From: Symploca sp. SIO2C1
GTDB taxonomy: Bacteria; Cyanobacteriota; Cyanobacteriia; Cyanobacteriales; Coleofasciculaceae
Reading direction: 5' to 3'
Assembly (NCBI GenBank): GCA_010692635.1
Contig: JAAHGL010000026.1
Coordinates: 1-64,000, forward strand
DNA length: 64,000 nucleotides
Shown here piece after piece: positions 1-64,000 of the stretch; within the stretch, counting starts at the first letter, position 1; every line of letters begins with the position of its first letter. A model generated the notes under the pieces. The model worked only from the letters and a program-made list of their open reading frames with translations, ran no database searches and was not told the origin of the DNA. Position numbers and translations under genes: made by a program.

Positions 1-286
1 GTGACAGATTTGACCCTAATAATTCAAGGATAAAGTTCAATTACTTATTGAGAATGGAGAATGTTTGTTGATTAGCAACTACTCAAACAAAATTCCCCAG
101 TGTTATTGAAGAGATGGCCAAATTTTTGAGAAACCACAAAGGCACAAAGTGCACAAAGGGAAAGCAGAGACGATATCTAATTGGTGGGCAAAAATGGGTA
201 ATTCCTTGTTCAATTCATGGAAACAAGGGACGATCATAAAATCGATCTTCATCCAGAGCAGTTTTCAATTGAGAAACAATTCTCTT
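1..286. other. Gene-free left edge of window
   Basis: I see no credible gene here; all frames are interrupted. Positions 180-203 carry a 24-bp sequence (ATTGGTGGGC...GGGTAATT) that recurs on the opposite strand at 50105-50128, so part of this stretch is a dispersed repeat. A patch near 132-160 (cacaaaggcacaaagtgcac) is low-complexity. Confidence 0.5.
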
Positions 287-396
287 CCATTAGCAATTAG
301 CCATTAGCAATTAGCCATTAGCCATTAGCAATTAGCAATTAGCCATTAGCAATTAGCCATTAGCCATTAGCAATTAGCCATTAGCCATTAGCTATT
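287..396. repeat. Heptanucleotide tandem repeat (ATTAGCC/ATTAGCA)
   Basis: About fifteen head-to-tail 7-bp units alternate between ATTAGCC and ATTAGCA. The array runs into the 3' end of the acyl-CoA dehydrogenase-like gene: its stop codon (TTA on this strand at 381-383) and last few codons lie inside the array. This matches the STRR class of heptanucleotide repeats known from filamentous cyanobacteria. Confidence 0.9.
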
Positions 397-1559
397 GAGT
401 AATTAACTAACTGAGCAAGAGTTGCTTCCATAAGTGCCGTTGTTTGACCAGAGACAGTAAAAACTAATGCTTCACGATACACTCGCTGTGCAACATGATG
501 TCGGTAATTGGCTGCACCACTGGAAACAGTAACTGCGGCTGTAGCACAACGTTGTGCTAAATTAATTGCCCAAGTGCGGAGTTTTAGTCGTTCTTCCCAA
601 GTCTGGGAATCAGGTGCTAGCGCTGCCATCATTGCTAATTGACAACGATTGAGTTCTTCATTGAAAGCATCAAACCCATGCTTGATGAAAGGAAGTTGCT
701 TAGTCTGGTAAGTCGCCTCTATGATATCGAGAGCTGCTCTAGTATTTCCCAAGCAGTGAAATCCGTGATGCAGAACATTTTTCTTATCGCTCTCATGAAT
801 TGCACCAGCTGATCTAATCAAGACAACATGCTCTTTGGGTAAGAACCAATGAGTGAGCTTTGCTGTAACGGTATTAGTTGAAGACATTGCTCCTAGTTTC
901 ATTGGCTCACTAAAGGCAATTGCTCCCCCAGTCTGTTGCACAGTTTCAATAAATGGCAACATACCATAAACTGCCCGGCCATCGGGAAGTGTTGCACCTA
1001 AAATAAAATGTTGAAAGTAGCCAAAACCTGTTAGCCAAGGCACTGTTCCTTCTATCTGATATCCACCTGCTACAGGAATAGCTTTAATTATTGGGTTGCC
1101 TTGACGTCGCAGATGGGAAAAGCCGATGCCAACTAAAACCTTTCCTTGACTCATATAGGGCAGATATTGCCACTTTAAAGATTCATTGTCAGTCTTGGTG
1201 AGCAATCCTCCTGCACTTTGGTGTTGAGTTTGCAGAAATGCCAAAGCACCAGAATAACGTGGAACTAGTTGCTGAAAGGAGCGAAGGGTTAGCTCACTAA
1301 CTCCAGCACCTCCCCAAACTTTAGGAACCTGTAACGCTAATAAAGAGCGATCGCTCATTCCCTGAAGTGCTTCTTTTAATGCTGCTGTATTGTCATCAAT
1401 CTCTGATGCTACTGGTGCAACAGATTTCCGGAGATAGGAATCAGCAATTTCTAAGAGCCCTTGCTGTTCATCTGAATTATTCTGATCAACTACACCCTGG
1501 TTTTCTACAATCAATGAAATTTGGTCAACTTTATGGCCTATTGAAGAAATTATACTCAA
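381..1559 (-). CDS. Acyl-CoA dehydrogenase-like flavoprotein
   Basis: A 392-residue protein with the acyl-CoA dehydrogenase layout: a helical N-terminal domain (about residues 35-130, with VPKVWGGAGVSELTLRSF), a central beta domain (about 140-240, GIGFSHLRRQG and GGYQIEGTVPWLTGFG) and a C-terminal helical bundle (about 260-390). Family members oxidise acyl-CoA or related substrates with FAD. I could not place a catalytic glutamate, so the substrate is open. The only start that keeps the whole N-terminal domain is TTG at 1559; the first ATG (residue 68) would remove half of it. The C-terminal SIANG is encoded by the heptamer array. Neighbours do not suggest a pathway. Confidence 0.75.
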   Translation of the reverse strand: MSIISSIGHKVDQISLIVENQGVVDQNNSDEQQGLLEIADSYLRKSVAPVASEIDDNTAALKEALQGMSDRSLLALQVPKVWGGAGVSELTLRSFQQLVPRYSGALAFLQTQHQSAGGLLTKTDNESLKWQYLPYMSQGKVLVGIGFSHLRRQGNPIIKAIPVAGGYQIEGTVPWLTGFGYFQHFILGATLPDGRAVYGMLPFIETVQQTGGAIAFSEPMKLGAMSSTNTVTAKLTHWFLPKEHVVLIRSAGAIHESDKKNVLHHGFHCLGNTRAALDIIEATYQTKQLPFIKHGFDAFNEELNRCQLAMMAALAPDSQTWEERLKLRTWAINLAQRCATAAVTVSSGAANYRHHVAQRVYREALVFTVSGQTTALMEATLAQLVNYSIANG

Positions 1560-1617
1560 TTGCGCTGCGATCGCAGGCAGTTCGTTAGAGCGATCGCAAT
1601 TTTTCTAGAGCGACGCT

Positions 1618-2829
1618 CTAGTTAGAAGAGGAGATATCCGTACTAATTTCGATACGATCCTCTGATTGCTCACAGGGATAATTATCTGTGCCACACTTTT
1701 GCCATTTAGTAATGCGTGGTGCATTAGGTGAACTGTTATTGCAGATTTGGCATTCCTTGTGCGACGTATTGACAACCTCAGCGCCATCTCCCAGCTGTAG
1801 CAGAGCCAAGTCAGTGCGATAAGATACACCAGTTTTTAGAGTGGTGTAGGGAACCCACAAATTCTGAGAGCACTCTACTTCCAGCTCGCCCGTTTGCGAT
1901 TCATAGGATGAGTCGTGAGTATGAAAACCCCACTCCCCAATGTAGCGTCCTAGACGCTGATACTTTTCTTTGTCAAAGATAGTCTGAAACAGCTCAAAAC
2001 TGAAACCTGTAACTACACTGGCGGCTGTAGCATAAGCTCCACCACCGATCCCTTGAAGCCTGACGGAACTGATGCTCGGCTCAATGTTATGCCCTTCTCC
2101 TTTTTGTGGTTCACCAGATACATGCGTTACACTGAGTGCATTATCTGTACCTGCGATCAGCGTATATTGAACCTTGAGCTCAAAGTCGAGTCGATCGTTA
2201 TAGGGCTTCTTCAGTATGTCTTTCAAGCATTGTGGAGCGAAATCTGGAGCGCCACCATAATTGGGAGTCCATGCCCTGGCAATGTAAACGTCCAGACGAC
2301 ACTTGAGCAAATTCCCCTCTCGACTACATTGGGACAACTTGACTTCAAAATGGTAAGGCCACATCCCATCTGAGTTACATTCCTTTCCATCGGGTTGCTT
2401 GTTACAATCACACATGGTTTGAAGACTAATTCCACTCAGCGCAATAACATATTGATTCGCGTTGCTTGCTCCCATCTCCGCCAAGTCTATTTCTATCTCT
2501 TCGGATTGCTGCGAGATAGCATATGGAAACTCGTCGGGGCCCTCAGAGGAATCCGTCCACACCAGTTCTTTCTTGTCGTGCTTTATATGTAGATCGGGCG
2601 AGTAGATGGCTCCGAAGTAACCTTTTGGATACATGAAGTTGGCGTCAACACCGCTAGCTTGACCCATTGTGAATACCGCAGTACCTTTCCAGTTTTCTGG
2701 TGCCTCAAAACTTTCCTCACTTATGTAGCTTTTAAATTGACTGATGCGATTGGCAACGCGGAATCCCAGAACGGTTCTAAGCCAGTCGTGACCAAAGCCG
2801 CGCCATAAAAATGTACCATGTAAAAGCAT
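1618..2829 (-). CDS. Hypothetical Cys-containing protein, unrecognised family
   Basis: A 403-residue protein I do not recognise. It starts at ATG 2829 behind a purine-rich site (GGAGAGGAAA). It has no clear signal peptide or membrane segment. Cysteines come in pairs and clusters (CDC near residue 140; CSREGNLLKC; CQIC near 364; later single Cys), which could bind metal or form disulfides. A glycine-rich stretch, GIGGGAYATAASVVTGFSF, lies near residues 260-280, and the acidic C-terminus ends EISTDISSSN. It stands alone; the next gene on this strand (381-1559) ends 1.2 kb downstream and shows no functional link. The composition suggests a folded protein rather than a remnant. No function is proposed. 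Confidence 0.6.
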   Translation of the reverse strand: MLLHGTFLWRGFGHDWLRTVLGFRVANRISQFKSYISEESFEAPENWKGTAVFTMGQASGVDANFMYPKGYFGAIYSPDLHIKHDKKELVWTDSSEGPDEFPYAISQQSEEIEIDLAEMGASNANQYVIALSGISLQTMCDCNKQPDGKECNSDGMWPYHFEVKLSQCSREGNLLKCRLDVYIARAWTPNYGGAPDFAPQCLKDILKKPYNDRLDFELKVQYTLIAGTDNALSVTHVSGEPQKGEGHNIEPSISSVRLQGIGGGAYATAASVVTGFSFELFQTIFDKEKYQRLGRYIGEWGFHTHDSSYESQTGELEVECSQNLWVPYTTLKTGVSYRTDLALLQLGDGAEVVNTSHKECQICNNSSPNAPRITKWQKCGTDNYPCEQSEDRIEISTDISSSN

Positions 2830-3019
2830 AAATTACTTTCCTCTCCAACATGATGTGAGTATATTTACCAAACAATTGGACTTTGGAGAAAATTTGATAT
2901 TCTGTCCTCTGTCACTCTATTTATAAGACGATCCCACAGGGCAATTCATTCCAATTTTTCGAGTTAGGGGCAATTTTTTTCAAAATCGGGTCATAACTCC
3001 AAAAAATGGTCTAAAAAAT

Positions 3020-3139
3020 GGTGATTTAGCAACAACACTTTACAAAGTGCTGATTGATATCGAAGGAATTGTTTATCTGGGTTCTCCAGTTCGCGTCACT
3101 GACGGAAATCCTCATGCTAATATGCTTGGATTGTTGTAG
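3020..3139 (+). pseudogene. Possible 3' gene remnant without a start
   Basis: The frame ending in TAG at 3137-3139 is open back to 2927 but has no start codon or ribosome binding site. Its last 33 codons read like a real protein C-terminus (VLIDIEGIVYLGSPVRVTDG, then NPHANMLGLL). The rest of 2830-3301 holds no gene, only a dispersed repeat at 3169-3199. I treat this as a possible decayed gene; family unknown. Confidence 0.2.
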
Positions 3140-3168
3140 ACTTATGCGACAGTGCGATCGTAAATCTT

Positions 3169-3199
3169 GTAGGTTGGGTTGAGGTAACGAAACCCAACA
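3169..3199. repeat. Dispersed repeat, TAGGTTGGGT family (short copy)
   Basis: GTAGGTTGGGTTGAGGTAAC followed by GAAACCCAACA: an imperfect inverted repeat (GTTGGGTT / AACCCAAC). Longer copies of the same family lie at 7769-7891, 26032-26150 and 39093-39221, and shorter ones near 29155-29190 and 51913-51953. Confidence 0.7.
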
Positions 3200-3301
3200 C
3201 TTAGATTATCTCTTAGTTTCTTGTCTTTATATATGGGCGCACAGTTTTACTATTATAAAAAAATAGTATCAGAAAACAAAAGCAATTACAACCAATAAAC
3301 G

Positions 3302-3487
3302 ATGCAAGTCCAACTCAAACAGATCGTAGTTCCTCCCGGTCAGCAACTTTTAATGACCGATGTAAGTTGGCAGATGTATCAACAACTGCTAGAAGAATTC
3401 GGAGAAAAACGGGGTTCGCGGATTAATTACAGTCAGGGAGTTTTAGAAATAAAGAAAATAAAAATCTGCGAGCTAATCGAGGGATAA
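3302..3487 (+). pseudogene. Truncated Uma2-family gene
   Basis: The 61-residue product opens with a typical Uma2 (PD-(D/E)XK-like, cyanobacteria-expanded) N-terminus: VVPPGQQLLMTDVSW, then LLEEFGEKRGSRINYSQGVLEI. Full-length members are about 190-220 residues and carry their catalytic residues further on. Here the reading frame leaves the family after GVLEI and stops within 15 codons. A heptamer array (ACTCATT) follows directly. It is a decayed fragment, unlikely to be active. Confidence 0.75.
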
Positions 3488-3521
3488 TTAACTCATTACT
3501 CATTACTCATTACTCATTACT
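3488..3521. repeat. Heptanucleotide tandem repeat (ACTCATT)
   Basis: Four copies of ACTCATT begin immediately after the stop of the truncated Uma2 gene. Just downstream, 3542-3563 carries TTATTCAGCAAACCCTACTT, which recurs (one difference) at 44743-44762 next to an IS630-type relic, so it may be a transposon-end sequence. Confidence 0.8.
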
Positions 3522-3572
3522 TGAAAACCCGAATCAATCGACTTATTCAGCAAACCCTACTTAATTGTTAAA

Positions 3573-4154
3573 ATGTCCTACTCTAAATTTTCGTTTGCTC
3601 AAGTTGTCGAACTGTTTAACCTTACTGTTACCGAAGGGGCTGGACTATTTGAAAATGTACCCGCCTCAGAAATCAGCAACTACCTCCAAGAAACTCTTAA
3701 CTTTAATGTTCCCTTGGCATTAGCAGTGAATTCAGAAAAAGCTAGAAGCGAATTCATCATTGCTCCCGTAATGTTGGAACTCAAGAAACTCACCAACTAT
3801 GCTCTATTTTCTGGTGTTGAATTCAATGTTGATGAAAGTAAAGGCCTGAATGGATATGTCGATTTCTTGATGAGCCAAGATCCAGAGCAAATATTTGTCA
3901 AAGCACCTGTAGTTGTGATTATTGAAGCCAAACGCGACGATTTAGCCTTTGGATTAGGTCAATGTGCTGCTACCCTAGTCGGTGCTCAACAGTTTAATCA
4001 AGACCAAAACCGAGAAGATATTGAATTGCTCGGAGCAGTTACTACTGGAACTGTGTGGCGATTTCTCAAGCTTACTGGTAACAATCTGCAAATTGATCTC
4101 CAAGAATACAGCATTCGTGAGATTGACAAAATCTTGGGAATTTTGCAGATTTGA
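3573..4154 (+). CDS. PD-(D/E)XK nuclease-like protein (type I R-subunit N-terminal type)
   Basis: A 193-residue protein built around a PD-(D/E)XK-like core: an upstream helix with a conserved Glu (NSEKARSEFIIAPVMLEL), then GLNGYVDFLMS, and then VVVIIEAKRDD about 25 residues later, giving the D...E-x-K arrangement. The C-terminus has AVTTGTVWRFLKL, as seen in nuclease-like domains at the N-terminus of type I restriction R subunits. A paralogue with the same order of motifs lies at 29472-30077. There is no methylase, specificity or helicase gene nearby, so this is an orphan. Nuclease activity is inferred, and a structural role is possible. No clear Shine-Dalgarno precedes the ATG. Confidence 0.65.
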   Translation: MSYSKFSFAQVVELFNLTVTEGAGLFENVPASEISNYLQETLNFNVPLALAVNSEKARSEFIIAPVMLELKKLTNYALFSGVEFNVDESKGLNGYVDFLMSQDPEQIFVKAPVVVIIEAKRDDLAFGLGQCAATLVGAQQFNQDQNREDIELLGAVTTGTVWRFLKLTGNNLQIDLQEYSIREIDKILGILQI

Positions 4155-4214
4155 GGGTTATTCTTACCAATTCCTAATTTATATAAATACATTAAAATGA
4201 ATTTTTTGTACTAC

Positions 4215-4255
4215 ATATGTGGTGCGTTACGCTTTGCTAACACACCCTACTATTG
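4215..4255. repeat. Dispersed repeat, GTGCGTTA family
   Basis: ATGTGGTGCGTTACGCTTTG followed by CTAACACACCCTACTATTG: an imperfect palindrome of the kind that recurs at 28634-28665 and 29220-29335. It lies just upstream of the PstB-like gene. Confidence 0.6.
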
Positions 4256-4282
4256 CAGCTAGCATAATTCCTGTATCCACTT

Positions 4283-5065
4283 ATGAGCCAATTTCAACAC
4301 GAACCATTGATTCAGACTGAAAATCTGAGTTTACACTACGGAAAGAAAACTGCTTTTTGTCATGTAAATTTACCAATTAATGCCGGTTGCATCACCGCAC
4401 TCGTTGGTCCTTCTGGCTGTGGTAAAACTAGTTTTCTTAGCTGCCTCAACCGCTTGACAGATTTGATTCCTCGTTGTCGAGTGTCAGGAAGTATCCGCTT
4501 AGGCTCCCTGGAAATACTGAGTCCTCAAATTAATGCGATCGCTCTGCGTCGTCGTGTTGGTATGATTTTCCAAAAGCCTAATCCTTTTCCCTTTTCCATT
4601 TGGAAGAACTTAGCGTTTCCCCTGCAAGAACATGGTATTAAGAACCGGGAGGAAATTGCTCACCTGATTCAAACTACCCTGCAAGATGTAGGATTGTGGG
4701 ATGAAGTTAAAGACCGACTTAATAGCTCAGCCCTTGCTCTTTCCGGGGGTCAAAAACAACGCTTGTGCATTGCTCGTGCTTTGGTGCTGCAACCAGAAGT
4801 TCTCCTGTTAGATGAACCTTGTAGTGCTCTAGATCCTATCTCCAGTGGGGTAGTAGAAGATTTAATTGCTAGTTTGCGGGAACGCTACACTCTTTTGATT
4901 GTTACCCACAACCTGGCTCAAGCTAAACGAATTGCTGACTATACTGCTTTATTTTGGGTTAAGGAAGGGGTGGGCAGATTAGTCGAGTATGGATCTGTGG
5001 AGCAGATTTTTGAAGCACCACAACAGCCATTGACAGCTGCTTATGTCAATGGTATTAGAGGTTAA
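4283..5065 (+). CDS. pstB: ABC transporter ATP-binding protein, PstB-like
   Basis: A 260-residue ATPase with every ABC signature: Walker A (VGPSGCGKTS, about residues 41-50), Q-loop (MIFQKPNPFPFSIWKN), signature (LSGGQKQRLCIARAL), Walker B (VLLLDEPCSALDP) and H-loop (IVTHNLAQAKRIAD). The QKPNPFP Q-loop and overall length are typical of PstB, the ATPase of the high-affinity phosphate importer PstSCAB. No pstS, pstC or pstA gene is in the window, and the next gene encodes an unrelated membrane protein. It is therefore an orphan copy that would have to pair with permeases encoded elsewhere. Substrate assignment rests on similarity alone. Confidence 0.75.
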   Translation: MSQFQHEPLIQTENLSLHYGKKTAFCHVNLPINAGCITALVGPSGCGKTSFLSCLNRLTDLIPRCRVSGSIRLGSLEILSPQINAIALRRRVGMIFQKPNPFPFSIWKNLAFPLQEHGIKNREEIAHLIQTTLQDVGLWDEVKDRLNSSALALSGGQKQRLCIARALVLQPEVLLLDEPCSALDPISSGVVEDLIASLRERYTLLIVTHNLAQAKRIADYTALFWVKEGVGRLVEYGSVEQIFEAPQQPLTAAYVNGIRG

Positions 5066-5103
5066 TTGGGAATTGGGAATTGGGAATTGGGAATTGGGAA
5101 TTA
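5064..5103. repeat. Heptanucleotide tandem repeat (AATTGGG)
   Basis: Five to six units of AATTGGG directly follow (and touch) the stop codon of the PstB-like gene. Confidence 0.85.
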
Positions 5104-5235
5104 GTCGGGTCTTTTCTCAGGACAAACTAAGGTTGTTGGGGTTTAATCCCAAGTAAGCCCAGTTAAGCTTATCCCACGTAATGCAAATCATGGGATTGCA
5201 AGTTACTTGTGATTGCTCCTTTTTACCAATGACCA

Positions 5236-5925
5236 ATGACTAATGACAAATTGATAATATTTTATCAATCCCACCAACAAGTAAAAAGACTACGTTTTTG
5301 GCTAGCGATCGCAGTTTCGGTTTGTATTCTAGTTTGTTTGTTCGGTCCGCTACAAGCTTTATTTGATCACGCCTTACTAGTTAGCCTGTTAGGAAGATTA
5401 GGGCACTCGGCAATCTGTTTATTTATCCTGGTGTACACTATTGCCACTGTACTTGGTGTTCCTGGTACTATCCTCACTATTGCTGGTGGTGCAGTCTTTG
5501 GTTTATTCTGGGGAACTCTTTGGTCTGTAGTTGGAGCAACTCTGGGAGCGATTGGAGCATTTTGGTTAGCGCGTTATTTACTCAGGGATTGGGCTAAGGG
5601 TCGATTCAAGCGTCACAAAGCTTTGGTAAGTTTTAATCAAGCAGTCTTGCACAAGCCTCTAGCTTTTGTACTAGCAGTGCGCTTTGCTCCCATCTCTCCT
5701 TTTAATGTAGTCAATTTCCTATTTGGTTTGACGCCTATTGACCTTCGCAATTATGCTACTGGCACGTTTTTTGGGATTATTCCCGGCACTTTAGCTTATA
5801 CGTGGCTGGGAGTGACAGGGGAGAAAGCATTGCAAGGAGGCGATCGCTTGCCCTTTTTCTTGGCACTGGGTATGCTTACTCTACTTTCATTGCTGCCAGT
5901 GTGTCTGAAGAAAAAATTTAATTGA
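5236..5925 (+). CDS. TVP38/TMEM64 (DedA/VTT-type) membrane protein
   Basis: A 229-residue integral membrane protein of the TVP38/TMEM64 family, with about five hydrophobic segments. The family's central block is present: VPGTILTIAGGAVFGLFWGT (about residues 75-95), then GATLGAIGAFWLARYLLRDW. A second block, FAPISPFNVVNFLFGLTPI, lies about 40 residues later. Relatives (VTT/SNARE-associated fold) are implicated in lipid scrambling or envelope homeostasis; its function here is not known. The ATG at 5236 sits inside a CCAATGA heptamer repeat with no clear ribosome binding site, so the start could lie elsewhere. It follows the PstB-like gene on the same strand by 170 bp. Confidence 0.8.
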   Translation: MTNDKLIIFYQSHQQVKRLRFWLAIAVSVCILVCLFGPLQALFDHALLVSLLGRLGHSAICLFILVYTIATVLGVPGTILTIAGGAVFGLFWGTLWSVVGATLGAIGAFWLARYLLRDWAKGRFKRHKALVSFNQAVLHKPLAFVLAVRFAPISPFNVVNFLFGLTPIDLRNYATGTFFGIIPGTLAYTWLGVTGEKALQGGDRLPFFLALGMLTLLSLLPVCLKKKFN

Positions 5926-6029
5926 TCTGTCTTAAAATTATGGAAAAATCTCCTAAAAAATAAACACAAAGAACAAAAGACTAATGACAAATGACCAAAT
6001 ATAGCAGTTCTCGTATCCGTGAGGTACAG

Positions 6030-6061
6030 ATCCTATTCCCTATTCCCCATTCCCCATTCCC
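6030..6061. repeat. Heptanucleotide tandem repeat (CCCCATT)
   Basis: About four 7-bp units (CCCTATT/CCCCATT) lie between two convergent genes, the TVP38-like gene and the CPBP protease gene. Confidence 0.7.
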
Positions 6062-6106
6062 AAAAACCAGGATCTTTGTACCTCATCTAAATGAGAAACG
6101 CTATAT

Positions 6107-7720
6107 CTATTGACTGCCCAAAATAAATAGACTCAAAAGAGTACCACTATTCCAGAGACTGTGTAGGAGCATCGGAGCTAGTAGATTGCGCGATCGCGTG
6201 TAGACTACTCCTAAGACGATTCCTAAGGTTGCTAAGGGGAGTACTTCCGAAAGACTCAAATGAGCGATCGCAAATAGTAGACTACTGATTAAGACTGCTC
6301 CCCAAACTGGCAAGTAACGAGTCAACGATGGCAACAAAAACCCTCGAAAAATCATCTCTTCAAACAAGGGTGCAGCAACACATGCTGTTAAGCCAAAGAT
6401 CAATATTGCTATGGTGTCGTGTCCTTCCAATACTAAGGGTAGAATCGGGTTACTACCTCCCTTCCCTTGCCATAACTGCTGGTTAATCAGGGATACTACA
6501 ACTACTGAGGGTAAAGCCACCAAATAGCCTCCCAGTCCCCAAAAAACCCAGTTACTGCGGAACTTAAAGCGAAACCAATCCTCTGATATTGGCAAAAAAG
6601 GTTTCACGAAAAAGTAGAGTACCGATAACCCACCGGCTGCCAGTAAGATGTAAGCAAAGAGGCTATAGAATGCCTTCATCTGTACTGTGAAGTTGACAGG
6701 ATTGAGACCTAACAAGCTAATTGATAGTGGTAGCAGCAACGGTAGTAAAATTTGACCCACGAAGAAAAAGCCAAAGATCAGTACTTGCCAAATAACTTCC
6801 CAATCCCAGGGTGTTTCCCAGGGAACCTCGCTGTTAGTAGCTAAAATTGATTGCTTACCCTGAAGTAGCCGTTGGACTAATAAAAAGATCATTAGTCCTA
6901 CACCTAATAAGCCTCCAACTCCTGGTATGGCTGAGATTAGTGCTAACTTCAATATTGCTTGCTCAGCTCTTTGTTGTTTTTTGGCTTGGAGAGACGCCAG
7001 GTGCTCTTGACGCTCCTGTGATTGATACAGTTGAGTTAAAGCACAATCACGGAACCAACTATCTAAGTTTTGCTCAATTTGTCTCTCAGCATTTGGTAGC
7101 AAGCGGGGTGGCTCATGCCAAAGGGCGATTAATGTCTTCGCTGTTTGTACTGATGATGTATGAAATACTGGTACAAATTCTTGTGTATGGGCCAATTTGC
7201 CCAAATTAGTCCAAGTTTCTATCGCTGCTTTGGTTTCTCCCTGTTGAACTTGGAGAATACCCAGTCGCAAATCTAGCTCATCAATCAGTTTTTCTACCTT
7301 AACCAATGACTTTTTTAACTGCTGCTGTTGGGGGGAAGTAGGAGTATCGGTAATTGGTTTGACTAGGGTTGAGGGTTTCTCAACAGAAGTTGATGTAGCA
7401 ACCTGCTTGGGGGAGAGCTCTTGGAGTTTGGCAATGATTTGAGACTCAGTTGTCTGAGCTGATTCACGGACTTGTTGATACTGTTTTTGAGCCTTTTTGA
7501 AAGGTTCATTACCAATGATGGCATCCCGAGCAGCGGTTAAATCTACACTATTGTCAGTATTGTCCCATTGCCACTCAGTTGTACTCAGGAACAAATTGGT
7601 TTGGTACAGTTCCAGGCGACTTTGAATCTGAGGCTCATTCCAACTTGCCACTAAAGAAAGGATAACTTTAGCGATCGCTAAAATTGTCAGCCCAATCAAA
7701 ATCACCCGCTTAATTGTCAT
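6107..7720 (-). CDS. CPBP-family intramembrane metalloprotease (CAAX/Abi-like)
   Basis: A membrane protein of about 537 residues. The N-terminal third is soluble-like with a TM segment at the very start (VILIGLTILAIAKVILSLVA), and is Gln/Thr-rich. The C-terminal half has multiple TM helices and the CPBP (CAAX protease and bacteriocin-processing) motifs: EEMIFRGFLLPSL (catalytic Glu-Glu and Arg), FAIAHLS (His) and LLAPMLLHSLWN (His, Asn). Such proteases resemble eukaryotic Rce1; their bacterial substrates are mostly unknown. I start at ATG 7720, which follows GGTGGGGG. The frame extends 6 codons to a TTG at 7738. It is convergent with its left neighbour and has no operon partner. Confidence 0.8.
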   Translation of the reverse strand: MTIKRVILIGLTILAIAKVILSLVASWNEPQIQSRLELYQTNLFLSTTEWQWDNTDNSVDLTAARDAIIGNEPFKKAQKQYQQVRESAQTTESQIIAKLQELSPKQVATSTSVEKPSTLVKPITDTPTSPQQQQLKKSLVKVEKLIDELDLRLGILQVQQGETKAAIETWTNLGKLAHTQEFVPVFHTSSVQTAKTLIALWHEPPRLLPNAERQIEQNLDSWFRDCALTQLYQSQERQEHLASLQAKKQQRAEQAILKLALISAIPGVGGLLGVGLMIFLLVQRLLQGKQSILATNSEVPWETPWDWEVIWQVLIFGFFFVGQILLPLLLPLSISLLGLNPVNFTVQMKAFYSLFAYILLAAGGLSVLYFFVKPFLPISEDWFRFKFRSNWVFWGLGGYLVALPSVVVVSLINQQLWQGKGGSNPILPLVLEGHDTIAILIFGLTACVAAPLFEEMIFRGFLLPSLTRYLPVWGAVLISSLLFAIAHLSLSEVLPLATLGIVLGVVYTRSRNLLAPMLLHSLWNSGTLLSLFILGSQ

Positions 7721-7768
7721 GAAATAAACCCCCACCAAGCAAGTACAAAGTTAAAAATCTCTACTAGC

Positions 7769-7891
7769 GCGACACACCTAAAATGGTGGAATAGGTAGGT
7801 TGGGTGAAGCGGTAGCGTAACCCAACGCTGGAGCATATTCCGTTGGGTTTCACTTCGTTCTACCCAACCTACAGTTTTAGTTGTGTCACGG
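7769..7891. repeat. MITE-like dispersed repeat, TAGGTTGGGT family (long copy)
   Basis: A 123-bp element with imperfect terminal inverted repeats (GACACACCTAAAA at 7771-7783; TTTTAGTTGTGTC at 7875-7887). Internally it holds TAGGTTGGGTGAAGC and GGGTTTCACTTCGTTCTACC, then CAACCTACAG. A copy of the same length and structure lies at 39093-39221. It is non-coding and probably non-autonomous. Confidence 0.75.
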
Positions 7892-7952
7892 CACTACTCT
7901 GCTGTCATTATCCCATTAGGGCTACTAACTTAGGGCAGGACATGCTATTAGA

Positions 7953-8059
7953 ACTTACGCACTCAACTGTCATGCCGAGGTGATAGTTAAGCATCTGAGC
8001 ATCCTCGGAGATCCTTCGCTATCGCTCAGGATCAGATAATTCGGTTACGGTGCGTAAGT
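7953..8059. repeat. MITE-like dispersed repeat with ACTTACGCAC ends
   Basis: A 107-bp element bounded by a perfect 10-bp inverted repeat: ACTTACGCAC (7953-7962) and GTGCGTAAGT (8050-8059). The interior reads GTCATGCCGAGGTGATAG, then GAAGCATC-like sequence, then GAGATCCTTCGCTATCGC, then CTCAGGAT. Related copies lie at 14209-14270, 26152-26253 and 30899-30999. Confidence 0.8.
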
Positions 8060-8170
8060 CCTAACTTTATCAATAACCTCTGAGACGATAAGATAAACAA
8101 GATCTAGTACAGTGCGGCGGAAATAACCCACCAGTGACAAAAGCTTAAAAAGCTTACCGTACAAGCTTTA

Positions 8171-8214
8171 TTCCCTCCTGCCTTCTGCCTCCTGCCTTCT
8201 GCCTTCTGCCTTCT
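8171..8214. repeat. Heptanucleotide tandem repeat (CTGCCTT)
   Basis: Units of CTGCCTT/CTGCCTC fill the region just upstream of the methyltransferase gene. Between 7892 and 8246 I see only repeats and no gene. Confidence 0.75.
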
Positions 8215-8246
8215 TGCACTAGTTTGTTGTTTTATGAACCTTTTTT

Positions 8247-9170
8247 ATGAGTACTACTGTAAACATTGCTCCTACTGACAGATTGGCATCTCGGATTGTC
8301 AATGGCATACTTTCCATCAAGCCCTTAGCTAGCCTAGCCAAATACCAAGCTCGTAACATGATGATTAAGCGAGCTGAAAAGATGGGAATACCTTGGAGAC
8401 AACAAGTAGAGGAGTTGCGTCAGCTTGATTGGGAAGCTCGACTTGCTGAGGTAACAAACCCTCAAGTAACCTACCCAGATTATTTTTTAGGTTCGTTCCA
8501 TGCTTACGAAGATGGCAATCTTGACTGGGAAGCTGCTTGGGAAGTAGAACCTGCTGCCTATACTGTCCATGCTAAGATTTGGCCTGACAGTGGTGTTCAA
8601 GGTGATCCGAAACTGCGCCAAAGTTACCATGATTTGGTTAAAGAACAAGTTACTATTGAGCCCCAAGATATTTTGGATCTAGGCTGTAGTGTGGGAATGA
8701 GTACCTTTACACTGCAAGAGATTTATCCCCAAGCAAAAATTACTGGTATGGATTTGTCACCATACTATTTAGCTGTAGCAAAGTACCGAGCCCAGCAACG
8801 GGATGCTCAAATTACCTGGAAACATGGTGATGCTGAAGGGACAGGATTACCAGATGCTTCCTTTGACTTAGTCTCTGTCTTCTTGATGTTCCATGAGTTG
8901 CCCCAACAACCATCTCGGGAAATTTTTCGTGAAGTGCGGCGCTTACTCCGTCCCGGTGGTTATTTCACTATTATGGATATGAATCCTAAGTCTGAAATTT
9001 ATGCCAATATGCCTCCCTACATTTTGACCTTACTCAAAAGTACTGAGCCATTTTTGGATGACTATTTCACTTTCGATATTGAGCAAGCTTTAGTTGAAGC
9101 TGGCTTTGAACTACCGACTATTACTCCTAACAGTCCCCGCCATCGCACAATTGTAGCGAAGGCAAATTAA
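8247..9170 (+). CDS. Class I SAM-dependent methyltransferase
   Basis: A 307-residue protein with a Rossmann methyltransferase domain over about residues 135-260. Motif I is ILDLGCSVGMSTFTL, the acidic loop after strand 2 is ITGMDLSPYYLAVAK, motif II is GDAEGTGLPDASFDLVSVF and the post-II region is EVRRLLRPGGYFTIMDMNP. The N-terminal 130 residues are a family-specific extension (ASLAKYQARNMMIKRAEKMG). The substrate cannot be read from the sequence; methyltransferases of this shape act on small molecules or lipids. It begins at ATG 8247 and is monocistronic as far as I can see. Confidence 0.8.
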   Translation: MSTTVNIAPTDRLASRIVNGILSIKPLASLAKYQARNMMIKRAEKMGIPWRQQVEELRQLDWEARLAEVTNPQVTYPDYFLGSFHAYEDGNLDWEAAWEVEPAAYTVHAKIWPDSGVQGDPKLRQSYHDLVKEQVTIEPQDILDLGCSVGMSTFTLQEIYPQAKITGMDLSPYYLAVAKYRAQQRDAQITWKHGDAEGTGLPDASFDLVSVFLMFHELPQQPSREIFREVRRLLRPGGYFTIMDMNPKSEIYANMPPYILTLLKSTEPFLDDYFTFDIEQALVEAGFELPTITPNSPRHRTIVAKAN

Positions 9171-9205
9171 GACTTGATAATTGATAAGAATTTATTTGTA
9201 CCAGA

Positions 9206-9706
9206 TTATTGTAAGCTTTTTCTCCAATCAGCCAAGATTACTGGTGCAATGTGTTTTCCTCGCTCTTTGATTAAACCATCAGCCATTGTTATTACTTGTG
9301 CAACTGTTTTATGTTGAGTTGCTACCATTTGAGACAATAAACGCAATGTCCGAGTATAAGCAATATCATATATTTTACAAGTTTCAACAACTAAGCCATC
9401 ATCACTGGCACACAAAAGTAATCGATGACGAGCAATAGCAATTGTAGAGCGATCTGCGATACTTAAAAGAGGGGCTTTTCTCCCAAATTCTACAAAGCTA
9501 GCGAACATCTCTTCCGTATCAAGCGTAAGTGGTGCTAAATATCGTCTAGCAGCTTCACGGGTAAGCACTTCTAGCCTATCAGAGTCAAGAACCTCTTGAG
9601 CAATGAACAGGGGACTGTAATGCTGCTGCAACCACTCCCATTCATTCAACCAGCGAAAGTCTATGATTGCTGTTGCATCTAGAATTGTTCCGTTAAGAGA
9701 TCGCAT
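9206..9706 (-). CDS. PIN-domain-like protein, putative toxin component
   Basis: A 166-residue protein whose acidic residues fall where a PIN-type ribonuclease needs them: ILDATAIIDF near the N-terminus (first Asp), FIAQEVLDS (Glu), LSIADRSTIAIARHR (Asp) and LLCASDDGLVVETCK (Asp pair). PIN proteins cleave RNA and are commonly toxins. The ATG at 9706 lies inside the end of the HTH/ImmA gene (14-bp overlap), so the two are translationally coupled. That pairing supports a toxin/antitoxin or regulated-nuclease module. The assignment is by motif order only and the fold is not confirmed. Confidence 0.65.
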   Translation of the reverse strand: MRSLNGTILDATAIIDFRWLNEWEWLQQHYSPLFIAQEVLDSDRLEVLTREAARRYLAPLTLDTEEMFASFVEFGRKAPLLSIADRSTIAIARHRLLLCASDDGLVVETCKIYDIAYTRTLRLLSQMVATQHKTVAQVITMADGLIKERGKHIAPVILADWRKSLQ

Positions 9707-10793
9707 AAACCTCAGCTTCCTGACGATGCACCCGCAGTTTTTCCACCGTTAAATCGAGAAGTTCCGCTGCTTTCATTTCTGAAATTTTGCCTAACTTAAG
9801 GGCTTGCCAAATTAACTGTTGATAGCGTTCATTTTCTGGAAAGTCTTCTGGCTTCACTGCTGGTGGTAACTCCATTGAGTTTTTCAGCGAGGAGCCATGC
9901 TGTTTTTTATAGACAGCACAAATTTTGGCTCTTTCTTTGGCATAGTCAATAACCTCCATCTGTGCCAAACGAGTCAAAATAACTTGGTAACTTACCCGAA
10001 AATGCTGCTTGAGTCGAATAATGTTAGTTGTCAGTTGATACATCCGCTCGAATTCGGCTTGAGGAAGTAACAGATAACCAGCAAAGTGATTGGCAACCTT
10101 TTCCCGCGCTTTTTCTTCTTCTTTCGTTCCTTCCTCAACTAAGGTGTCTTGGTACTCACCCCGATGACAAATTAAGTGTCCAATTTCATGCGCTAAAGTA
10201 AACAACTGCCGTTCTATCGTAATGTTATGGCTGTTGACTAATACAAAAGCTCCTTGCTCAGCACTACAAGCACTTAAACCAAAAAAGTCTTTAATGGGGA
10301 ATGGATGACGCAGGACTTTCAAGCCAATTTCTTCTACAGTTTCAAATAAGTTGAAAATCGGTGCTTCTCCCAATCCCAGACAGCGACGCAACCGACTGGC
10401 AATTTCAGCGATGCGTTTTTCATTACCTTCAACTTGATGGCAAGGAGTACTTTCTGGAGCATAGGAGGGCAAACCGACTGCTTGCTCCAGATTGTTATAG
10501 GTTTCCAGCATTCGCAGCACTTGAGCAGCAAATTGGGGGTTGTTGCCGAAAGAAGCATGAGCACGGAAACGGAAGTTAGGCAATCCTTCGCTTTCAGTGC
10601 GTAGTAAATCATCGATAGTAATATTCAAGGCACGAGCTAAGGCAGACAAAGTTTTGCTGTCTGGTAAAGTTTTAGCCTTTTCGTAGTTGTTAATGCTCTG
10701 GCGAGTTATCCCTACTATCTCTGCTAGCTGCTCCTGGGATAGGTGCAGGCTTTTGCGATAGCGGGTGAGGTTGCCTCCGATGGTTTCCTTCAT
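9693..10793 (-). CDS. XRE-family HTH regulator fused to ImmA/IrrE-type Zn-metalloprotease
   Basis: A 366-residue two-domain protein. Residues 1-65 are a Cro/CI-type helix-turn-helix (LSQEQLAEIVGITRQSINNY). Residues about 140-290 are a COG2856 (ImmA/IrrE) peptidase with the zinc motif HEIGH at 202-206. Such proteins repress a promoter and can be inactivated by, or carry out, regulated proteolysis, as in ICEBs1 ImmA. A C-terminal extension (about 300-366) ends KLRVHRQEAEVYAIS. It is co-transcribed with the PIN-like gene (overlapping) and divergent from a GIY-YIG gene, with a 24-bp palindrome between them that is the obvious operator candidate. Confidence 0.85.
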   Translation of the reverse strand: MKETIGGNLTRYRKSLHLSQEQLAEIVGITRQSINNYEKAKTLPDSKTLSALARALNITIDDLLRTESEGLPNFRFRAHASFGNNPQFAAQVLRMLETYNNLEQAVGLPSYAPESTPCHQVEGNEKRIAEIASRLRRCLGLGEAPIFNLFETVEEIGLKVLRHPFPIKDFFGLSACSAEQGAFVLVNSHNITIERQLFTLAHEIGHLICHRGEYQDTLVEEGTKEEEKAREKVANHFAGYLLLPQAEFERMYQLTTNIIRLKQHFRVSYQVILTRLAQMEVIDYAKERAKICAVYKKQHGSSLKNSMELPPAVKPEDFPENERYQQLIWQALKLGKISEMKAAELLDLTVEKLRVHRQEAEVYAIS

Positions 10794-10874
10794 GGCTGAC
10801 TTTCTCCCGAAAGTGCTGGAGGTGTAAAAGTTTTTGTCAAAGTTGTTGACTTTGTATTTCCCTATTATAATAAA

Positions 10875-10898
10875 AGATGTAAAAGCGCTTTTACATCT
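10875..10898. promoter_or_regulatory. 24-bp perfect palindrome, likely operator of the HTH/ImmA regulator
   Basis: The half-site AGATGTAAAAGC at 10875-10886 is followed directly by its exact reverse complement at 10887-10898. It lies 26 bp before the GIY-YIG start and 81 bp before the divergent HTH/ImmA start. An extra half-site (GGTGTAAAAG) lies at 10821-10830. A TTGACT (10846-10851) and TATAAT (10866-10871) flank it, although their 14-bp spacing is short. Two half-site positions in a divergent promoter fit autoregulation by an XRE protein. Confidence 0.7.
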
Positions 10899-10924
10899 AT
10901 AAAAAAATATATAGGAGTAAATTT

Positions 10925-11227
10925 ATGGTAATCGAAGGATACCAATTTCAAGGTCCTTACGACAAGACAGGCTTTCTACAGGAGCGTTCTGGAGTCTACG
11001 TCATTCTGGATCTCAGAAGAGATGGCAACTATGTTATCGACGTAGGTGAATCTGAAGCACTGAAGACTAGGATTGAAAATCACAACAGAAAAAACTGTTG
11101 GAGAAGAAACGAGCAAGGAACCCTGGCGGTTGCTGTTCATTACACTCCACAGTTTCCCAAATCACTGAGAAGGGCAATTGAGCAAAAAATTCGCAGCCAG
11201 TATGTGCCTGTATGTGGAATTCTGTAA
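10925..11227 (+). CDS. GIY-YIG-like nuclease-domain protein
   Basis: A 100-residue protein that is almost entirely a GIY-YIG-like fold. SGVYVILDL stands for the GIY strand and YVIDVGESEALKTRIENHNR stands for the YIG strand plus the following Arg and His/Asn helix. The GIY motif is GVY and YIG is VDVG-like (VIDVGES), so the family match is divergent. The ATG follows TAGGAG at a good distance. It diverges from the HTH/ImmA-PIN operon across a palindrome and is followed by a hairpin and then a tiny conserved gene. Function is unproven; a DNA or RNA nuclease in a mobile or defence module is likely. Confidence 0.65.
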   Translation: MVIEGYQFQGPYDKTGFLQERSGVYVILDLRRDGNYVIDVGESEALKTRIENHNRKNCWRRNEQGTLAVAVHYTPQFPKSLRRAIEQKIRSQYVPVCGIL

Positions 11228-11228
11228 G

Positions 11229-11266
11229 AGCTGACTGAGTTCTTGGAAGTCAGCTTTGACATTTTT
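11229..11266 (+). terminator. Hairpin with T-tract after the GIY-YIG gene
   Basis: An 8-bp stem, AGCTGACT (11229-11236) with AGTCAGCT (11248-11255), has an 11-nt loop and is followed by TTGACATTTTTT. It starts 1 bp after the stop codon and could terminate the transcript, or attenuate read-through into the 55-residue gene 26 bp further on. Confidence 0.55.
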
Positions 11267-11291
11267 TGGGCATTAAGGAGGTGATCAAGAT

Positions 11292-11459
11292 ATAGCAAAA
11301 AACACAGGTAAGGGCTATCGTCGTGGTGCTGTGGACAATCGCAGTCAAGCTTTTAACCCTAAAACCGAGCAATGGGTTAAGCGTAATGCTGAAACCGGAC
11401 GGTTTATGAATGTAAAGCAGAGTGGAAATCCGTTTAAAGGTGTCCGTAAGGAACAATAG
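11292..11459 (+). CDS. Small conserved basic protein with apparent AUA start
   Basis: A 55-residue reading frame giving AKNTGKGYRRGAVDNRSQ, then FNPKTEQWVKRNAETGRF, then MNVKQSGNPFKGVRKEQ. This is the pattern of a small basic protein found widely in bacteria and phages (KNTGKGYR...FNPKT...WxKR...TGRFM...PFKGVR); function unknown to me. The frame has a stop at 11274-11276 and no ATG, GTG or TTG before the conserved block. A textbook ribosome binding site, AAGGAGGTGATC (11275-11286), sits just before ATA at 11292. Either AUA is used as start or the ATG has mutated. The next gene-like frame is 149 bp downstream. Confidence 0.6.
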   Translation: MAKNTGKGYRRGAVDNRSQAFNPKTEQWVKRNAETGRFMNVKQSGNPFKGVRKEQ

Positions 11460-11607
11460 ATAACGAGAAAGAGCAGAAGGGTGGGATATTGCTTAGATTG
11501 AATGGTGTGCGTTAAGCACAAATCTTTTGGGTGACAGCACACTATTTTCCTTAGCAGTATCCCGCCTAAAGTTATACTGAAGTGAAGAGATATTCCTCAA
11601 AAAAACT

Positions 11608-11790
11608 GTGGGTTCACTAGTAATCGAGTTACAGAAGGATGCTTACGATCCTTCTGTTTCTGCCCTAACTTTACTTCGCAAAGCATTAGTTGTTGCAAAA
11701 AAACTGGATATTAAGGAGTTTCAAAAATGGATTGACTTGGAACTTTCTGGCTATACATCTACAAGCGATCGCCAAATTTGCCTTGGCTAA
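11608..11790 (+). pseudogene. Truncated AbiTii-domain gene
   Basis: The frame opens at GTG 11608 and encodes SLVIELQKDAYDPSVSALTL, then LRKALVVAKKLDIKEFQKWI, then DLELSGY. This matches the start of the AbiTii domain associated with abortive-infection-type proteins. Full-length proteins are normally 200-300 residues; this one stops at 60, soon after the domain core, with a HIP1 site in the divergent tail. I regard it as a fragment. Confidence 0.65.
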
Positions 11791-11829
11791 TATGGACAAT
11801 ACCCTACTGTAATCGACCGGAGCCAGATC

Positions 11830-12096
11830 ATGATGCAAGCCTACAAGTTAAATGCCACGATTGACGAATCTGGTCAGTTAATTATTCAAGAACCTCTTAA
11901 TATTGCTCCTGGCAATGTAGAAGTCATCATTCTACAGCCAACTGCAACGACTACCAACACTCCCAAGCAACCTAAGAAACGGGAATACAAAGTTCAAGCT
12001 CTCAAAGACTTGCTCGAAAATGCTCCTCCTACACCACCTGACTTTGATCCTGAGCAAGCTAAGTGGGAGTACTTGAAGGAGAAGCATAACCTGTGA
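11830..12096 (+). CDS. Antitoxin-like protein paired with a PIN gene
   Basis: An 88-residue protein. The N-terminal half (YKLNATIDESGQLIIQEPLN followed by PGNVEVIIL) is a short beta-rich domain seen in many cyanobacterial antitoxin-like proteins. The C-terminal half is Pro-rich and charged (APPTPPDFDPEQAKWEYLKE), as expected for a toxin-binding tail. ATG 11830 is preceded by GGAG. Its stop overlaps the GTG of the PIN gene (GTGA), the usual coupling in type II toxin-antitoxin pairs. Because the partner toxin is truncated, this may be a leftover antitoxin. Confidence 0.65.
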   Translation: MMQAYKLNATIDESGQLIIQEPLNIAPGNVEVIILQPTATTTNTPKQPKKREYKVQALKDLLENAPPTPPDFDPEQAKWEYLKEKHNL

Positions 12097-12290
12097 AAGT
12101 TCTCATAGACACTAATATCATTGTCGATGTAGCACTTGAGCACGATCCCTTCTTCACAGACAGCGAACAAGTTGTGAGCTTAGTGGAACAGCAACAGATT
12201 GAAGGTTATATATCTGCATCTACCTTTAGCGATTTATATTACATTATTTTGCATCAATTTACTAAGAGCTCAGCCTCAAAGGAAGACTGA
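12093..12290 (+). pseudogene. Truncated PIN-domain toxin (VapC-like)
   Basis: The product begins MKVLIDTNIIVDVALEHDPF, the classic PIN N-terminus with its first catalytic Asp, and continues to SASTFSDLYYIILHQF. It ends at 65 residues; complete relatives are about 130-150 residues and need two further acidic motifs that are missing here. It starts at GTG 12093, overlapping the antitoxin stop. A short CTCAG...CTGAG hairpin plus T-rich tail (12269-12298) covers its end. It is probably inactive. Confidence 0.7.
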
Positions 12291-12306
12291 GTTATTTTGT
12301 AATAGT

Positions 12307-13293
<987 letters not shown>

Positions 13294-13410
13294 TCATTGA
13301 TCGTCTTTAATCGTAATTTAATAATCTCACAGTGCGATCGCAACTAGATGTTATGTTTTGAAGTATTCTGCGGTTATCAGTGCGATCGCTTTTAGCCGAA
13401 GAGGAGCCCA

Positions 13411-14070
13411 ATGAATACCAATCCTGAAATAGCTGATGCTACCCCTAGTTTGATATCACCTGCTGTTGTTCCTCGTCAGCTGAGCAACACTCCTCCCTTG
13501 AAATTAGGGATTATGGCTTCTGGCAATGGCACTAATTTTGAAGCAGTTGCTCAAGCTATCCAAGATGGACAACTTAATGCTCAAATTCAAGTGTTGATTT
13601 ACAATAATCCGGGGGCGAAAGCAGCACAAAGAGCTAAAAATTGCGATGTTCCGGCAGTGCTACTCAACCACCGGGATTATCCCAAACGAGAAGATTTAGA
13701 CAGCCAAATTGCCCAAACCTTGCAGCAGTACCAAGTGGAATGGGTAGTGATGGCAGGCTGGATGCGAGTGGCAACTTCGGTACTGATTGATGCCTTCCCT
13801 AATCGAATAATTAATGTCCATCCCAGCTTATTACCAAGTTTTAAGGGGGTACGAGGAGTAGAACAAGCCTTGGAAGCTGGGGTAAAAATTACTGGCTGTA
13901 CAGTTCATCTGATAACTCCGGAAGTAGACAGTGGTCCTATTTTGCTACAAGCTGCTGTCCCTGTATTGCCTAACGACACACCAGAAACTCTACATGCCCG
14001 AATTCAAGTGCAGGAACATCTAAGTTTACCAAAAGCGATCGCAATAGCCGCAACTTCAGCTAACTTTTGA
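13411..14070 (+). CDS. purN: Phosphoribosylglycinamide formyltransferase
   Basis: A 219-residue PurN (GART). It transfers a formyl group from 10-formyl-tetrahydrofolate to GAR in purine synthesis. Visible motifs: GIMASGNGTNFEAVAQAI (phosphate-binding N-terminus), VLIYNNPGAKA, the WVVMAGWMRV strand, the catalytic region IINVHPSLLPSFKG (Asn/His), and CTVHLITPEVDSGPILLQ, in which the Asp of the HxxxxxxDxG pattern is catalytic. An N-terminal extension of about 30 residues precedes the domain, as in several cyanobacterial copies. The start ATG follows GAGGAG. Confidence 0.93.
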   Translation: MNTNPEIADATPSLISPAVVPRQLSNTPPLKLGIMASGNGTNFEAVAQAIQDGQLNAQIQVLIYNNPGAKAAQRAKNCDVPAVLLNHRDYPKREDLDSQIAQTLQQYQVEWVVMAGWMRVATSVLIDAFPNRIINVHPSLLPSFKGVRGVEQALEAGVKITGCTVHLITPEVDSGPILLQAAVPVLPNDTPETLHARIQVQEHLSLPKAIAIAATSANF

Positions 14071-14208
14071 TAGGGTGAGGTGGGTGAACGAAATATGAAG
14101 TGGGATTTATAGCAAAGTATCCACCCAAATCATTAGTTCTCCTTTGTTTCCCTATCTCCCCATCTCCCCATCTCCCTATCTCCCCACCCTTTTTTTCGCT
14201 CACCCGGG

Positions 14209-14270
14209 TGAGGTGATAGTGAAGCATCACCGGCCGTTTGGAGATCCTTCGCTATCCCTCAGGATGACTA
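14209..14270. repeat. Dispersed repeat (short member of the ACTTACGCAC family)
   Basis: The interior of the MITE-like family (GTGAGGTGATAGTGAAGC, then GGAGATCCTTCGCTATCC, then CTCAGGATGAC) is present without its terminal repeats. It is preceded at about 14149-14196 by a CT-rich tandem repeat (CCCCATCT units). The gap 14071-14323 holds no gene. Confidence 0.7.
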
Positions 14271-14323
14271 AGCATTTCAGCCTGCTTGTCACCCCCTAAG
14301 GTTTAGGAGTTCAGGAGTTAAAG

Positions 14324-15322
14324 CTATTCCTCGTAGTCAAGGTAATCAAAATATGGTTGGAGTTCCTGGTGCAACTGATCATACTTTCTTGCTACTTCTG
14401 GTAATAGGCTAAGGGGGCGGGATTCAATCAACGTGTCATAGGATAGAGGAGACTCCGGTTGCAGTTGGAGAAAATTCAAAATACTCAGTACAACTTGTTC
14501 TGGTTTCTGAGATAGTTCTTCGTATCTGACACTGATATAGTCTGTCTTCGGCAATGAGTTTATATTCTCAATAAAGTAATCTAAGGCTTGAGCTACATCT
14601 CTAGTAGCGGTACTTAATGAGCGCTGGAAAAACAAGGAATTCCTTAACTTGCGATACCAAAGACGCCAAGGATGAGCGTAAAGTTTGGCATACTCCTCGG
14701 AGATAGCGGCAATATATGCATTTTTAGTAGACAGCATCGAAAGGCTGGCTTTCAACTGAGAATTAATAATGTGTATTGGATGGCGATGAATGAAAATGAA
14801 TTTTGCTGCGGGAAAAACACTCTTGATATATCTGAAGTTAGCAAAATCCCAGGGATTCTTGAGCAACAAGCTCTTCTGTGGTGCAGAAATAAATTTAATT
14901 TTTTGACATAACTCTCTAAAATCTTGCAAATTTTCAAGACATATATGAGTTGGTTTGCCAGCATTTCCCAGAATAAAGCCATACTCTTCTGGTAGCCCTG
15001 CTGTCACAGCTACTTTATCAATGAGTCGATTTTTTAAGCCGAGAGCTTGAAAAAGTTCGTTTACTTCTTGTTGCGCTTGCTGTTCTGTGTTATTTAATCG
15101 ATTGCACAAAAGTTCATTGTACTTAATAATGTGATAAGTATTGACAAAATTAAAGCAGTCTGTTTCCGCTAATAACTTGTATAACAAGGTCGTCCCAGAA
15201 CGATGGTCACCCATGATAAAGATAGGCTGAAAGTCTATTTCAGAAAGCATATTCAGATATCCTGCATCTGGATTATGACCAAGATTTGATAAATTTTCCT
15301 TGTCTGTTACTTGAGTTGGCAT
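14324..15322 (-). CDS. Sulfotransferase-family protein
   Basis: A PAPS-dependent sulfotransferase-like protein of about 332 residues. The 5'-phosphosulfate-binding loop is FIMGDHRSGTTLLYKLL and the 3'-phosphate-binding region is FIFIHRHPIHIINSQLKA. A later conserved Tyr-Glu (ISVRYEELSQKPEQVVLSIL) matches the C-terminal family motif. It probably sulfates a sugar or lipid on the surface glycan made by the neighbouring genes, by analogy only. I start at ATG 15322 with GGAGAG just upstream; an in-frame TTG lies five codons earlier. Confidence 0.8.
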   Translation of the reverse strand: MPTQVTDKENLSNLGHNPDAGYLNMLSEIDFQPIFIMGDHRSGTTLLYKLLAETDCFNFVNTYHIIKYNELLCNRLNNTEQQAQQEVNELFQALGLKNRLIDKVAVTAGLPEEYGFILGNAGKPTHICLENLQDFRELCQKIKFISAPQKSLLLKNPWDFANFRYIKSVFPAAKFIFIHRHPIHIINSQLKASLSMLSTKNAYIAAISEEYAKLYAHPWRLWYRKLRNSLFFQRSLSTATRDVAQALDYFIENINSLPKTDYISVRYEELSQKPEQVVLSILNFLQLQPESPLSYDTLIESRPLSLLPEVARKYDQLHQELQPYFDYLDYEE

Positions 15323-15435
15323 ATTTACTCTCTCCAATTACAGAAATGATATCAAATTAATATTTAGTGTTTCTTAGCTATCCGAGACTGGTTATACTAA
15401 ATAGATAGCCAAAAAGTAAACTATCACAAATCTTC

Positions 15436-16386
15436 TTAGAAGACCCTGTTTCTTAAGTAATTGACACTTGCTTCAAGATAAATTGCAATTTTTTCAATTC
15501 GTGTCACAGAATCTAAATAATCTCTGAGCATCTTCTGATATTCTGCCTCACCTCCTCCAGCACGTTGATACATGCCCATCCCTATAGCTAGCATTTTATT
15601 AGTATATTTGGCAAATTTAGAAAAATTTTTACGAATCCAATAGGCTGTCAGAATAGTGGTCTGAGATTGTATCTTTTGTAGGTCATTTCTTCTAGCATAA
15701 GCATTGGAACCATGAACCCGATAAATACCTAATTCCTTCTCTAAAATCAGACCTCGACTCAGCCCAAATGCTGTCCATGTTAGATAACTTTCATTCAGAC
15801 TAATTCCTTTTGCTGTAGGCATTGGTAAAATCTGCTTTAGGAGTGAGCGAGTAAAGCAAAGACCACTGGTAGATTGTGGTAGGGGTGGAATTTTTTTTCT
15901 CGTTTTACCACTTGTAATATGTGGTCTTAAATCATACTCGCGCTTGATAGTGTCATCACGATTGTTCCTATGAGCTAAATTGTTAGAATTTTTAGGAAAA
16001 GAAATTTGTCCTTTACTTTCTACCTGCTTAAGTCGATGAAAACACCAGCGTTGTGTTGAGTAATTTCCCAAAGATTTGACTACTTCTGTGACTTTATCCG
16101 GCAAAAAAATATCATCAGCGTCTAAAAAGCAAATAATATCACCGCGACTGGCTGCAAAGCCTGCATTAAAAGCGGAGGCTTCCCCACCATTTGTCTTGAA
16201 CACTGGAATAATGCTATCCTCATAGCTGGCAATAATCTCCCGCGAGTTATCAGTCGAACCATCATCTACTACAATTACCTCGGTATAGGGGTAGCTTTGG
16301 TTCAAAGCACTGTTAATTGTCTGCGGTAAAAATTTTCCATAGTTGTAGTTACAGATTACAACACTAACTAAAAGATTATCATTCAT
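15436..16386 (-). CDS. Family 2 glycosyltransferase
   Basis: A GT-A-fold glycosyltransferase of about 316 residues. It opens LLVSVVICNYNYGKFLPQTI, has the nucleotide-binding VIVVDDGSTDNSREII, the metal-binding DXD (FLDADD) and a GEASAFNAGFAASRGD stretch, followed by a poorly conserved acceptor domain. It would add a sugar to a growing surface polysaccharide. I start at ATG 16386 (AGGGA upstream); the frame extends 29 codons to another ATG at 16473, which lacks a ribosome binding site. It is divergent from the flippase gene, between two other surface-glycan genes. Confidence 0.85.
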   Translation of the reverse strand: MNDNLLVSVVICNYNYGKFLPQTINSALNQSYPYTEVIVVDDGSTDNSREIIASYEDSIIPVFKTNGGEASAFNAGFAASRGDIICFLDADDIFLPDKVTEVVKSLGNYSTQRWCFHRLKQVESKGQISFPKNSNNLAHRNNRDDTIKREYDLRPHITSGKTRKKIPPLPQSTSGLCFTRSLLKQILPMPTAKGISLNESYLTWTAFGLSRGLILEKELGIYRVHGSNAYARRNDLQKIQSQTTILTAYWIRKNFSKFAKYTNKMLAIGMGMYQRAGGGEAEYQKMLRDYLDSVTRIEKIAIYLEASVNYLRNRVF

Positions 16387-16586
16387 TCTTGAAATCCCTA
16401 AATCGTTTGGTGGTATGTTTATGGTTCTGCTGTGTTTCTGATCATTAGTATATCTTGATGTAAGTCTGCTCATTAAGTTTTTTACTTGGTGGAGTACTAA
16501 TTCCTTGACAAAGAATACTAAACCAGTAAAAAATACTCAGCATATTAACTTGAAACAATAAATAAGTAAAAAACATCTTTATACAT

Positions 16587-17912
16587 ATGCTCAATCAGCT
16601 GACTGCTACAATAGAAAAGCTCAGCCCTAGACTACGTAAAATTATCGGTAACATTAGCTGGTTATTTGCAGATCGCATTTTACGCTTAGGGGTAGGTGTG
16701 ATTGTTGTAGCCTTGATTGCTCGTTATCTGGGACCGGAGCAATTTGGATTACTGAATTATGCGATCGCTTTAGTAGCATTATTTCGTATTTTTGCAACCT
16801 TGGGCTTAGATCGGATTGTGATACGTGAGCTAGTTCATAATCCAGCTTGTAAAGACGAAATAGTCGGTACTGCTTTTATCCTCAAGCTCCTTGGGAGTAT
16901 TCTTGCTTGGTTATTAGCTGTTGTCACTATTTTTCTGATTCGTCCAGATGACACCCTAAGTCACTATTTAGTAGCAATTATTGCAGCCGGAACCATTTTT
17001 GAAGCTTTTGATGCCATTGATTTTTGGTTCCAGTGGCAAATTAAATCAAAATATACAGTTCTTGCTAAAAATACAGCTTTTATTATAGTTACTTGTATCA
17101 GAATTATTTTAATTACTATGCAAGCTCCTCTGATAGTTTTTGCTACAGCAATTTCAACAGAATTTTTTTTGGGAGCGATTGGTTTAGTAATTGCTTATCA
17201 ATTTAATAGACAAACTTTACTAGCACTGCGTCCAAGCTTAGGGAGAGCTAAAAGCTTACTCCAAGAAAGTTGGCCTCTGATCATTGCTGGGGTAGCAATT
17301 ATGATTTATCTGCGGATAGATCAGGTGATGCTTGGTCAAATGATTGGCGATGAGGCTGTGGGAATTTATGCGGTGACAACCCGCATCTCTTCTGTTTGGT
17401 ATTTTATCCCCATAGGCATTGTCTCTTCCGTAGCTCCTTCGATTACGGAAGCTAAAAGAAGTAGCGAGACCCTTTACTATAGCCGATTACAAAAGTTGTT
17501 AAATCTGATGGCAGTATTAGCTTACTCTATTGCCATTCCTATGACTTTTTTGTCAAAACACGTACTTGTCATCATGTTTGGTGAAGACTATGCTCCTGGT
17601 GGTAGAGTTTTAGTGATCATGGTTTGGACATGTATGTTTTGGTTTTTAGGCATTTGTAAGTCACAAATTTGGATAATTAATGAGGGTCGGACAAAATATA
17701 ATTTAATCGAAAAATCTTTAGGCGCTGTAGTTAACATTTTATTGAATTTTTGGTTGATCCCAATCTATCAGGCATTTGGTGCAGCGATCGCAACTTTAAT
17801 TTCCTATGCATTTGTTGATTATATAATGTGCTTCATCTATCCTCCAGCCAGAAGAATTGGTTGGGCAATGACTAAAGCACTCACTTTAAACTTTTTTATT
17901 CAAGGTAAATAA
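16587..17912 (+). CDS. Polysaccharide flippase (Wzx/MATE-like)
   Basis: A 441-residue integral membrane protein with about 12-14 hydrophobic segments and the MOP/Wzx pattern. The N-terminus is NISWLFADRILRLGVGVIVV followed by ARYLGPEQFGLLNYAIALV, a hallmark of oligosaccharide flippases. A conserved middle block reads WPLIIAGVAIMIYLRIDQVM. Family members move lipid-linked oligosaccharides across the cytoplasmic membrane. It is the only + strand gene of this locus and diverges from the GT2 gene. Confidence 0.88.
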   Translation: MLNQLTATIEKLSPRLRKIIGNISWLFADRILRLGVGVIVVALIARYLGPEQFGLLNYAIALVALFRIFATLGLDRIVIRELVHNPACKDEIVGTAFILKLLGSILAWLLAVVTIFLIRPDDTLSHYLVAIIAAGTIFEAFDAIDFWFQWQIKSKYTVLAKNTAFIIVTCIRIILITMQAPLIVFATAISTEFFLGAIGLVIAYQFNRQTLLALRPSLGRAKSLLQESWPLIIAGVAIMIYLRIDQVMLGQMIGDEAVGIYAVTTRISSVWYFIPIGIVSSVAPSITEAKRSSETLYYSRLQKLLNLMAVLAYSIAIPMTFLSKHVLVIMFGEDYAPGGRVLVIMVWTCMFWFLGICKSQIWIINEGRTKYNLIEKSLGAVVNILLNFWLIPIYQAFGAAIATLISYAFVDYIMCFIYPPARRIGWAMTKALTLNFFIQGK

Positions 17913-17981
17913 ATTTAGCAAAAATATCCAAGAGTATTTTCCGTTGCCAGGAATTTATCTTTCTAAGAAATAAGCCTTGGG

Positions 17982-19508
17982 CTATTTTTCTGTGACTTGA
18001 TAACGATAAATGGCAAAATTATCAGCATCAATGAGCTGGCTTAATGATAGCAATTTATTTGAATTATCTCTTTTTAATGTATTGTTGATAATTGAGTATA
18101 AAGATTTGATTGCAACTTTGTCTTTGTCACAAACTATGATACCAGTATCATGATCATCGAAAAACAATGAAAAATTTTCTGATTCTGATATTGAATGCAA
18201 ATTATTTGGAAAACGAGCTATTTTTTGGGGATTTAGATGACTATAAAAAGACACTAAGTTAGTGACTGAAGGAGTAAAACCGATCACAATAAGTCTGTCA
18301 TTTATGATATTAATATTTTTATTGACAGATTTAGATATAAGTTCAGTATTTTTTGATAATCTTGGAATTGCTTCCAAGAAAGTTCTAGGATCTCTTGATG
18401 ATTCTGGTATTGCTTCTAGGGTAGATGGACTCAAAGCAAATATTAAATGAGGTGTATAAGATAATGGAAACATTGAAGCAATTATTATCACTGACAATAA
18501 TCTTCTTTTTTTGACGCTATAAAATCTGTTCAATATTTCTGCTGAAAAGGGAAGTAATAGTAGCCCTAATGTAAGACTATATCTAGCTTCCATTGCCAGG
18601 GAGTCAGTAACTGCATTGAAAAAGTAGAAAATAAATAAACCAGCAAAAGGAATTAAAAAACATGAATTTTCTTGGCGTTTATATAAAGCTTTAATTGCCC
18701 CTAAAAAAGATAAAATAAACACAAAAAATGTCATGCCAAATATGAGTATAGATGGAAAAAACATAATGCGTAATATTCTTTCCGTTATTGTTATAACTTC
18801 TTTAAACTGTCTAGAGTCAAGTTCGGTTGCTTTATGAGCCTTGATACTATGTATAAAAGAGCCATGATGGATGTAATTTCCGACCATCCAAAATAGAGGA
18901 AAGAGAGTAGAACAAAGACAAAAAGTCAGTAGAATCCTTGGTTTTCTCCAAAGTAGTACAGCTAGCAGAGGAATTAATACCCAACCTTCATATCTCAACA
19001 TCGCTGACAAGTTCATAAATAAACCAGCAATTAATGCATCCTTCCAAGAGCCATTTTTTTTCCTTGATCTAGAAATAAAAAGTAATGCCATTGCCACAAA
19101 GAAGGCAAAAGGAGTATCAGATAAAGCCTGTAAACTATTTCTGAATGCTATTGGGTAAAATAAGAATGCACAAGAAACGAACCAACAAGCTGGTTTACCA
19201 AACTCATTCTTAGTAAAGAAATACAGAGGAATAGCTGTAGCAACTGAGAAACAAATATTGAGTAGTATTGGTGCAAGTATTGGATCGTTGATGAACCATA
19301 TTACCCCTCCTGTGAGATATGTATGTAGAGGTAACCAAAGACCATGGGTAATAATGTGCGGGTTATCAAGCCAATTCTGAGCAATATACAATCTTCCTAC
19401 AGCATCAGTATGAGTAGTCGTTGAGAAAGGCAATGCTATCAATCGACTTGAAAAACCTAGACATAAAATTAAAATAATTATCTTCAGATCTTTAGATAAA
19501 TTAGCCAT
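17982..19508 (-). CDS. GT39/ArnT-like membrane glycosyltransferase
   Basis: A 508-residue membrane protein with about 10-11 hydrophobic helices and a soluble C-terminal domain of about 130 residues. The first periplasmic loop contains TTTHTDAVGRLYIAQNWLDN, fitting the Asp motif of GT-C enzymes that use polyprenyl-phosphate sugars. Related dolichyl-phosphate mannosyltransferase or ArnT-like proteins glycosylate lipids or proteins on the outer face of the membrane. It is AT-rich compared with the genes next to it, which suggests separate acquisition. Substrate unknown. Confidence 0.72.
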   Translation of the reverse strand: MANLSKDLKIIILILCLGFSSRLIALPFSTTTHTDAVGRLYIAQNWLDNPHIITHGLWLPLHTYLTGGVIWFINDPILAPILLNICFSVATAIPLYFFTKNEFGKPACWFVSCAFLFYPIAFRNSLQALSDTPFAFFVAMALLFISRSRKKNGSWKDALIAGLFMNLSAMLRYEGWVLIPLLAVLLWRKPRILLTFCLCSTLFPLFWMVGNYIHHGSFIHSIKAHKATELDSRQFKEVITITERILRIMFFPSILIFGMTFFVFILSFLGAIKALYKRQENSCFLIPFAGLFIFYFFNAVTDSLAMEARYSLTLGLLLLPFSAEILNRFYSVKKRRLLSVIIIASMFPLSYTPHLIFALSPSTLEAIPESSRDPRTFLEAIPRLSKNTELISKSVNKNINIINDRLIVIGFTPSVTNLVSFYSHLNPQKIARFPNNLHSISESENFSLFFDDHDTGIIVCDKDKVAIKSLYSIINNTLKRDNSNKLLSLSQLIDADNFAIYRYQVTEK

Positions 19509-19518
19509 AATATCAATT

Positions 19519-20115
19519 TTATATACAGACTAGTTTCTGTTGACCTAGTTCACCAAGGATACGAAATTTACTGTCCTTGATCAAATCTAATTCGCTGTAG
19601 TGTAAGAGGATGACAATATTTCCTGAATCGACCAGAACAGATTTAACATTATCGAGAAACAGGCTGATGAGCTGCCGTCGGCTTTTCCGAATCAGAAGAT
19701 AAGTGATTTTTGAGAGTAAAGGATTCTCTTTGGGTAATAGAGACTTGATAATTTCTAGGTATTTGCTAGCAAATGTCGAGCGAACATTTCCGTAGGGTGG
19801 ATTAAAGATAATCAGCTCGAACTTGCCTGTTACATTAGCAAAAAGATCTGAAAGAAAAAACTTTACATCCACCTGGTTAAGTTTTGCATTTTCTGAAGCG
19901 CAGTTAATAGCCTGAGGATTGATGTCGATACCCTCACATTGCCGATTTAGGGTACTCAGATAGATAGGAATAAATCCTGTTCCTATACCAACTTCCAGGG
20001 CACGAGTAAAGTCTAATTGAGCTACCTGTTGCGCAATTAACTGGGTGTCACTACCGACAGGGGAAACTCCAACCGAGTTATTGATAATGATGTTATTAAA
20101 ATCTGGATAGATCAT
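19519..20115 (-). CDS. Methyltransferase with NPPY motif (HemK/PrmC-like)
   Basis: A class I methyltransferase of about 198 residues. Motif I is ALEVGIGTGFIPIYLS and the acidic residue comes in QCEGIDINPQAINCASENAK. The catalytic IIFNPPYGN is the (D/N)PPY signature of N-methylation of glutamine or adenine, as in PrmC/HemK and related enzymes. It lacks the PrmC N-terminal helical domain. I choose ATG 20115. The frame runs upstream to 20238, but that part is encoded by a heptamer repeat (TGATAAT) and overlaps the next gene, so it is unlikely to be translated. It is part of the minus-strand glycan operon. Confidence 0.7.
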   Translation of the reverse strand: MIYPDFNNIIINNSVGVSPVGSDTQLIAQQVAQLDFTRALEVGIGTGFIPIYLSTLNRQCEGIDINPQAINCASENAKLNQVDVKFFLSDLFANVTGKFELIIFNPPYGNVRSTFASKYLEIIKSLLPKENPLLSKITYLLIRKSRRQLISLFLDNVKSVLVDSGNIVILLHYSELDLIKDSKFRILGELGQQKLVCI

Positions 20116-20125
20116 TGGGTTCTTA

Positions 20126-20156
20126 TCAATTGATAATTGATAATTGATAATTGATT
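20126..20156. repeat. Heptanucleotide tandem repeat (ATTGATA)
   Basis: About four 7-bp units lie between the two methyltransferase genes of the glycan locus, directly upstream of the chosen start at 20115. Confidence 0.8.
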
Positions 20157-20180
20157 TTGAACTATTGTTCGCAACTTTTG

Positions 20181-20873
20181 TTAATTTTCGTTGTACCTCT
20201 CTTCTTTTTCCAGCAGAACTACGTAATGAATCCCCCAAATTCTTTTAGAAAGCTTAGGTTTAAACAAGCCAGAAGTCAGATCCAGGAGAAATTTTTCAGA
20301 AAATGCATGTAAATGACCTTCACTTTGCCCTTCCTCAATCCCTGCAAAAAATAGTTTAAACAGACCGATATTACGCAATATCTGCTTAACAAACAGTTTG
20401 GTATCCTCAAGAGGAACACTGACAACAATACATGTATCCTTATTCGAGATCGCATGAATATTTTCCAGAACTGCCCTAGGATTTTCTACATGCTCTAACA
20501 TTTCTGAGCAAATAATCACATTGAACTCATTACGAGTAAAAGGGAGGGGCAATTGGGCATCAAGTTGGTATAGTTGTAAATCGCGACCCTGTTTTTGTAA
20601 TTGCCGTTGGGCATCCTCAAGTGCTCTTAGTGAAATATCAACACCAACAATCCGTCTGACACTAGGCAGACTATTGAGTAAATTTCCTCCCTCACAACCT
20701 ACTTCTAGAACAGCATCATTAATCTGGCAGTTGGCAAAGTCTAATACTGCTCGAAGACGGGCTTTTTCAATCATCCCAGCAAGTCCCTTATAGGGAGTTG
20801 GATGATCTTGGTACATTCTGTCATTCCAACTTACGAGTTCCGGATTTAAATTGTCCAATTTTTGGATTGTCAT
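20181..20873 (-). CDS. Class I SAM-dependent methyltransferase (Methyltransf_11-like)
   Basis: A 230-residue methyltransferase. Motif I is AVLEVGCEGGNLLNSLPSVR and strand 2 is IVGVDISLRALEDAQRQL. Motif II is LPLPFTRNEFNVIICSEMLE, followed by HVENPRAVLENIHAISN; the EMLEHV motif is typical of small-molecule or sugar O-methyltransferases. Placed among glycosyltransferases, it may methylate a sugar of the surface glycan (inference). It lies 23 bp from the deacetylase gene, consistent with one operon. Confidence 0.8.
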   Translation of the reverse strand: MTIQKLDNLNPELVSWNDRMYQDHPTPYKGLAGMIEKARLRAVLDFANCQINDAVLEVGCEGGNLLNSLPSVRRIVGVDISLRALEDAQRQLQKQGRDLQLYQLDAQLPLPFTRNEFNVIICSEMLEHVENPRAVLENIHAISNKDTCIVVSVPLEDTKLFVKQILRNIGLFKLFFAGIEEGQSEGHLHAFSEKFLLDLTSGLFKPKLSKRIWGIHYVVLLEKEERYNEN

Positions 20874-20896
20874 TGATTAATTACTGCTTATTGTTG

Positions 20897-21889
20897 TTAA
20901 AATTTGGATAGATGATAGCTACTTCTGTCTATATTGTTTGCTACCTCTTTCAATGTCTGATTGCTCCGTCCTTGGGCTAATTCCAACAGCCAATTAGTAA
21001 ACAGGCTCTGTTTTTGCGTCATTGAGGTGGATAAGTCAGGCTGACGGGACACTAAGTTCTGCGTCACACCTGCATCTGATCTGTCCACTAAATCTATTGC
21101 GTGAAATTCAAGGTTGAGCCAGTTTTCCTGTTTCAAATGAGGCAATAGCCAATCGATACCGCGATCGCCGTATAGTGTAAAAAAAGTTCCAATCGCAGGC
21201 AGCCGCAATAAAGGAATGACACTCATCGGTAGCTCCAGTAAACCTTCTCGGTGACGATAGGGCCGACGGGAGAGAAAAGGAGAGGCAATTTCACCGATAA
21301 TCGACCGGGAGGGTTGACCAATTAAAGCCCCTTTAAGCATGACTAGCCACTTTGCAACAAAATAAGGTGGAGAAGGTAGGCGACTCGACGAGTAAATGGC
21401 TCCACTTTTCTCAATAGCATCAATCAGAGAAGGACTGAGGTTATACCCAGGAGCCCGAAAGCCTATGATAGGAACGCCTGTGACTTCATACAATATATCC
21501 ACAGCCCTCTGGAGATCAGCATTTATATCCTGAAAGGATTTACGGGAGAGAGCATAACTATGTCCAAAGGAGTGAGAGGCTACCTCGTGACCTTGGGCAA
21601 CCATGCTACGTACCAGCTGCCGACGCCGCTTAACCTCAGTCAGGTCTTGAACTGCCCCACCATCGGACATGGAGACCAAATCCGAGGCAACAACAAAAAA
21701 GGTAGCAGACATTCCAAGCTCAGCAAATAGTTTGAGAAAGCGGGGAACTCCAAAGTTCCAGACAGGGTCAGATTCTGGCGATGTGCAATTGGTGAGTCCG
21801 TGAATACCGTAGTAGAAGCGAATCGCATCAATATCGACGTTCACAGAGATTGTGTCTCCCGATGCCAACATAGTCTCTAATGCCTTCAT
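20897..21889 (-). CDS. Polysaccharide deacetylase-like protein (NodB fold)
   Basis: A 330-residue protein of the carbohydrate esterase 4 (NodB) type. The metal-binding and catalytic motifs are ISVNVDIDAIRFYYG (Asp-Asp), GHEVASHSFGHS (the H-S-x-x-H motif), RAPGYNLSPSLI (the Arg-containing third motif) and, near the C-terminus, LNLEFHAIDLVD (His). It would remove N- or O-acetyl groups from a glycan. The upstream gene's stop ends one base before this ATG, so the two are translationally linked. Confidence 0.83.
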   Translation of the reverse strand: MKALETMLASGDTISVNVDIDAIRFYYGIHGLTNCTSPESDPVWNFGVPRFLKLFAELGMSATFFVVASDLVSMSDGGAVQDLTEVKRRRQLVRSMVAQGHEVASHSFGHSYALSRKSFQDINADLQRAVDILYEVTGVPIIGFRAPGYNLSPSLIDAIEKSGAIYSSSRLPSPPYFVAKWLVMLKGALIGQPSRSIIGEIASPFLSRRPYRHREGLLELPMSVIPLLRLPAIGTFFTLYGDRGIDWLLPHLKQENWLNLEFHAIDLVDRSDAGVTQNLVSRQPDLSTSMTQKQSLFTNWLLELAQGRSNQTLKEVANNIDRSSYHLSKF

Positions 21890-21890
21890 C

Positions 21891-22652
21891 CTAAACTTTC
21901 TGATTAAACCGAATCACGGCCACCAGCCTCAATATCTGTTTCAGAGCTTTGGGAACTCGACGAAACAGGGGAATCGGAGTTTGGCGCTTTTCTTCCAGTT
22001 CAATGGGAATCTCGATAGTCCGATAGTTGGCTTGCTGGGCACGGATGACTAATTCTGTAGCAAATAAGTCTTTATCTACGATGCATTGATCCACTATCGG
22101 CAATAAACGTTGGCGATGAAAAGCCTTAAGCCCATGGGTGTCTGTACCCTTAAAGTCCAAGAGAATATTCAGCAAGAAATTGACTGTTGCCGTAGCCAGA
22201 CGGCGTATCCAGGGACGGCGATCGCGAGCTTCCGGATGCCGTTTACTGCCAATGACTAGGTCGGCATGCTCCGACTCGAGTATGGCAAGAGCACGTTGGT
22301 AGAAGTCTGTGTCACAAATGTCAATCTCGTCACAAAGAATGTAGGTTCCACCAGCCGCCTTAATAGCACGTCTTAGGGCTAGACCATAGTTAGGCTCATC
22401 GGTGTGAAGACCGCGAATTTGGCGATACTTGTTTTCAAGTTCTTTGATAATCTCTTGGCTACGATCAGTTGAACCATTTTCGGTAATCAGTAACTCGTAG
22501 TCCCAACCCAAGTTATCGAGTTTTTGGTTTAAATCTTCAATTGCAGAGGCAAGTAAGGCTTCCTCATTGTACACAGGAATGATAATGCTAAGACCGACTG
22601 CATTCGTCGTTTGGGTTTTTTTTGTTTGGCTTGAGGCTCCAATAGTAGTCAT
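21891..22652 (-). CDS. Family 2 glycosyltransferase, DPM/GtrB-like
   Basis: A 253-residue GT2 enzyme: LSIIIPVYNEEALLASAIED, LLITENGSTDRSQEII, and the DXD-like LCDEIDICD. The C-terminus has RRLATATVNFLLNILLDFKG followed by TDTHGLKAFHR, as in dolichyl- or undecaprenyl-phosphate sugar transferases. Such enzymes make the lipid-phosphate sugar donor used by GT-C enzymes, so it could feed the GT39-like protein at 17982-19508 (inference). It shows no strong TM hairpin of its own. Confidence 0.82.
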   Translation of the reverse strand: MTTIGASSQTKKTQTTNAVGLSIIIPVYNEEALLASAIEDLNQKLDNLGWDYELLITENGSTDRSQEIIKELENKYRQIRGLHTDEPNYGLALRRAIKAAGGTYILCDEIDICDTDFYQRALAILESEHADLVIGSKRHPEARDRRPWIRRLATATVNFLLNILLDFKGTDTHGLKAFHRQRLLPIVDQCIVDKDLFATELVIRAQQANYRTIEIPIELEEKRQTPIPLFRRVPKALKQILRLVAVIRFNQKV

Positions 22653-22710
22653 AGTTGTTCTTTATTACGAATAGTGTTGTTTATTGCTGTTCTCGTTGCA
22701 GCAGATCTGG

Positions 22711-24027
22711 TTATTCTTTGACACTCAAAAGTGTTCGGCTTTTTCGTTCCTCTCGAATAATGTCGCCAGCCTTGAGTCCATCTAATAGCGCGTCCTCCAT
22801 ACTGGAGTAAATCCAGGCTCCGTAACGCCCTCTAGACATGACACCATTATTTTCTAAATAAGGAAAAATATGTTCGCGAGCTTCATCGTAGTGGTCGTCA
22901 AAGATGACGTAGCCGTAGGGAATATGGCGTACAGCTTCCACCTCGATATCGGCTTCGCTGCTGATCACACCAAGCTCTTGGAAGAAGTGACGAATTGCAG
23001 AGAGTACCTCAGCATCTGGTAAATTGTGATCGTTGCTGACCTCAACATAGAGGCTACTGCATCCAGGAGGTGCTAGAGTCGGTATGGCGTTAGAGGAGCA
23101 GCCAATTCGATAGAAAGGCAGTTGGGGTTCCGGTAGATAGAGCCAGTGAATCTGATTAAGTACTTTCCCTTTAACTCCATAGTTCACATAACGCAGCTTT
23201 GTACACCGCAGCCATGAGGCTGCTTCCCTTAAAGCCTCAGGCAGATCGAGGACTATCTTGAGTAACTCAGGCAAGGGAATGCTGGAAATCAGGCGTCGAT
23301 AGTGGATGCGATCGCCTTTTACCTCAAGCCAGCGCTCTCCCAGATGAAGGGCATCCGGCGCACTATCAGTCTGAATCGAATCGATTTGAGAGGCTAGCGA
23401 TCGCGGTAGTGCCTCGATTCCCCCCTGTTTAGGATAGACAAACTTGGCATTGTAGCCTGTCGCCTTAGTCAATCCCAAGGCTCCCTTAGTGATCTGTTCA
23501 AGATTTGGCTTGGGAAAAAAGCGACCACACCACTCAGCGGTGATTTCCCTCGGTTCACAGCCCCAGAGTTTATGATTGTAACTTACGAGGAAGTGGTCAG
23601 TGATCCCGTTCCCAAAGAGAGTACGACTGAATTCCTCAAAGTTCTTAGGTTCAGGTCGCAAATTGCGTTCTAAATGTGCTTCGATAGCGTCCCAAAGGCA
23701 CTCAAAAGCTATGTCTTTGGGCAAACCACCAAGATTACTCTGAAAGGGATACTCAATATAGTTTCCATGACTGTATATCTTACTATTCCGGCTAACCTCC
23801 ATGAGATTGTCACCCAAAAGAGTCTTGACCAATGCCTGAGTACGTTCATTTCTCAAATGGAGCCAGTGGCCTGTGTGATCGAACAAATAGCCATCTATTT
23901 TTTCCGTACGTGTTAAGCCACCTGGACGGCTGTTTTTTTCCAGCAAGATATAATCAGACTCTAGACTTAAGGCGGCAGCAAGTCCTGTGAGACCTGCGCC
24001 AAGAATTACAGTATCAACTTTGCTCAT
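22711..24027 (-). CDS. FAD-dependent oxidoreductase / UDP-galactopyranose-mutase-like
   Basis: A 438-residue flavoprotein. The N-terminal dinucleotide-binding motif is VILGAGLTGLAAALSLESDY, followed by LLEKNSRPGGLTRTEKIDGY, the amine-oxidase/protoporphyrinogen-oxidase/UGM pattern. It includes DHTGHWLHLRNE and FLVSYNHKLWGCEPREITAE. In glycan clusters, relatives act as sugar mutases or sugar-modifying oxidoreductases. The start ATG follows GGAAGG. It is probably the first gene of the minus-strand operon running down to 17982. Confidence 0.78.
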   Translation of the reverse strand: MSKVDTVILGAGLTGLAAALSLESDYILLEKNSRPGGLTRTEKIDGYLFDHTGHWLHLRNERTQALVKTLLGDNLMEVSRNSKIYSHGNYIEYPFQSNLGGLPKDIAFECLWDAIEAHLERNLRPEPKNFEEFSRTLFGNGITDHFLVSYNHKLWGCEPREITAEWCGRFFPKPNLEQITKGALGLTKATGYNAKFVYPKQGGIEALPRSLASQIDSIQTDSAPDALHLGERWLEVKGDRIHYRRLISSIPLPELLKIVLDLPEALREAASWLRCTKLRYVNYGVKGKVLNQIHWLYLPEPQLPFYRIGCSSNAIPTLAPPGCSSLYVEVSNDHNLPDAEVLSAIRHFFQELGVISSEADIEVEAVRHIPYGYVIFDDHYDEAREHIFPYLENNGVMSRGRYGAWIYSSMEDALLDGLKAGDIIREERKSRTLLSVKE

Positions 24028-24713
24028 AATTTAGTAAACCTTCCCTGCATTTTATGAGCCAGAGCTCATGCTCGCCTTCCAGTTTTAATGATGGGGAAGT
24101 CTAAGCTAGCCACAGTTTGAATACCCAAAAATCAAATTAGTGTCATACTTAAACGAAAAAACCTAGAAGCAGGACTTTTAATTTTTTATGTATGTCAGGA
24201 CTTTTAATTTTTGTATAACTTAGTCAATTACTTCCCACACAATATAGAATTTTTAGCTGTTCAGGGGGTAATGGGAGAATTAAGGCTTGAGATGACCAAA
24301 TTAGTTAATTCGACCTTGTTGCCTATATCTATGGGACCGAAAGGACCTCAAACCTTATTAGCTTCTTACCATCCCCGAACAGTTACTAGAATTTATTTAG
24401 AAACTATAGGATAAAACTTTTTCAGCAAGTTCTATAATGTTTAACTTTAATGAACCAACAATATCATCTTCCTTTGGGAATATTTTGGATTGCAATCTAT
24501 TTGCACAAAAGTGCAATCTATTTCCTTAAAAACTCTCTTAGAATCTGCAAAATAAGCTGTCCCGCACTTAAATTGGTATAATAACAATTAACAAATAAGA
24601 AAATAATAGGAAATATTCTATCCAAAAATCATCTAACATCAAAGCAAAAAGAAAAACTGCAAAAAGCTCTGCCCTCGCACCGTTTATTTATACCTTATTT
24701 TAATGAACTGAAA
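24028..24713. other. Long gap with IS-like relic and an unassigned short frame
   Basis: A duplicated string (GGACTTTTAATTTTT at 24172-24186 and again at 24197-24211) includes TATGTATGTCAGGACTTT, which also ends the IS630-type transposase relic at 44534-44551, so a transposon end has probably decayed here. A 67-codon frame from a TTG at 24211 to 24414 (MGPKGPQTLLASYHPRTVTR in its second half) resembles no family I know and has no good ribosome binding site. The rest is AT-rich with nothing I can name. Confidence 0.4.
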
Positions 24714-25913
24714 ATGTTTAAATTGAAGCCTTGGGCACAAAACCTCTTGTTAATACTCGGCAGTGTTGTCAGTGGGATTGTGATAGTTGAAATCGGATTG
24801 CGTATCGCTGGTATCTCTTATCCGATCTTGTATACTCATGATCAACATCGAGGTAGTGCTCTGCGAGCGGGTGCAGCTGGCTGGCAACGAGATGAAGGTG
24901 AAGCCTACATCCAGATCAATAGCGATGGCCTTCGAGATCAGGAACATTCTAAAGCAAAACCAGAAAATACACTCCGGATAGCAGTGCTTGGGGATTCCTA
25001 CGCAGCAGCTCTTCAAATACCCATGGAAAAGACCTTTTGGAGTGTAATGGAAAAGGAGCTGAGTAGATGCAAAGCCCTAGGGGGTAAGGACGTTGAGGCG
25101 ATTAATTTTGGGGTTAGTGGTTACAGTACAGCTCAGGAATTGATCACCCTACGCCATCATGCCTCGGACTATGAGCCCGATATAGTTTTATTGGCTTTTT
25201 TTACAGGTAACGATATCATCAATAACTTAATAGTTCTGGAGCCAGAAAAGATCAAGCCCTTTTTTATCTACCAAAATGGTGAATTGGTTGTAGACTCATC
25301 GTTTCGGAATCATCCTCAGTATCTTCTGGAGCAGTCACTACCATTGCAGACTGCAAAAAAGCTAAGTGATTACTCACGGATAATACAGGTTATATTTCGG
25401 CTAGAGGATTTAATTAAAGCGAGCCATTACAAGAGGCTCCAAAGGAATGATAGTGAGATTGCAGAACTTGGACTTTATCACTCCATCTACAAGGAAGCTA
25501 CTGATTCTGCTTGGCAAGAGGCATGGCAAGTAACAGAGGAACTAGTGATGTTAATAAGGGATGAAGTCAGAGAACAGAAGGCAGACTTCCTAGTTGTTAC
25601 TTTGAGTAATGGCATTCAAGTCGATCCCGACCCGTCAGTACGCCAAGAGTTTATAGAAAAGTTAGGTATTTCTGACTTATTTTATCCAGATCGACGCATT
25701 AAAACTTTGGGTGAGCGTGAGAACTTTACTGTGCTAAATTTAGCACAGCCTTTTCAGGCTTATGCGGAGAAAGAACAAGTTTTTCTGCATGGGTTTGAAA
25801 ATACTTCACTAGGTTCAGGGCATTGGAATGAAGAAGGCCATCATCTTGCTGGTCAAATGATTGCTCAAAAGCTTTGCCAGGATATGATAAAAGATGTTAG
25901 TTATTCAGGGTAA
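24714..25913 (+). CDS. SGNH/GDSL hydrolase family protein with N-terminal membrane anchor
   Basis: A 399-residue protein. Residues about 8-28 are hydrophobic (LLLILGSVVSGIVIVEIGLR), suggesting a membrane anchor. SGNH blocks follow: block I IAVLGDSYAAALQIP (nucleophile Ser), block II AINFGVSGYSTAQE (Gly), block III LLAFFTGNDIINN (Asn) and block V GSGHWNEEGHHLAGQ (Asp replaced by Glu/Asn; His present). Such enzymes are esterases or acetyl-transfer partners that edit surface polysaccharides. It follows the glycan operon divergently and likely belongs to the same locus functionally. Confidence 0.82.
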   Translation: MFKLKPWAQNLLLILGSVVSGIVIVEIGLRIAGISYPILYTHDQHRGSALRAGAAGWQRDEGEAYIQINSDGLRDQEHSKAKPENTLRIAVLGDSYAAALQIPMEKTFWSVMEKELSRCKALGGKDVEAINFGVSGYSTAQELITLRHHASDYEPDIVLLAFFTGNDIINNLIVLEPEKIKPFFIYQNGELVVDSSFRNHPQYLLEQSLPLQTAKKLSDYSRIIQVIFRLEDLIKASHYKRLQRNDSEIAELGLYHSIYKEATDSAWQEAWQVTEELVMLIRDEVREQKADFLVVTLSNGIQVDPDPSVRQEFIEKLGISDLFYPDRRIKTLGERENFTVLNLAQPFQAYAEKEQVFLHGFENTSLGSGHWNEEGHHLAGQMIAQKLCQDMIKDVSYSG

Positions 25914-26031
25914 GAGCCTCATCAACCAAAATTTACCTGATGCAACCGTCCCTACCTACTAGGTGTTGCCCCTCTTTTTCCCTACACTCAGCATACTTTT
26001 CAAGCGTTTTGTCACCTCCTGAGCAAGTAGG

Positions 26032-26253
26032 CAAGTAGGTTGGGTGGAGCGAAGCGAAACCCAACAGCAAAAGTTTAGCGTTGGGTTTTACTCTTGATTA
26101 TGTTAGAGAGATTTTGCTTAAAGATTGCGTAACCCTTCACCCAACCTACAGCTACTCAACTGTCATGCTGAGGTGATAGTGAAGCATCTCAACACCCTCG
26201 GAGATCCTTCGCTACCACTCAGGATGACGTAATTCCTTAAGGTTCGTAAGTCC
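26032..26253. repeat. Two dispersed repeats back to back
   Basis: 26032-26150 is a TAGGTTGGGT-family copy (AGTAGGTTGGGTGGAGCGAA to CACCCAACCTACAG). 26152-26253 is an ACTTACGCAC-family copy (GTCATGCTGAGGTGATAG to TTCGTAAGTCC). The gap 25914-26383 holds no gene; both repeats lie just upstream of the PatA-like protease. Confidence 0.75.
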
Positions 26254-26272
26254 TAATAGATTCCAGTTAAAG

Positions 26273-26290
26273 AGTACCCACAAGGGTACT
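26273..26290. promoter_or_regulatory. Short hairpin upstream of the PatA-like gene
   Basis: A perfect 7-bp stem AGTACCC/GGGTACT with the loop ACAA ends 93 bp before the protease start. It lies in the leader region and could be an operator or RNA hairpin. No T-tract follows, so it is not a terminator. Confidence 0.3.
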
Positions 26291-26383
26291 GTCAGGGATT
26301 GAAGCCAATGTTTATGGTGTTTGTAGTACCAAGCAATCAAATTCTAATGCTTTGATTGCCTTAAGATTTGAGACTGTTCTTTT

Positions 26384-28288
26384 ATGTCTGCTCTAATACC
26401 TGTTACAAGTAATTCCATTGCTGGACTACACGCTCTTTGGACAGAAACATTAGGGGCACCTCAAATTAGTGTTGCCGTCTTAGATGGTTCAGTGGAGCAA
26501 TCCCATCCCAGTCTTGTAGGTGCAAAACTAACTCAACTAGACTCTCTTGCCTCCCATCGTTCCCATCAAGGCTCGGCAGCTCAACATGGTACACAGGTTA
26601 CTAGCATCATCTTTGGTCAACATCATAAATCAGTTCAAGGCATCGCTCCTCAATGTCAGGGTTTATTAATTCCCATCTTCACTGATGGCAAAGGAGGTGC
26701 AATTGCGCCTTGCTCCCAACTCGATTTAGCCAGAGCTATCCTTTTAGCCGCCAATCACGGTGCTCAGATTATCAACATCAGTGGTGGACAACTAACACCC
26801 AGTGGAAAAGCAGATCAACTACTCACCAATGCTGTTCGCCATTGCCTGGAGCATAACATCCTGATCGTAGCAGCATCAGGTAATGAAGGGTGCAACTGTT
26901 TACATATTCCCGGTGCTTTGCCATCAGTTCTGGCAGTTGGTGCCATGAATAGCGCAGGAATACCCCTAGATTTCAGCAATTGGGGTGAACAGTATCAGAA
27001 TCAAGGAATTCTAGCACTGGGTGAAAACATACCCGGAGCAGTTCCCGGCGGGGGTATTACTACCAGTAGTGGAACCAGTTATGCCACGGCTATTGTCTCT
27101 GGCATCGCCGCTCTACTACTAAGTCTCCAAGTCAAACGAGGTCAAACTCCCAATCCTCAAGCGGTTCGAGCTGCCATCCTTCAAAGTGCGATCGCTTGTG
27201 AGGAACAACCAGCACCGGATTGTCGCCGACTTTTGGCAGGTCGCCTCAATGTCCAAGGAGCAATGTCCATCATTCTTCAACAAGGAAAAGTCATGAATGA
27301 AAATGTAGAAGTCGCAACAGTGCAACCTGCACCTATTGAGGAGGCAAATCCACCTCCTCCCGCTCAACAACAAGTCCCTGCTGTGCAAGCGGCAACTTAC
27401 ACTGCTGTGTCTTCCGAAGTGATACCCCAAGCGGTAACAATTCAACCTTCATCAGTTCAGGTAAATCCCAGCGCCATACAACCTGCTGATTGTGGTTGTA
27501 GCGGCGGCGCATCTGCACAATTGGTCTATGCTTTAGGACAGCTAGGGTATGACTTCGGCACAGAGGCTCGCCGGGATTCTATCCAGCAACATATGGGTCA
27601 AGGAGCCAATCCTCAAGACCCTCGACAACTGTTAGCATACCTCGATGAGAATCCTTGGGACACAGCAGCGATTACCTGGACACTCAGTTTGGATAACACC
27701 CCCATCTACGCCATTCTGCCTCAGGGTGCTTATGCTCAACAGGGATTTGAACGGTTGCGCCAGTTTCTCAGAGAACAATTGACAGAAGGCGTTGAGCGGG
27801 TTTCGATTCCCGGTGTAATCATGGGAAAAATGATGCTGATGTCTGGCCAAACTGTGCCTGTGATTCTGCCTACGCTGCGCTGTATGTATAGCTGGACAAC
27901 ATCAGCCTTGATGGAAGCAATCTGTGGAAGTTCTCCTGATGAGTCAGCAGCACAAGGTGTGGAAAACTTCCTGGAAAGGATTTACTACGAATTGCGGAAT
28001 CTGGGGATAACTCCTCAAGAGCGAGCAATCAATTACTCAGCTACTAATGCTCTGAGTGTAGAACAGATTTTCGAGTCCGCTATTCGGGAAGAAATGGATC
28101 TCGACACGATTGAGGTAGAACCTAGTCCACTTTGTCGTCAAGGTTCTGAGTGTTGGGATGTCAAGCTCACGTTTTTCAATCCCCGACGTGTGTTTGAACA
28201 AGCTCGAAAAGTGTATCGCTTCACAGTCGATGTGAGTGATGTATGTCCGGTGAGTGTGGGGAGAGTGCGATCGTGGTTTGTGAGGTAG
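26384..28288 (+). CDS. Subtilisin-like protease of the PatA/PatG (cyanobactin maturation) family
   Basis: A 634-residue S8-family protease. The catalytic triad is visible: Asp34 (SVAVLDGSVEQSHP), His68 (AAQHGTQVTSIIFG) and Ser232 (SSGTSYATAIVSG), with the oxyanion Asn167 (ASGNEG). A Pro/Gln-rich linker (about 310-360, PPPPAQQQVP) joins a C-terminal domain of about 260 residues. That domain starts DCGCSGGASAQLVYALGQLG and has MYSWTTSALMEAICG, as in the non-catalytic domain of PatA/PatG proteins. There is no signal peptide, as in cyanobactin proteases that cut precursor leaders in the cytoplasm. Two short Cys-rich peptide genes follow at 35 and 474 bp. No YcaO (PatD) or PatF gene is present. 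Confidence 0.85.
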   Translation: MSALIPVTSNSIAGLHALWTETLGAPQISVAVLDGSVEQSHPSLVGAKLTQLDSLASHRSHQGSAAQHGTQVTSIIFGQHHKSVQGIAPQCQGLLIPIFTDGKGGAIAPCSQLDLARAILLAANHGAQIINISGGQLTPSGKADQLLTNAVRHCLEHNILIVAASGNEGCNCLHIPGALPSVLAVGAMNSAGIPLDFSNWGEQYQNQGILALGENIPGAVPGGGITTSSGTSYATAIVSGIAALLLSLQVKRGQTPNPQAVRAAILQSAIACEEQPAPDCRRLLAGRLNVQGAMSIILQQGKVMNENVEVATVQPAPIEEANPPPPAQQQVPAVQAATYTAVSSEVIPQAVTIQPSSVQVNPSAIQPADCGCSGGASAQLVYALGQLGYDFGTEARRDSIQQHMGQGANPQDPRQLLAYLDENPWDTAAITWTLSLDNTPIYAILPQGAYAQQGFERLRQFLREQLTEGVERVSIPGVIMGKMMLMSGQTVPVILPTLRCMYSWTTSALMEAICGSSPDESAAQGVENFLERIYYELRNLGITPQERAINYSATNALSVEQIFESAIREEMDLDTIEVEPSPLCRQGSECWDVKLTFFNPRRVFEQARKVYRFTVDVSDVCPVSVGRVRSWFVR

Positions 28289-28323
28289 TGATCAACCCGA
28301 AATAATTTGAGGAGAAAATCAGT

Positions 28324-28563
28324 ATGAAATTACCAAATCTATCTGAAGGAAGTTCCCGTTATATGCCGCTTAGATCAAATTCAACTAAACCAGGAAAGAC
28401 AGGTATCTCAAATAGCTCATTTTCTCAATTAGACGATTTACGTTTGCTGGATCCTTCTGTCTTCTATGGTCCGTGTGGTAGTTTTGACGTTTGCTACAGC
28501 CGTCTTTACGGATTTTATTGCTGTATGAAGACAGTATTTGGCTCTATCCCAGTTCCGTATTGA
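28324..28563 (+). CDS. Small Cys-rich peptide, candidate RiPP precursor A
   Basis: A 79-residue peptide starting at ATG 28324 behind GAGGAG, 35 bp after the protease stop and so probably in its transcript. The N-terminus MKLPNLSEGSSRYMPLRSN parallels that of precursor B (MKIPNQSTGQIRFIRYTK). The tail is Cys- and aromatic-rich (GPCGSFDVCYSRLYGFYCCM) and ends VFGSIPVPY. It has no membrane segment and no typical secretion signal. A conserved leader-like start, a variable C-terminus and a PatA-like protease next door fit a ribosomally made, post-translationally modified peptide. A small accessory protein is the alternative. Confidence 0.6.
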   Translation: MKLPNLSEGSSRYMPLRSNSTKPGKTGISNSSFSQLDDLRLLDPSVFYGPCGSFDVCYSRLYGFYCCMKTVFGSIPVPY

Positions 28564-28633
28564 ATTTTGCGTAGCTTGACAACTCTTTGAGTGTGTTACA
28601 ACGCAGATTCACTTAGTGCGATCGCTGATCTTG

Positions 28634-28665
28634 TAGGGTGCGTTAGCGACAGCGTAACGCACGAA
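28634..28665. repeat. Dispersed repeat, GTGCGTTA family
   Basis: TGTAGGGTGCGTTAGCGACA then GCGTAACGCAC: inverted GTGCGTTA/TAACGCAC around GCGACAGCG. It lies between the two precursor-like genes. Confidence 0.7.
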
Positions 28666-28697
28666 AACAAACAATAACTAACAACCAATAACACGAA

Positions 28698-28723
28698 ATC
28701 CCCCGTGCTGTCTTCCGGGGGAT
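28698..28723. other. Strong hairpin between the two peptide genes (possible IS200/IS605 end)
   Basis: ATCCCCCG pairs perfectly with CGGGGGAT (8 bp) across a 10-nt loop, TGCTGTCTTC. No T-run follows, so it is a poor terminator. Hairpins of this composition lie at the ends of IS200/IS605-type elements, and a similar CCCCCG...CGGGGG stem occurs in the IscB relic at 39308-39328. It may be an element scar, or may regulate precursor B, whose start lies 40 bp downstream. Confidence 0.45.
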
Positions 28724-28762
28724 GAGTTAATCATTTAGTCCATAGTGTAGGAGAATAGAAAG

Positions 28763-29086
28763 ATGAAAATTCCCAATCAATCTACAGGTCAAATAAGGTT
28801 TATAAGGTATACAAAATGGAATAAAACCGCAGCTATCAATCCTTCACAAGACGTGATTTACCAGCTCCCAGCCTTGACCTCAGATAGAACACCACGAGTC
28901 CCCATTCCTCTGGATTTGCCTTTGGCAGCTCTAGTTCCAAGCAATGAATGGGGTTGCGAAGGTCTTTTTTGTAAGTGTAAAGGTGGAAAAGATAGTGCAC
29001 AGTGTAAGATTGTTGCGCCTTATTGTGTTGATGATATCGATTGTGTTGGAGACAACTGTTCCTGTATTTGGGGTGGAGATCCTTAA
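28763..29086 (+). CDS. Small Cys-rich peptide, candidate RiPP precursor B
   Basis: A 107-residue peptide from ATG 28763 behind TAGGAG. The N-terminus MKIPNQSTGQIRFIRYTKWN matches precursor A at MK(L/I)PN-S-G--R. The middle is Pro/Leu-rich (TPRVPIPLDLPLAALVP). The last 40 residues hold eight cysteines (WGCEGLFCKCKGGKDSAQCK, then VAPYCVDDIDCVGDNCSC) and end IWGGDP. The cysteine density and absence of a signal peptide fit a modified or disulfide-rich core peptide. Its link to the protease is by position and by the shared leader. Not confirmed as a RiPP. Confidence 0.6.
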   Translation: MKIPNQSTGQIRFIRYTKWNKTAAINPSQDVIYQLPALTSDRTPRVPIPLDLPLAALVPSNEWGCEGLFCKCKGGKDSAQCKIVAPYCVDDIDCVGDNCSCIWGGDP

Positions 29087-29111
29087 TCATCTCCACAGTG
29101 CGATCGCTAAT

Positions 29112-29335
29112 CTTGTAGTGCCGTGTCAAGCTTAATTTGATGCATTAGTTGAAAACTCTGTTGGGTTGAGGTACGAAACCCAACCTACATTTATTGCACT
29201 ATTTTAAGCTTGACGCACCAGTAGGGTGCATTAGCAACAGCTAACACACAAAAACAAACGATAACGGTGCGTTAGAGCGCAAAAGAACAAAATGTTCTTT
29301 ATCTTAACCAAATAAGCGCCTAACGCACCTTACTT
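29112..29335. repeat. Cluster of dispersed repeats
   Basis: A TAGGTTGGGT-type fragment (GTTGGGTTGAGGTACGAAAC, then CCAACCTACA, about 29160-29190) is followed by a GTGCGTTA-type element (GTAGGGTGCATTAGC, then GGTGCGTTAGAGCGC, then CGCCTAACGCACC; about 29220-29335). There is no gene between 29087 and 29471. Confidence 0.65.
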
Positions 29336-29471
29336 GCTAATACTGACATTTTTCAATCCCTCTCCTTTTAGTCAGTTCAAAAAGAGGTGTTAAGTATTAG
29401 TTCTTCTGAATATTATACAATAGTCTCACACTCCTCAACTTCAACCCTATGCTGAGAATAAGGAGACTTAA

Positions 29472-30077
29472 GTGGCATACAGTGACTTTACGCTCAAGAA
29501 AGTAAAGCTTGATTTCAATATACAGACTGTAGAGAATCATTCTCTATTTTTAGATATTGAAGGGCTGAAAATAAGTGATTATCTCACACAGACATTAAAA
29601 AGGAATGTCCCTTTAGCTTTAGCCATTAATACTGAGAAAGCCAGGTCAGAACTTATAATCATTAATATATTACTTGAAGTTAAAGAAAAATTATCTCAAC
29701 AAATCAGTCTCTTTTCAGGAATTGATTTTAATGTAGATAAAGAAAAAGGTTTGAATGGCTTTTGTGATTATCTAATTAGCGGCTCAGAAGAACAATTATA
29801 TTTAGATGTACCGGTAATTGCCATAGTTGAAGCTAAAAATGAAAATATTATTTCTGGATTAGGTCAATGTATTGCTGAAATGTATGCAGCTCAACTCTTT
29901 AATCAAGCAGAAAATCATGATTTTTCATCTGTATATGGTGCAGTAACAACAGGCAATGAATGGAGGTTTGTAAAACTGAAAAAAAATGTAGCGTACATTG
30001 ATAATGATCAATATTATATGAGTGACATTAAGAAAATTATTGGGATTCTAGTGAAAATGTCTCAACGAGAAGCCTAA
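29472..30077 (+). CDS. PD-(D/E)XK nuclease-like protein, paralogue of 3573-4154
   Basis: A 201-residue protein collinear with the one at 3573-4154. Shared blocks are SDYLTQTLKRNVPLALAINT, EKARSELIIINILLEV, LFSGIDFNVDKEKGLNGFCD, VIAIVEAKNENIISGLGQC and GAVTTGNEWRFVKL. The Asp of GFCDYL and the E-x-K of VEAKNEN form the PD-(D/E)XK-like core. Starts at GTG 29472 after AAGGAG. It is AT-richer than its paralogue. No restriction-modification partner is nearby. It sits between the RiPP-like locus and the NACHT gene. Confidence 0.65.
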   Translation: MAYSDFTLKKVKLDFNIQTVENHSLFLDIEGLKISDYLTQTLKRNVPLALAINTEKARSELIIINILLEVKEKLSQQISLFSGIDFNVDKEKGLNGFCDYLISGSEEQLYLDVPVIAIVEAKNENIISGLGQCIAEMYAAQLFNQAENHDFSSVYGAVTTGNEWRFVKLKKNVAYIDNDQYYMSDIKKIIGILVKMSQREA

Positions 30078-30343
30078 AGAGTACGCTAAAAGCTATCATG
30101 GGGTACAAAAAAGCAGCATTCCCTTTTGGCACAGAAATTACTAGGAGCATCTTGCTTGCTTTCAGTAATTCTTCCAGTTCTCAGTATGTGATATTCTCAT
30201 GCAATTTGTAAGTTGGTAGCCGCTCTAATTTTTTAACCAACCTACTTGAATAATAGAGTTTTTGGATTTGGTTATCTCAATCCAACCTATAAGAAGTGCC
30301 ATTGCACTATCATATTCCATCTTGATAGGTTTAGATCAATTCA

Positions 30344-30607
30344 CTAAGCTGTCTTAGCGATCGCACTTCCAGTATCTCCAATTGCTACTTCCTGATCTGT
30401 TGCCATTTTTACAACAGTAGGCTGAGTTAGTTCCTCCTCTAGTTTTGTTTCCGTTGGAGAAGGCAGCGCCGAAATAGACTCGCTTACTTGAGCAAGGGAG
30501 TCTTCAGAAATGCTTTCACCCGACAAACTATCTGTACAACAGCCATCTTTCCAATCATCACCTGCCTTATGTTTGCATAGTATCTTTTTGTCCTGATTTT
30601 CACTCAT
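30344..30607 (-). CDS. Small acidic hypothetical protein
   Basis: An 87-residue acidic protein that I do not recognise. The N-terminus carries CKHKAGDDWKDGCC (three Cys), followed by a Ser/Glu-rich segment and a Thr/Ala-rich tail (DTGSAIAKTA) without hydrophobic helices. ATG 30607 has CAGGAG upstream. The region before it (30661-30692) has two copies of GCGGTAAT, a motif shared with the NACHT upstream element, suggesting common regulation. The Cys-containing head and the neighbouring peptide genes make a further peptide substrate conceivable, but its ends differ from the MK(L/I)PN pair. Confidence 0.5.
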   Translation of the reverse strand: MSENQDKKILCKHKAGDDWKDGCCTDSLSGESISEDSLAQVSESISALPSPTETKLEEELTQPTVVKMATDQEVAIGDTGSAIAKTA

Positions 30608-30663
30608 TACAGACTGCTCCTGTATATATGCAGATAGAGTACGTATACAGGATAACCTTAAAC

Positions 30664-30692
30664 GGCAATATGCGGTAATGAGCGGTAATTAA
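30664..30692. promoter_or_regulatory. GCGGTAAT direct repeats upstream of the 87-residue gene
   Basis: GCGGTAAT occurs at 30672-30679 and 30682-30689 (10-bp step, one helical turn), preceded by a partial match GGCAATAT. The same word ends the element in front of the NACHT gene (33544-33551). The spacing suggests a protein-binding site. Confidence 0.45.
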
Positions 30693-30784
30693 CGTTTTTC
30701 TTTGGTCTATTTCAGATTAGGCGTAATTACTGAAGTGCAACTGGTAATACCCTGCGATGCTCTGATGCTCCTAGGACTTATACC

Positions 30785-30895
30785 AAATCCGGTATAGATA
30801 CCCCTGTTATATCCGACCCTGTAGAGACGTTCCATACAACGTCTCTACAGGATTTTCTGGGTTTGTTCAAAACGGGGATCGTAAACCCGGATTTA
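30785..30895. repeat. MITE-like element with nested inverted repeats
   Basis: The outer ends AAATCCGG (30785-30792) and CCGGATTT (30888-30895) are inverted. Inside, CCTGTAGAGACGTT (30818-30831) and its exact complement (30838-30851) form a 14-bp hairpin with loop CCATAC. It is non-coding. It abuts the next element. Confidence 0.7.
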
Positions 30896-30898
30896 GTA

Positions 30899-30999
30899 TT
30901 ACGCACTCAAATGTCATGCTGAACGATAGTGAAGCATCTCAGCCGTTTGGAGATCCTTCGCTGCTGCTCAGGATGACATAATTCCGTAAAGGTGCGTAA
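30899..30999. repeat. MITE-like dispersed repeat, ACTTACGCAC family
   Basis: Bounded by TTACGCAC and GTGCGTAA, with the family interior GTCATGCTGAACGATAGTGA, GAGATCCTTCGC and CTCAGGATGACATAATTCC. It lies directly beside the nested hairpin element. No gene lies between 30608 and 31076. Confidence 0.8.
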
Positions 31000-31076
31000 G
31001 TTCTACATCCCTCGCTTGTTAGAATCAAAAGGGTAATTACATTCCAGCTCTCTCTTACTATCACAAACACTCCTTA

Positions 31077-33455
31077 TCAATATGAGGATAATAAATCTGC
31101 TGGAATACGCTCAACTGGTAACAGTAAGTTATCGATAATCTTTTCTCGCAAATCCTTCGAGGCATAAATATCTCCTCCAAGGCATTGCACTAGTAAGTTA
31201 AGGACATAAAGATAGTTTTTTAAAGCTTCAGTATTCTCTTCTGAGAGCCTCACACTATATCCAATATCTAGATAGTTAATCATAACTGATTGTAAGTTAC
31301 TTGCCCATTCTTGCCACTCTGACTCAGAGGCATCATTAGAAGGCAGATGATTTTGCAGAGAAGATAACTTACTTGCTAAATCTTTATTCAGTTCTTGAGC
31401 AATACCAATAGTATCTTTCAATCTGGGTTCAATATTTTGCGGAAGTTCAATGTACCCTTCATCGTATCTTCCTACTTGTTTAAGGTCAGGAGTCTTGTGA
31501 GAAGAGCGATCCCTAGCTAAAGCATGAATAACAGCTAAATCTAATTCTAGCTTACATTTTGGTGTTCGAGGAATGATTTTTTTCCGTTCTAGATTGATAT
31601 TTCTTAACTCATCTGAAAGTTTTTGAGCTAGCTTAGTGTCAATTTTTACAGTTCTTTCAATATAGAGATCTGTTTCTAAATCAAAAGCCAAGTAACATGC
31701 TCTCCATGAATTAGATGAAACTTTGGCTTCCAAAGTTATTCTGTCTAGCCAACAGAGCATTTTTTGCAGAGCTTCGCTTTTCACTAAAGCATTAGCATGA
31801 CAAAACAAGAGCTTGAGAAATTCATCAGCTTTGGGAAGGCGCTCTGCAATCATAAGAAAAACTTCTCGCCAATGGCGGTCTGTAAAATGTTGCTGAATGG
31901 TGTTGCGCAAAAGGTCTGGTTCTTGGCTTTCCAAAACATAGCGAGCTGTAAAATATTCCTGAAAGGTGAGATGAGAAAATGAGTAAATATCTTTAGCTTG
32001 TTCAACTACTAGTCCATGTTGTGATTCAATCGCTCTGAGCACCTCTCGGCTGTCAAGATCGAGAGTTTCTGGCTCAACTCCAGGAATATTTTCAATAAAA
32101 TTACGAATCATTTTTTCTAGTTCTCGTCGCTTCCAGAAATTTTTTTTTGGTTTTTGGTGAAAGGCATCATAAGCTATATTAGCAAACAGGCTTATTCTGC
32201 GCGGTCGTGATAACTTACCTTTGTAAATTGAATCCCGCTCTATTCGCCTGAAAGCATCCCATTTTCTGATAAATAAATCTACCGCATCTTCATATAGGGA
32301 ATTTCGCTCCTTGGGAAATTCATAACCATCTTCATATACCCAGCACAACATAGTTAATAGTAAGGGTTGTGTTGCTAGCTCTTGGATAGATCGGTTCTCT
32401 GTTAATTTTTCTAAGAACTTCTCGTCTATACCTGGTTCGTCACTATCCTGGAACCAGTTTTTCACAAATACAGCAACTTGCTCTTGATCAAAATCTGCCA
32501 TCTCCACTTCTTTAAAAGCTGGAGGTACATATTCACTAGCTCCAAATCGGCAGGTGATGACAAAACGATTTTTGGGATATTTCTCGATCAAAGTATCGAT
32601 GTTTTGATATACTCGCTGAGCCTCTGCAGCTACGACCTCATCCAAGCCATCTAACAAAATCAAGCACTGTCCTTGCTTCAGTAAGTCTTCAACCATTTCG
32701 TTCGCATCAGGAATACATGCGGCGAACTCCTGTATTATTGCATCAGTAAGAGTTGGCTTACCTTTATCCTCTATAAATGTCTTCAATCGAATAAACACAG
32801 GTACTAGTGGTTGAGGTAACTTTTCCTCCAGAAAGTACAGCGCTAGATACTGCAAAAAGGTCGTTTTACCAGCACCAGGCTTACCCCATATCATTAGTCT
32901 TGAATGACTCTTTACTGCCTCTAAAGCTGCCACAGAGTTTTGCTTATCTGCCAGACCAAAGCGATTCAAGCTCTGACTATCATCAGCATCTAAATAAGTC
33001 AGTAACTCTGGAAAGTATTTTCTTCTTCTTCGTTTAATATTCTCTAAAATATTTAAATCAGTATAGATGGTCGATAACGGTCGAGGATTAGTCATATGTG
33101 GCACTTTTATCGTACCACATTTTCCTTTTATTCGTTCTATATATGGATTAAGAAAATTTCCTTGAATGTCATATTGTTTCTGAACTAATTGACTCAAAGC
33201 TGCTTGATAACTTGAAAATTCTAACAGGAAGTCACACAGGTAATTGAGATTTTTCTCCTGAGTGTTTGGTGGCGTAGTTGCTTTAAAAAAATTACGAATA
33301 GTTTTATCTGAAATAAGACCAGAATTGCTATGTAAATCATGTTCATAAACATGGTTCAATTTGTCTATTAAATACGTAGGAGAACTACCACACTTCTCTG
33401 CATAAGCTTGCTTTAATTGCTCAAAAACTTTTGGATGAGGTTGGATTGTTGCCAT
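31077..33455 (-). CDS. NACHT-domain NTPase (STAND), putative defence or signalling ATPase
   Basis: About 792 residues from ATG 33455, which follows AAGGAGG at 5 nt (seven further in-frame codons exist upstream). The N-terminal 90 residues look like a small helical, HTH-like domain (ISDKTIRNFFK, then NLNYLCDFLLEFSSYQAAL). The NACHT core follows: Walker A GKPGAGKTT (about residues 191-199), Walker B LILLDGLDE (about 265-273), sensor RFVITCRFG, and winged-helix-like YSFSHLTFQEYFTARYVL. The C-terminal 280 residues are helical. Bacterial NACHT proteins include antiphage factors, but this family also includes regulators in cyanobacteria. A duplicated upstream element (see 33505 and 33906) suggests control by its own N-terminal domain. 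Confidence 0.85.
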   Translation of the reverse strand: MATIQPHPKVFEQLKQAYAEKCGSSPTYLIDKLNHVYEHDLHSNSGLISDKTIRNFFKATTPPNTQEKNLNYLCDFLLEFSSYQAALSQLVQKQYDIQGNFLNPYIERIKGKCGTIKVPHMTNPRPLSTIYTDLNILENIKRRRRKYFPELLTYLDADDSQSLNRFGLADKQNSVAALEAVKSHSRLMIWGKPGAGKTTFLQYLALYFLEEKLPQPLVPVFIRLKTFIEDKGKPTLTDAIIQEFAACIPDANEMVEDLLKQGQCLILLDGLDEVVAAEAQRVYQNIDTLIEKYPKNRFVITCRFGASEYVPPAFKEVEMADFDQEQVAVFVKNWFQDSDEPGIDEKFLEKLTENRSIQELATQPLLLTMLCWVYEDGYEFPKERNSLYEDAVDLFIRKWDAFRRIERDSIYKGKLSRPRRISLFANIAYDAFHQKPKKNFWKRRELEKMIRNFIENIPGVEPETLDLDSREVLRAIESQHGLVVEQAKDIYSFSHLTFQEYFTARYVLESQEPDLLRNTIQQHFTDRHWREVFLMIAERLPKADEFLKLLFCHANALVKSEALQKMLCWLDRITLEAKVSSNSWRACYLAFDLETDLYIERTVKIDTKLAQKLSDELRNINLERKKIIPRTPKCKLELDLAVIHALARDRSSHKTPDLKQVGRYDEGYIELPQNIEPRLKDTIGIAQELNKDLASKLSSLQNHLPSNDASESEWQEWASNLQSVMINYLDIGYSVRLSEENTEALKNYLYVLNLLVQCLGGDIYASKDLREKIIDNLLLPVERIPADLLSSY

Positions 33456-33504
33456 TTTTGCCTCCTTGTAAGACATGGATGCTTTACGAATAACATAACT
33501 CGAT

Positions 33505-33552
33505 GGTAAAAAACGGTGATCAAGAGGAACTTTACGGAAATAAGCGGTAATT
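33505..33552. promoter_or_regulatory. NACHT-upstream element, copy 1
   Basis: A 48-bp element containing AGAGGAACTTTACGGAAAT (33523-33541) and ending GCGGTAATT. It starts 50 bp before the NACHT start codon. A second copy lies exactly 400 bp further out, and the GCGGTAAT end is shared with 30672-30689. It is a candidate regulator-binding site; no protein partner is known. Confidence 0.55.
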
Positions 33553-33905
33553 GTATGTTAATTGTAATAAATTCACAAAAAATTTATCTCCTCAGAGGAT
33601 TTATGAAGAAAAAATGAAGTATCTGGGAGGCAGCTAGAAAATAAACCCCGACGTTTCTAGCAAGGTATCATCTCTCGCGTAGCTACCTACGCTTACAAAA
33701 AGAGAATCACATTATACACATTCATGATTCATCATCTTCCTCTAGTGCTTTTGCCGTTTTCTTCAGCCTTTCGTTTGCATCTTGAGGAAATTTGAGTCAA
33801 GACCTTAGGTAAAAACCTAACTTATAGAGATGCCTATAGTATTCTCCTTAGTTTGAGTGATGGATTTGCCAAATTGGGATGCTCCTAACATAGCTCAACC
33901 CAATT

Positions 33906-33947
33906 GGTAAAAACGGTAATTGAGAGGAACTTTACGGAAATGGGCGG
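33906..33947. promoter_or_regulatory. NACHT-upstream element, copy 2
   Basis: Identical to copy 1 over AGAGGAACTTTACGGAAAT (33923-33941) and similar over the flanking GGTAAAAACGGTAATTG and GGGCGG. It lies in a gene-free stretch (33456-34130) that otherwise holds only a few minus-strand codons resembling a decayed gene end (FPQDANERLKKTAKALEEDD at about 33725-33790). Confidence 0.5.
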
Positions 33948-34130
33948 CTTTAAATTACCTTGGCCAGAAATTTCCTTGTATTTCCTGTTGAGTGCCGCCT
34001 TGAGGGTATATGGAATACCGATACCACCTGTAAAACTAAATAGTGTCAGGCAAGGACAATCACATTTTAGTTGTCTCTAACCTTTCAAAGGATGCCTGAA
34101 ACTAGCACGATTAATAACGAGGCAATCTTT

Positions 34131-34268
34131 ATGGCTCTCTCAAAATCTTTCACTTCATTGGAGGCTCGGAATTTAATGCTCATGCTACTGATTCTAGCCC
34201 TTGGTTTAATCACCTGCAATGTCTTCATCATTGCTATTTGCTGGCTCAACAATGTTCATGTCTCCTAA
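34131..34268 (+). CDS. Small single-pass membrane protein, hypothetical
   Basis: A 45-residue frame from ATG 34131 with GAGG eight bases upstream; the frame is open 20 codons further up. Residues about 15-38 are strongly hydrophobic (MLMLLILALGLITCNVFIIA). No family recognised. It may be real because two more small genes of good coding quality follow on the same strand, but support is thin. Confidence 0.35.
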   Translation: MALSKSFTSLEARNLMLMLLILALGLITCNVFIIAICWLNNVHVS

Positions 34269-34381
34269 ACCAGCTAACTGATTAGCTTACACCGAAAGGA
34301 GCAGTTGTCTTTCACCAGTTTTCTGTTGGTCACTGAGGCGATCGCTCCTCTACATTCCACTTAACTTTAATGAGGTATGTT

Positions 34382-34732
34382 ATGTCTAGTTTCAATTTTT
34401 TCAACTCTCTTGCTGTTTTTTTCAAGTCTTTTGCTGCACAGACTCAATCCCAAGAAAACAACTCCGTTAGTCGTTTAACAAAGGAAGCACTCGAAAAGGA
34501 AGCGATCGTCGATGAGGAAATACGACCTAATCAAACTGGACGTGTGCGTTTCCGGGACAGCTGGTGGCCTGCTCGGTGTGAGCAACCAATTATCCTAACT
34601 CCAGGTGAGAGAGTTTATGTAGTAGGAAGATTTAACATCACGCTACTAGTCAAACCTCGTCCCCTAATAACCTTAGACGCATTTACCTTGCATCTTCCAG
34701 ACGGGCGAAACGCTCATCCCACAAGAAACTGA
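34382..34732 (+). CDS. NfeD-like OB-fold domain protein
   Basis: About 116 residues from ATG 34382, preceded by TGAGG. The C-terminal 70 residues show the NfeD/OB-fold pattern: GRVRFRDSWWPARCEQPIIL, then PGERVYVVGRFNITLLVKPR. The N-terminus (FNFFNSLAVFFKSFAAQTQS) is weakly hydrophobic. NfeD proteins usually partner stomatin/SPFH proteins in membranes; no SPFH gene is nearby, so this is a stand-alone, truncated-type NfeD as is common in cyanobacteria. Function uncertain. Confidence 0.65.
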   Translation: MSSFNFFNSLAVFFKSFAAQTQSQENNSVSRLTKEALEKEAIVDEEIRPNQTGRVRFRDSWWPARCEQPIILTPGERVYVVGRFNITLLVKPRPLITLDAFTLHLPDGRNAHPTRN

Positions 34733-34828
34733 TGATTCAATTTATCAAGCAAAAATCACTCTAAACCAGGGCAAAGGCATCTACTTTCTGAACTAAATTC
34801 TGAATGTAATTTGTTGAGGTTTTTAGCG

Positions 34829-35011
34829 ATGTTACACTCAAACTGCACCCACGATTGCCATAGAGGTCACTGCCCATTTGTGCAAGATCACCATAACCAA
34901 AATAGATATGTATGTCTTAAATGTGGCATCGAGCGTTCTATCGACCGATTCAACGGTAGTTTGTTTTTCATGTTGTTAGTGAGCGTTGGTATGATAATAC
35001 TAATTCTCTAA
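34829..35011 (+). CDS. Small zinc-ribbon-like membrane protein
   Basis: A 60-residue protein from ATG 34829 (GAGG upstream). The N-terminal half has Cys/His pairs (CTHDCHRGHCPF, then YVCLKCG) that could bind zinc. The C-terminal 20 residues are a hydrophobic helix (LFFMLLVSVGMIILIL), so it is probably a tail-anchored membrane protein. Family not known to me. Confidence 0.5.
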   Translation: MLHSNCTHDCHRGHCPFVQDHHNQNRYVCLKCGIERSIDRFNGSLFFMLLVSVGMIILIL

Positions 35012-35056
35012 GATGTAGGGTGGGCAATGCCAAGCATGAACTTGAAGCTTAGTATG

Positions 35057-37300
35057 TCACTTTTTATGCTTAAGATTAATTGGCATTGCTTGTGGAGCAA
35101 CAATGACTCTACCAATTAAACAGCTTTGCTCATAGCCACAAGTTTGCAAACTCTTGAGACATTCATCAGCATTTTCGGTGGGAATAGCGGCTATGAGTCC
35201 ACCAGATGTTTGAGGATCAAATAACAGCTGGTATTTGGGTAAATCACTAACCTCGGCAGAGTTATTAATATAGATAGCTAGCTGCGAGTTTTGAGGATGT
35301 AGGGAACTAGTAATTCCCGCTTCCATAGTTTCTCTAGCTCCTGGCAAAATCGGTATGGCATCTAAGTCTAATTCAACGCCGACTTGGGAAGCTTTCACCA
35401 TCTCTAACAGGTGTCCCAACATTCCAAATCCGGTAATATCGGTGCAGGCTGTTGCACCATATTCCATGAGAACTTGAGCAGCGGCTTGATTGGAGAGTAA
35501 CATAGATGCGATCGCTTGCTCAATCCAGCGACCTTTGGCTTGATAGCGCATATCAGCGGCAAAGAGGGTTCCTGTACCAATAGCTTTCGTCAAAATCAGT
35601 ACTTGACCCGGTTTCATCCCACTTTTGCGCAATAGTTGCTCTTGAGAAACTAATCCGTTGCAAGATAGACCAAAGGCTAATTCTGCTCCTTCAGTAGTAT
35701 GACCTCCAATTAAGGCAGTTTGACACTGTTGAAGAATTTTATTAGCTCCCGACATTAATTGATAGAGAGTCTCCTCAATCTTCTTTGGTGTTCCGTAGGG
35801 AATAGTAGCAACAGCTAAGACACTGTGAGGAGTTGCTCCCATAGCAAAAATATCACTCAAACAGTGATTGGTGGCAATTTGACCGAAGAGATAAGGGTCA
35901 TCAATCAGACTGCGAAAATAATCTACAGTTTGTACCAACAATTGACTTGCTGGTACTTGTACAACCGCTGCATCATCTGGGTCACTCAGTCCCATAATAA
36001 TATCAGGTTTTCCCTCGATGGTAAGCCGTTTGAGTACCTTTTCTAGGGTTGTACTACCGACTTTTGCACCACAGCCTGCACAGTACATTTTCGGCTGACT
36101 TTCCTTTTCTTCCATTAAAGGTAAATCATCAAACTTATCCATAAATTTGCGGTCAATTTTGTCTTTCCATCGCCACAATAGAGGTGAGTGCCAACCCCAA
36201 GATGACCAAGAAGCGATCGCTTTTTTGTCTCCGGTACCAATTAAACTTAAATATCGGGCTTGGGGATGGTAAGGAAGTAGTTTTTGTCCTAAGATAATAC
36301 GTTGTAGATTGTTAAATAAAGGCTTTCCCTGGCGAACAGCAAAGACTCCAGCTTTTGGTCGCTGGTAATTTTGCATGGTAGCAATATCTCCCGTCGCAAA
36401 GATCTGGGGATGGGAAATTGATTGTAGGGTATCTTTAACCAGAATAAACCCAGGCTCATCAGTGGCTAGTCCTGAGGCTTTAATCCAACTGGGAGCCGAA
36501 GCTTGAGTCACCCAAAAGCATTGGTTGCATTCGATTTTTAAGCCAGACTCACAGATAATTTTGAGGAGTGGGGATTGCTCGATATTGGCGGATATTTGAC
36601 TGACGTTTTCCCCTAAATGAAGTTTAATTCGTCGCTGCAAGAAAATTTTTTTTAAGTGACTGCTAACCCAACTATTGTGCTGGGGTAACAGTTGTCTACC
36701 CCGATGCAATAGATGTATTTTTAAATTCTCTGTTGGCTGACCAGCATCAGTCAAGATGCGATACAATTTTGCTTGTACGTTGAGAGCAAGTTCTACTCCA
36801 CCAGCTCCACCGCCAACGATAGCCAAAGTGAGAGGACAGGTGGGATTTTCTTGGACTTGGGTGGTGATTTGCTCCCAGGCTGCCAAAAACTGGGGGACAG
36901 GTTTAGCAGGGATAGCATACTTAGCTGCACCAGGTGTACCAACTGTTACTGGCGTACTGCCAATATCAATGGATAAATAATCAAAGGCAACGGGGGGATG
37001 ATTAGCACAAATCACCTTATGATTAGTTAAGTCCAAACCAATCGCTTGGTCTTGATATAATTGAGCTTTGGCAAACACAGCTAGACGACGCAAGTCGATA
37101 TGAGCTTCATCATAGCTGTAAAAACCAGCTAAGTGACCCGGTAGCATTCCCGAATAAGGAGTGTGGAGAGTATCGGTAATCAGGATCAAACGAATGCCAG
37201 GAAGAGGATTCATGGCAAACATTTTAAGAGCGATCGCATGACTATGACCACCGCCAACTAAGACTAAATCTGTGGTGATAGGATGAAGAGCTTGCTCCAT
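35057..37300 (-). CDS. selD: Fused NADH-dehydrogenase-like flavoprotein and selenide, water dikinase (SelD)
   Basis: A 747-residue two-enzyme fusion. Residues 1-390 are a pyridine-nucleotide-disulfide (type II NADH dehydrogenase-like) oxidoreductase: FAD motif VLVGGGHSHAIAL, NAD motif LAIVGGGAGGVELAL and FATGDIATMQ. Residues 400-747 are SelD, with MYCAGCGAKVG (Cys407/Cys410 region and catalytic Lys413), LSDPDDAAV and GGHTTEGAELAFGL. SelD makes selenophosphate from selenide and ATP for Sec or 2-selenouridine tRNA. The fusion is common in cyanobacteria; the flavoprotein may supply reduced selenium. The active-site residue is Cys here rather than Sec. No selA, selB or ybbB gene is in the window. 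Confidence 0.9.
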   Translation of the reverse strand: MEQALHPITTDLVLVGGGHSHAIALKMFAMNPLPGIRLILITDTLHTPYSGMLPGHLAGFYSYDEAHIDLRRLAVFAKAQLYQDQAIGLDLTNHKVICANHPPVAFDYLSIDIGSTPVTVGTPGAAKYAIPAKPVPQFLAAWEQITTQVQENPTCPLTLAIVGGGAGGVELALNVQAKLYRILTDAGQPTENLKIHLLHRGRQLLPQHNSWVSSHLKKIFLQRRIKLHLGENVSQISANIEQSPLLKIICESGLKIECNQCFWVTQASAPSWIKASGLATDEPGFILVKDTLQSISHPQIFATGDIATMQNYQRPKAGVFAVRQGKPLFNNLQRIILGQKLLPYHPQARYLSLIGTGDKKAIASWSSWGWHSPLLWRWKDKIDRKFMDKFDDLPLMEEKESQPKMYCAGCGAKVGSTTLEKVLKRLTIEGKPDIIMGLSDPDDAAVVQVPASQLLVQTVDYFRSLIDDPYLFGQIATNHCLSDIFAMGATPHSVLAVATIPYGTPKKIEETLYQLMSGANKILQQCQTALIGGHTTEGAELAFGLSCNGLVSQEQLLRKSGMKPGQVLILTKAIGTGTLFAADMRYQAKGRWIEQAIASMLLSNQAAAQVLMEYGATACTDITGFGMLGHLLEMVKASQVGVELDLDAIPILPGARETMEAGITSSLHPQNSQLAIYINNSAEVSDLPKYQLLFDPQTSGGLIAAIPTENADECLKSLQTCGYEQSCLIGRVIVAPQAMPINLKHKK

Positions 37301-37523
37301 GAGAGCTATTGAACCATACCAATTGAGATTTTAAATTTTAGATTTTAGATTTTAGATTTTTCAGTTGATCCAAATTAGATGGATTTTAGCTTATTTAAGA
37401 GCAGTTCCACAGGCGGCGCACCGCAGTTAAGAAGGGAAGAAACAAGGTCTTTTCCTCTTCCCTTGGAGCCTCCTGTTCCCCTCCTTGGAGGGGTTAGGGG
37501 TGGGTTCTGCCTCCTGCCTTCTT

Positions 37524-38294
37524 TTAAATACCAGAACTATCTAAAAACTGCCGAATTTCTTTATCTCGAAGTTGACAATTTTCACCGACAGTCGTTTTTG
37601 CCCCTACAGCAGAAAGTTCCGAAGATAACGAATCAGCTGCTGATTGTTTACTAGACAAATCTTGTAGTTGTTGCTCCAGAGACTCAATCCTGTCTACTAA
37701 AGTGCGAATAACATTGGCTTCCGAATCAGGTAGACGGCCATGTTCTAGGGGATTTACTCGAACCCCTGAACGATAAATAATCCTGCCAGGAATACCTACC
37801 ACTGTGCAGTCAGAAGGGACATCTCGCAATACAACAGAGCCTGCCCCTATACGAACATTGTTACCAATTTGGATGTTACCTAAAACTTTAGCACCTGCAC
37901 CAATTACAGCATTTTCTCCCAGGGTTGGATGCCGCTTGCCACTTTCCTTACCAGTACCACCCAAGGTAACGCCTTGGTAAATAAGGCAGTAGTCTCCAAT
38001 AATGGTAGTTTCTCCAATGACGACGCCCATGCCATGGTCAATAAAAACTCCCTTACCAATAGTGGCACCAGGATGAATTTCAATACCAGTCAAAAAGCGG
38101 GAAAACTGAGAAAGCAATCTGGGAATCAAGGGAACTCCCAAAATGTGTAGCCAGTGACAGAAACGATGAGACAGTAATGCCTGCAAACCAGGGTAGCAGA
38201 ACAAAACTTCTAGCCAGTTACGAGCAGCAGGGTCGCGCTCAAAGATAATGCGAAAGTCAGTAATTAGGGCAGATAGCACAAGCAAGTTACCCAA
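37524..38294 (-). CDS. cysE: Serine O-acetyltransferase
   Basis: About 256 residues. It catalyses acetyl-CoA plus L-serine to O-acetylserine, the first step of cysteine synthesis. The left-handed beta-helix hexapeptide repeats run from about 65 to 170 ([60 protein letters not shown]). The catalytic His-Asp pair lies in DHGMG and in [17 protein letters not shown], and GIPGRII closes the domain. It is the short plant-like form. The only starts before the conserved [14 protein letters not shown] are TTG (38294) or GTG (38279), so the exact start is uncertain. Downstream it runs towards a repeat-rich gap next to selD. Confidence 0.92.
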
Positions 38295-38331
38295 TGAACG
38301 GTACAGTCACTGACTATCTTACCGTTCCTTG

Positions 38332-38841
38332 CTACTCTCGCACAGTTAGGGTGTAATTTAGCATTTGTTCAGGATCCATTGTACCTACCCAAATCCAGTA
38401 AGTACCAGCTTTCCAGGTGAGGTTCGTGACAGTATTATGATCGACGGTGGCATCATTAGTGGATTCTATGCCATCAGCACAACGAAAGGTTTGGCTATTA
38501 GGCCCTTGGATTACTAAGGTTGTACCTTTTCCTCCACTGTTGACGCCCACACTTAGATTGGAGAAATCTTGCTCTAAAACCAACTTGTGATCTGCAGTGG
38601 TATCACCAAAACCAACACAGGGGTTACCGTTATGATCGGTATTGGCAATAGATGATAAGGAGTAAGAGCCACTTGTATAACCTCCAACTTGTCCTCCTTC
38701 TGGAGTAAGACCTGGGGTAAAACCAGGTGATAGAGTCAAACTGTCAAAATTTGCCTCTTTATTTTCCTCTTGGGATAAGACAGGTATAGCTTTTAAGGCT
38801 ACTATCAAAGAAATGACACTAATTACATATAATCGTCGCAT
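38332..38841 (-). CDS. Secreted protein with PPC-like beta-sandwich domain
   Basis: 169 residues. A signal peptide is clear (RRLYVISVISLIVALKAIPV, then LSQEEN with cleavage near residue 23). The mature part has Gly/Ser-rich segments, one conserved Cys pair (NPCVGFGD and FRCADG) and WKAGTYWIWVGTMDPEQMLN, followed by YTLTVRE, typical of pre-peptidase C-terminal (PPC)-like domains in cyanobacterial secreted proteins. It has no enzyme motif. It probably works in the periplasm or outside. Confidence 0.65.
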   Translation of the reverse strand: MRRLYVISVISLIVALKAIPVLSQEENKEANFDSLTLSPGFTPGLTPEGGQVGGYTSGSYSLSSIANTDHNGNPCVGFGDTTADHKLVLEQDFSNLSVGVNSGGKGTTLVIQGPNSQTFRCADGIESTNDATVDHNTVTNLTWKAGTYWIWVGTMDPEQMLNYTLTVRE

Positions 38842-38865
38842 TATTTATCTACTCCTAGCGAGATT

Positions 38866-38949
38866 GATAATGGATAATGGATAATGGATAATGGATAATG
38901 GATAATGGATAATTGATAATTGATAATTGATAATTGATAATTAATAATT
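38866..38949. repeat. Heptanucleotide tandem repeat (ATGGATA then ATTGATA)
   Basis: About eleven 7-bp units change from ATGGATA to ATTGATA part-way along the array. It lies directly upstream of the secreted-protein gene. Confidence 0.9.
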
Positions 38950-39092
38950 GTCAATTTTTGAACTTCTCTTTTACTCCCAGTTGAGAAAGGAGTTTTGAGA
39001 CTCTCATCGCTCTCAAGCTAGGGATTATTCAGAATCATCGCTTTCTTAACATCAGTCTAATCAGGTCTTACATGATAAAGTCGCTACTGCTG

Positions 39093-39221
39093 TGACCCAG
39101 CTAAAATGGTGCAATAGGTAGGTTGGGTGGAGCGATAGCGTAACCTAACATCGGAGTACACTGTGTTGGGTTTCACTTCGTTCAACCTAACCTACAGTTT
39201 TAGTCGTACTATGCCACTACT
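39093..39221. repeat. MITE-like dispersed repeat, TAGGTTGGGT family (long copy)
   Basis: It matches 7769-7891 along its length: GCTAAAATGGTGCAATAGGT, then AGGTTGGGTGGAGCGATAGC, then GGGTTTCACTTCGTTC, then CCTACAGTTTTAGTCG, then TGCCACTAC. Ends are inverted (CTAAAAT / AGTTTTAG). It is non-coding. Confidence 0.75.
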
Positions 39222-39302
39222 AGTATTGCAGCTTCTTTTGGGCAATCCGAGAGCAACAAATGTGACAGTACCCTGTCTGCCACATACTATAGTTCGGTTG
39301 TC

Positions 39303-39740
39303 AGCACCCCCGGCTGAAGCACGGGGGCTTCATGCCTCTAGCTTCAGGTAGCTGACTAGCCTCAGTCCTTCGAGGACTCCGTTTTCTAAGTCATGACACC
39401 TTTGGGTGCTTTCCAGCTCATCGATAAATATGGCTTCCCGAAACGACACAGGTTACGAGTGCAAGTCCATAAAGGCTTCAAGACCGGAGATAGGGTTAAA
39501 GCAGTGGTCACTGCTGGCAAGAAGATTGGAACCTATGTGGGGCGGGTGCTATGTCGTGCCTCTGGCAGTTTTGATATTGCGACCCAAAGTGGCAGAGTGA
39601 CAGGGATTAGCCACAAGTATTGTCGGCCTATTTACCAAAAGGATGGATATGCCTATGCATAACGGGTTGACGGCGGCTAAAGCCGCACGTTCGTTTTTCC
39701 TCCCTGCTCTCTCAGAGACAGGGCTTCCAAACGTATCAGA
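39303..39740 (+). mobile_element. Internally deleted IscB-type IS200/IS605 element
   Basis: The left part has a stem CCCCCG...CGGGGG (39308-39328) followed by GC-rich sequence with further short stems (AGTCCTTCGAGGACT at 39365-39379). The centre is the last 89 codons of an IscB-like gene. The right part has CGGCGGCT...AGCCGC near 39670 and CCCTGCTCTCTCAGAGACAGGG at about 39702-39723. This layout (structured left end, HNH/RuvC gene end, hairpin right end) fits an IscB (ISC) transposon that has lost most of its gene. The left region may be a remnant of the omega-RNA. Confidence 0.6.
39393..39662 (+). pseudogene. C-terminal remnant of IscB-like RRXRR/HNH endonuclease
   Basis: The product reads LIDKYGFPKRHRLRVQVHKG, FKTGDRVKAVVTAGKKIGTY, VGRVLCRASGSFDIATQSGR and VTGISHKYCRPIYQKDGYAY. 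These match the conserved last 80 residues of IscB-type proteins. The arginine-rich RuvC-I start (RRXRR), bridge helix and HNH centre are all missing, so it cannot be an active nuclease. The ATG at 39393 is fortuitous. Confidence 0.75.
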
Positions 39741-39770
39741 TATTTACGTGATTACTTTTGTGGAGGTACT

Positions 39771-39932
39771 ATGCCGTTTATTATCTTAATTTTGCTAGCG
39801 CTATTTAGCAATTGGCTTTTTTCAGAAGCTCTTGTATTGTTTCCTGTGGCTATCCTCGATTCCTTTAAGCCTCTAACCTCTCTAACACTGGTGGTTGCCT
39901 TGCTAGCATTATTTTGGTGTTTTGGAGAATGA
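39771..39932 (+). CDS. Small membrane protein, 53 residues
   Basis: ATG 39771 follows TGGAGG at 5 nt, an excellent ribosome binding site. The product is almost all hydrophobic: MPFIILILLALFSNWLFSEA, then VLFPVAILDSFKPLTS, then LTLVVALLALFWCFGE, giving two membrane spans with a short loop. Family not recognised. It lies just outside the IscB relic and ends in a heptamer array. Confidence 0.55.
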   Translation: MPFIILILLALFSNWLFSEALVLFPVAILDSFKPLTSLTLVVALLALFWCFGE

Positions 39933-39974
39933 TAATTGATAATTATTAATTATTAATTATTAATTATTAATTGA
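39931..39974. repeat. Heptanucleotide tandem repeat (AATTATT)
   Basis: About five 7-bp units (ATTATTA phase) start at the stop of the 53-residue gene and end just before the stop of the convergent TPR gene. Confidence 0.8.
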
Positions 39975-39977
39975 ATT

Positions 39978-42737
39978 TCAACCTCTAATTAACTGCCTGA
40001 ACCATTCATCATCTCGAATAACCTCAAAATCTCGGTCGGTTCTTGCCTGTTGTCGATAGCTGGGATTAAGCTTGATTGCTTGTTGTAGGTTTTTCAAAGC
40101 TGAGTCATCTTCCCCTTGTAGTACACAACAAACAGCTTTGTTGTAATAAGCATCGGCATAGTTAGGTTTAGCTTCCAAGGCTTTGTTAAAACTCAGCATC
40201 GCTTCTTCATCTCGCTCTAGCTGAACTAAAGCAAAACCTCGGTGGTTCCAAGCTTTATGGGAGTTGGGTTTAAATTTAATGGTTTTGTCAAAAGAAGCAA
40301 TGGCTTCTTCATAGCGTTTCAATTCTTCTAAAGCAAGACCTCGATTAAGCCAAGCAACGGCATCCTCAGGCTGACATTGAGTAGCTCGATCAAAGGAAGT
40401 GAAAGCTTCTTCACGCTGCTGTAGAATGCCTAAGGCTACCCCTCTGTTTACCCAAGCTTCATGATAATCGGAGTTAACCTCAATTGCTTGATCATAAGAA
40501 GAAATTGCTTCTTCGTACTTCTTCAACCTTGCTAAGGCAATACCCCGATTTAACCAGGCTTTTTCCTCAGTAGGCTGGAGGCGAATTACCTCATCAAAAG
40601 TTGCGATCGCTTTTTCATACTGCTTTAATTCCATTAGGGCAATGCCTCTTTGATACCAACTATCAGAATCATCGCCATTAATTGCCAAAGCTTTATCTAA
40701 AGATGCGATCGCTTCTTCATATCTTCCTAATTCTCTCAGAGCTGTGCCCCTTTGTTGCCAAACGGTAGGAATATTTGGCTGAAGTTCAATCCCTTTGTCA
40801 TAATTAGCGATCGCTTCTTCATAGCGCTTCTGTGATAATAGGGTATCTCCTTGTTTAAGATAATCATCCGCCTTGAAGAATAGTTGAGGATGATTAGATT
40901 GCAATATATCGAGTTGTGCTGTCAGGAGCTGGATTTTCTCTTGCGCTTCAGCGATGAAGGAGTCGGAGATGAATTGAGGTGTAATTTCAGCCAATTTTTG
41001 TAGAATTTCGTCCTTTTGAACTTGAGCATCTGATTGTAATTTAGATAAATCAGTAGCTAGTTCAGTTTCTGTTTTTTGCAGATTCTGGAGGGTTAGATCC
41101 TTCTGCTCTTGAGCACCGAGGTTTAATTGGGAGAGTTGTGCCTCAAACTTAGTTTCCAATTTCTCCAGATTATGGCTAATCTTATCCTTTTGAGTGCGAA
41201 CCTCTGACTTGAAAGCCGACAGTTGCTCGTCAAGCTCAGCTTGGGATTTCTCTAAATTCTCAAAAATCTGTTCCCTGCGTTCATCAGTCCCCGATTGCCA
41301 GTTTGAGAGTTCAGTAGCAAACTCAGACTCTAGTTTTTGTAGATTTTCGCCTATTGCCTCCTTTTTAGCTTGAAGATCCGACTGCAATTGGGATTTTCCA
41401 CTAGCCAACTCGGTTTCCACCTGCTCTAGATATTTACCCATTGTCTCCTGCTGAGCTTGAAGATCTGACTGTAATTGGGATTTTCCACTAGCCAATTCAG
41501 CTTCTGCTTGCTCTAGATGCTGACGTATTGCGTCTTTATAACCTTGGGTATCTGACTGTAGCTCTGACTTTTGAGTAGCTAGCTCAGTTTCGAGCTTTTG
41601 TAAATTCTCAGCCAGCTTATTTTTGTGTTCCTGAGCATCCGAGTGTAACTTTGATAACTGAGTCGCAAACTCAAAGTTGAGCTTTCCTAACTGCTCCAGA
41701 AGTTCATTTTTGCGTCCATCAGCCGTTGAATGCAGTTCTGATACTCCAGTACTAAATTCAGCCTCTAGTTTGGCTAAGTGCTCCAGGAGTTGATTTTTGC
41801 GTCCATCAGCCGTTGACTGTAGTTCTGATACTCCAGTACTAAACTCACTCTCCAGTTTTCCGAGGGTTGCTAAGGTTTGTTCTTTCTGTTGCTGAACCTC
41901 CTGCTGAGACTCAAGGCGCAGTTTATCCAGTTGAGGAGCAAGTTCAGCTTCTAGCTTGCCAAAATGTTCAAAAACAAGTTGTTTTTGCTCCTGAGCTCCT
42001 GATTGAAGTTCCGCGAGTTGCTCAGTAAACTCCAGTTCAGATTGTGCTAATTTTTGTAGAGTTAGTTCTTTTTGCTTATTCGTAGCTGACTGTGACTCAG
42101 AAAGTTGTTCAGTAAAGCCTGATTCTAACTGTACGAGCTTTTGTTGAGTACTTCCCAGCTGTGCCTCTAGTTCTTCAATATTGTGGGTTTTAAATTCAGA
42201 GAGTTCGGAGACTAGTTTAGATAAGGTTTCTCTATGGGTTTCGATATCTTGTTGGAATGCTTCAGCTTTATGATCTAGATTATCTTCGACAGCTTCAGCT
42301 CTTTGCAAAATGTTGCTGACTTCTTGTTTAGCACTAGCAAGCTGACTTTCCAAACCTCCCAATTCCTCTAAGTGTGCCTTGACAATCTCTGTAACCTCTC
42401 GAATTACTGATCTTCGCAGTATCCACAGAGCCGTGATTGCTGCGGCTAACAGCAAAGCTAGAATTGCCAGCAAAACATTGAACAGGGTTGTTGTTCGACT
42501 AAAGGCACGATTTGCTTCAGCTTGTACCTGCTCCTGAACTTGCTTTTCTTTCCGCAATTCCTCAAGCAATTCCTCCACCTCTTCTTGCTGTCGATTGTCT
42601 GCCTGAGCAAGAATCATTGTCGGAGACTCGGATAAGGGAGGTTTGGCACTAACCAAGCCAATAGATAGTAGGAAAGTGGAAACAAGGATTATGCCTTGGG
42701 AGAGTAAAGAGAAAATTGCTGGATTCTTGCGCTTCAT
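39978..42737 (-). CDS. Membrane-anchored coiled-coil and TPR-repeat protein
   Basis: 919 residues. It has a signal peptide or anchor (residues 8-32), a second TM helix (about 84-108, TTLFNVLLAILALLLAAAIT) and a coiled coil of about 500 residues. The coiled coil repeats with a 29-residue period (for example STADGRKNQLLEHLAKLEAE, repeating as STADGRKNELLEQLGKLNFE). About eight TPRs follow from residue 637 (YLKQGDTLLSQKRYEEAIAN). The 29-residue units are nearly identical in DNA at 41706-41760 and 41793-41847, so recent tandem duplication is visible. It is probably a periplasm-facing or inner-membrane scaffold. No partner is evident, although the binding-protein gene upstream also starts with a TM anchor. 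Confidence 0.8.
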   Translation of the reverse strand: MKRKNPAIFSLLSQGIILVSTFLLSIGLVSAKPPLSESPTMILAQADNRQQEEVEELLEELRKEKQVQEQVQAEANRAFSRTTTLFNVLLAILALLLAAAITALWILRRSVIREVTEIVKAHLEELGGLESQLASAKQEVSNILQRAEAVEDNLDHKAEAFQQDIETHRETLSKLVSELSEFKTHNIEELEAQLGSTQQKLVQLESGFTEQLSESQSATNKQKELTLQKLAQSELEFTEQLAELQSGAQEQKQLVFEHFGKLEAELAPQLDKLRLESQQEVQQQKEQTLATLGKLESEFSTGVSELQSTADGRKNQLLEHLAKLEAEFSTGVSELHSTADGRKNELLEQLGKLNFEFATQLSKLHSDAQEHKNKLAENLQKLETELATQKSELQSDTQGYKDAIRQHLEQAEAELASGKSQLQSDLQAQQETMGKYLEQVETELASGKSQLQSDLQAKKEAIGENLQKLESEFATELSNWQSGTDERREQIFENLEKSQAELDEQLSAFKSEVRTQKDKISHNLEKLETKFEAQLSQLNLGAQEQKDLTLQNLQKTETELATDLSKLQSDAQVQKDEILQKLAEITPQFISDSFIAEAQEKIQLLTAQLDILQSNHPQLFFKADDYLKQGDTLLSQKRYEEAIANYDKGIELQPNIPTVWQQRGTALRELGRYEEAIASLDKALAINGDDSDSWYQRGIALMELKQYEKAIATFDEVIRLQPTEEKAWLNRGIALARLKKYEEAISSYDQAIEVNSDYHEAWVNRGVALGILQQREEAFTSFDRATQCQPEDAVAWLNRGLALEELKRYEEAIASFDKTIKFKPNSHKAWNHRGFALVQLERDEEAMLSFNKALEAKPNYADAYYNKAVCCVLQGEDDSALKNLQQAIKLNPSYRQQARTDRDFEVIRDDEWFRQLIRG

Positions 42738-42754
42738 TGAGAATTGTTGTTTGT

Positions 42755-42795
42755 TGTTTGCTAATGGCTAATTGTTAATGGCTAATTGTTAATAG
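42755..42795. repeat. Short tandem repeat (GGCTAATTGTTAAT)
   Basis: Two and a half 14-bp units, each two related heptamers, lie upstream of the TPR gene. Confidence 0.65.
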
Positions 42796-42841
42796 GGAAT
42801 TTCTCTCTTGTCTCCCCATCTCCCCTGCCTTCAGAAGTGCC

Positions 42842-44254
42842 TTATTCTTCGCTTAGTGGGACAAAATCATAGTCAGAGCCAGATCTATTGCCTGGTTTAA
42901 TAGTAACTAACTGCACTTTCTGATTGCGATCGCCTGAGGGTAAAAAGCGAATTTCTCCTCCAGCACCTGGAACAGAAAATCCTGATGCCACTAGGGTTTC
43001 TTGAATTCCCTTGCGGGTAGGATTCTGCTTCAAACCAGCTATTAAGGCTTGGGTAGCATCATAAGCTAAAGCTGTGCGCCAGTTCACATCTGCACCCCAC
43101 AAACGATTGGCGGCTTGGGGAAACTCAGCGTCTGGATCTCCTAAAATATGCCAGGGTACCCCTAACACCATACCCTCTGCATCTTTTCCACCGATTTGCA
43201 GCGTCTTGAATTTGTAGACGCTATCTCCTGCCAGCATCGGTAAACGTCCGTCGTTGACTTGCACTACGAATAAAGCTTGCTCAAGAGTGGCAGAATTAGG
43301 AGCCAACATTAACACCTCAGCCTCCAGTTGCATCGCCTCCTTAACTGCATCAGCGGCATTGAAATCAGAACTAGCAAAGTCATACTCAGATACCACCCTC
43401 CCCCCTTCACCAAATACTGTAGTAGTAAATACATCTTTTAATGATTTACTATAGTTACTCTCAGAGTTAAAAAATACAGCAGCATTTTGTTTATTTAATT
43501 CCTTGAGCATATAACTAGCAAGGGCACTACCGGCAAAACGATCGCTGGGTACGGTACGAAATATATATTTACCAGCTCTCGATAGTTCTACTGAGGTACT
43601 AGTGGGGGAAATCATTACCAATTCTCCAGCTTGGTAAACCTCAGCTGCTGCTAAGGTAACTCCACTACCAAAATGACCAACAACTCCCAATATATCTGAG
43701 TTGTTCACTAAAGCTTGGGCAACTTGTTTAGCAACTTCTGGTTCATTATTATCATTAATCATTAGCACCTTTAAAGGTACACCACCAATACCGCCTAGCT
43801 CATTAATTTCCTTTTGCGCTTGAGCCACACCCCGCAGCATTTCTTTAGCTGCATCTACCTCCTTCCCAATCGGCATCGAAGCAGCAATAGCGTAGGACTT
43901 CTGCTTACCAATGCGAGCGTTATTGAGGTAAATTAGTGCTTCAGGATCATTGCGTTGAGTTTTGAGGGAAGCCTCCAGTTTAGCTACAGCTTCTTCATAA
44001 TTACCTGTTGCGATCGCTTTGATAGCAGCTTCTTTTTCTGGAGTTGTGTCTGAGGTAATTAACAGTTGCTCACCTGCACTGAAGCGTGGTTTTTCTAGCT
44101 GATTTGAGGATATTGGCTCAGTCGATGTCGTTGGAGATGGAGTTGAACTGTTTGGTGATGGCGGTGATTTAAACCACCACACCCCAGCTGCCACCAGAGC
44201 AAGGGTTACTGCTAAAGAAAGAACAAGAACTGTAGTTTCGTTTTGTTTGGACAT
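42842..44254 (-). CDS. ABC-type substrate-binding protein (Leu/Ile/Val or branched-chain type) with TM anchor
   Basis: About 470 residues from ATG 44254 (twelve more in-frame codons exist). An N-terminal TM helix (VLVLSLAVTLALVAAGVWWF) is followed by a Ser/Thr/Pro-rich linker and a short TPR-like segment (AIKAIATGNYEEAVAKLEAS, residues about 75-115). A periplasmic-binding-protein type I domain follows (about 125-470: GVAQAQKEINELGGIGGVPL, ILGVVGHFGSGVTLAAAEVY, LVMISPTSTSVELS). The TPR insert is unusual for a solute-binding protein. No permease genes are adjacent, so it may act as a sensor or soluble receptor instead of a transporter component. Confidence 0.8.
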   Translation of the reverse strand: MSKQNETTVLVLSLAVTLALVAAGVWWFKSPPSPNSSTPSPTTSTEPISSNQLEKPRFSAGEQLLITSDTTPEKEAAIKAIATGNYEEAVAKLEASLKTQRNDPEALIYLNNARIGKQKSYAIAASMPIGKEVDAAKEMLRGVAQAQKEINELGGIGGVPLKVLMINDNNEPEVAKQVAQALVNNSDILGVVGHFGSGVTLAAAEVYQAGELVMISPTSTSVELSRAGKYIFRTVPSDRFAGSALASYMLKELNKQNAAVFFNSESNYSKSLKDVFTTTVFGEGGRVVSEYDFASSDFNAADAVKEAMQLEAEVLMLAPNSATLEQALFVVQVNDGRLPMLAGDSVYKFKTLQIGGKDAEGMVLGVPWHILGDPDAEFPQAANRLWGADVNWRTALAYDATQALIAGLKQNPTRKGIQETLVASGFSVPGAGGEIRFLPSGDRNQKVQLVTIKPGNRSGSDYDFVPLSEE

Positions 44255-44349
44255 AAGCCAATTAGCTTTCAGCGTTCCGCACCTCAGCATTCAGCTTTTT
44301 AGCCGATAACTGAATAAATGATAAATTTGCAACTTGGCGATGCTCCCTT

Positions 44350-44553
44350 CAGTGTACATATTGTCCCGAAGTTAATGCCATTGAGAGATTTTGGGAATAT
44401 CTCAAACAAGATTTGACCTGGGAACTCTATGAATCTTTAGACTCTTTAAGAACCAAAGTAGATAAAATCTTAAACTCTTTGTCACAAGAAGTTGTCGGCA
44501 CTTTAACTGGTTGGGATTGGATTTTGAAATCCTTATGTATGTCAGGACTTTAA
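44350..44553 (+). pseudogene. IS630-type transposase, C-terminal remnant
   Basis: An open frame without a start gives YCPEVNAIERFWEYLKQDLT, then WELYESLDSLRTKVDKILNS, then EVVGTLTGWDWILKSLCMSG. The P-E-x-N-x-I-E-R-F-W block is the C-terminal catalytic motif of IS630/Tc1-type DDE transposases. The first 75% of the gene is missing. Its last bases (TATGTATGTCAGGACTTT) recur at 24188-24205. Confidence 0.75.
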
Positions 44554-44581
44554 ATTTTTGGTATTATTCTCCCAAACCCTA

Positions 44582-44716
44582 TGTAGGGGCGGGTTCGCCC
44601 GAAATTTGGCAACCAGACGATAATTTATCTAAACCCGCCCTACCAGCATTACCACCGGCGGGTTTAGCAGATTGATTTGTCAATGTACTTACCGGATTGG
44701 TGAACCCGCCCCTACA
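44582..44716. repeat. 135-bp MITE-like element
   Basis: Near-perfect 18-bp terminal inverted repeats: TGTAGGGGCGGGTTCGCC (44582-44599) and GGTGAACCCGCCCCTACA (44699-44716), with one mismatch. Inside, CTAAACCCGCCC and GGCGGGTTTAG form a second inverted pair. It lies 28 bp after the transposase relic and has no coding capacity. Confidence 0.8.
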
Positions 44717-44742
44717 GGATAATAATTTACCAATATTGATTT

Positions 44743-44762
44743 ATTCAGCAAACCCTATTTAA
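44743..44762. repeat. Repeat shared with 3542-3563
   Basis: TTATTCAGCAAACCCTATTT: identical to 3543-3562 apart from one base. It overlaps the stop of the kinase gene. Both copies adjoin decayed genes, so it may be a transposon-end footprint. Confidence 0.45.
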
Positions 44763-46216
44763 AGAAACTGAGACAATAACAGATAAACTAGGCGGAAGAT
44801 GGCTGTTATAGCAACTGCTGCTGCCCCTGCTAAAACTGCGATCGCAATTACATAAGTTAACGGGGAACCAGCTCTTAAGACAGGAATAAGCATCAAAAGC
44901 ACAGCAATCCCGGCAAAAATCACTGAATCCTTGCTATCAATCCAACGGCGATATTGAGCATAAATCAGCCCACCGACAATCATCCCTAGCAGTCCCATAC
45001 TAATTCCTGATAATCCCAGAAAGCTCCGAAGAGCAAAGGATAGCAATCCTCCCATAAATCCTGTAAACGCCGCCCCTCCCAAAATTTCTATGAGTGAGAA
45101 AGTTCGTTTTTTCGCTGCAACTGGGGGCTGAGGTTGGGGAGTTGCAGTAATTGGCGGTTGGGAGGGTTGTTGTGGTTGGGATACCGGAGGTGGTGTTGGT
45201 GGAGTTATGGGAGGCGGTGGTGAGGTTGACGGCGTGATGGGAGGTGGCGTTGTTGGGGATTGATGTTTCAGAGCATCCATCACCTCTTGAGATGAACTAA
45301 AACGTTGATTAGGCGTTGGTAACAGCATCCGATTTAAGACTGCTTCTAAGGTATCACTTACCTGGGTATAGCCCCTCCAGTTCCACTGGTTACTGTAAGA
45401 GTCATACAAATCCCCTGGATCTTTGCTAGTCAACAAAGTAATCACCGTCACGGCTAGAGCATATAAGTCTGTTGAAGGGTAGACTTGAGCCCCAGACATC
45501 TGTTCTGGGGGGGCAAATCCCATAGAATAAATGCCTGTTGATTTTCCAGTGGTTGTAGCTCCTGCTCCTTGGCTTACCTGCTGCTTAACTGCACCAAAAT
45601 CTAACAAATGTAAACGCCCACTCCGTTCGCGCATGATGTTAGAAGGTTTAATATCTCGATGAATTGAGTCATTCTCATGGACAAATTTCAGCACTTTGAG
45701 GATTTCCTCCAAAACCTCCAAAGCTTCAGTTTCAGAAAACTTGCCTTTAGCTGCTAACTCTTCCTCCAAGTTTTGTCCATCAATAAATTCTTGGACTAGA
45801 TAGAAAAATTGGTCTTCTTTACCTTGTTGTTGGCTATGAACACTCAAAGGGAAGAAAGCAAACAAATCGGGGATTTGAGGATGACGTCTACCGAGTTGCT
45901 CTAAAACTGCTGCTTCCCTGGCAAATAAACCTTGTGCAATTTCGAGCTGTTGGGGATTCAAATTCCCAGAAGGTTGAAACTGTTTTACCACACACTCACG
46001 CATACCTGGAATATAGCGATCGCGGGCCAAAAATGCTGTTCCAAAGCCTCCTTTACCCAATAATTTTGATGGTAGGTAACGTCCCAAGAGAATTAGTGGC
46101 ATACCGCAGGCAGTACAGAATTTTTGTTGTGCTGTCTGGAGGGTCGCTTTATCATCAAGATCGGCAAACAAGTTGTGAGGGCGAGAGCAGCCAGGACGGG
46201 TGCAGTAAATTTCCAT
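44759..46216 (-). CDS. Ser/Thr protein kinase with zinc-finger head and membrane tail
   Basis: 485 residues. The head has two Cys pairs (YCTRPGCSRPHNL; FCTACGMPL) typical of cyanobacterial kinases with a zinc-ribbon start. The kinase domain spans about 47-315: G-loop LGKGGFGTAFLA, ATP-lysine VVKQF, catalytic loop HRDIKPSN (186-193), DFG (206-208) and APPEQ. A Pro/Thr-rich linker (about 318-372) leads to four or five hydrophobic helices, so the enzyme sits in the membrane with its kinase in the cytoplasm. Substrates unknown. It is monocistronic, and its stop overlaps a repeat. Confidence 0.88.
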   Translation of the reverse strand: MEIYCTRPGCSRPHNLFADLDDKATLQTAQQKFCTACGMPLILLGRYLPSKLLGKGGFGTAFLARDRYIPGMRECVVKQFQPSGNLNPQQLEIAQGLFAREAAVLEQLGRRHPQIPDLFAFFPLSVHSQQQGKEDQFFYLVQEFIDGQNLEEELAAKGKFSETEALEVLEEILKVLKFVHENDSIHRDIKPSNIMRERSGRLHLLDFGAVKQQVSQGAGATTTGKSTGIYSMGFAPPEQMSGAQVYPSTDLYALAVTVITLLTSKDPGDLYDSYSNQWNWRGYTQVSDTLEAVLNRMLLPTPNQRFSSSQEVMDALKHQSPTTPPPITPSTSPPPPITPPTPPPVSQPQQPSQPPITATPQPQPPVAAKKRTFSLIEILGGAAFTGFMGGLLSFALRSFLGLSGISMGLLGMIVGGLIYAQYRRWIDSKDSVIFAGIAVLLMLIPVLRAGSPLTYVIAIAVLAGAAAVAITAIFRLVYLLLSQFL

Positions 46217-46467
46217 GTTTCCAAGGTTCAGGACTAAAACATAGGCACGACTGAGGACAGTGAGACCTAATCAACAAGCAAACCACTGAGTTTTTTTGTG
46301 TCTTTTTTCACTTTAGCTGAATTAGCAAAAGTCCCACTTACCAATACTGCTCGGTTAGTGAGGCTCAATCCCTGGATTTAAGAAAATATGAAGGTGTAGA
46401 AATGTATCTGTTTTGATAATGCCTGTAGGGCTGTTGGCACGTTTTTTTTATCAGCGTCAGTAAAATG
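46217..46467. other. Gap between kinase and rbcR genes
   Basis: No gene, repeat array or convincing terminator seen in these 251 bp. Confidence 0.4.
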
Positions 46468-47472
46468 TCATCCTCCTAAAGTATGAGAAGAAGCTGCCTT
46501 GAGTGTATGTCCCACCCTCATCGCCGAAGTTACGGTTGCCTCTCGCCACCCATTAGGAGTAAACTCTGGCAAAATTTCCCGGCTAAAAGCTTCTGCTGCT
46601 TTAGAGCAGTAACGATTTGGATTAGTAATAACTGAAAGCACCCTCTTAACAGTCATATCCTGGATGGGAGCTCGGTGGAGAATCCCCATTTGTAACTCTT
46701 TTTCGATTGCCGAAATAGAAACAAAAGCAGTCCCCAGTCCTGACTGTACAGCATTTTTGATTGCCTCAATAGAGTTCAACTCCATTTCAATCTTCAGACG
46801 TCGGGTATCAACACCACAACGAGCTAGGACTTGATCAATTACCTTGCGGATTGTGGATTGGGAGTCTAAGGCAATAAACTGCAATTTATACAAATCTTCT
46901 TTTTGGATGGTGGGAACTTTTGCTAGGGGATGAAAAACTGGCAAAATTAGTGCTAGCTCATCTTCGGCATAGGGAGTAATTTGCAAGGTGTCTTGTAGTT
47001 CACTAGGCACTTCACCACCGATAATTGCTAAATCCACCTGTCCATTGGCAACACTCCAGGAAGTACGGCGAGTGGAATGAACCTGTAATTGTACGGCAAC
47101 ATCTGGGTAACGCTGTCGAAACATACCAATCATACGTGGGAGAAGATAAGTGCCTGTTGTCTGAGAGGCTCCCACTATTAAGGTTCCACCCTGAAGATTC
47201 TGTAAATCCTCAATTGCACGGCAAGTTTCTTGACAAAGAGTCAAGATTTTTTCTCCGTAGTTCAGGAGTAAATGTCCTGCTTCTGTCAGTTGAGCACGGC
47301 GTCCACCCCGGTCAAATAACGGTACATTTAACTGTCGCTCTAAGTTTTGCACTTGTAGACTGACAGCAGGTTGAGAAACGTACAAGCTATCAGCAGCACG
47401 TTTAAAACTCCCCTCAGAAGCGATCGCTTTGAGAATACGGAGTTGATCTAAAGTGAAAGGAAGATCAGACAT
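46468..47472 (-). CDS. rbcR: LysR-type transcriptional regulator RbcR (CbbR/Ycf30 family)
   Basis: 334 residues. The N-terminal winged HTH is [20 protein letters not shown], then [20 protein letters not shown]. The effector domain has [20 protein letters not shown] and [11 protein letters not shown]-like sequence. It resembles Ycf30/RbcR, which controls Calvin-cycle and carbon-concentrating genes in response to metabolites. It is divergent from an NnrU-like gene and close to ndhF/ndhD, an arrangement seen in other cyanobacteria. ATG 47472 follows GAGG. The intergenic 47473-47669 is the expected place for its operator, but I cannot call a site with confidence. Confidence 0.88.
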
Positions 47473-47669
47473 AGGCTAAACCTCAGGGCAAAGAGTAACT
47501 GAGGCAACCAGCATTTGAATTAGAGATGGGGTTTGACTCAAGCGATGGATTGCCCCTAATGAATATATAAACCTTTATTGACATTGACAGTAACACACCA
47601 CGGGCTCAAGTCTATCTCCAATACTTGGTAGAATCGGTTGTTTCAAGAGTCTATTTCCATGAATTTTTT

Positions 47670-48386
47670 ATGAAGTTTTTTCCTTGGCTGACTCCCAGCC
47701 ACTTAGTAATGATTGGTTTGCTGTTGGGTTTTGCGATCGCTCACAGTGGCTTAGCAGCCTTAAGACCTTGGGGTGAACAACGCATCGGAGCAAGATTGTA
47801 TCGTGTTTTGTTTGCCCTAGTTAGCCTCCCTTTAGCTATTGTATTAATTATTTACTTTATCAATCATCGTTATGATGGCTTGCAGCTGTGGCAGGTTCAA
47901 GGAAGTCCGGGAATGCAATCACTTGTGTGGGTGCTTTCCGCAATTTCCTTCCTGTTTCTCTATCCAGCTACCTTCAACCTCTTAGAAATTGCTGCCATCC
48001 AAAAGCCCGAAGTTCATCTGTTTGAGACTGGCATCATTCGCATCACTAGGCATCCTCAAATGGTGGGACAAGTAATTTGGTGTATTGCTCACACCCTTTG
48101 GATTGGTACTACCTTCACCCTGCTCACCTCAGCAGGGTTAATTTTGCATCATCTCTTTGCTGTCTGGCATGGCGATAGACGCATGTTAGCAAGGTATGGG
48201 AGTGCATTTGAGGTAGCTAAAGCTCGCACGTCTGTGATGCCCTTCCTGGCTATTCTCCAAGGACACCAAACTATCAAGTGGAAAGAGTTTCTCCGTCCTG
48301 CTTATCTGGGTGTTATTGGTTTTATCTTGTTTCTGTGGTGGGTACATCCTTACTTAATTCAAGGAGTAGGGAATATTAACTGGTAG
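47670..48386 (+). CDS. NnrU/Z-ISO-family membrane protein
   Basis: About 238 residues with five or six TM helices. Motifs of the NnrU family, which includes plant 15-cis-zeta-carotene isomerase (Z-ISO), are GFAIAHSGLAALRPWGEQRI near the start, FETGIIRITRHPQMVGQVIW and HHLFAVWHGDRRMLARYG. The conserved histidines are haem ligands in Z-ISO. A carotenoid-isomerase role is plausible, but NnrU proteins are also linked to nitric-oxide metabolism. I start at ATG 47670 because the alternative upstream TTG (47625) adds a non-conserved head. It is divergent from rbcR. Confidence 0.78.
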   Translation: MKFFPWLTPSHLVMIGLLLGFAIAHSGLAALRPWGEQRIGARLYRVLFALVSLPLAIVLIIYFINHRYDGLQLWQVQGSPGMQSLVWVLSAISFLFLYPATFNLLEIAAIQKPEVHLFETGIIRITRHPQMVGQVIWCIAHTLWIGTTFTLLTSAGLILHHLFAVWHGDRRMLARYGSAFEVAKARTSVMPFLAILQGHQTIKWKEFLRPAYLGVIGFILFLWWVHPYLIQGVGNINW

Positions 48387-48484
48387 GTAAAACTACTCTG
48401 GCTCAAAATCCTTTGCTCAGATGATCCCGATTAGATGTAGCATAAATCTAAAGATTTGTAAAAACTTATATATTCTGAAGAACC

Positions 48485-48826
48485 ATGATATTGTCTGTTA
48501 ACGAGCGGACTTTTAGACAAGAGGTTTTAAACAGTTCTCAACCAGTGTTAGTAGACTTTTGGGCTCCTTGGTGTGGATTGTGTAAAATAATGCAACCGAT
48601 ACTACGAGAATTTCAGTTGGAATGGGGCAATCAAGTCAAAGTAGTAAGGATTAACGCTGATAACAATTTCAAGCTTGCTAATACTTATAAACTTCAATCT
48701 CTGCCGACATTGCTCTTTTTTGAAGATGGGAAGGTGATTTACCGCCTGGAAAATTTCCAAGGACGAGATGAACTGCGCATGGCACTTAAGAAATTTATGC
48801 TCAATTCTCTACCGAATTCTGCTTAG
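48485..48826 (+). CDS. Thioredoxin-like protein (WCGLC active site)
   Basis: 113 residues with the thioredoxin fold. The redox motif is FWAPWCGLCKIM (WCGLC, not the classical WCGPC). The cis-Pro loop is LQSLPTLLFFEDGK, and residues upstream follow thioredoxin order (VLVDFW). The Pro-to-Leu change between the cysteines alters redox potential in other thioredoxins and is known in cyanobacterial types. It follows the NnrU-like gene by 98 bp and ends at a strong terminator. Confidence 0.9.
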   Translation: MILSVNERTFRQEVLNSSQPVLVDFWAPWCGLCKIMQPILREFQLEWGNQVKVVRINADNNFKLANTYKLQSLPTLLFFEDGKVIYRLENFQGRDELRMALKKFMLNSLPNSA

Positions 48827-48851
48827 TTGGATTGGTCTTCTAACTTTCAGG

Positions 48852-48884
48852 GAAGAAGCTGTCAATTATCAGCTTCTTCTTTTT
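48852..48884 (+). terminator. Rho-independent terminator after the thioredoxin gene
   Basis: A 10-bp stem GAAGAAGCTG/CAGCTTCTTC with an 8-nt loop (TCAATTAT) is followed at once by TTTTTC. It lies 26 bp after the stop codon. This is the best intrinsic terminator in the window. Confidence 0.85.
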
Positions 48885-49023
48885 CAGTTGTCAGGTAAAC
48901 TCCATCAAGCAAAATAGGTAGAACAGGCTTCTTTGCCTGTCTCAATCTCGCGCTTTCCTCAATCCAAATTCGTTGATGATAATAGAGGAGGGGTCGCCCT
49001 GAGATAGTGGACAACGGAAAGTA

Positions 49024-49683
49024 ATGACAAAGACTGTTGCTGTAACAAAAGCTATTACCTCATTAATAGACGTTGAGACGAAGTTAGACTTGCACAGGAC
49101 ACAACAGGATAATTTCTTCCCAGAGTGGAGGGAGGATTTGCCATCCTTGACTGAGGAGGAGAAAAAGACACTTGATCGTCTCAAAGCTCGGTATGAGTAT
49201 CATCGCTACTATGGTCCTTTAGCAGAAGGAGCCGTTAATCTGTTACTAATATCTCCTCTTCTAGAACTAGCAGGATTCTATGAGCCACCGTTCCAAATCC
49301 GGGCGGAAGAATCAGTAGCTTTGCGGGTAGAGGCAGGAGATGAAATTCTCAACGGACGTATCGATTTTCTGATTGTGTACCATCAGCTTTGGGTAGTCGT
49401 AGTTGAATCTAAACGCAGCACCACTGACTTAGAACTAGCAATTCCCCAGACCCTCACCTATATGATGGCAGCAGCAGAACGTTGCACTTCTGTCCCTTCT
49501 TCAAGCCAGAAACCTCTCTATGGTTTGATTACAACAGGAGGGCTTTTCTGTTTCCTAAAACTCTCAGCACAAGGACATCGACAATATGATTTTTCAGATA
49601 CTTTTTCTCTCCTTCCCCGAAGAAACAAGTTATTTGAAGTGCTTGAGATCCTCAAGAAAATAAGTCAACTAATTACAATATAG
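49024..49683 (+). CDS. PD-(D/E)XK nuclease-like protein (type I R-subunit N-terminal type), third copy
   Basis: 219 residues. The core motifs are LNGRIDFLIVYHQLWVVVVE followed by SKRSTTDLELAIPQ; the Asp and the E-S-K make the PD-(D/E)XK-like site. The C-terminal block (LYGLITTGGLFCFLKLS) matches the other two copies in position. Sequence identity to them is low and the N-terminal 90 residues differ. It is an orphan with no restriction-modification genes. Its stop codon (TAG, 49681-49683) begins a heptamer array. Starts at ATG 49024. Confidence 0.65.
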   Translation: MTKTVAVTKAITSLIDVETKLDLHRTQQDNFFPEWREDLPSLTEEEKKTLDRLKARYEYHRYYGPLAEGAVNLLLISPLLELAGFYEPPFQIRAEESVALRVEAGDEILNGRIDFLIVYHQLWVVVVESKRSTTDLELAIPQTLTYMMAAAERCTSVPSSSQKPLYGLITTGGLFCFLKLSAQGHRQYDFSDTFSLLPRRNKLFEVLEILKKISQLITI

Positions 49684-49725
49684 GTGTTAGGTGTTAGGTG
49701 TTAGGTGTTAGGTGTTAGGTGTTAG
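49681..49725. repeat. Heptanucleotide tandem repeat (TAGGTGT)
   Basis: About six 7-bp units. The first includes the TAG stop of the preceding gene. Confidence 0.88.
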
Positions 49726-49730
49726 AAATT

Positions 49731-50192
49731 TCATAACTTTGCTTGGGCTTCAATCCGCATTTTCCATGCTTGAAGCTTTGCTCTGAGCACTTCCTGATCT
49801 GGCTTCGGAGGCATTGCTGCAATCTTGGCAAATCGTTCTCGATTTCGCTCTTCCCAATATTGCCGAATTTCCTCTGCTGTTTGCAGACATTCTTGATATT
49901 CTGCTTCAAAATCAACAGGATGAATTTCAATGTAGGCTAGAGCTGAACGAATTTGATCATTATTAAGACCGAGTTTTTCACAGATTAACTTTTGTGGGTA
50001 TTTAGCCTTCAGGTAATTGAAGGGAATTTGAAGTGAGGCAAAATTAGAGAAAGAGCGATCGCATTGTAGGGTGGGCAAATTGAATATCTTCAATTGAACT
50101 GATAAATTACCCATTTTTGCCCACCAATCCCGATTAGCGAAAAGGTTGTGGTGGGTATTGTTCCCTGAAAAGCCATTTACTATCCTAGTCAT
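49731..50192 (-). pseudogene. DUF433-like gene with a foreign 5' part
   Basis: The downstream two thirds read FNYLKAKYPQKLICEKLGLN, DDQIRSALAYIEIHP-like sequence (NNDQIRSALAYIEIHPVDFE) and CLQTAEEIRQYWEERNRERF, which fits the C-terminal part of DUF433 antitoxin-type proteins. The first 45 codons instead come from intergenic repeat: they include the 24-bp element also seen at 180-203 and a HIP1 site. A complete DUF433 N-terminus is missing, so I call it a fragment. The ATG at 50192 is probably not native. Confidence 0.45.
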
Positions 50193-50249
50193 TAGATAAG
50201 GGTCTAAGCTATGCTGCGGTCAGTGATAAACCTGAAAAGTTAGCGTTAA

Positions 50250-51837
50250 ATGGCAAATGAAGAACACCTTGCTCTACTTAGGCGGCAAAGTACATTAGCT
50301 TGGAATCATTGGAGGAATAGACATCCTGAAATACAACAACCAGATATCAGTAATGCAAGATTAGAAAATTGGGGACTTCCCCCGGGGGGGGGTTGGCATC
50401 GATCCCTGTCATCCCTTTCATTTTAGAGCAAACCTTCGAGAAGTAAATTTCCGTGAGGCATATCTTTTTGGAGCGCAATTGGCTAAGGCAGATCTTAGGG
50501 GAGCAAACCTCCGTGGGGTAAATCTTAGTGAGGCAATACTTTATGAAGCAGATCTTAGGGGAGCTAATCTCAATGAAGCCATACTCACCAAAGTGCGGCT
50601 CGGAAATGCAAATCTTAGCGGAGCAACTCTTGTTAAGACAAGTTTATGGCAAGCAGACCTCTTCGAGGCAAATCTTAGCGGAGCAACTCTCACTGAGGCA
50701 ACACTCTCAAGGGCAGACTTGAGTAAAGCTAATCTCAGTAGGGCAAACCTTAGTTGCACATTTCTTGGCAAGAGTGATTTAACTGACACCAATTTACAAG
50801 GAGCTAGTTTGGAATTTGCGAAGCTAATTAGAACTCAGTTAGTTGGTGCTGATTTGAGAGGGGCAAAGTTAACAGGAGCTTGTCTAGAGTCTTGGAACAC
50901 TGACAGCACTACACAACTAGAAGGAGTTGATTGTAAGTATGTCTATTGGCAGAGTGACCAACAGGAGCGCTGTCCTATTCATGGAAACTTTGCACTAGGA
51001 GAGTTTACCAACCGATATCAAAAATATAGAGACACTTTTGATTGGGTCTTCTATCATGGAGTTAACTGGATTGCTCTTGCCTATTCCTTCAAGTTTGAAT
51101 GGGAAAGAGAAGGCTCTGATATTAAAATTAAAGGTATTGAGGAAATAGACGAGGGTGTAATTTGTATCAGGGTTAAAGTTACACCTGAAGTTGATAAAGG
51201 TAAAATTGAAACACGTCTGAAGCAGGATTATCAGAAAATTCTAGCTGTTGTCCATAGACAGCAAGGCGAACTTAGGGGAAAAAAAGAGCAGATTAAGCTC
51301 CAGAACAGAACAATTGCTAACTTATTTCATCAACTCTCCCTCTCTCGTCCTGGTATTTATACACAGTATTATTATAATCATGGAGATACTATGTCAGACA
51401 AAAGAAGTGATATCAAAATTGGTGACGTTACTGGTGGCATTGGTGCCTTTGCTGGTGGTGATATCAGCGGTGTAGCAGGTCAAAATATGACTGGTGTGGC
51501 TGGCGGTGATATCAGCGGTATAGTTAGCAATACTATTAGTGAATTAAAAGCGTCAGATGAACCAGAAGTGCCGAAGCTAGCTGACTTGTTGGAGCAGCTA
51601 CAAACAGCTATTCAACAAAACGATTCGGGATTAAGTCAGAAAGACAAAGATAAGGCACTCAAGCACCTCAATGCTCTTGGTAAGCTAGGAAGCGATCGCA
51701 AGAATTCTAATTTAAAAGAAATGGCAGAAAATGCTCTGGATGCCTTGCCCACAATTCTTAAGCGAGGTTCTGGTTTACTAAAGTTGATTGAGCTAGATAC
51801 GATTATGGAAAAGATGCAGGAATTTTTGAACTTATGA
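50250..51837 (+). pseudogene. Pentapeptide-repeat protein gene interrupted by a frameshift in a G9 run
   Basis: The normal start is ATG 50250 (ANEEHLALLRRQSTLAWNHW, then RNRHPEIQQPDISNAR), the usual head of these proteins. The frame closes at 50426. The rest is open in the next frame (GIDPCHPFHFRANLREVNFR, then about 25 A(D/N)LxG pentapeptides to residue ~165) up to 51837. CCCCC-GGGGGGGGG at 50379-50392 lies in the overlap; one G fewer would join the two parts. The C-terminal 260 residues hold a SAV_2336-like unknown domain and two GGDISG motifs. Possible explanations are sequencing error, decay or slippage. A downstream TTG (50479) could also start it. Confidence 0.7.
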
Positions 51838-52262
51838 GGTGAGGCAAAATTTAGAGAAAGAGCGCTCGCATGACTCACCCGCTAGATTCAGAACTAGATA
51901 GCGATCGCACTGTATCCGTTGGGTTTCACTTCGTTCCACCCAACCTACAGTTTGACGCGAAACTGGCAAGATGCCAGTTCCACAATCGATGTCGAAATAT
52001 TTTCTCAAAAGCGCCCGACGGGCGGCGACACCCGCAATGAAGGGAAGAAACAAGCCAAATTCTCTTCCCTTCTGCCTTCTGCCCTCTGCCCTCTGCCTTG
52101 TTTCTCAAAAGGCTAGGAAAGTTTGTCCACACCAGATCGACTTGCGGTTCTACAGAGAAATAGGCTTCGATAGGATAAGATACCAAAATTTTTATTGATT
52201 TAACCTCATAATCGTGAAGTGTTTGCCAAAATAGTAACGAAATCTGAAGTAGGCTGTCTTTA
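51838..52262. repeat. Repeat-rich gap before ndhF
   Basis: Contains a TAGGTTGGGT-family half (about 51913-51953), the palindrome ACTGGCAAGATGCCAGT (51962-51978; also at 54470-54486), and CTGCCTT/CTGCCCT heptamers (about 52065-52105). No gene seen. The ndhF promoter should lie in its last 60 bp, but I cannot assign it. Confidence 0.6.
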
Positions 52263-54335
52263 ATGGAACCGCTCTATCAATACGCCTGGCTGATTCCAGT
52301 CCTGCCATTGGCAGGAGCGATGGTGGTCGGTCTAGGGCTAATTTCACTAAACAAAGCAACTAACCGTCTGCGGCAGCTTGTAGGCGTGTTTATCGTCTCC
52401 TTTCTGGGGGCGTCGATGGTTCTCTCCTTTGCCTTGCTCTGGAGTCAAATTCAGGGACACGAGCCTTTTATTAGAACCTTTGAGTGGGCCGCTGCGGGAA
52501 ATTTTCACTTAATGATGGGCTACACCATAGATCACATAACAGCTCTGATGCTGGTGATTGTGACAACAGTAGCTTTTCTGGTGATGATCTACACCGATGG
52601 CTACATGGCTCATGATGTTGGTTATGTCCGCTTTTATGCCTATTTAAGCCTGTTTAGCTCCTCAATGTTGGGTCTGGTAATCAGTCCTAACCTACTGCAG
52701 GTTTATATTTTCTGGGAACTGGTTGGCATGTGTTCTTACTTGCTGATTGGGTTCTGGTATGACCGTAAGGCAGCAGCAGATGCTTGTCAAAAAGCTTTTG
52801 TTGTTAACCGTGTGGGTGACTTTGGTCTGCTGTTGGGTATGTTAGGACTTTTCTGGGCGACTGGTAGCTTCGAGTTTGAAGTTATGGGTGAGCGCTTGCA
52901 AGCTCTGGTAGAATCGGGTGCCCTCAGTGGTGTTCTAGCAGCACTGTTTGCCGTCTTGGTATTTTTAGGTCCGGTGGCTAAATCAGCTCAGTTTCCTCTA
53001 CATGTCTGGCTTCCTGATGCAATGGAAGGTCCGACACCTATTTCTGCTCTGATTCATGCAGCAACGATGGTGGCAGCTGGAGTGTTTCTGATTGCCAGGA
53101 TGTACCCGGTGTTTGAAGGTATTCCGGCAGCAATGAGTGTCATTGCCTGGACGGGAGCTGCTACCGCATTTATCGGAGCTACAATTGCTATTACCCAAAA
53201 TGACATTAAAAAAGGTCTAGCCTATTCCACCATGTCCCAGTTGGGGTATATGGTGATGGCAATGGGAGTTGGAGCCTATACAGCTGGTTTATTCCACCTC
53301 ATGACCCACGCTTATTTTAAAGCAATGCTGTTCCTCTGTTCTGGTTCAGTGATTCATGGCATGGAAGATGTTGTCGGTCATGATCCGGTTTTAGCTCAGG
53401 ATATGCGACTAATGGGGGGATTACGGAAGTTTATGCCGATAACTGCCCTCAGCTTTTTGATCGGAACCCTAGCAATTTGTGGCATTCCTCCTTTTGCTGG
53501 TTTCTGGTCAAAAGATGAAATCTTGGGCAGCACTTTTCAGGTCAATCCTCTACTGTGGATCATTGGCTGGCTCACTGCAGGTATAACTGCTTTTTATATG
53601 TTCCGGATGTACTTCTCCACTTTTGAAGGAGAGTTCCGGGGTAATCAGAAGGAAATCCAACATCAGCTTAAGATTGCTGCTGGGCAAATAGTACCGGCTT
53701 TCGGACCTGGTGCCATGGATGTTAAGGAATTGGCAGCAAAAGCTGCTCATGATGAACATGATCATGAGCATCACCACAGCGAGTTTCCTCATGAATCACC
53801 CCTAACCATGACTTTACCATTGCTAGTACTAGCAGTGCCATCAGCGCTGATTGGTTTAGTGGGGATGCCATTTAACAACTACTTTGAGGAGTTTATCCAC
53901 CCCTCTGGAGAGACAGTTGCTCAAATAATCGCCCACGAAGAAGCTTTTGAATGGTCAGAATTTTTGTTGATGGGTGGTACTTCTGTGGGGATTGCATTGA
54001 TCGGTATTACTCTCGCTTCCCTGATGTACCTCAGAGGTAAGATTGACCCAACTGCGATCGCGAAAAAAATCCAGCCTTGGTATAAGCTATCCCTCAATAA
54101 ATGTTACTTCGATGATATTTACGATCGCTTGTTCGTTCAGGGAAGCCGTCGCTTAGCGCGGCAAGTTATGGAAGTGGACTACCGAGTCGTCGATGGTGCA
54201 GTTAACCTAACTGGTTTTTTCACATTATTGAGCGGTGAAGGTCTGAAATACATAGAAAATGGTCGCGCTCAATTTTATGCTCTGATTATCTTTGGGGCAG
54301 TACTAGGTTTAGTAATTGTTTCTGGGGTTACCTAA
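52263..54335 (+). CDS. ndhF: NDH-1 subunit 5 (NdhF)
   Basis: 690 residues and about 15-16 TM helices; it is the proton-pumping antiporter-like subunit at the distal end of NDH-1. It has the proton-conducting family core HVWLPDAMEGPTPISALIHA, then ATMVAAGVFLIARMYPVFEG. Also present are LGYMVMAMGVGAYTAGLFHL, MTHAYFKAMLFLCSGSVIHG and IPPFAGFWSKDEIL. The C-terminal helix extension is present. A His-rich loop (HDEHDHEHHHSEFPHE, about residues 497-512) lies before the last helices, as in other cyanobacterial NdhF1. It is followed by ndhD on the same strand after 230 bp of repeats. Confidence 0.95.
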   Translation: MEPLYQYAWLIPVLPLAGAMVVGLGLISLNKATNRLRQLVGVFIVSFLGASMVLSFALLWSQIQGHEPFIRTFEWAAAGNFHLMMGYTIDHITALMLVIVTTVAFLVMIYTDGYMAHDVGYVRFYAYLSLFSSSMLGLVISPNLLQVYIFWELVGMCSYLLIGFWYDRKAAADACQKAFVVNRVGDFGLLLGMLGLFWATGSFEFEVMGERLQALVESGALSGVLAALFAVLVFLGPVAKSAQFPLHVWLPDAMEGPTPISALIHAATMVAAGVFLIARMYPVFEGIPAAMSVIAWTGAATAFIGATIAITQNDIKKGLAYSTMSQLGYMVMAMGVGAYTAGLFHLMTHAYFKAMLFLCSGSVIHGMEDVVGHDPVLAQDMRLMGGLRKFMPITALSFLIGTLAICGIPPFAGFWSKDEILGSTFQVNPLLWIIGWLTAGITAFYMFRMYFSTFEGEFRGNQKEIQHQLKIAAGQIVPAFGPGAMDVKELAAKAAHDEHDHEHHHSEFPHESPLTMTLPLLVLAVPSALIGLVGMPFNNYFEEFIHPSGETVAQIIAHEEAFEWSEFLLMGGTSVGIALIGITLASLMYLRGKIDPTAIAKKIQPWYKLSLNKCYFDDIYDRLFVQGSRRLARQVMEVDYRVVDGAVNLTGFFTLLSGEGLKYIENGRAQFYALIIFGAVLGLVIVSGVT

Positions 54336-54369
54336 TTAGGTGTTAGGTATTAGGTAAAGGAATCTGTAG

Positions 54370-54435
54370 GGGCGAAGCATTTGGGCGACAATTTAAGCCC
54401 ATATACCTACGCATACCAATCCAAATGCTTCGCCC
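54370..54435. repeat. 15-bp perfect inverted repeat element
   Basis: GGGCGAAGCATTTGG (54370-54384) is inverted exactly at 54421-54435 with a 36-bp interior. It lies in the ndhF-ndhD gap, where a second palindrome (ACTGGCAAGATGCCAGT, 54470-54486) also occurs. It probably belongs to a MITE-like family rather than being a regulatory site, although it could affect the ndhFD message. Confidence 0.7.
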
Positions 54436-54565
54436 GATCCCCTAAAGCTGAGTGTATTTCTTAGAAGCAACTGGCAAGATGCCAGTTCCACAATAGATAC
54501 CCTATTCCCTACTCCCTTATCAAACAACAAACAACCAACAACAAATAACCAATAACAAATAACCA

Positions 54566-56149
54566 ATGACAGATTTTCCCTGGCTAACGACGATTATTCT
54601 GTTTCCCATTGCAGCTTCCCTGCTGATACCCTTCCTGCCAGAGAAAAATGGTATTTGGGAGCGCTGGTACGCCCTAATTATCGGCTTAATTGACTTTGCC
54701 CTAATTATTTATGCCTGCGTTACGGAGTATGATTTTAGTAATCCAGGATTGCAACTGGTAGAGAAATATTCCTGGATACCCCAATTGGACTTAAATTGGT
54801 CTGTAGGGGTTGATGGCTTGGCAATGCCCTTGGTAATTTTAACGGGCTTTATGACAACGCTTGCCATTCTGGCAGCTTGGCCTGTTACTTTTAAACCTAA
54901 GCTATTTTACTTCCTGATGTTGGCAATGTACGGTGGTCAAATCGCCGTGTTTGCAGTTCAGGATATGCTGTTGTTCTTCCTCGTGTGGGAATTGGAGTTG
55001 GTTCCGGTTTACCTACTGCTATCGATTTGGGGAGGCAAAAAGCGTCTTTATGCGGCCACAAAGTTTATCCTGTATACAGCAGGAGGTTCGCTGTTTATTT
55101 TGCTGGCTGCCTTTTCGATGGCTTTCTATGGGGATACAGTCACCTTTGACATGCAATCCCTTGCCTTCAAGGACTACGCCCTGAACTTTCAACTATTGAT
55201 TTATGCAGGTTTTCTGATTGCCTACGGTGTCAAGCTGCCAATCATCCCACTGCATACCTGGTTACCTGATGCTCACGGGGAAGCAACTGCACCTGTCCAC
55301 ATGCTGCTGGCTGGGATTCTCCTGAAAATGGGTGGTTATGCCCTGATTCGGATGAATGCTGGTATGTTACCTGATGCCCATGCTTACTTTGCACCAGTTT
55401 TAGTAATTCTGGGGGTTGTCAATATCGTTTATGCAGCTCTAACTGCCTTTGCTCAGCGCAGCCTCAAGCGAAAAATTGCCTACTCTTCCATTTCTCACAT
55501 GGGATTTGTGTTGATTGGTATTGGTTGCTTTACCGAGCTAGGAATGAGTGGTGCTGTACTGCAAATGGTTTCTCACGGTTTAATTGGAGCCAGCTTGTTC
55601 TTCCTCGTAGGAGCAACTTATGACCGGACGCATACCCTGATGTTAGATGAAATGGGTGGCGTTGGTAAGAGGATGAAGAAGATTTTTGCCATGTGGACTG
55701 CTTGTTCAATGGCTTCTTTGGCTTTGCCAGGGATGAGCGGATTTGTGGCAGAAGTCATGGTGTTTGTGGGGTTTGCTACCAGTGACGCCTATAACTCAAC
55801 TTTCAAGGTAATTGTGGTGTTCCTGGCAGCAGTTGGAGTAATTCTCACTCCCATCTATCTCCTCTCCAATCTCCGGGAAATTTTCTATGGTGAGGAAAAC
55901 AAGGAACTAGTAGAGCACCAAGCTTTGATTGATGCGGAACCACGAGAGGTATTTATCGTAGCTTGTCTGTTGGTTCCAATTATCGGTATTGGCTTGTATC
56001 CCAAGGTGCTAACTCAAATTTATGACGCTACAACAGTTCAATTAACAGCGCGTTTACGGGAGTCAGTACCAACTTTGGTGCAGCCAGCCAATGTGGCACA
56101 GGAGAATAACTCAGCTGTGTCGATGGCACCGATGATTGGTAGGCATTAG
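54566..56149 (+). CDS. ndhD: NDH-1 subunit 4 (NdhD)
   Basis: 527 residues and about 14 TM helices; a proton-pumping subunit of NDH-1 homologous to complex I ND4/NuoM. Key motifs: [20 protein letters not shown] (with the conserved Glu), [60 protein letters not shown] and [20 protein letters not shown]. Together with NdhF it forms the antiporter module of respiratory/cyclic NDH-1. The NdhD1/NdhF1 pair suggests the constitutive complex. The start ATG 54566 lies in an AACAA/AATGAC-type repeat with no clear ribosome binding site. It ends at a strong terminator. Confidence 0.95.
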
Positions 56150-56180
56150 TGCTGGAAATTGTTTATTTAATGTTTTTCAG

Positions 56181-56215
56181 ATGGGATGGGTTGGATAACC
56201 ATCCCATTTATTTTT
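56181..56215 (+). terminator. Rho-independent terminator after ndhD
   Basis: ATGGGATGG (56181-56189) pairs with CCATCCCAT (56199-56207) across a 9-nt loop, followed by TTATTTTT. It lies 31 bp after the ndhD stop. Confidence 0.8.
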
Positions 56216-56310
56216 GAAGGAACCACAGAGTCACAGAGTTCACAGAGTGTAGAACAAGACAATAAAGTTTCTTTACTAATTACTAATTACTCTCGAGAAA
56301 CATGCTCAAA

Positions 56311-56352
56311 GCTAATGGCTAATGGCTAATGGCTAATGGCAATAGCTAATGG
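56311..56352. repeat. Heptanucleotide tandem repeat (GCTAATG)
   Basis: About five units, with a CTGCCTC heptamer stretch further on (56370-56400). The gap 56216-56457 holds no gene. Confidence 0.8.
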
Positions 56353-56457
56353 AAGAGAATTGTTTCTCCTGCCTCGCAGCCTCCTGCCTCCTGCCTTCTA
56401 ACGCTCATTACTCAAAAAAGCTCTCCCACACCTTTTTTCCTTCACCCCTTCTATCCT

Positions 56458-57675
56458 CTACGGATCAACCCACCGCCCGTCAGCTTTGATTAAATTAATC
56501 AATTCCTCCACACCTTTGGTTTCTGGAACTTTTTTAATTTCCTCTCTTCCCCGATACAGAGAAATATAACCGGGCTGTTTACCAACATAACCATAGTCAG
56601 CATCTGCCATTTCACCAGGACCATTCACAATACAGCCCATTACTGCTATATCTAAACCAGTTAGGTGCTTGGTAGCTTCCCGGACTTGGTGCAATACTTC
56701 TTCTAAGCTAAATAAAGTACGACCGCAGGAAGGACAGGCAACATACTCTACCATCGTTTTCCGCAGTCCCAAAGCTTGCAGAATACTGTAGCAGACGGGT
56801 ATTTCTTTTTCTGGAGCTTCGGTGAGGGAAACGCGGATAGTATCCCCAATACCCTCAGCTAAAAGAGTACCAATACCAGCAGTAGACTTAATGCGCCCAT
56901 ATTCTCCATCCCCAGCTTCTGTAACACCTAAATGCAAGGGGTAATCCATACCCAAGGCATCCATCCGCTGTACCATGAGGCGATAGGCTGCTAGCATTAC
57001 TGGTACTCGCGAGGCTTTGAGGGAAATTACCAAGTTGTAGAAGTCCAATGACTCACAAATGCGAATAAATTCTAGGGCAGATTCCACCATTCCTTCGGGG
57101 GTGTCACCGTAGGTAAACAGCATCCGTTCAGCAAGGGAACCGTGGTTGACGCCGATGCGCATTGCTTTACCCTGCTCCCGGAGAGAAACTACCAACGGTT
57201 CCAAAGTTTCACGAATTTTGTTGCCAATGTCCTCAAATTCCCCTTGGGTGTATTCCGTGCGCTCAAGTTTTGGCTTCTCAAAAACATACAACCCTGGATT
57301 AATCCTTACCTTATCAACATGTTTGGCAACTTCCAGAGCAATTTTCATGCCATTGTGATGGACATCAGCTACTAGTGGTACTACTTGGTAAGTCTGGGCT
57401 AATTTCTCCTTGATTTGAGCTAAAGCTTTAGCATGACCGATACTAGGAACAGTAACGCGAACAATCTCGCAGCCCGCTTCATGAAGACGGCGAATAGCAG
57501 CAACCGAACCATCTATATCTAGGGTGTCTTCATTAATCATCGATTGCACCACTACCGGGTTGTTACCACCAATAGTTGCACTACCGACTTTTACAGGACG
57601 AGTCTTGCGCCGATGAATAGTAGTATCGATGGGCGCTGGTTTGGGGGCAGTTGGAGGCGTGATCAGTGTTTGCAT
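56458..57675 (-). CDS. ispG: 4-hydroxy-3-methylbut-2-en-1-yl diphosphate synthase (IspG/GcpE)
   Basis: 405 residues. It converts MEcPP to HMBPP, the penultimate step of the MEP isoprenoid pathway, using a [4Fe-4S] cluster. TIM-barrel region: [71 protein letters not shown]. Cluster ligands: [13 protein letters not shown] and [20 protein letters not shown]. It has the ~400-residue bacterial/cyanobacterial length. Starts at ATG 57675. The cyanobacterial enzyme takes electrons from ferredoxin. Convergent with ndhD. Confidence 0.95.
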
Positions 57676-57848
57676 AAACTGTTTGCTGACTTCTGTAGCG
57701 AGAATATCAGGTATTTAGTGCTATTTATTAGATTGTTACAAATATGAGAGTTGGATGGTAGTAGGGGAAGTTTTTTCAGGCATTGGCTTTTTCATCACCG
57801 TGCTAGCGTATTGAATATTTGCTCAGTCAAGGAATAATAGTAGTTTCG

Positions 57849-58616
57849 TTAGCCACAAATACCTGCAACCGATGCTTCAGATACAATGGGTTGATATTCT
57901 TCTCCAGAGAATGGACGAAATTCCGGAGACCACTTAGCAGTCATATTGCACAGTAAGCGAAATTGGAGTGGTGTCGGTGCAAAGTTAACTTGCTCAACGT
58001 GTACATGGACTAAGTCTGGCTGCTCTCGCAGGATTTCCAGGGCATCTGCCACCAAATACCTTGGACAATAACCTAAAATGTGGTGATCTTTGGTACATAG
58101 CAATAACGCCTGAGAGTCGTATGGATTTTGAAATTCATTTGCCAAATACAATTGTTCATTGGACTGCAATTCACTAATTCGAGCGATTGAGCCTTGTGGA
58201 ATGTGTCGCAAGCCATGACAAAAGAAATGGATGTGGTAAAGTCCATTTTCATCTGGTTCAGGGCAAGGAAAAATCTCAAAACTGTCCGTTGCTTTCCGTC
58301 CACCACTACGAGACAAAATTGCAATTGGATCATCCTGGTGGCGAGGAATATTCATCCATTCAATATAGTCTCTATAGTCTGGGCGAGAAGGACGCATCAG
58401 GCGGTTAGCAAAGAGGGGAAATAACTCACTTGCTCTATATTCTCTTGTTAGTTCTGGGAATGAATGTAAAGGCTGAAATTTAGACTCACGCTGGGCTTTT
58501 TGAGCGCCATAAGTGTAAACAAACTTGTACTGCTGTCCATTAAATGTCAGCCTACCAATCGGAAACCAAGAACGGCTATTGGGATCTTGCCAAGCTAAAA
58601 AAAGTTTATGTGTCAT
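57849..58616 (-). CDS. HIRAN-type protein with HipA N-terminal-like domain
   Basis: 255 residues. The N-terminal half resembles the HipA N-domain (KLFLAWQDPNSRSWFPIGRL, TFNGQQYKFVYTYG). The C-terminal half has the HIRAN pattern: HFFCHGLRHIPQGSIARISE, QLYLANEFQNPYDSQALLLC and HHILGYCPRYLVADALEILR. HIRAN domains bind DNA ends or lesions in larger proteins, and stand-alone forms accompany nuclease or kinase genes. ATG 58616 overlaps the end of the HipA-like fragment by 4 bp. Together they look like a remodelled toxin-antitoxin-type pair. Confidence 0.7.
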   Translation of the reverse strand: MTHKLFLAWQDPNSRSWFPIGRLTFNGQQYKFVYTYGAQKAQRESKFQPLHSFPELTREYRASELFPLFANRLMRPSRPDYRDYIEWMNIPRHQDDPIAILSRSGGRKATDSFEIFPCPEPDENGLYHIHFFCHGLRHIPQGSIARISELQSNEQLYLANEFQNPYDSQALLLCTKDHHILGYCPRYLVADALEILREQPDLVHVHVEQVNFAPTPLQFRLLCNMTAKWSPEFRPFSGEEYQPIVSEASVAGICG

Positions 58617-58951
58617 GATTTATTACAGTTCCAGCAGCTTTTAAGGATCTCATTACCGGGAATCAGACTCCCATCTTCAGGCAGAAAAGAGGGTGATATT
58701 ATCCCCCATGAACCATCAAAAGTAGCTAACTCATAATCTGCGTGCGGTAAACCCAATAATTTACATAACTCGGCCGCTATTTTCTCTGACCAATCTTCAC
58801 CAGTTCCTAAGCGAGCTTTCTTGTAAAGGCAAAGTCCTCGCTCCTGATCATTAAACCAGAACTTCTCTTTTGTTCCCATCACCTCCGATTCTTCTGGAGC
58901 ATCTTGGGAAACCTCAACAATAGGGAATGCTTCTGGCACAAAGGTAAGCAA
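58613..58951 (-). pseudogene. Truncated HipA-like kinase gene
   Basis: A 112-residue frame (TTG start at 58951 or GTG at 58939). It contains FPIVEVSQDAPEESEVMGTK, FWFNDQERGLCLYKKARLGT and IAAELCKLLGLPHADYELAT, then SPSFLPEDGSLIPGNEIL. This is the N-lobe of a HipA-family Ser/Thr kinase. Full-length members are about 290 residues. The catalytic loop and metal-binding Asp are missing because the frame ends after NEIL-KSCWNCNKS. It overlaps the HIRAN gene (ATGA). It is either a decayed kinase or one that has become an accessory. Confidence 0.55.
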
Positions 58952-59068
58952 ATAATCCTGATATATGAATTAAATTATCGAGTTTAGTGCAGAACCAGTT
59001 TCAGTAACTGATCGGTGTTGCGATCGCAACCCAGATAAAGACATCACACACAGCCTCACAAACGAATA

Positions 59069-59329
59069 CTAAATCTTACCTTGAAACCTTTGGTACCAGA
59101 TGATGTTAGCTAACACAGTAACAGCTAGGGTAATACCTCCTCCAACGAAACCTAGCATCGGATTGTAACCACTACGACTGAGGTTTTCCATCCATAGATG
59201 GGTAAGCTCAGTAGACACTAATTGATCTGCAACAAGCGGAAAGAGATACATCAGAGCTGCACCAACGATGAGCCAGCCTACCATAGAGGCGAGAAGAAAG
59301 ATGGTTTTGGCTGTAGATTGGCTACCCAT
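59069..59329 (-). CDS. Small two-span membrane protein
   Basis: 86 residues from ATG 59329 (four codons further up is a GTG within a HIP1 site). Two hydrophobic helices: TIFLLASMVGWLIVGAALMY, then FVGGGITLAVTVLANIIWYQ. The loop contains YNPMLGFVGGG. No family recognised. It lies 67 bp downstream of dndC on the same strand; co-transcription is possible, but no known Dnd component looks like this. Confidence 0.5.
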   Translation of the reverse strand: MGSQSTAKTIFLLASMVGWLIVGAALMYLFPLVADQLVSTELTHLWMENLSRSGYNPMLGFVGGGITLAVTVLANIIWYQRFQGKI

Positions 59330-59396
59330 ATGCGATCGCACTAAATAACTAACGTTGAGATTAGTATAAAGGATGCATTACATCAGTGTAGGTACC

Positions 59397-61085
59397 TTAC
59401 CTCTGCTTACCCTTAGCTGGGTATTTCATGCTTGCCCAAGTCTGTTGTTCAGTAGTGTTAACATCAGTTTCAGAAGCTTTTGATGAAGACTCTTCTGTCT
59501 CTACAGCTGTTGTTGATGCCAGCACTTGCTCCTCTGATACTGCCGAGCTGACGCTAGTAGCAGCAGCTTTCAAGGTTAGCTGAATAGTTTGAATATCACC
59601 TTGACTTGCTGCATTTTTCAAATCCCGTTTCAAGTGAGCATTGTCAATGGCTTCCTGTTTAGAGCGAGAACTGGTATTGAAACATTTTTCTAAAGCTTCG
59701 TTAATCCCGATGCGGCGAGACATTGTCCTATACTGGCGTTCTGTGTCTAGCAACTTCGCCATTAGTTCTAGATGCATGGCATCATCACCACAAATTTCTT
59801 CTAAAACCTGCCATTCATCACTGCCTAAAAGACGATTATCTGCTCCCGGACGGGGATCGTTGAAAGTTTTGCCAGTGACTTTTTTATAGATACGGGGTAA
59901 GCTATCATCAAATTCGTGTTTTTCTTCTAACCAGATACGACGAATTGCACTGAGTTCTTCTTCGGTAATTAGGGTAATATTCCGCATCTCTTCTGGACCA
60001 TCGCTACGAATTTTGGTTTGAGCTTCTAAAACTCGTCGCAGCCAATGTTCTCGCCATTTTTTAGTATAAGGGCCAGGAATTGGTTCTACTGAAGTTTCAC
60101 CTTTGATATTGCGCTCAAACAATTCTACTTTGCCGTAGATGCGACGAAAGTCTCTGCGATGGCGATCATCACGGAGATCTAGCTCATTGCGGATATCTAG
60201 TAGAGGCTGCATCCATTCTTTTTCTTCATCATTTTGGATCATCGCCTCCATCGATCTATCTTTATTTACCATCGTACAAACCCAACAGCCAAAGCGGGAA
60301 TCACCGCAGCTAGGGGTAGAAGTATCAATTACCAGAGGACATTCATTGTCTGCTGTTGCACCTCGGTACATAGTAAATAAATCTTTATTACTGTTTCCCC
60401 AAGGATTTTGCCACTGATTTAAATAAATCCAAACTTCATCATTACGCCAGTCCTCTATAGGAGTGTAAACTAGGGAGTTAATTAAACTCGCTCTTGGACT
60501 GAGGCGATCACGCACTCGCCCTTTTTCATGCTTTTCCATGACAATCGCACGTTTATTACTTTCAGCTTTACGCATACCCAAAACAAGAATTACTTCCCCA
60601 CTAGCTCTAACCATTTCACGGATAAAGCGGTTAGCAGGACTAATTTTCAGGCGTGCTGTACACCAACGAAACCGCATACGCGGTGCTGGGTAGCCTTTAC
60701 CAATTAAACATACCCAAAAGCTTTCTTTAACTTCAGGATGAAGCAGATGCGGTTCTATTGGCATTTCCTGCTCTTGTGCCGCAGTCTTCATCTGCTTTAA
60801 AGAGTTGCTGACCCAAGCAGATACAATCGGATTCTCTACTAGAGTATCTGTTGTAATAACATGAATAGTTTTAGTACGCTTTTCTTGTGGTAGCGTTGCG
60901 ATCGCATTCCAGACTAGCTGCAAGACTGTGGTACTGTCTTTACCTCCTGAATATCCAATTACCCAAGGTATTGCGTCTGAACAGTATAGTTCTTGAATTT
61001 CTGTAGTTAAAGATTGAATATCCTCAACTAGTTCTGCAACTGTACGCTTTTTTATTTCTTTTTCTGTCTGTTGTTTTGTAGTCAC
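59397..61085 (-). CDS. dndC: DNA phosphorothioation sulfurtransferase DndC
   Basis: 562 residues. The ATP-pyrophosphatase motif SGGKDST lies at residues 46-52. The four cysteines of the iron-sulfur site are at C249, C260, C267 and C270 (NECPLVIDTSTPSCGDSRFG, then CWVC). RFRWCTARLKI and DWRNDEVWIYLNQWQNPWGN are characteristic of DndC, which activates DNA for sulfur insertion. The C-terminal ~150 residues are a helical extension with a Ser/Thr-rich end. Starts at GTG 61085 after AGAGAAG. It lies 13 bp from the HNH gene, as part of one operon with dndB. There are no dndD or dndE genes downstream in the window. Confidence 0.9.
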   Translation of the reverse strand: MTTKQQTEKEIKKRTVAELVEDIQSLTTEIQELYCSDAIPWVIGYSGGKDSTTVLQLVWNAIATLPQEKRTKTIHVITTDTLVENPIVSAWVSNSLKQMKTAAQEQEMPIEPHLLHPEVKESFWVCLIGKGYPAPRMRFRWCTARLKISPANRFIREMVRASGEVILVLGMRKAESNKRAIVMEKHEKGRVRDRLSPRASLINSLVYTPIEDWRNDEVWIYLNQWQNPWGNSNKDLFTMYRGATADNECPLVIDTSTPSCGDSRFGCWVCTMVNKDRSMEAMIQNDEEKEWMQPLLDIRNELDLRDDRHRRDFRRIYGKVELFERNIKGETSVEPIPGPYTKKWREHWLRRVLEAQTKIRSDGPEEMRNITLITEEELSAIRRIWLEEKHEFDDSLPRIYKKVTGKTFNDPRPGADNRLLGSDEWQVLEEICGDDAMHLELMAKLLDTERQYRTMSRRIGINEALEKCFNTSSRSKQEAIDNAHLKRDLKNAASQGDIQTIQLTLKAAATSVSSAVSEEQVLASTTAVETEESSSKASETDVNTTEQQTWASMKYPAKGKQR

Positions 61086-61097
61086 TTTATCTTCTCT

Positions 61098-62048
61098 TTA
61101 GTAACGCATTTGTTCAGCAACTTCCCTGCTTACTAGACGACTTGATCCTAGAGGGTCGTGTTCGGCACATACGACACGCAAATTTGTAGGATTCATAGCG
61201 CCTTCAGGATGTTTGGAAACTACTGTAAATTGAGCATTGTCTACATTCTTGTCACAGCCTCTTTCGTGTTCGCAGCGTCTACGTACAGATAGAAGTCGAA
61301 CAATCCAAAATGGATGAGGTACACTGTGCTTTCCAAGTTTTGGATGCTCTACTATACGTGGTCTAACTCCCACATCATATAAAGATATACGATCACTCTT
61401 GTGAGAGTTGCACCATCCACAGGATAGACGAAGGTTATCTTCTTCCTCCTTGCCACCTTTTGAAAAGGGTATAGCATGGTCAACTTCCACGGAAATATCA
61501 CGTTGGGTCAAACCATGCAAGGTCATGTAGTCAATAAATTGAGGTAGAGGTGCTTCAGTATAGTTACTGTATCCTAAAAACTTGTTTTGAGCCCACTTGG
61601 TAAACTTATATCCACAAATCCAACAACGAGGTTCAGGTCCGTAAATATCCCACAAAAGTTTTTTATCATCTAAATTAATATAAATACGCTTTCTGAGCCT
61701 TCTACGCTGAACTTCTTTGTCTATTAACCTAGCAATAAATTTTGTAAGTTTCTGGCGTTCATAATCAGAAACTCCAGCAAAAATAAAAGGTATCCTTTTT
61801 TGAACAGCTTCGACTATATGAGCGTATCCTTGAGCAGAATTAATAAATACATCTGGGTCACATATGGACTCAATAAACCATTGTGTCCATAGTATATATA
61901 TGTCAGCTCTCAGTAAAGATCCTCGACCACCCATAATAAAATCTGGAATTCTCTGGTTAGCGATATTGCTTATAACCTGTAAATCCCAGCAAGATTCCAG
62001 TTTATTTGCTGTAGTGTTAAGAAAAGTGCTAATTTCTTCAAATTCCAT
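61098..62048 (-). CDS. HNH endonuclease embedded in the dnd operon
   Basis: About 316 residues from ATG 62048 (TTG at 62060 gives four more). An N-terminal helical domain of about 130 residues is followed by CWICGYKF, then ISVEVDHAIPFSKGGKEEED, then NLRLSCGWCNSHKSD. That is a Zn-supported HNH motif with Asp-His, Asn and His residues. A second Cys cluster follows (CEHERGC, then VVCAEHDP). It overlaps no neighbour but sits 21 bp from dndB and 12 bp from dndC, so it is co-transcribed. A nuclease tied to phosphorothioation genes suggests restriction of unmodified or modified DNA; the direction is unproven. Confidence 0.75.
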   Translation of the reverse strand: MEFEEISTFLNTTANKLESCWDLQVISNIANQRIPDFIMGGRGSLLRADIYILWTQWFIESICDPDVFINSAQGYAHIVEAVQKRIPFIFAGVSDYERQKLTKFIARLIDKEVQRRRLRKRIYINLDDKKLLWDIYGPEPRCWICGYKFTKWAQNKFLGYSNYTEAPLPQFIDYMTLHGLTQRDISVEVDHAIPFSKGGKEEEDNLRLSCGWCNSHKSDRISLYDVGVRPRIVEHPKLGKHSVPHPFWIVRLLSVRRRCEHERGCDKNVDNAQFTVVSKHPEGAMNPTNLRVVCAEHDPLGSSRLVSREVAEQMRY

Positions 62049-62069
62049 GGATGTATTCAATAAATTTTC

Positions 62070-63803
62070 TCAGTTTAGTGGCACACGATAGCGGTCTGAT
62101 CTTGGTAATTGTCGAGGAAATTTTCTGTACTCTACCCATTGTTTTGACCACTGCTTACGAATACCAGGAACATCTTTTTTTACACCATGTAAATTCCAAT
62201 CACGATTGAAGTAATCTGTGTTAACATCTCTTAGCCAGTCATCAACCACTGAAGGAACTTGTTGTACATTATCTATTCCTATACGGCGATCGCATAGATA
62301 TTGAAAGAAATCAGCGGCAAGAATTGTTAAAGATGTTTTGTTGAAAATATTTGATTGCTTAGGATTACCCCAGTAATGCCATGCTTGATCGTTATCTTTA
62401 TCTGCTAGCTTATCTCGTACTGTAGTCCAGAATGAGATAAATACATCTCGCCAAGGACCATCAGACTTGTGCCAGTATTCAAAAGCATTTTGACATTCTT
62501 CTGATTCCCACTTATCAATAATTTTTGATTCAGATAAATGATAAAAATTCCATTGATCGGCGTAATCAACACTCTCATGAAAAAGTTTACCTCCTTTCAA
62601 ATCCCAAAATACTTTAACTATAGATGCCAGAACATTCCACTTAAGGCGGTCTTTAGTATCAGAAGTAAGTCCTCTTTCGACCAAACCGCAAAAAGGACTG
62701 TCCTGATATCTTGCAAGAAACGTCACAGCTCTTGATTCTTCAAGTTTAATGCCAGCATTTTCGAGTCGATCTGCTACTCTTTCTAATTCTTCATTAGAGA
62801 GGCTAGTAGATACAATTGTTCCGAGAAGCGCAGGTTTAATGGGAGTTGCTTTTTGATTCACCACTACGAATTGAAAAACTTGCTCTGCTGGATCAGTATT
62901 CATAAGTAGTGAAACTGGAAGCTGGCGAGCGGCTTCAGCTTCTATCCTTACTTGAGCCTCGTCTGCAGAAACTCCACCATCGAGCATTGCTTTCTCTATA
63001 CGTTCTTTATAATGTTCTCCCTTAACTAATTCCTGAGCTGATTGGATTGCTGCACGCAATCTATGTTGTCCATCTACAACAACTATTGGGCGAAGAAAAG
63101 AAATCATTGCTTCTTTGGAATAATCAAGAAATTTATCACCAGACCAGTGATTGTTTATTTCTTCTAAGACAGAAACATAAGCTGCAACCTCTTCCCAGAA
63201 ATCTAATATATGAGATTCATCAGTTAACGATATTATACTTTCATGGTTATTTGAACTTTCATTAATTTCCTGCTCTTCAGATGATTCATCTACTTCTTCT
63301 TGAAGACTATATTGAGTTTTTGCACGTTGTTTTAAATTCTTAATAAGGTTGTCAGAAACTTGGCGTTTTAACAGCTCTGGTACTCTCTGCTCTAAATCTT
63401 TTTTTACCCTTTTCAACAATTCCAGTAAACTCAAGCCTTCTAATGGTTCAGTTGTTATACTTAAATAACCGTATTGAACAGTGTTCTTATCATTGCTTTC
63501 ATTGTCATTACACTCAAAAATAACATTTTTCCAAGTTGGTTGACGTAGTGCACAAAGCAAAGGATTCTGAATGATATTTTTTTCATTTTGATAAAAATTA
63601 CCAATTTCTTTAAGACGTGTTTTATTTTCCTCTCGTTGAAAACCAGTAGTTTCTTGAGTCCCTATTTTCTTTTTTTGCGGCACTCCTGACCACATATCTA
63701 TTTCTACAGCTGAGGCAGCAAAAAGCACTAGCCAATCGCTAGATTTCGTTTGTTGAATACGAACTGCCTTATATTTGAATGTTTGCTGTTGTCCTTTACC
63801 CAT
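62070..63803 (-). CDS. dndB: DndB-like regulator of DNA phosphorothioation (DGQHR protein)
   Basis: 577 residues, longer than typical DndB (about 360-400). It has PIVVVDGQHRLRAAIQSAQE (the DGQHR motif at 244-248), LMNTDPAEQVFQFVVVNQKA and FLARYQDSPFCGLVERG, as in DndB and related DGQHR proteins. An acidic Ser/Glu-rich insert (about 165-205) and a long C-terminal tail account for the extra length. DndB represses or limits dnd expression in characterised systems. ATG 63803 follows AGGTAG. It is the first gene of the operon as seen here, and the promoter should lie in the last 200 bp of the window. Confidence 0.82.
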   Translation of the reverse strand: MGKGQQQTFKYKAVRIQQTKSSDWLVLFAASAVEIDMWSGVPQKKKIGTQETTGFQREENKTRLKEIGNFYQNEKNIIQNPLLCALRQPTWKNVIFECNDNESNDKNTVQYGYLSITTEPLEGLSLLELLKRVKKDLEQRVPELLKRQVSDNLIKNLKQRAKTQYSLQEEVDESSEEQEINESSNNHESIISLTDESHILDFWEEVAAYVSVLEEINNHWSGDKFLDYSKEAMISFLRPIVVVDGQHRLRAAIQSAQELVKGEHYKERIEKAMLDGGVSADEAQVRIEAEAARQLPVSLLMNTDPAEQVFQFVVVNQKATPIKPALLGTIVSTSLSNEELERVADRLENAGIKLEESRAVTFLARYQDSPFCGLVERGLTSDTKDRLKWNVLASIVKVFWDLKGGKLFHESVDYADQWNFYHLSESKIIDKWESEECQNAFEYWHKSDGPWRDVFISFWTTVRDKLADKDNDQAWHYWGNPKQSNIFNKTSLTILAADFFQYLCDRRIGIDNVQQVPSVVDDWLRDVNTDYFNRDWNLHGVKKDVPGIRKQWSKQWVEYRKFPRQLPRSDRYRVPLN

Positions 63804-64000
63804 TCTTGTCTACCTACTCAAATAAGGAAGTGTTATAAATCTTCATCTTTTAATGTTAACAGCCAATTTAGATACTTTCTGATGTAAGCAGTAGCTAACG
63901 GAAGGAACAGTATTCTCCAGCAGGGTATGGGAAGGAGAGAATGATACAGCATACCAAATTTAATTATCGCACATTAGTTTTGTTTTTAAAAACTAGTGCA
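63804..64000. promoter_or_regulatory. Upstream region of the dnd operon
   Basis: An AT-rich stretch without a gene. It contains an inverted pair (GGAACAGTATTCTCC) and should carry the dnd promoter on the minus strand. I cannot assign -35/-10 boxes with confidence. Confidence 0.3.

Follow-up and report, generated by a model that had tools for sequence, protein, structure and literature searches.

A lone PatA-type protease with two leader-bearing peptide genes in Symploca sp. SIO2C1, a candidate PatA-only branch of cyanobactin-like RiPPs

According to published accounts, an A protease and a G protease are present in every cyanobactin cluster (PMC4663559, PMC3877893). In the anacyclamide/piricyclamide type, whose products lack heterocycles (TIGR04446, PF19158), a PatA-type protease accompanies precursors with a PxQxxPVxR start, several precursor genes occur per locus and PatD can be absent; PatG and RSIII (FAGDDAE) are present and the products are N-to-C macrocycles. 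Patellamide-type systems (PatA-PatG; TIGR03678) combine PatA and its DUF with precursors that start LPxQxxPVxR and carry RSI (LAELSEE), RSII ahead of the core and RSIII, together with PatD and PatG. PatA enzymes cleave after G(L/V)E(A/P)S, and in the linear cyanobactin muscoride a D-type YcaO enzyme forms azoles and trims the C-terminus (PMC10885120). The PatB/AcyB/McaB family (TIGR04220) has the N-terminus MRLPxxSxPVKR and is conserved along its length (ANYNDP).

The locus described here lies in a 64,000-nt stretch of Symploca sp. SIO2C1 (called the window below) and consists of one protease gene followed by two short peptide genes (Table 1). It shares the protease type, the precursor start and the multiple precursor genes with the anacyclamide/piricyclamide type, but has neither PatG nor RSIII, and its predicted cores of 48 and 79 amino acids would hold paired cysteines. 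PatA with its DUF, the leader start and the position of the RSII-like motif are also found in the patellamide type, from which it differs by the absence of LAELSEE, PatD, PatG and RSIII. A linear product is predicted, as in aeruginosamide, viridisamide and muscoride, which are likewise made by cyanobactin machinery; unlike in muscoride, no azole-forming, C-terminus-trimming YcaO enzyme is encoded at the window locus. Its peptides start in the same way as PatB but have variable cores. Within the open literature we found no description of a PatA-only system.

Table 1 Features of the locus, in window positions. Both peptides were included in the leader profile that gave their own-genome E-values.
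Feature	Position	Strand	Basis
PatA-only clade cyanobactin-type maturation protease, 634 aa	26384..28288	+	TIGR03895 759.7 bits; PDB 4h6w; triad; tree
Peptidase_S8 (subtilase) domain	26462..27190	+	Pfam PF00082, residues 27-269; same span in genome search
PatG_D domain, first part of C-terminal DUF	27524..27817	+	Pfam PF18047, residues 381-478; PDB 4uvq E 2e-58
PatG_C domain, second part of C-terminal DUF	27932..28276	+	Pfam PF18065, residues 517-631
Ribosome-binding site AGGAG, peptide gene 1	28310..28314	+	direct reading
Precursor peptide gene 1, 79 aa, 4 Cys	28324..28563	+	leader profile E 1.6e-6; Calothrix counterpart
Leader of peptide 1, residues 1-31, ending in RSII-like GISNS (28402-28416)	28324..28416	+	alignments; predicted cut site
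Predicted core of peptide 1, 48 aa, 4 Cys	28417..28560	+	RSII position; even Cys
Ribosome-binding site AGGAG, peptide gene 2	28749..28753	+	direct reading
Precursor peptide gene 2, 107 aa, 8 Cys	28763..29086	+	leader profile E 1.7e-10
Leader of peptide 2, residues 1-28, ending in RSII-like AINPS (28832-28846)	28763..28846	+	alignments; predicted cut site
Predicted core of peptide 2, 79 aa, 8 Cys	28847..29083	+	RSII position; even Cys

The protease had originally been predicted to have the PatA/PatG domain layout, with the catalytic residues Asp34, His68 and Ser232 and a C-terminal domain headed by CGCSGG. These positions were confirmed: the triad aligns with those of the solved PatA proteases 4h6w (E 2e-100) and 4h6v, CGCSGG begins at residue 370, and Pfam assigns Peptidase_S8, PatG_D and PatG_C. 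The TIGR03895 score lies far above the cut-off of 421.05 bits and the solved PatG DUF 4uvq aligns with the C-terminal half, so that score, intact Asp-His-Ser triad and PatG_D/PatG_C domains all identify a PatA/PatG maturation protease.

Both peptide genes have the expected ribosome binding site, AGGAG, 9 nt upstream of the ATG. Their common N-terminal start is real; when the 8.2 Mb genome was searched for this pattern, these two alone matched. Of the cysteine numbers given before, 5 and 8, the second is correct, while peptide 1 has 4. The peptides matched no family in NCBIfam and Pfam, and neither contains RSIII (AYDG/AGDDAE) or the RSI sequence LAELSEE; their RSII copies are degenerate but stand at the motif position. 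Peptide 1 has a profile score below that of most family peptides, and compared with its Calothrix counterpart its tail is 36% and its leader 52% identical, a moderate leader/core contrast there. Short repeated intergenic stretches, GTAGGGTGCGTTAGCGACAGC and AGTGCGATCGCT, lie behind each peptide gene (window 28615-28678 and 29097-29265).

The protease recurs at 72-82% identity in Calothrix rhizosoleniae, Komarekiella, Coleofasciculus, a Xenococcaceae MAG and on an Acaryochloris marina plasmid, and at 56% identity in a Planctomycetota MAG. Each of these homologues is followed by one to five small ORFs starting with M(K/R)(L/I)PxQS or nearly so and differing in their tails, which are Cys-rich except in the Planctomycetota MAG. 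The Calothrix peptides starting MKIPNQS and MKLPNLS correspond to the two window peptides. Because homologous ORFs with the same start lie downstream of such similar proteases in other genera, the window ORFs are not chance ORFs. More distant lone PatA proteases (50-57%) from other cyanobacteria have MxLPxQSxPVxR peptides beside them, many with GVEAS. Other than protease and peptides, no conserved neighbors were found in the close relatives of the window locus.

We ran a leader profile of 29 positions over 386 genomes of the phylum and 391 of the order. It matched at E≤1e-3 in 34 of the 391 order genomes (~8-9%), and in 33 of these a PatA-type protease lay within about 5 kb of the peptides, comprising 32 PatA-only loci and one canonical cyanobactin cluster (G432), whose PatE was matched; in the remaining genome (G504) the contig ends about 1 kb away from the peptides. 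The leader start thus recurs beside PatA-like proteases in other cyanobacteria with a conserved leader and a variable core, which the original prediction had named as support, and the one matching genome without such a protease nearby, the kind of counter-evidence it had named, is this case cut by a contig end. Since the profile was built from protease-adjacent peptides, a good part of the matches arises by construction; the independent evidence lies in the additional loci and in the lack of confident leader matches at other places in these genomes. TIGR03895 exceeded its cut-off in 110 of the 391 order genomes. With the top three candidates per genome scored, 18 leader-positive genomes had a single TIGR03895 match at 1e-80 and no PatG was seen.

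The family leader has the consensus M(K/R)(L/I)PxQSx(P/G)VxR and is followed by a PatA-type cut motif and a variable tail. In the 66 peptides whose leader matched completely, identity between loci was 41% for leaders (20% in shuffled sequences), a figure raised by choosing peptides by their leader, and 22% for cores (20% when shuffled), a figure not affected by that choice. In L086 and L130, for example, a peptide begins with MKTPKQVAPVERSLNPAPISGQNGVEAS and continues into unlike tails. Core-recognition sequences had been thought missing altogether; this holds for RSI and RSIII but not for RSII, as the strict form G[VL]E[AP]S occurs in 20 of 97 family peptides, compared with at most one in shuffles, and the looser form [GA][VILM]x[APTLS]S in 62% compared with 4.6%. 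In hhalign, the leader profile aligned with the PatE leader at E 1e-6 and with the PatB N-terminus at 2e-9. These matches, together with RSII, support an assignment of the peptides as PatE-like precursors without the heterocyclase (RSI) and macrocyclase (RSIII) sequences. Earlier, the products had been considered distinct from cyanobactins; the relation of the leader to PatE and PatB makes them relatives instead. The pooled pN/pS of 0.33 in close peptide pairs (chosen at ≥72% protein identity) appears as expected for translated genes. By sequence, a leader/core precursor linked to a PatA protease makes the system a candidate RiPP.

Cysteines account for 10% of core residues but 0.1% of leader residues; none occur in 28 of 66 cores. 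Their number is even in 66 of 69 Cys-containing cores, and 36 of 39 core similarity clusters are even throughout. Measured against short ORFs with two or more cysteines, 69% of which are even, this gives p=5e-9 for 66 of 68 cores and p=5e-4 by cluster (36/39), with a cut rule that was set after the sequences had been seen. Parity peaked at 97-99% with the cut at residue 24-26 and fell to 55% at residue 36, compared with 86% in uncut peptides, which supports a cut near the RSII position as well as Cys-Cys pairing. The even number points to disulfides and weakens a thioether or azole reading, as neither would force even parity. From the original alternative of disulfide- or thioether-type products, the former is thereby supported and the latter disfavored, the more so as no LanC (PF05147) match was found anywhere in the genome, which also speaks against a lanthipeptide.

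In the Symploca genome (96% complete), two proteins exceeded the TIGR03895 cut-off, both in the PatA-only clade, and neither profile search nor tree revealed a PatG. PatD, as noted before, and PatG are missing from the window cluster, and at the window locus there was no TIGR04220 match for PatB and no recognizable linked transporter or oxidoreductase. A PatE-type profile gave only a weak match in the genome, at the second PatA-only locus described below, and the single YcaO protein is encoded on a different contig without cyanobactin genes beside it. The system resembles cyanobactin leader removal, yet, for want of PatG and RSIII, it is not a cyanobactin cluster by the usual definition. The 34 full-length peptide-associated proteases formed a single clade (SH-aLRT 100) in a tree of 78, sister to cyanobactin PatA and with PatG outside; the window protease fell into a six-member subclade.

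From the gene pairing, leader/core architecture, cut-motif enrichment, single protease clade and cysteine parity we infer a PatA-only branch of cyanobactin-like RiPPs. For the window, we consider it probable (about 0.75) that protease and peptide genes together make up a minimal system related to cyanobactins, which would likely yield two linear peptides rich in disulfides. Both small ORFs would be translated as ribosomal precursor peptides with the N-terminal leader as recognition segment, perhaps, as a guess, for the C-terminal DUF of the protease; the DUF of PatG showed no PatE binding in NMR (PMC4259220). The protease would then cut after GISNS in peptide 1 and AINPS in peptide 2 and free the C-terminal core. 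With no PatG, PatD, RSI or RSIII, this core should be neither macrocyclized nor azole-bearing, and the even-numbered cysteines of the linear core would be paired, most likely as disulfides. The core would presumably be exported and probably act against or between other cells.

It is unlikely that the peptides released by PatA bear a different modification (a thioether, a thiazole, a lipid or a methyl group) introduced by enzymes encoded elsewhere. In other subclades, an LCM-type methyltransferase is encoded near 10 loci and a patatin-like phospholipase near 13, and the genome has its one YcaO protein, but genes for all three are absent near the window locus and its close relatives, and the missing RSI, the absence of LanC and the pairing predicted from even cysteine numbers argue against such a modification. 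Slightly less probable still are metal-binding (metallothionein-like) or unmodified bacteriocin-like cores with cysteines outside disulfides. The Cys-rich cores would fit, and the Cys-free ones indicate that cysteine is not essential to the system; strict parity, however, is more easily explained by disulfide pairing, and by eye no fixed metal-binding spacing was apparent across cores.

The PatE-related leader could also be read as the trace of a decayed cyanobactin cluster, in which patA and degenerate patE copies were left over after the loss of patG, patD and patB/C. We regard this as improbable, because these proteases form one deep, well-supported clade sister to cyanobactin PatA and are not scattered remnants, triad and DUF are intact, and the peptides have multiplied within loci and show cysteine parity and purifying selection. 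Least probable of all is that the leader-bearing peptides regulate or inhibit the protease and are not its substrates: short proteins with a common N-terminus do adjoin it, and PatB, which is dispensable, has the same N-terminus, but variable tails and the enrichment of a known PatA cut motif suit substrates.

Only tentatively, at somewhat less than even odds, do we extend the reading of the window locus to a broad, undescribed PatA-alone RiPP class with a short LPxQxxPVxR leader, an RSII cut, large disulfide-paired or amphipathic cores and, in some branches, patatin or methyltransferase partners. If true, LPxQxxPVxR of PatE, PatB and the PatA-only peptides would be marked as the segment that the PatA DUF binds. 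Present in about 8-9% of the sampled order genomes, a clade that has PatA alone and precursors of its own would extend the family to linear, Cys-paired peptides, which genome mining would miss, as the window ORFs match no family model. Because loci reduced to PatA and leader peptides still retain the DUF, they offer a handle on the role of the PatA/PatG DUF and, since PatB has the leader motif too, on the identity of PatB.

The second PatA-only locus of the same genome (G000:C106, L076, 1221-7882) has hydrophobic, Cys-free cores following GVEASG, along with an LCM-type methyltransferase and a PatB-like ORF that scores below the TIGR04220 cut-off. Other family peptides reach TIGR04446 only below cut-off. 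Two tail types can be distinguished (L085, L086, L128, L130, L132, L137, L142 and others): some cores are rich in Cys, while others, such as AWYDTLLDVVKTAAPIAAPILTSLI, are amphipathic and Cys-free. The latter accompany the LCM-type methyltransferase (10 loci), and the patatin-like phospholipase lies mostly downstream on the same strand (e.g., L077, L081, L083, L085, L086, L130, L137, L150). PatB (TIGR04220; L093:16562-16777, L151:15760-15981) begins with the MRLPxxSxPVKR of the precursors, which suggests that PatB may dock on the same partner.

The NACHT, GDSL and glycosyltransferase genes around the window locus look local, among them a NACHT/NCH2 STAND NTPase (window 31077-33476, minus strand); large kinase- or ATPase-like proteins are also common around other PatA-only loci. 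In three relatives of the window locus (L042, L089, L146), but not in the window, AraC-type regulators are encoded directly upstream of the protease or beside the peptides. Directly upstream of the Komarekiella protease lies an ORF for a peptide with a double-glycine (KISGG) leader-like sequence (L042:7692-7895).
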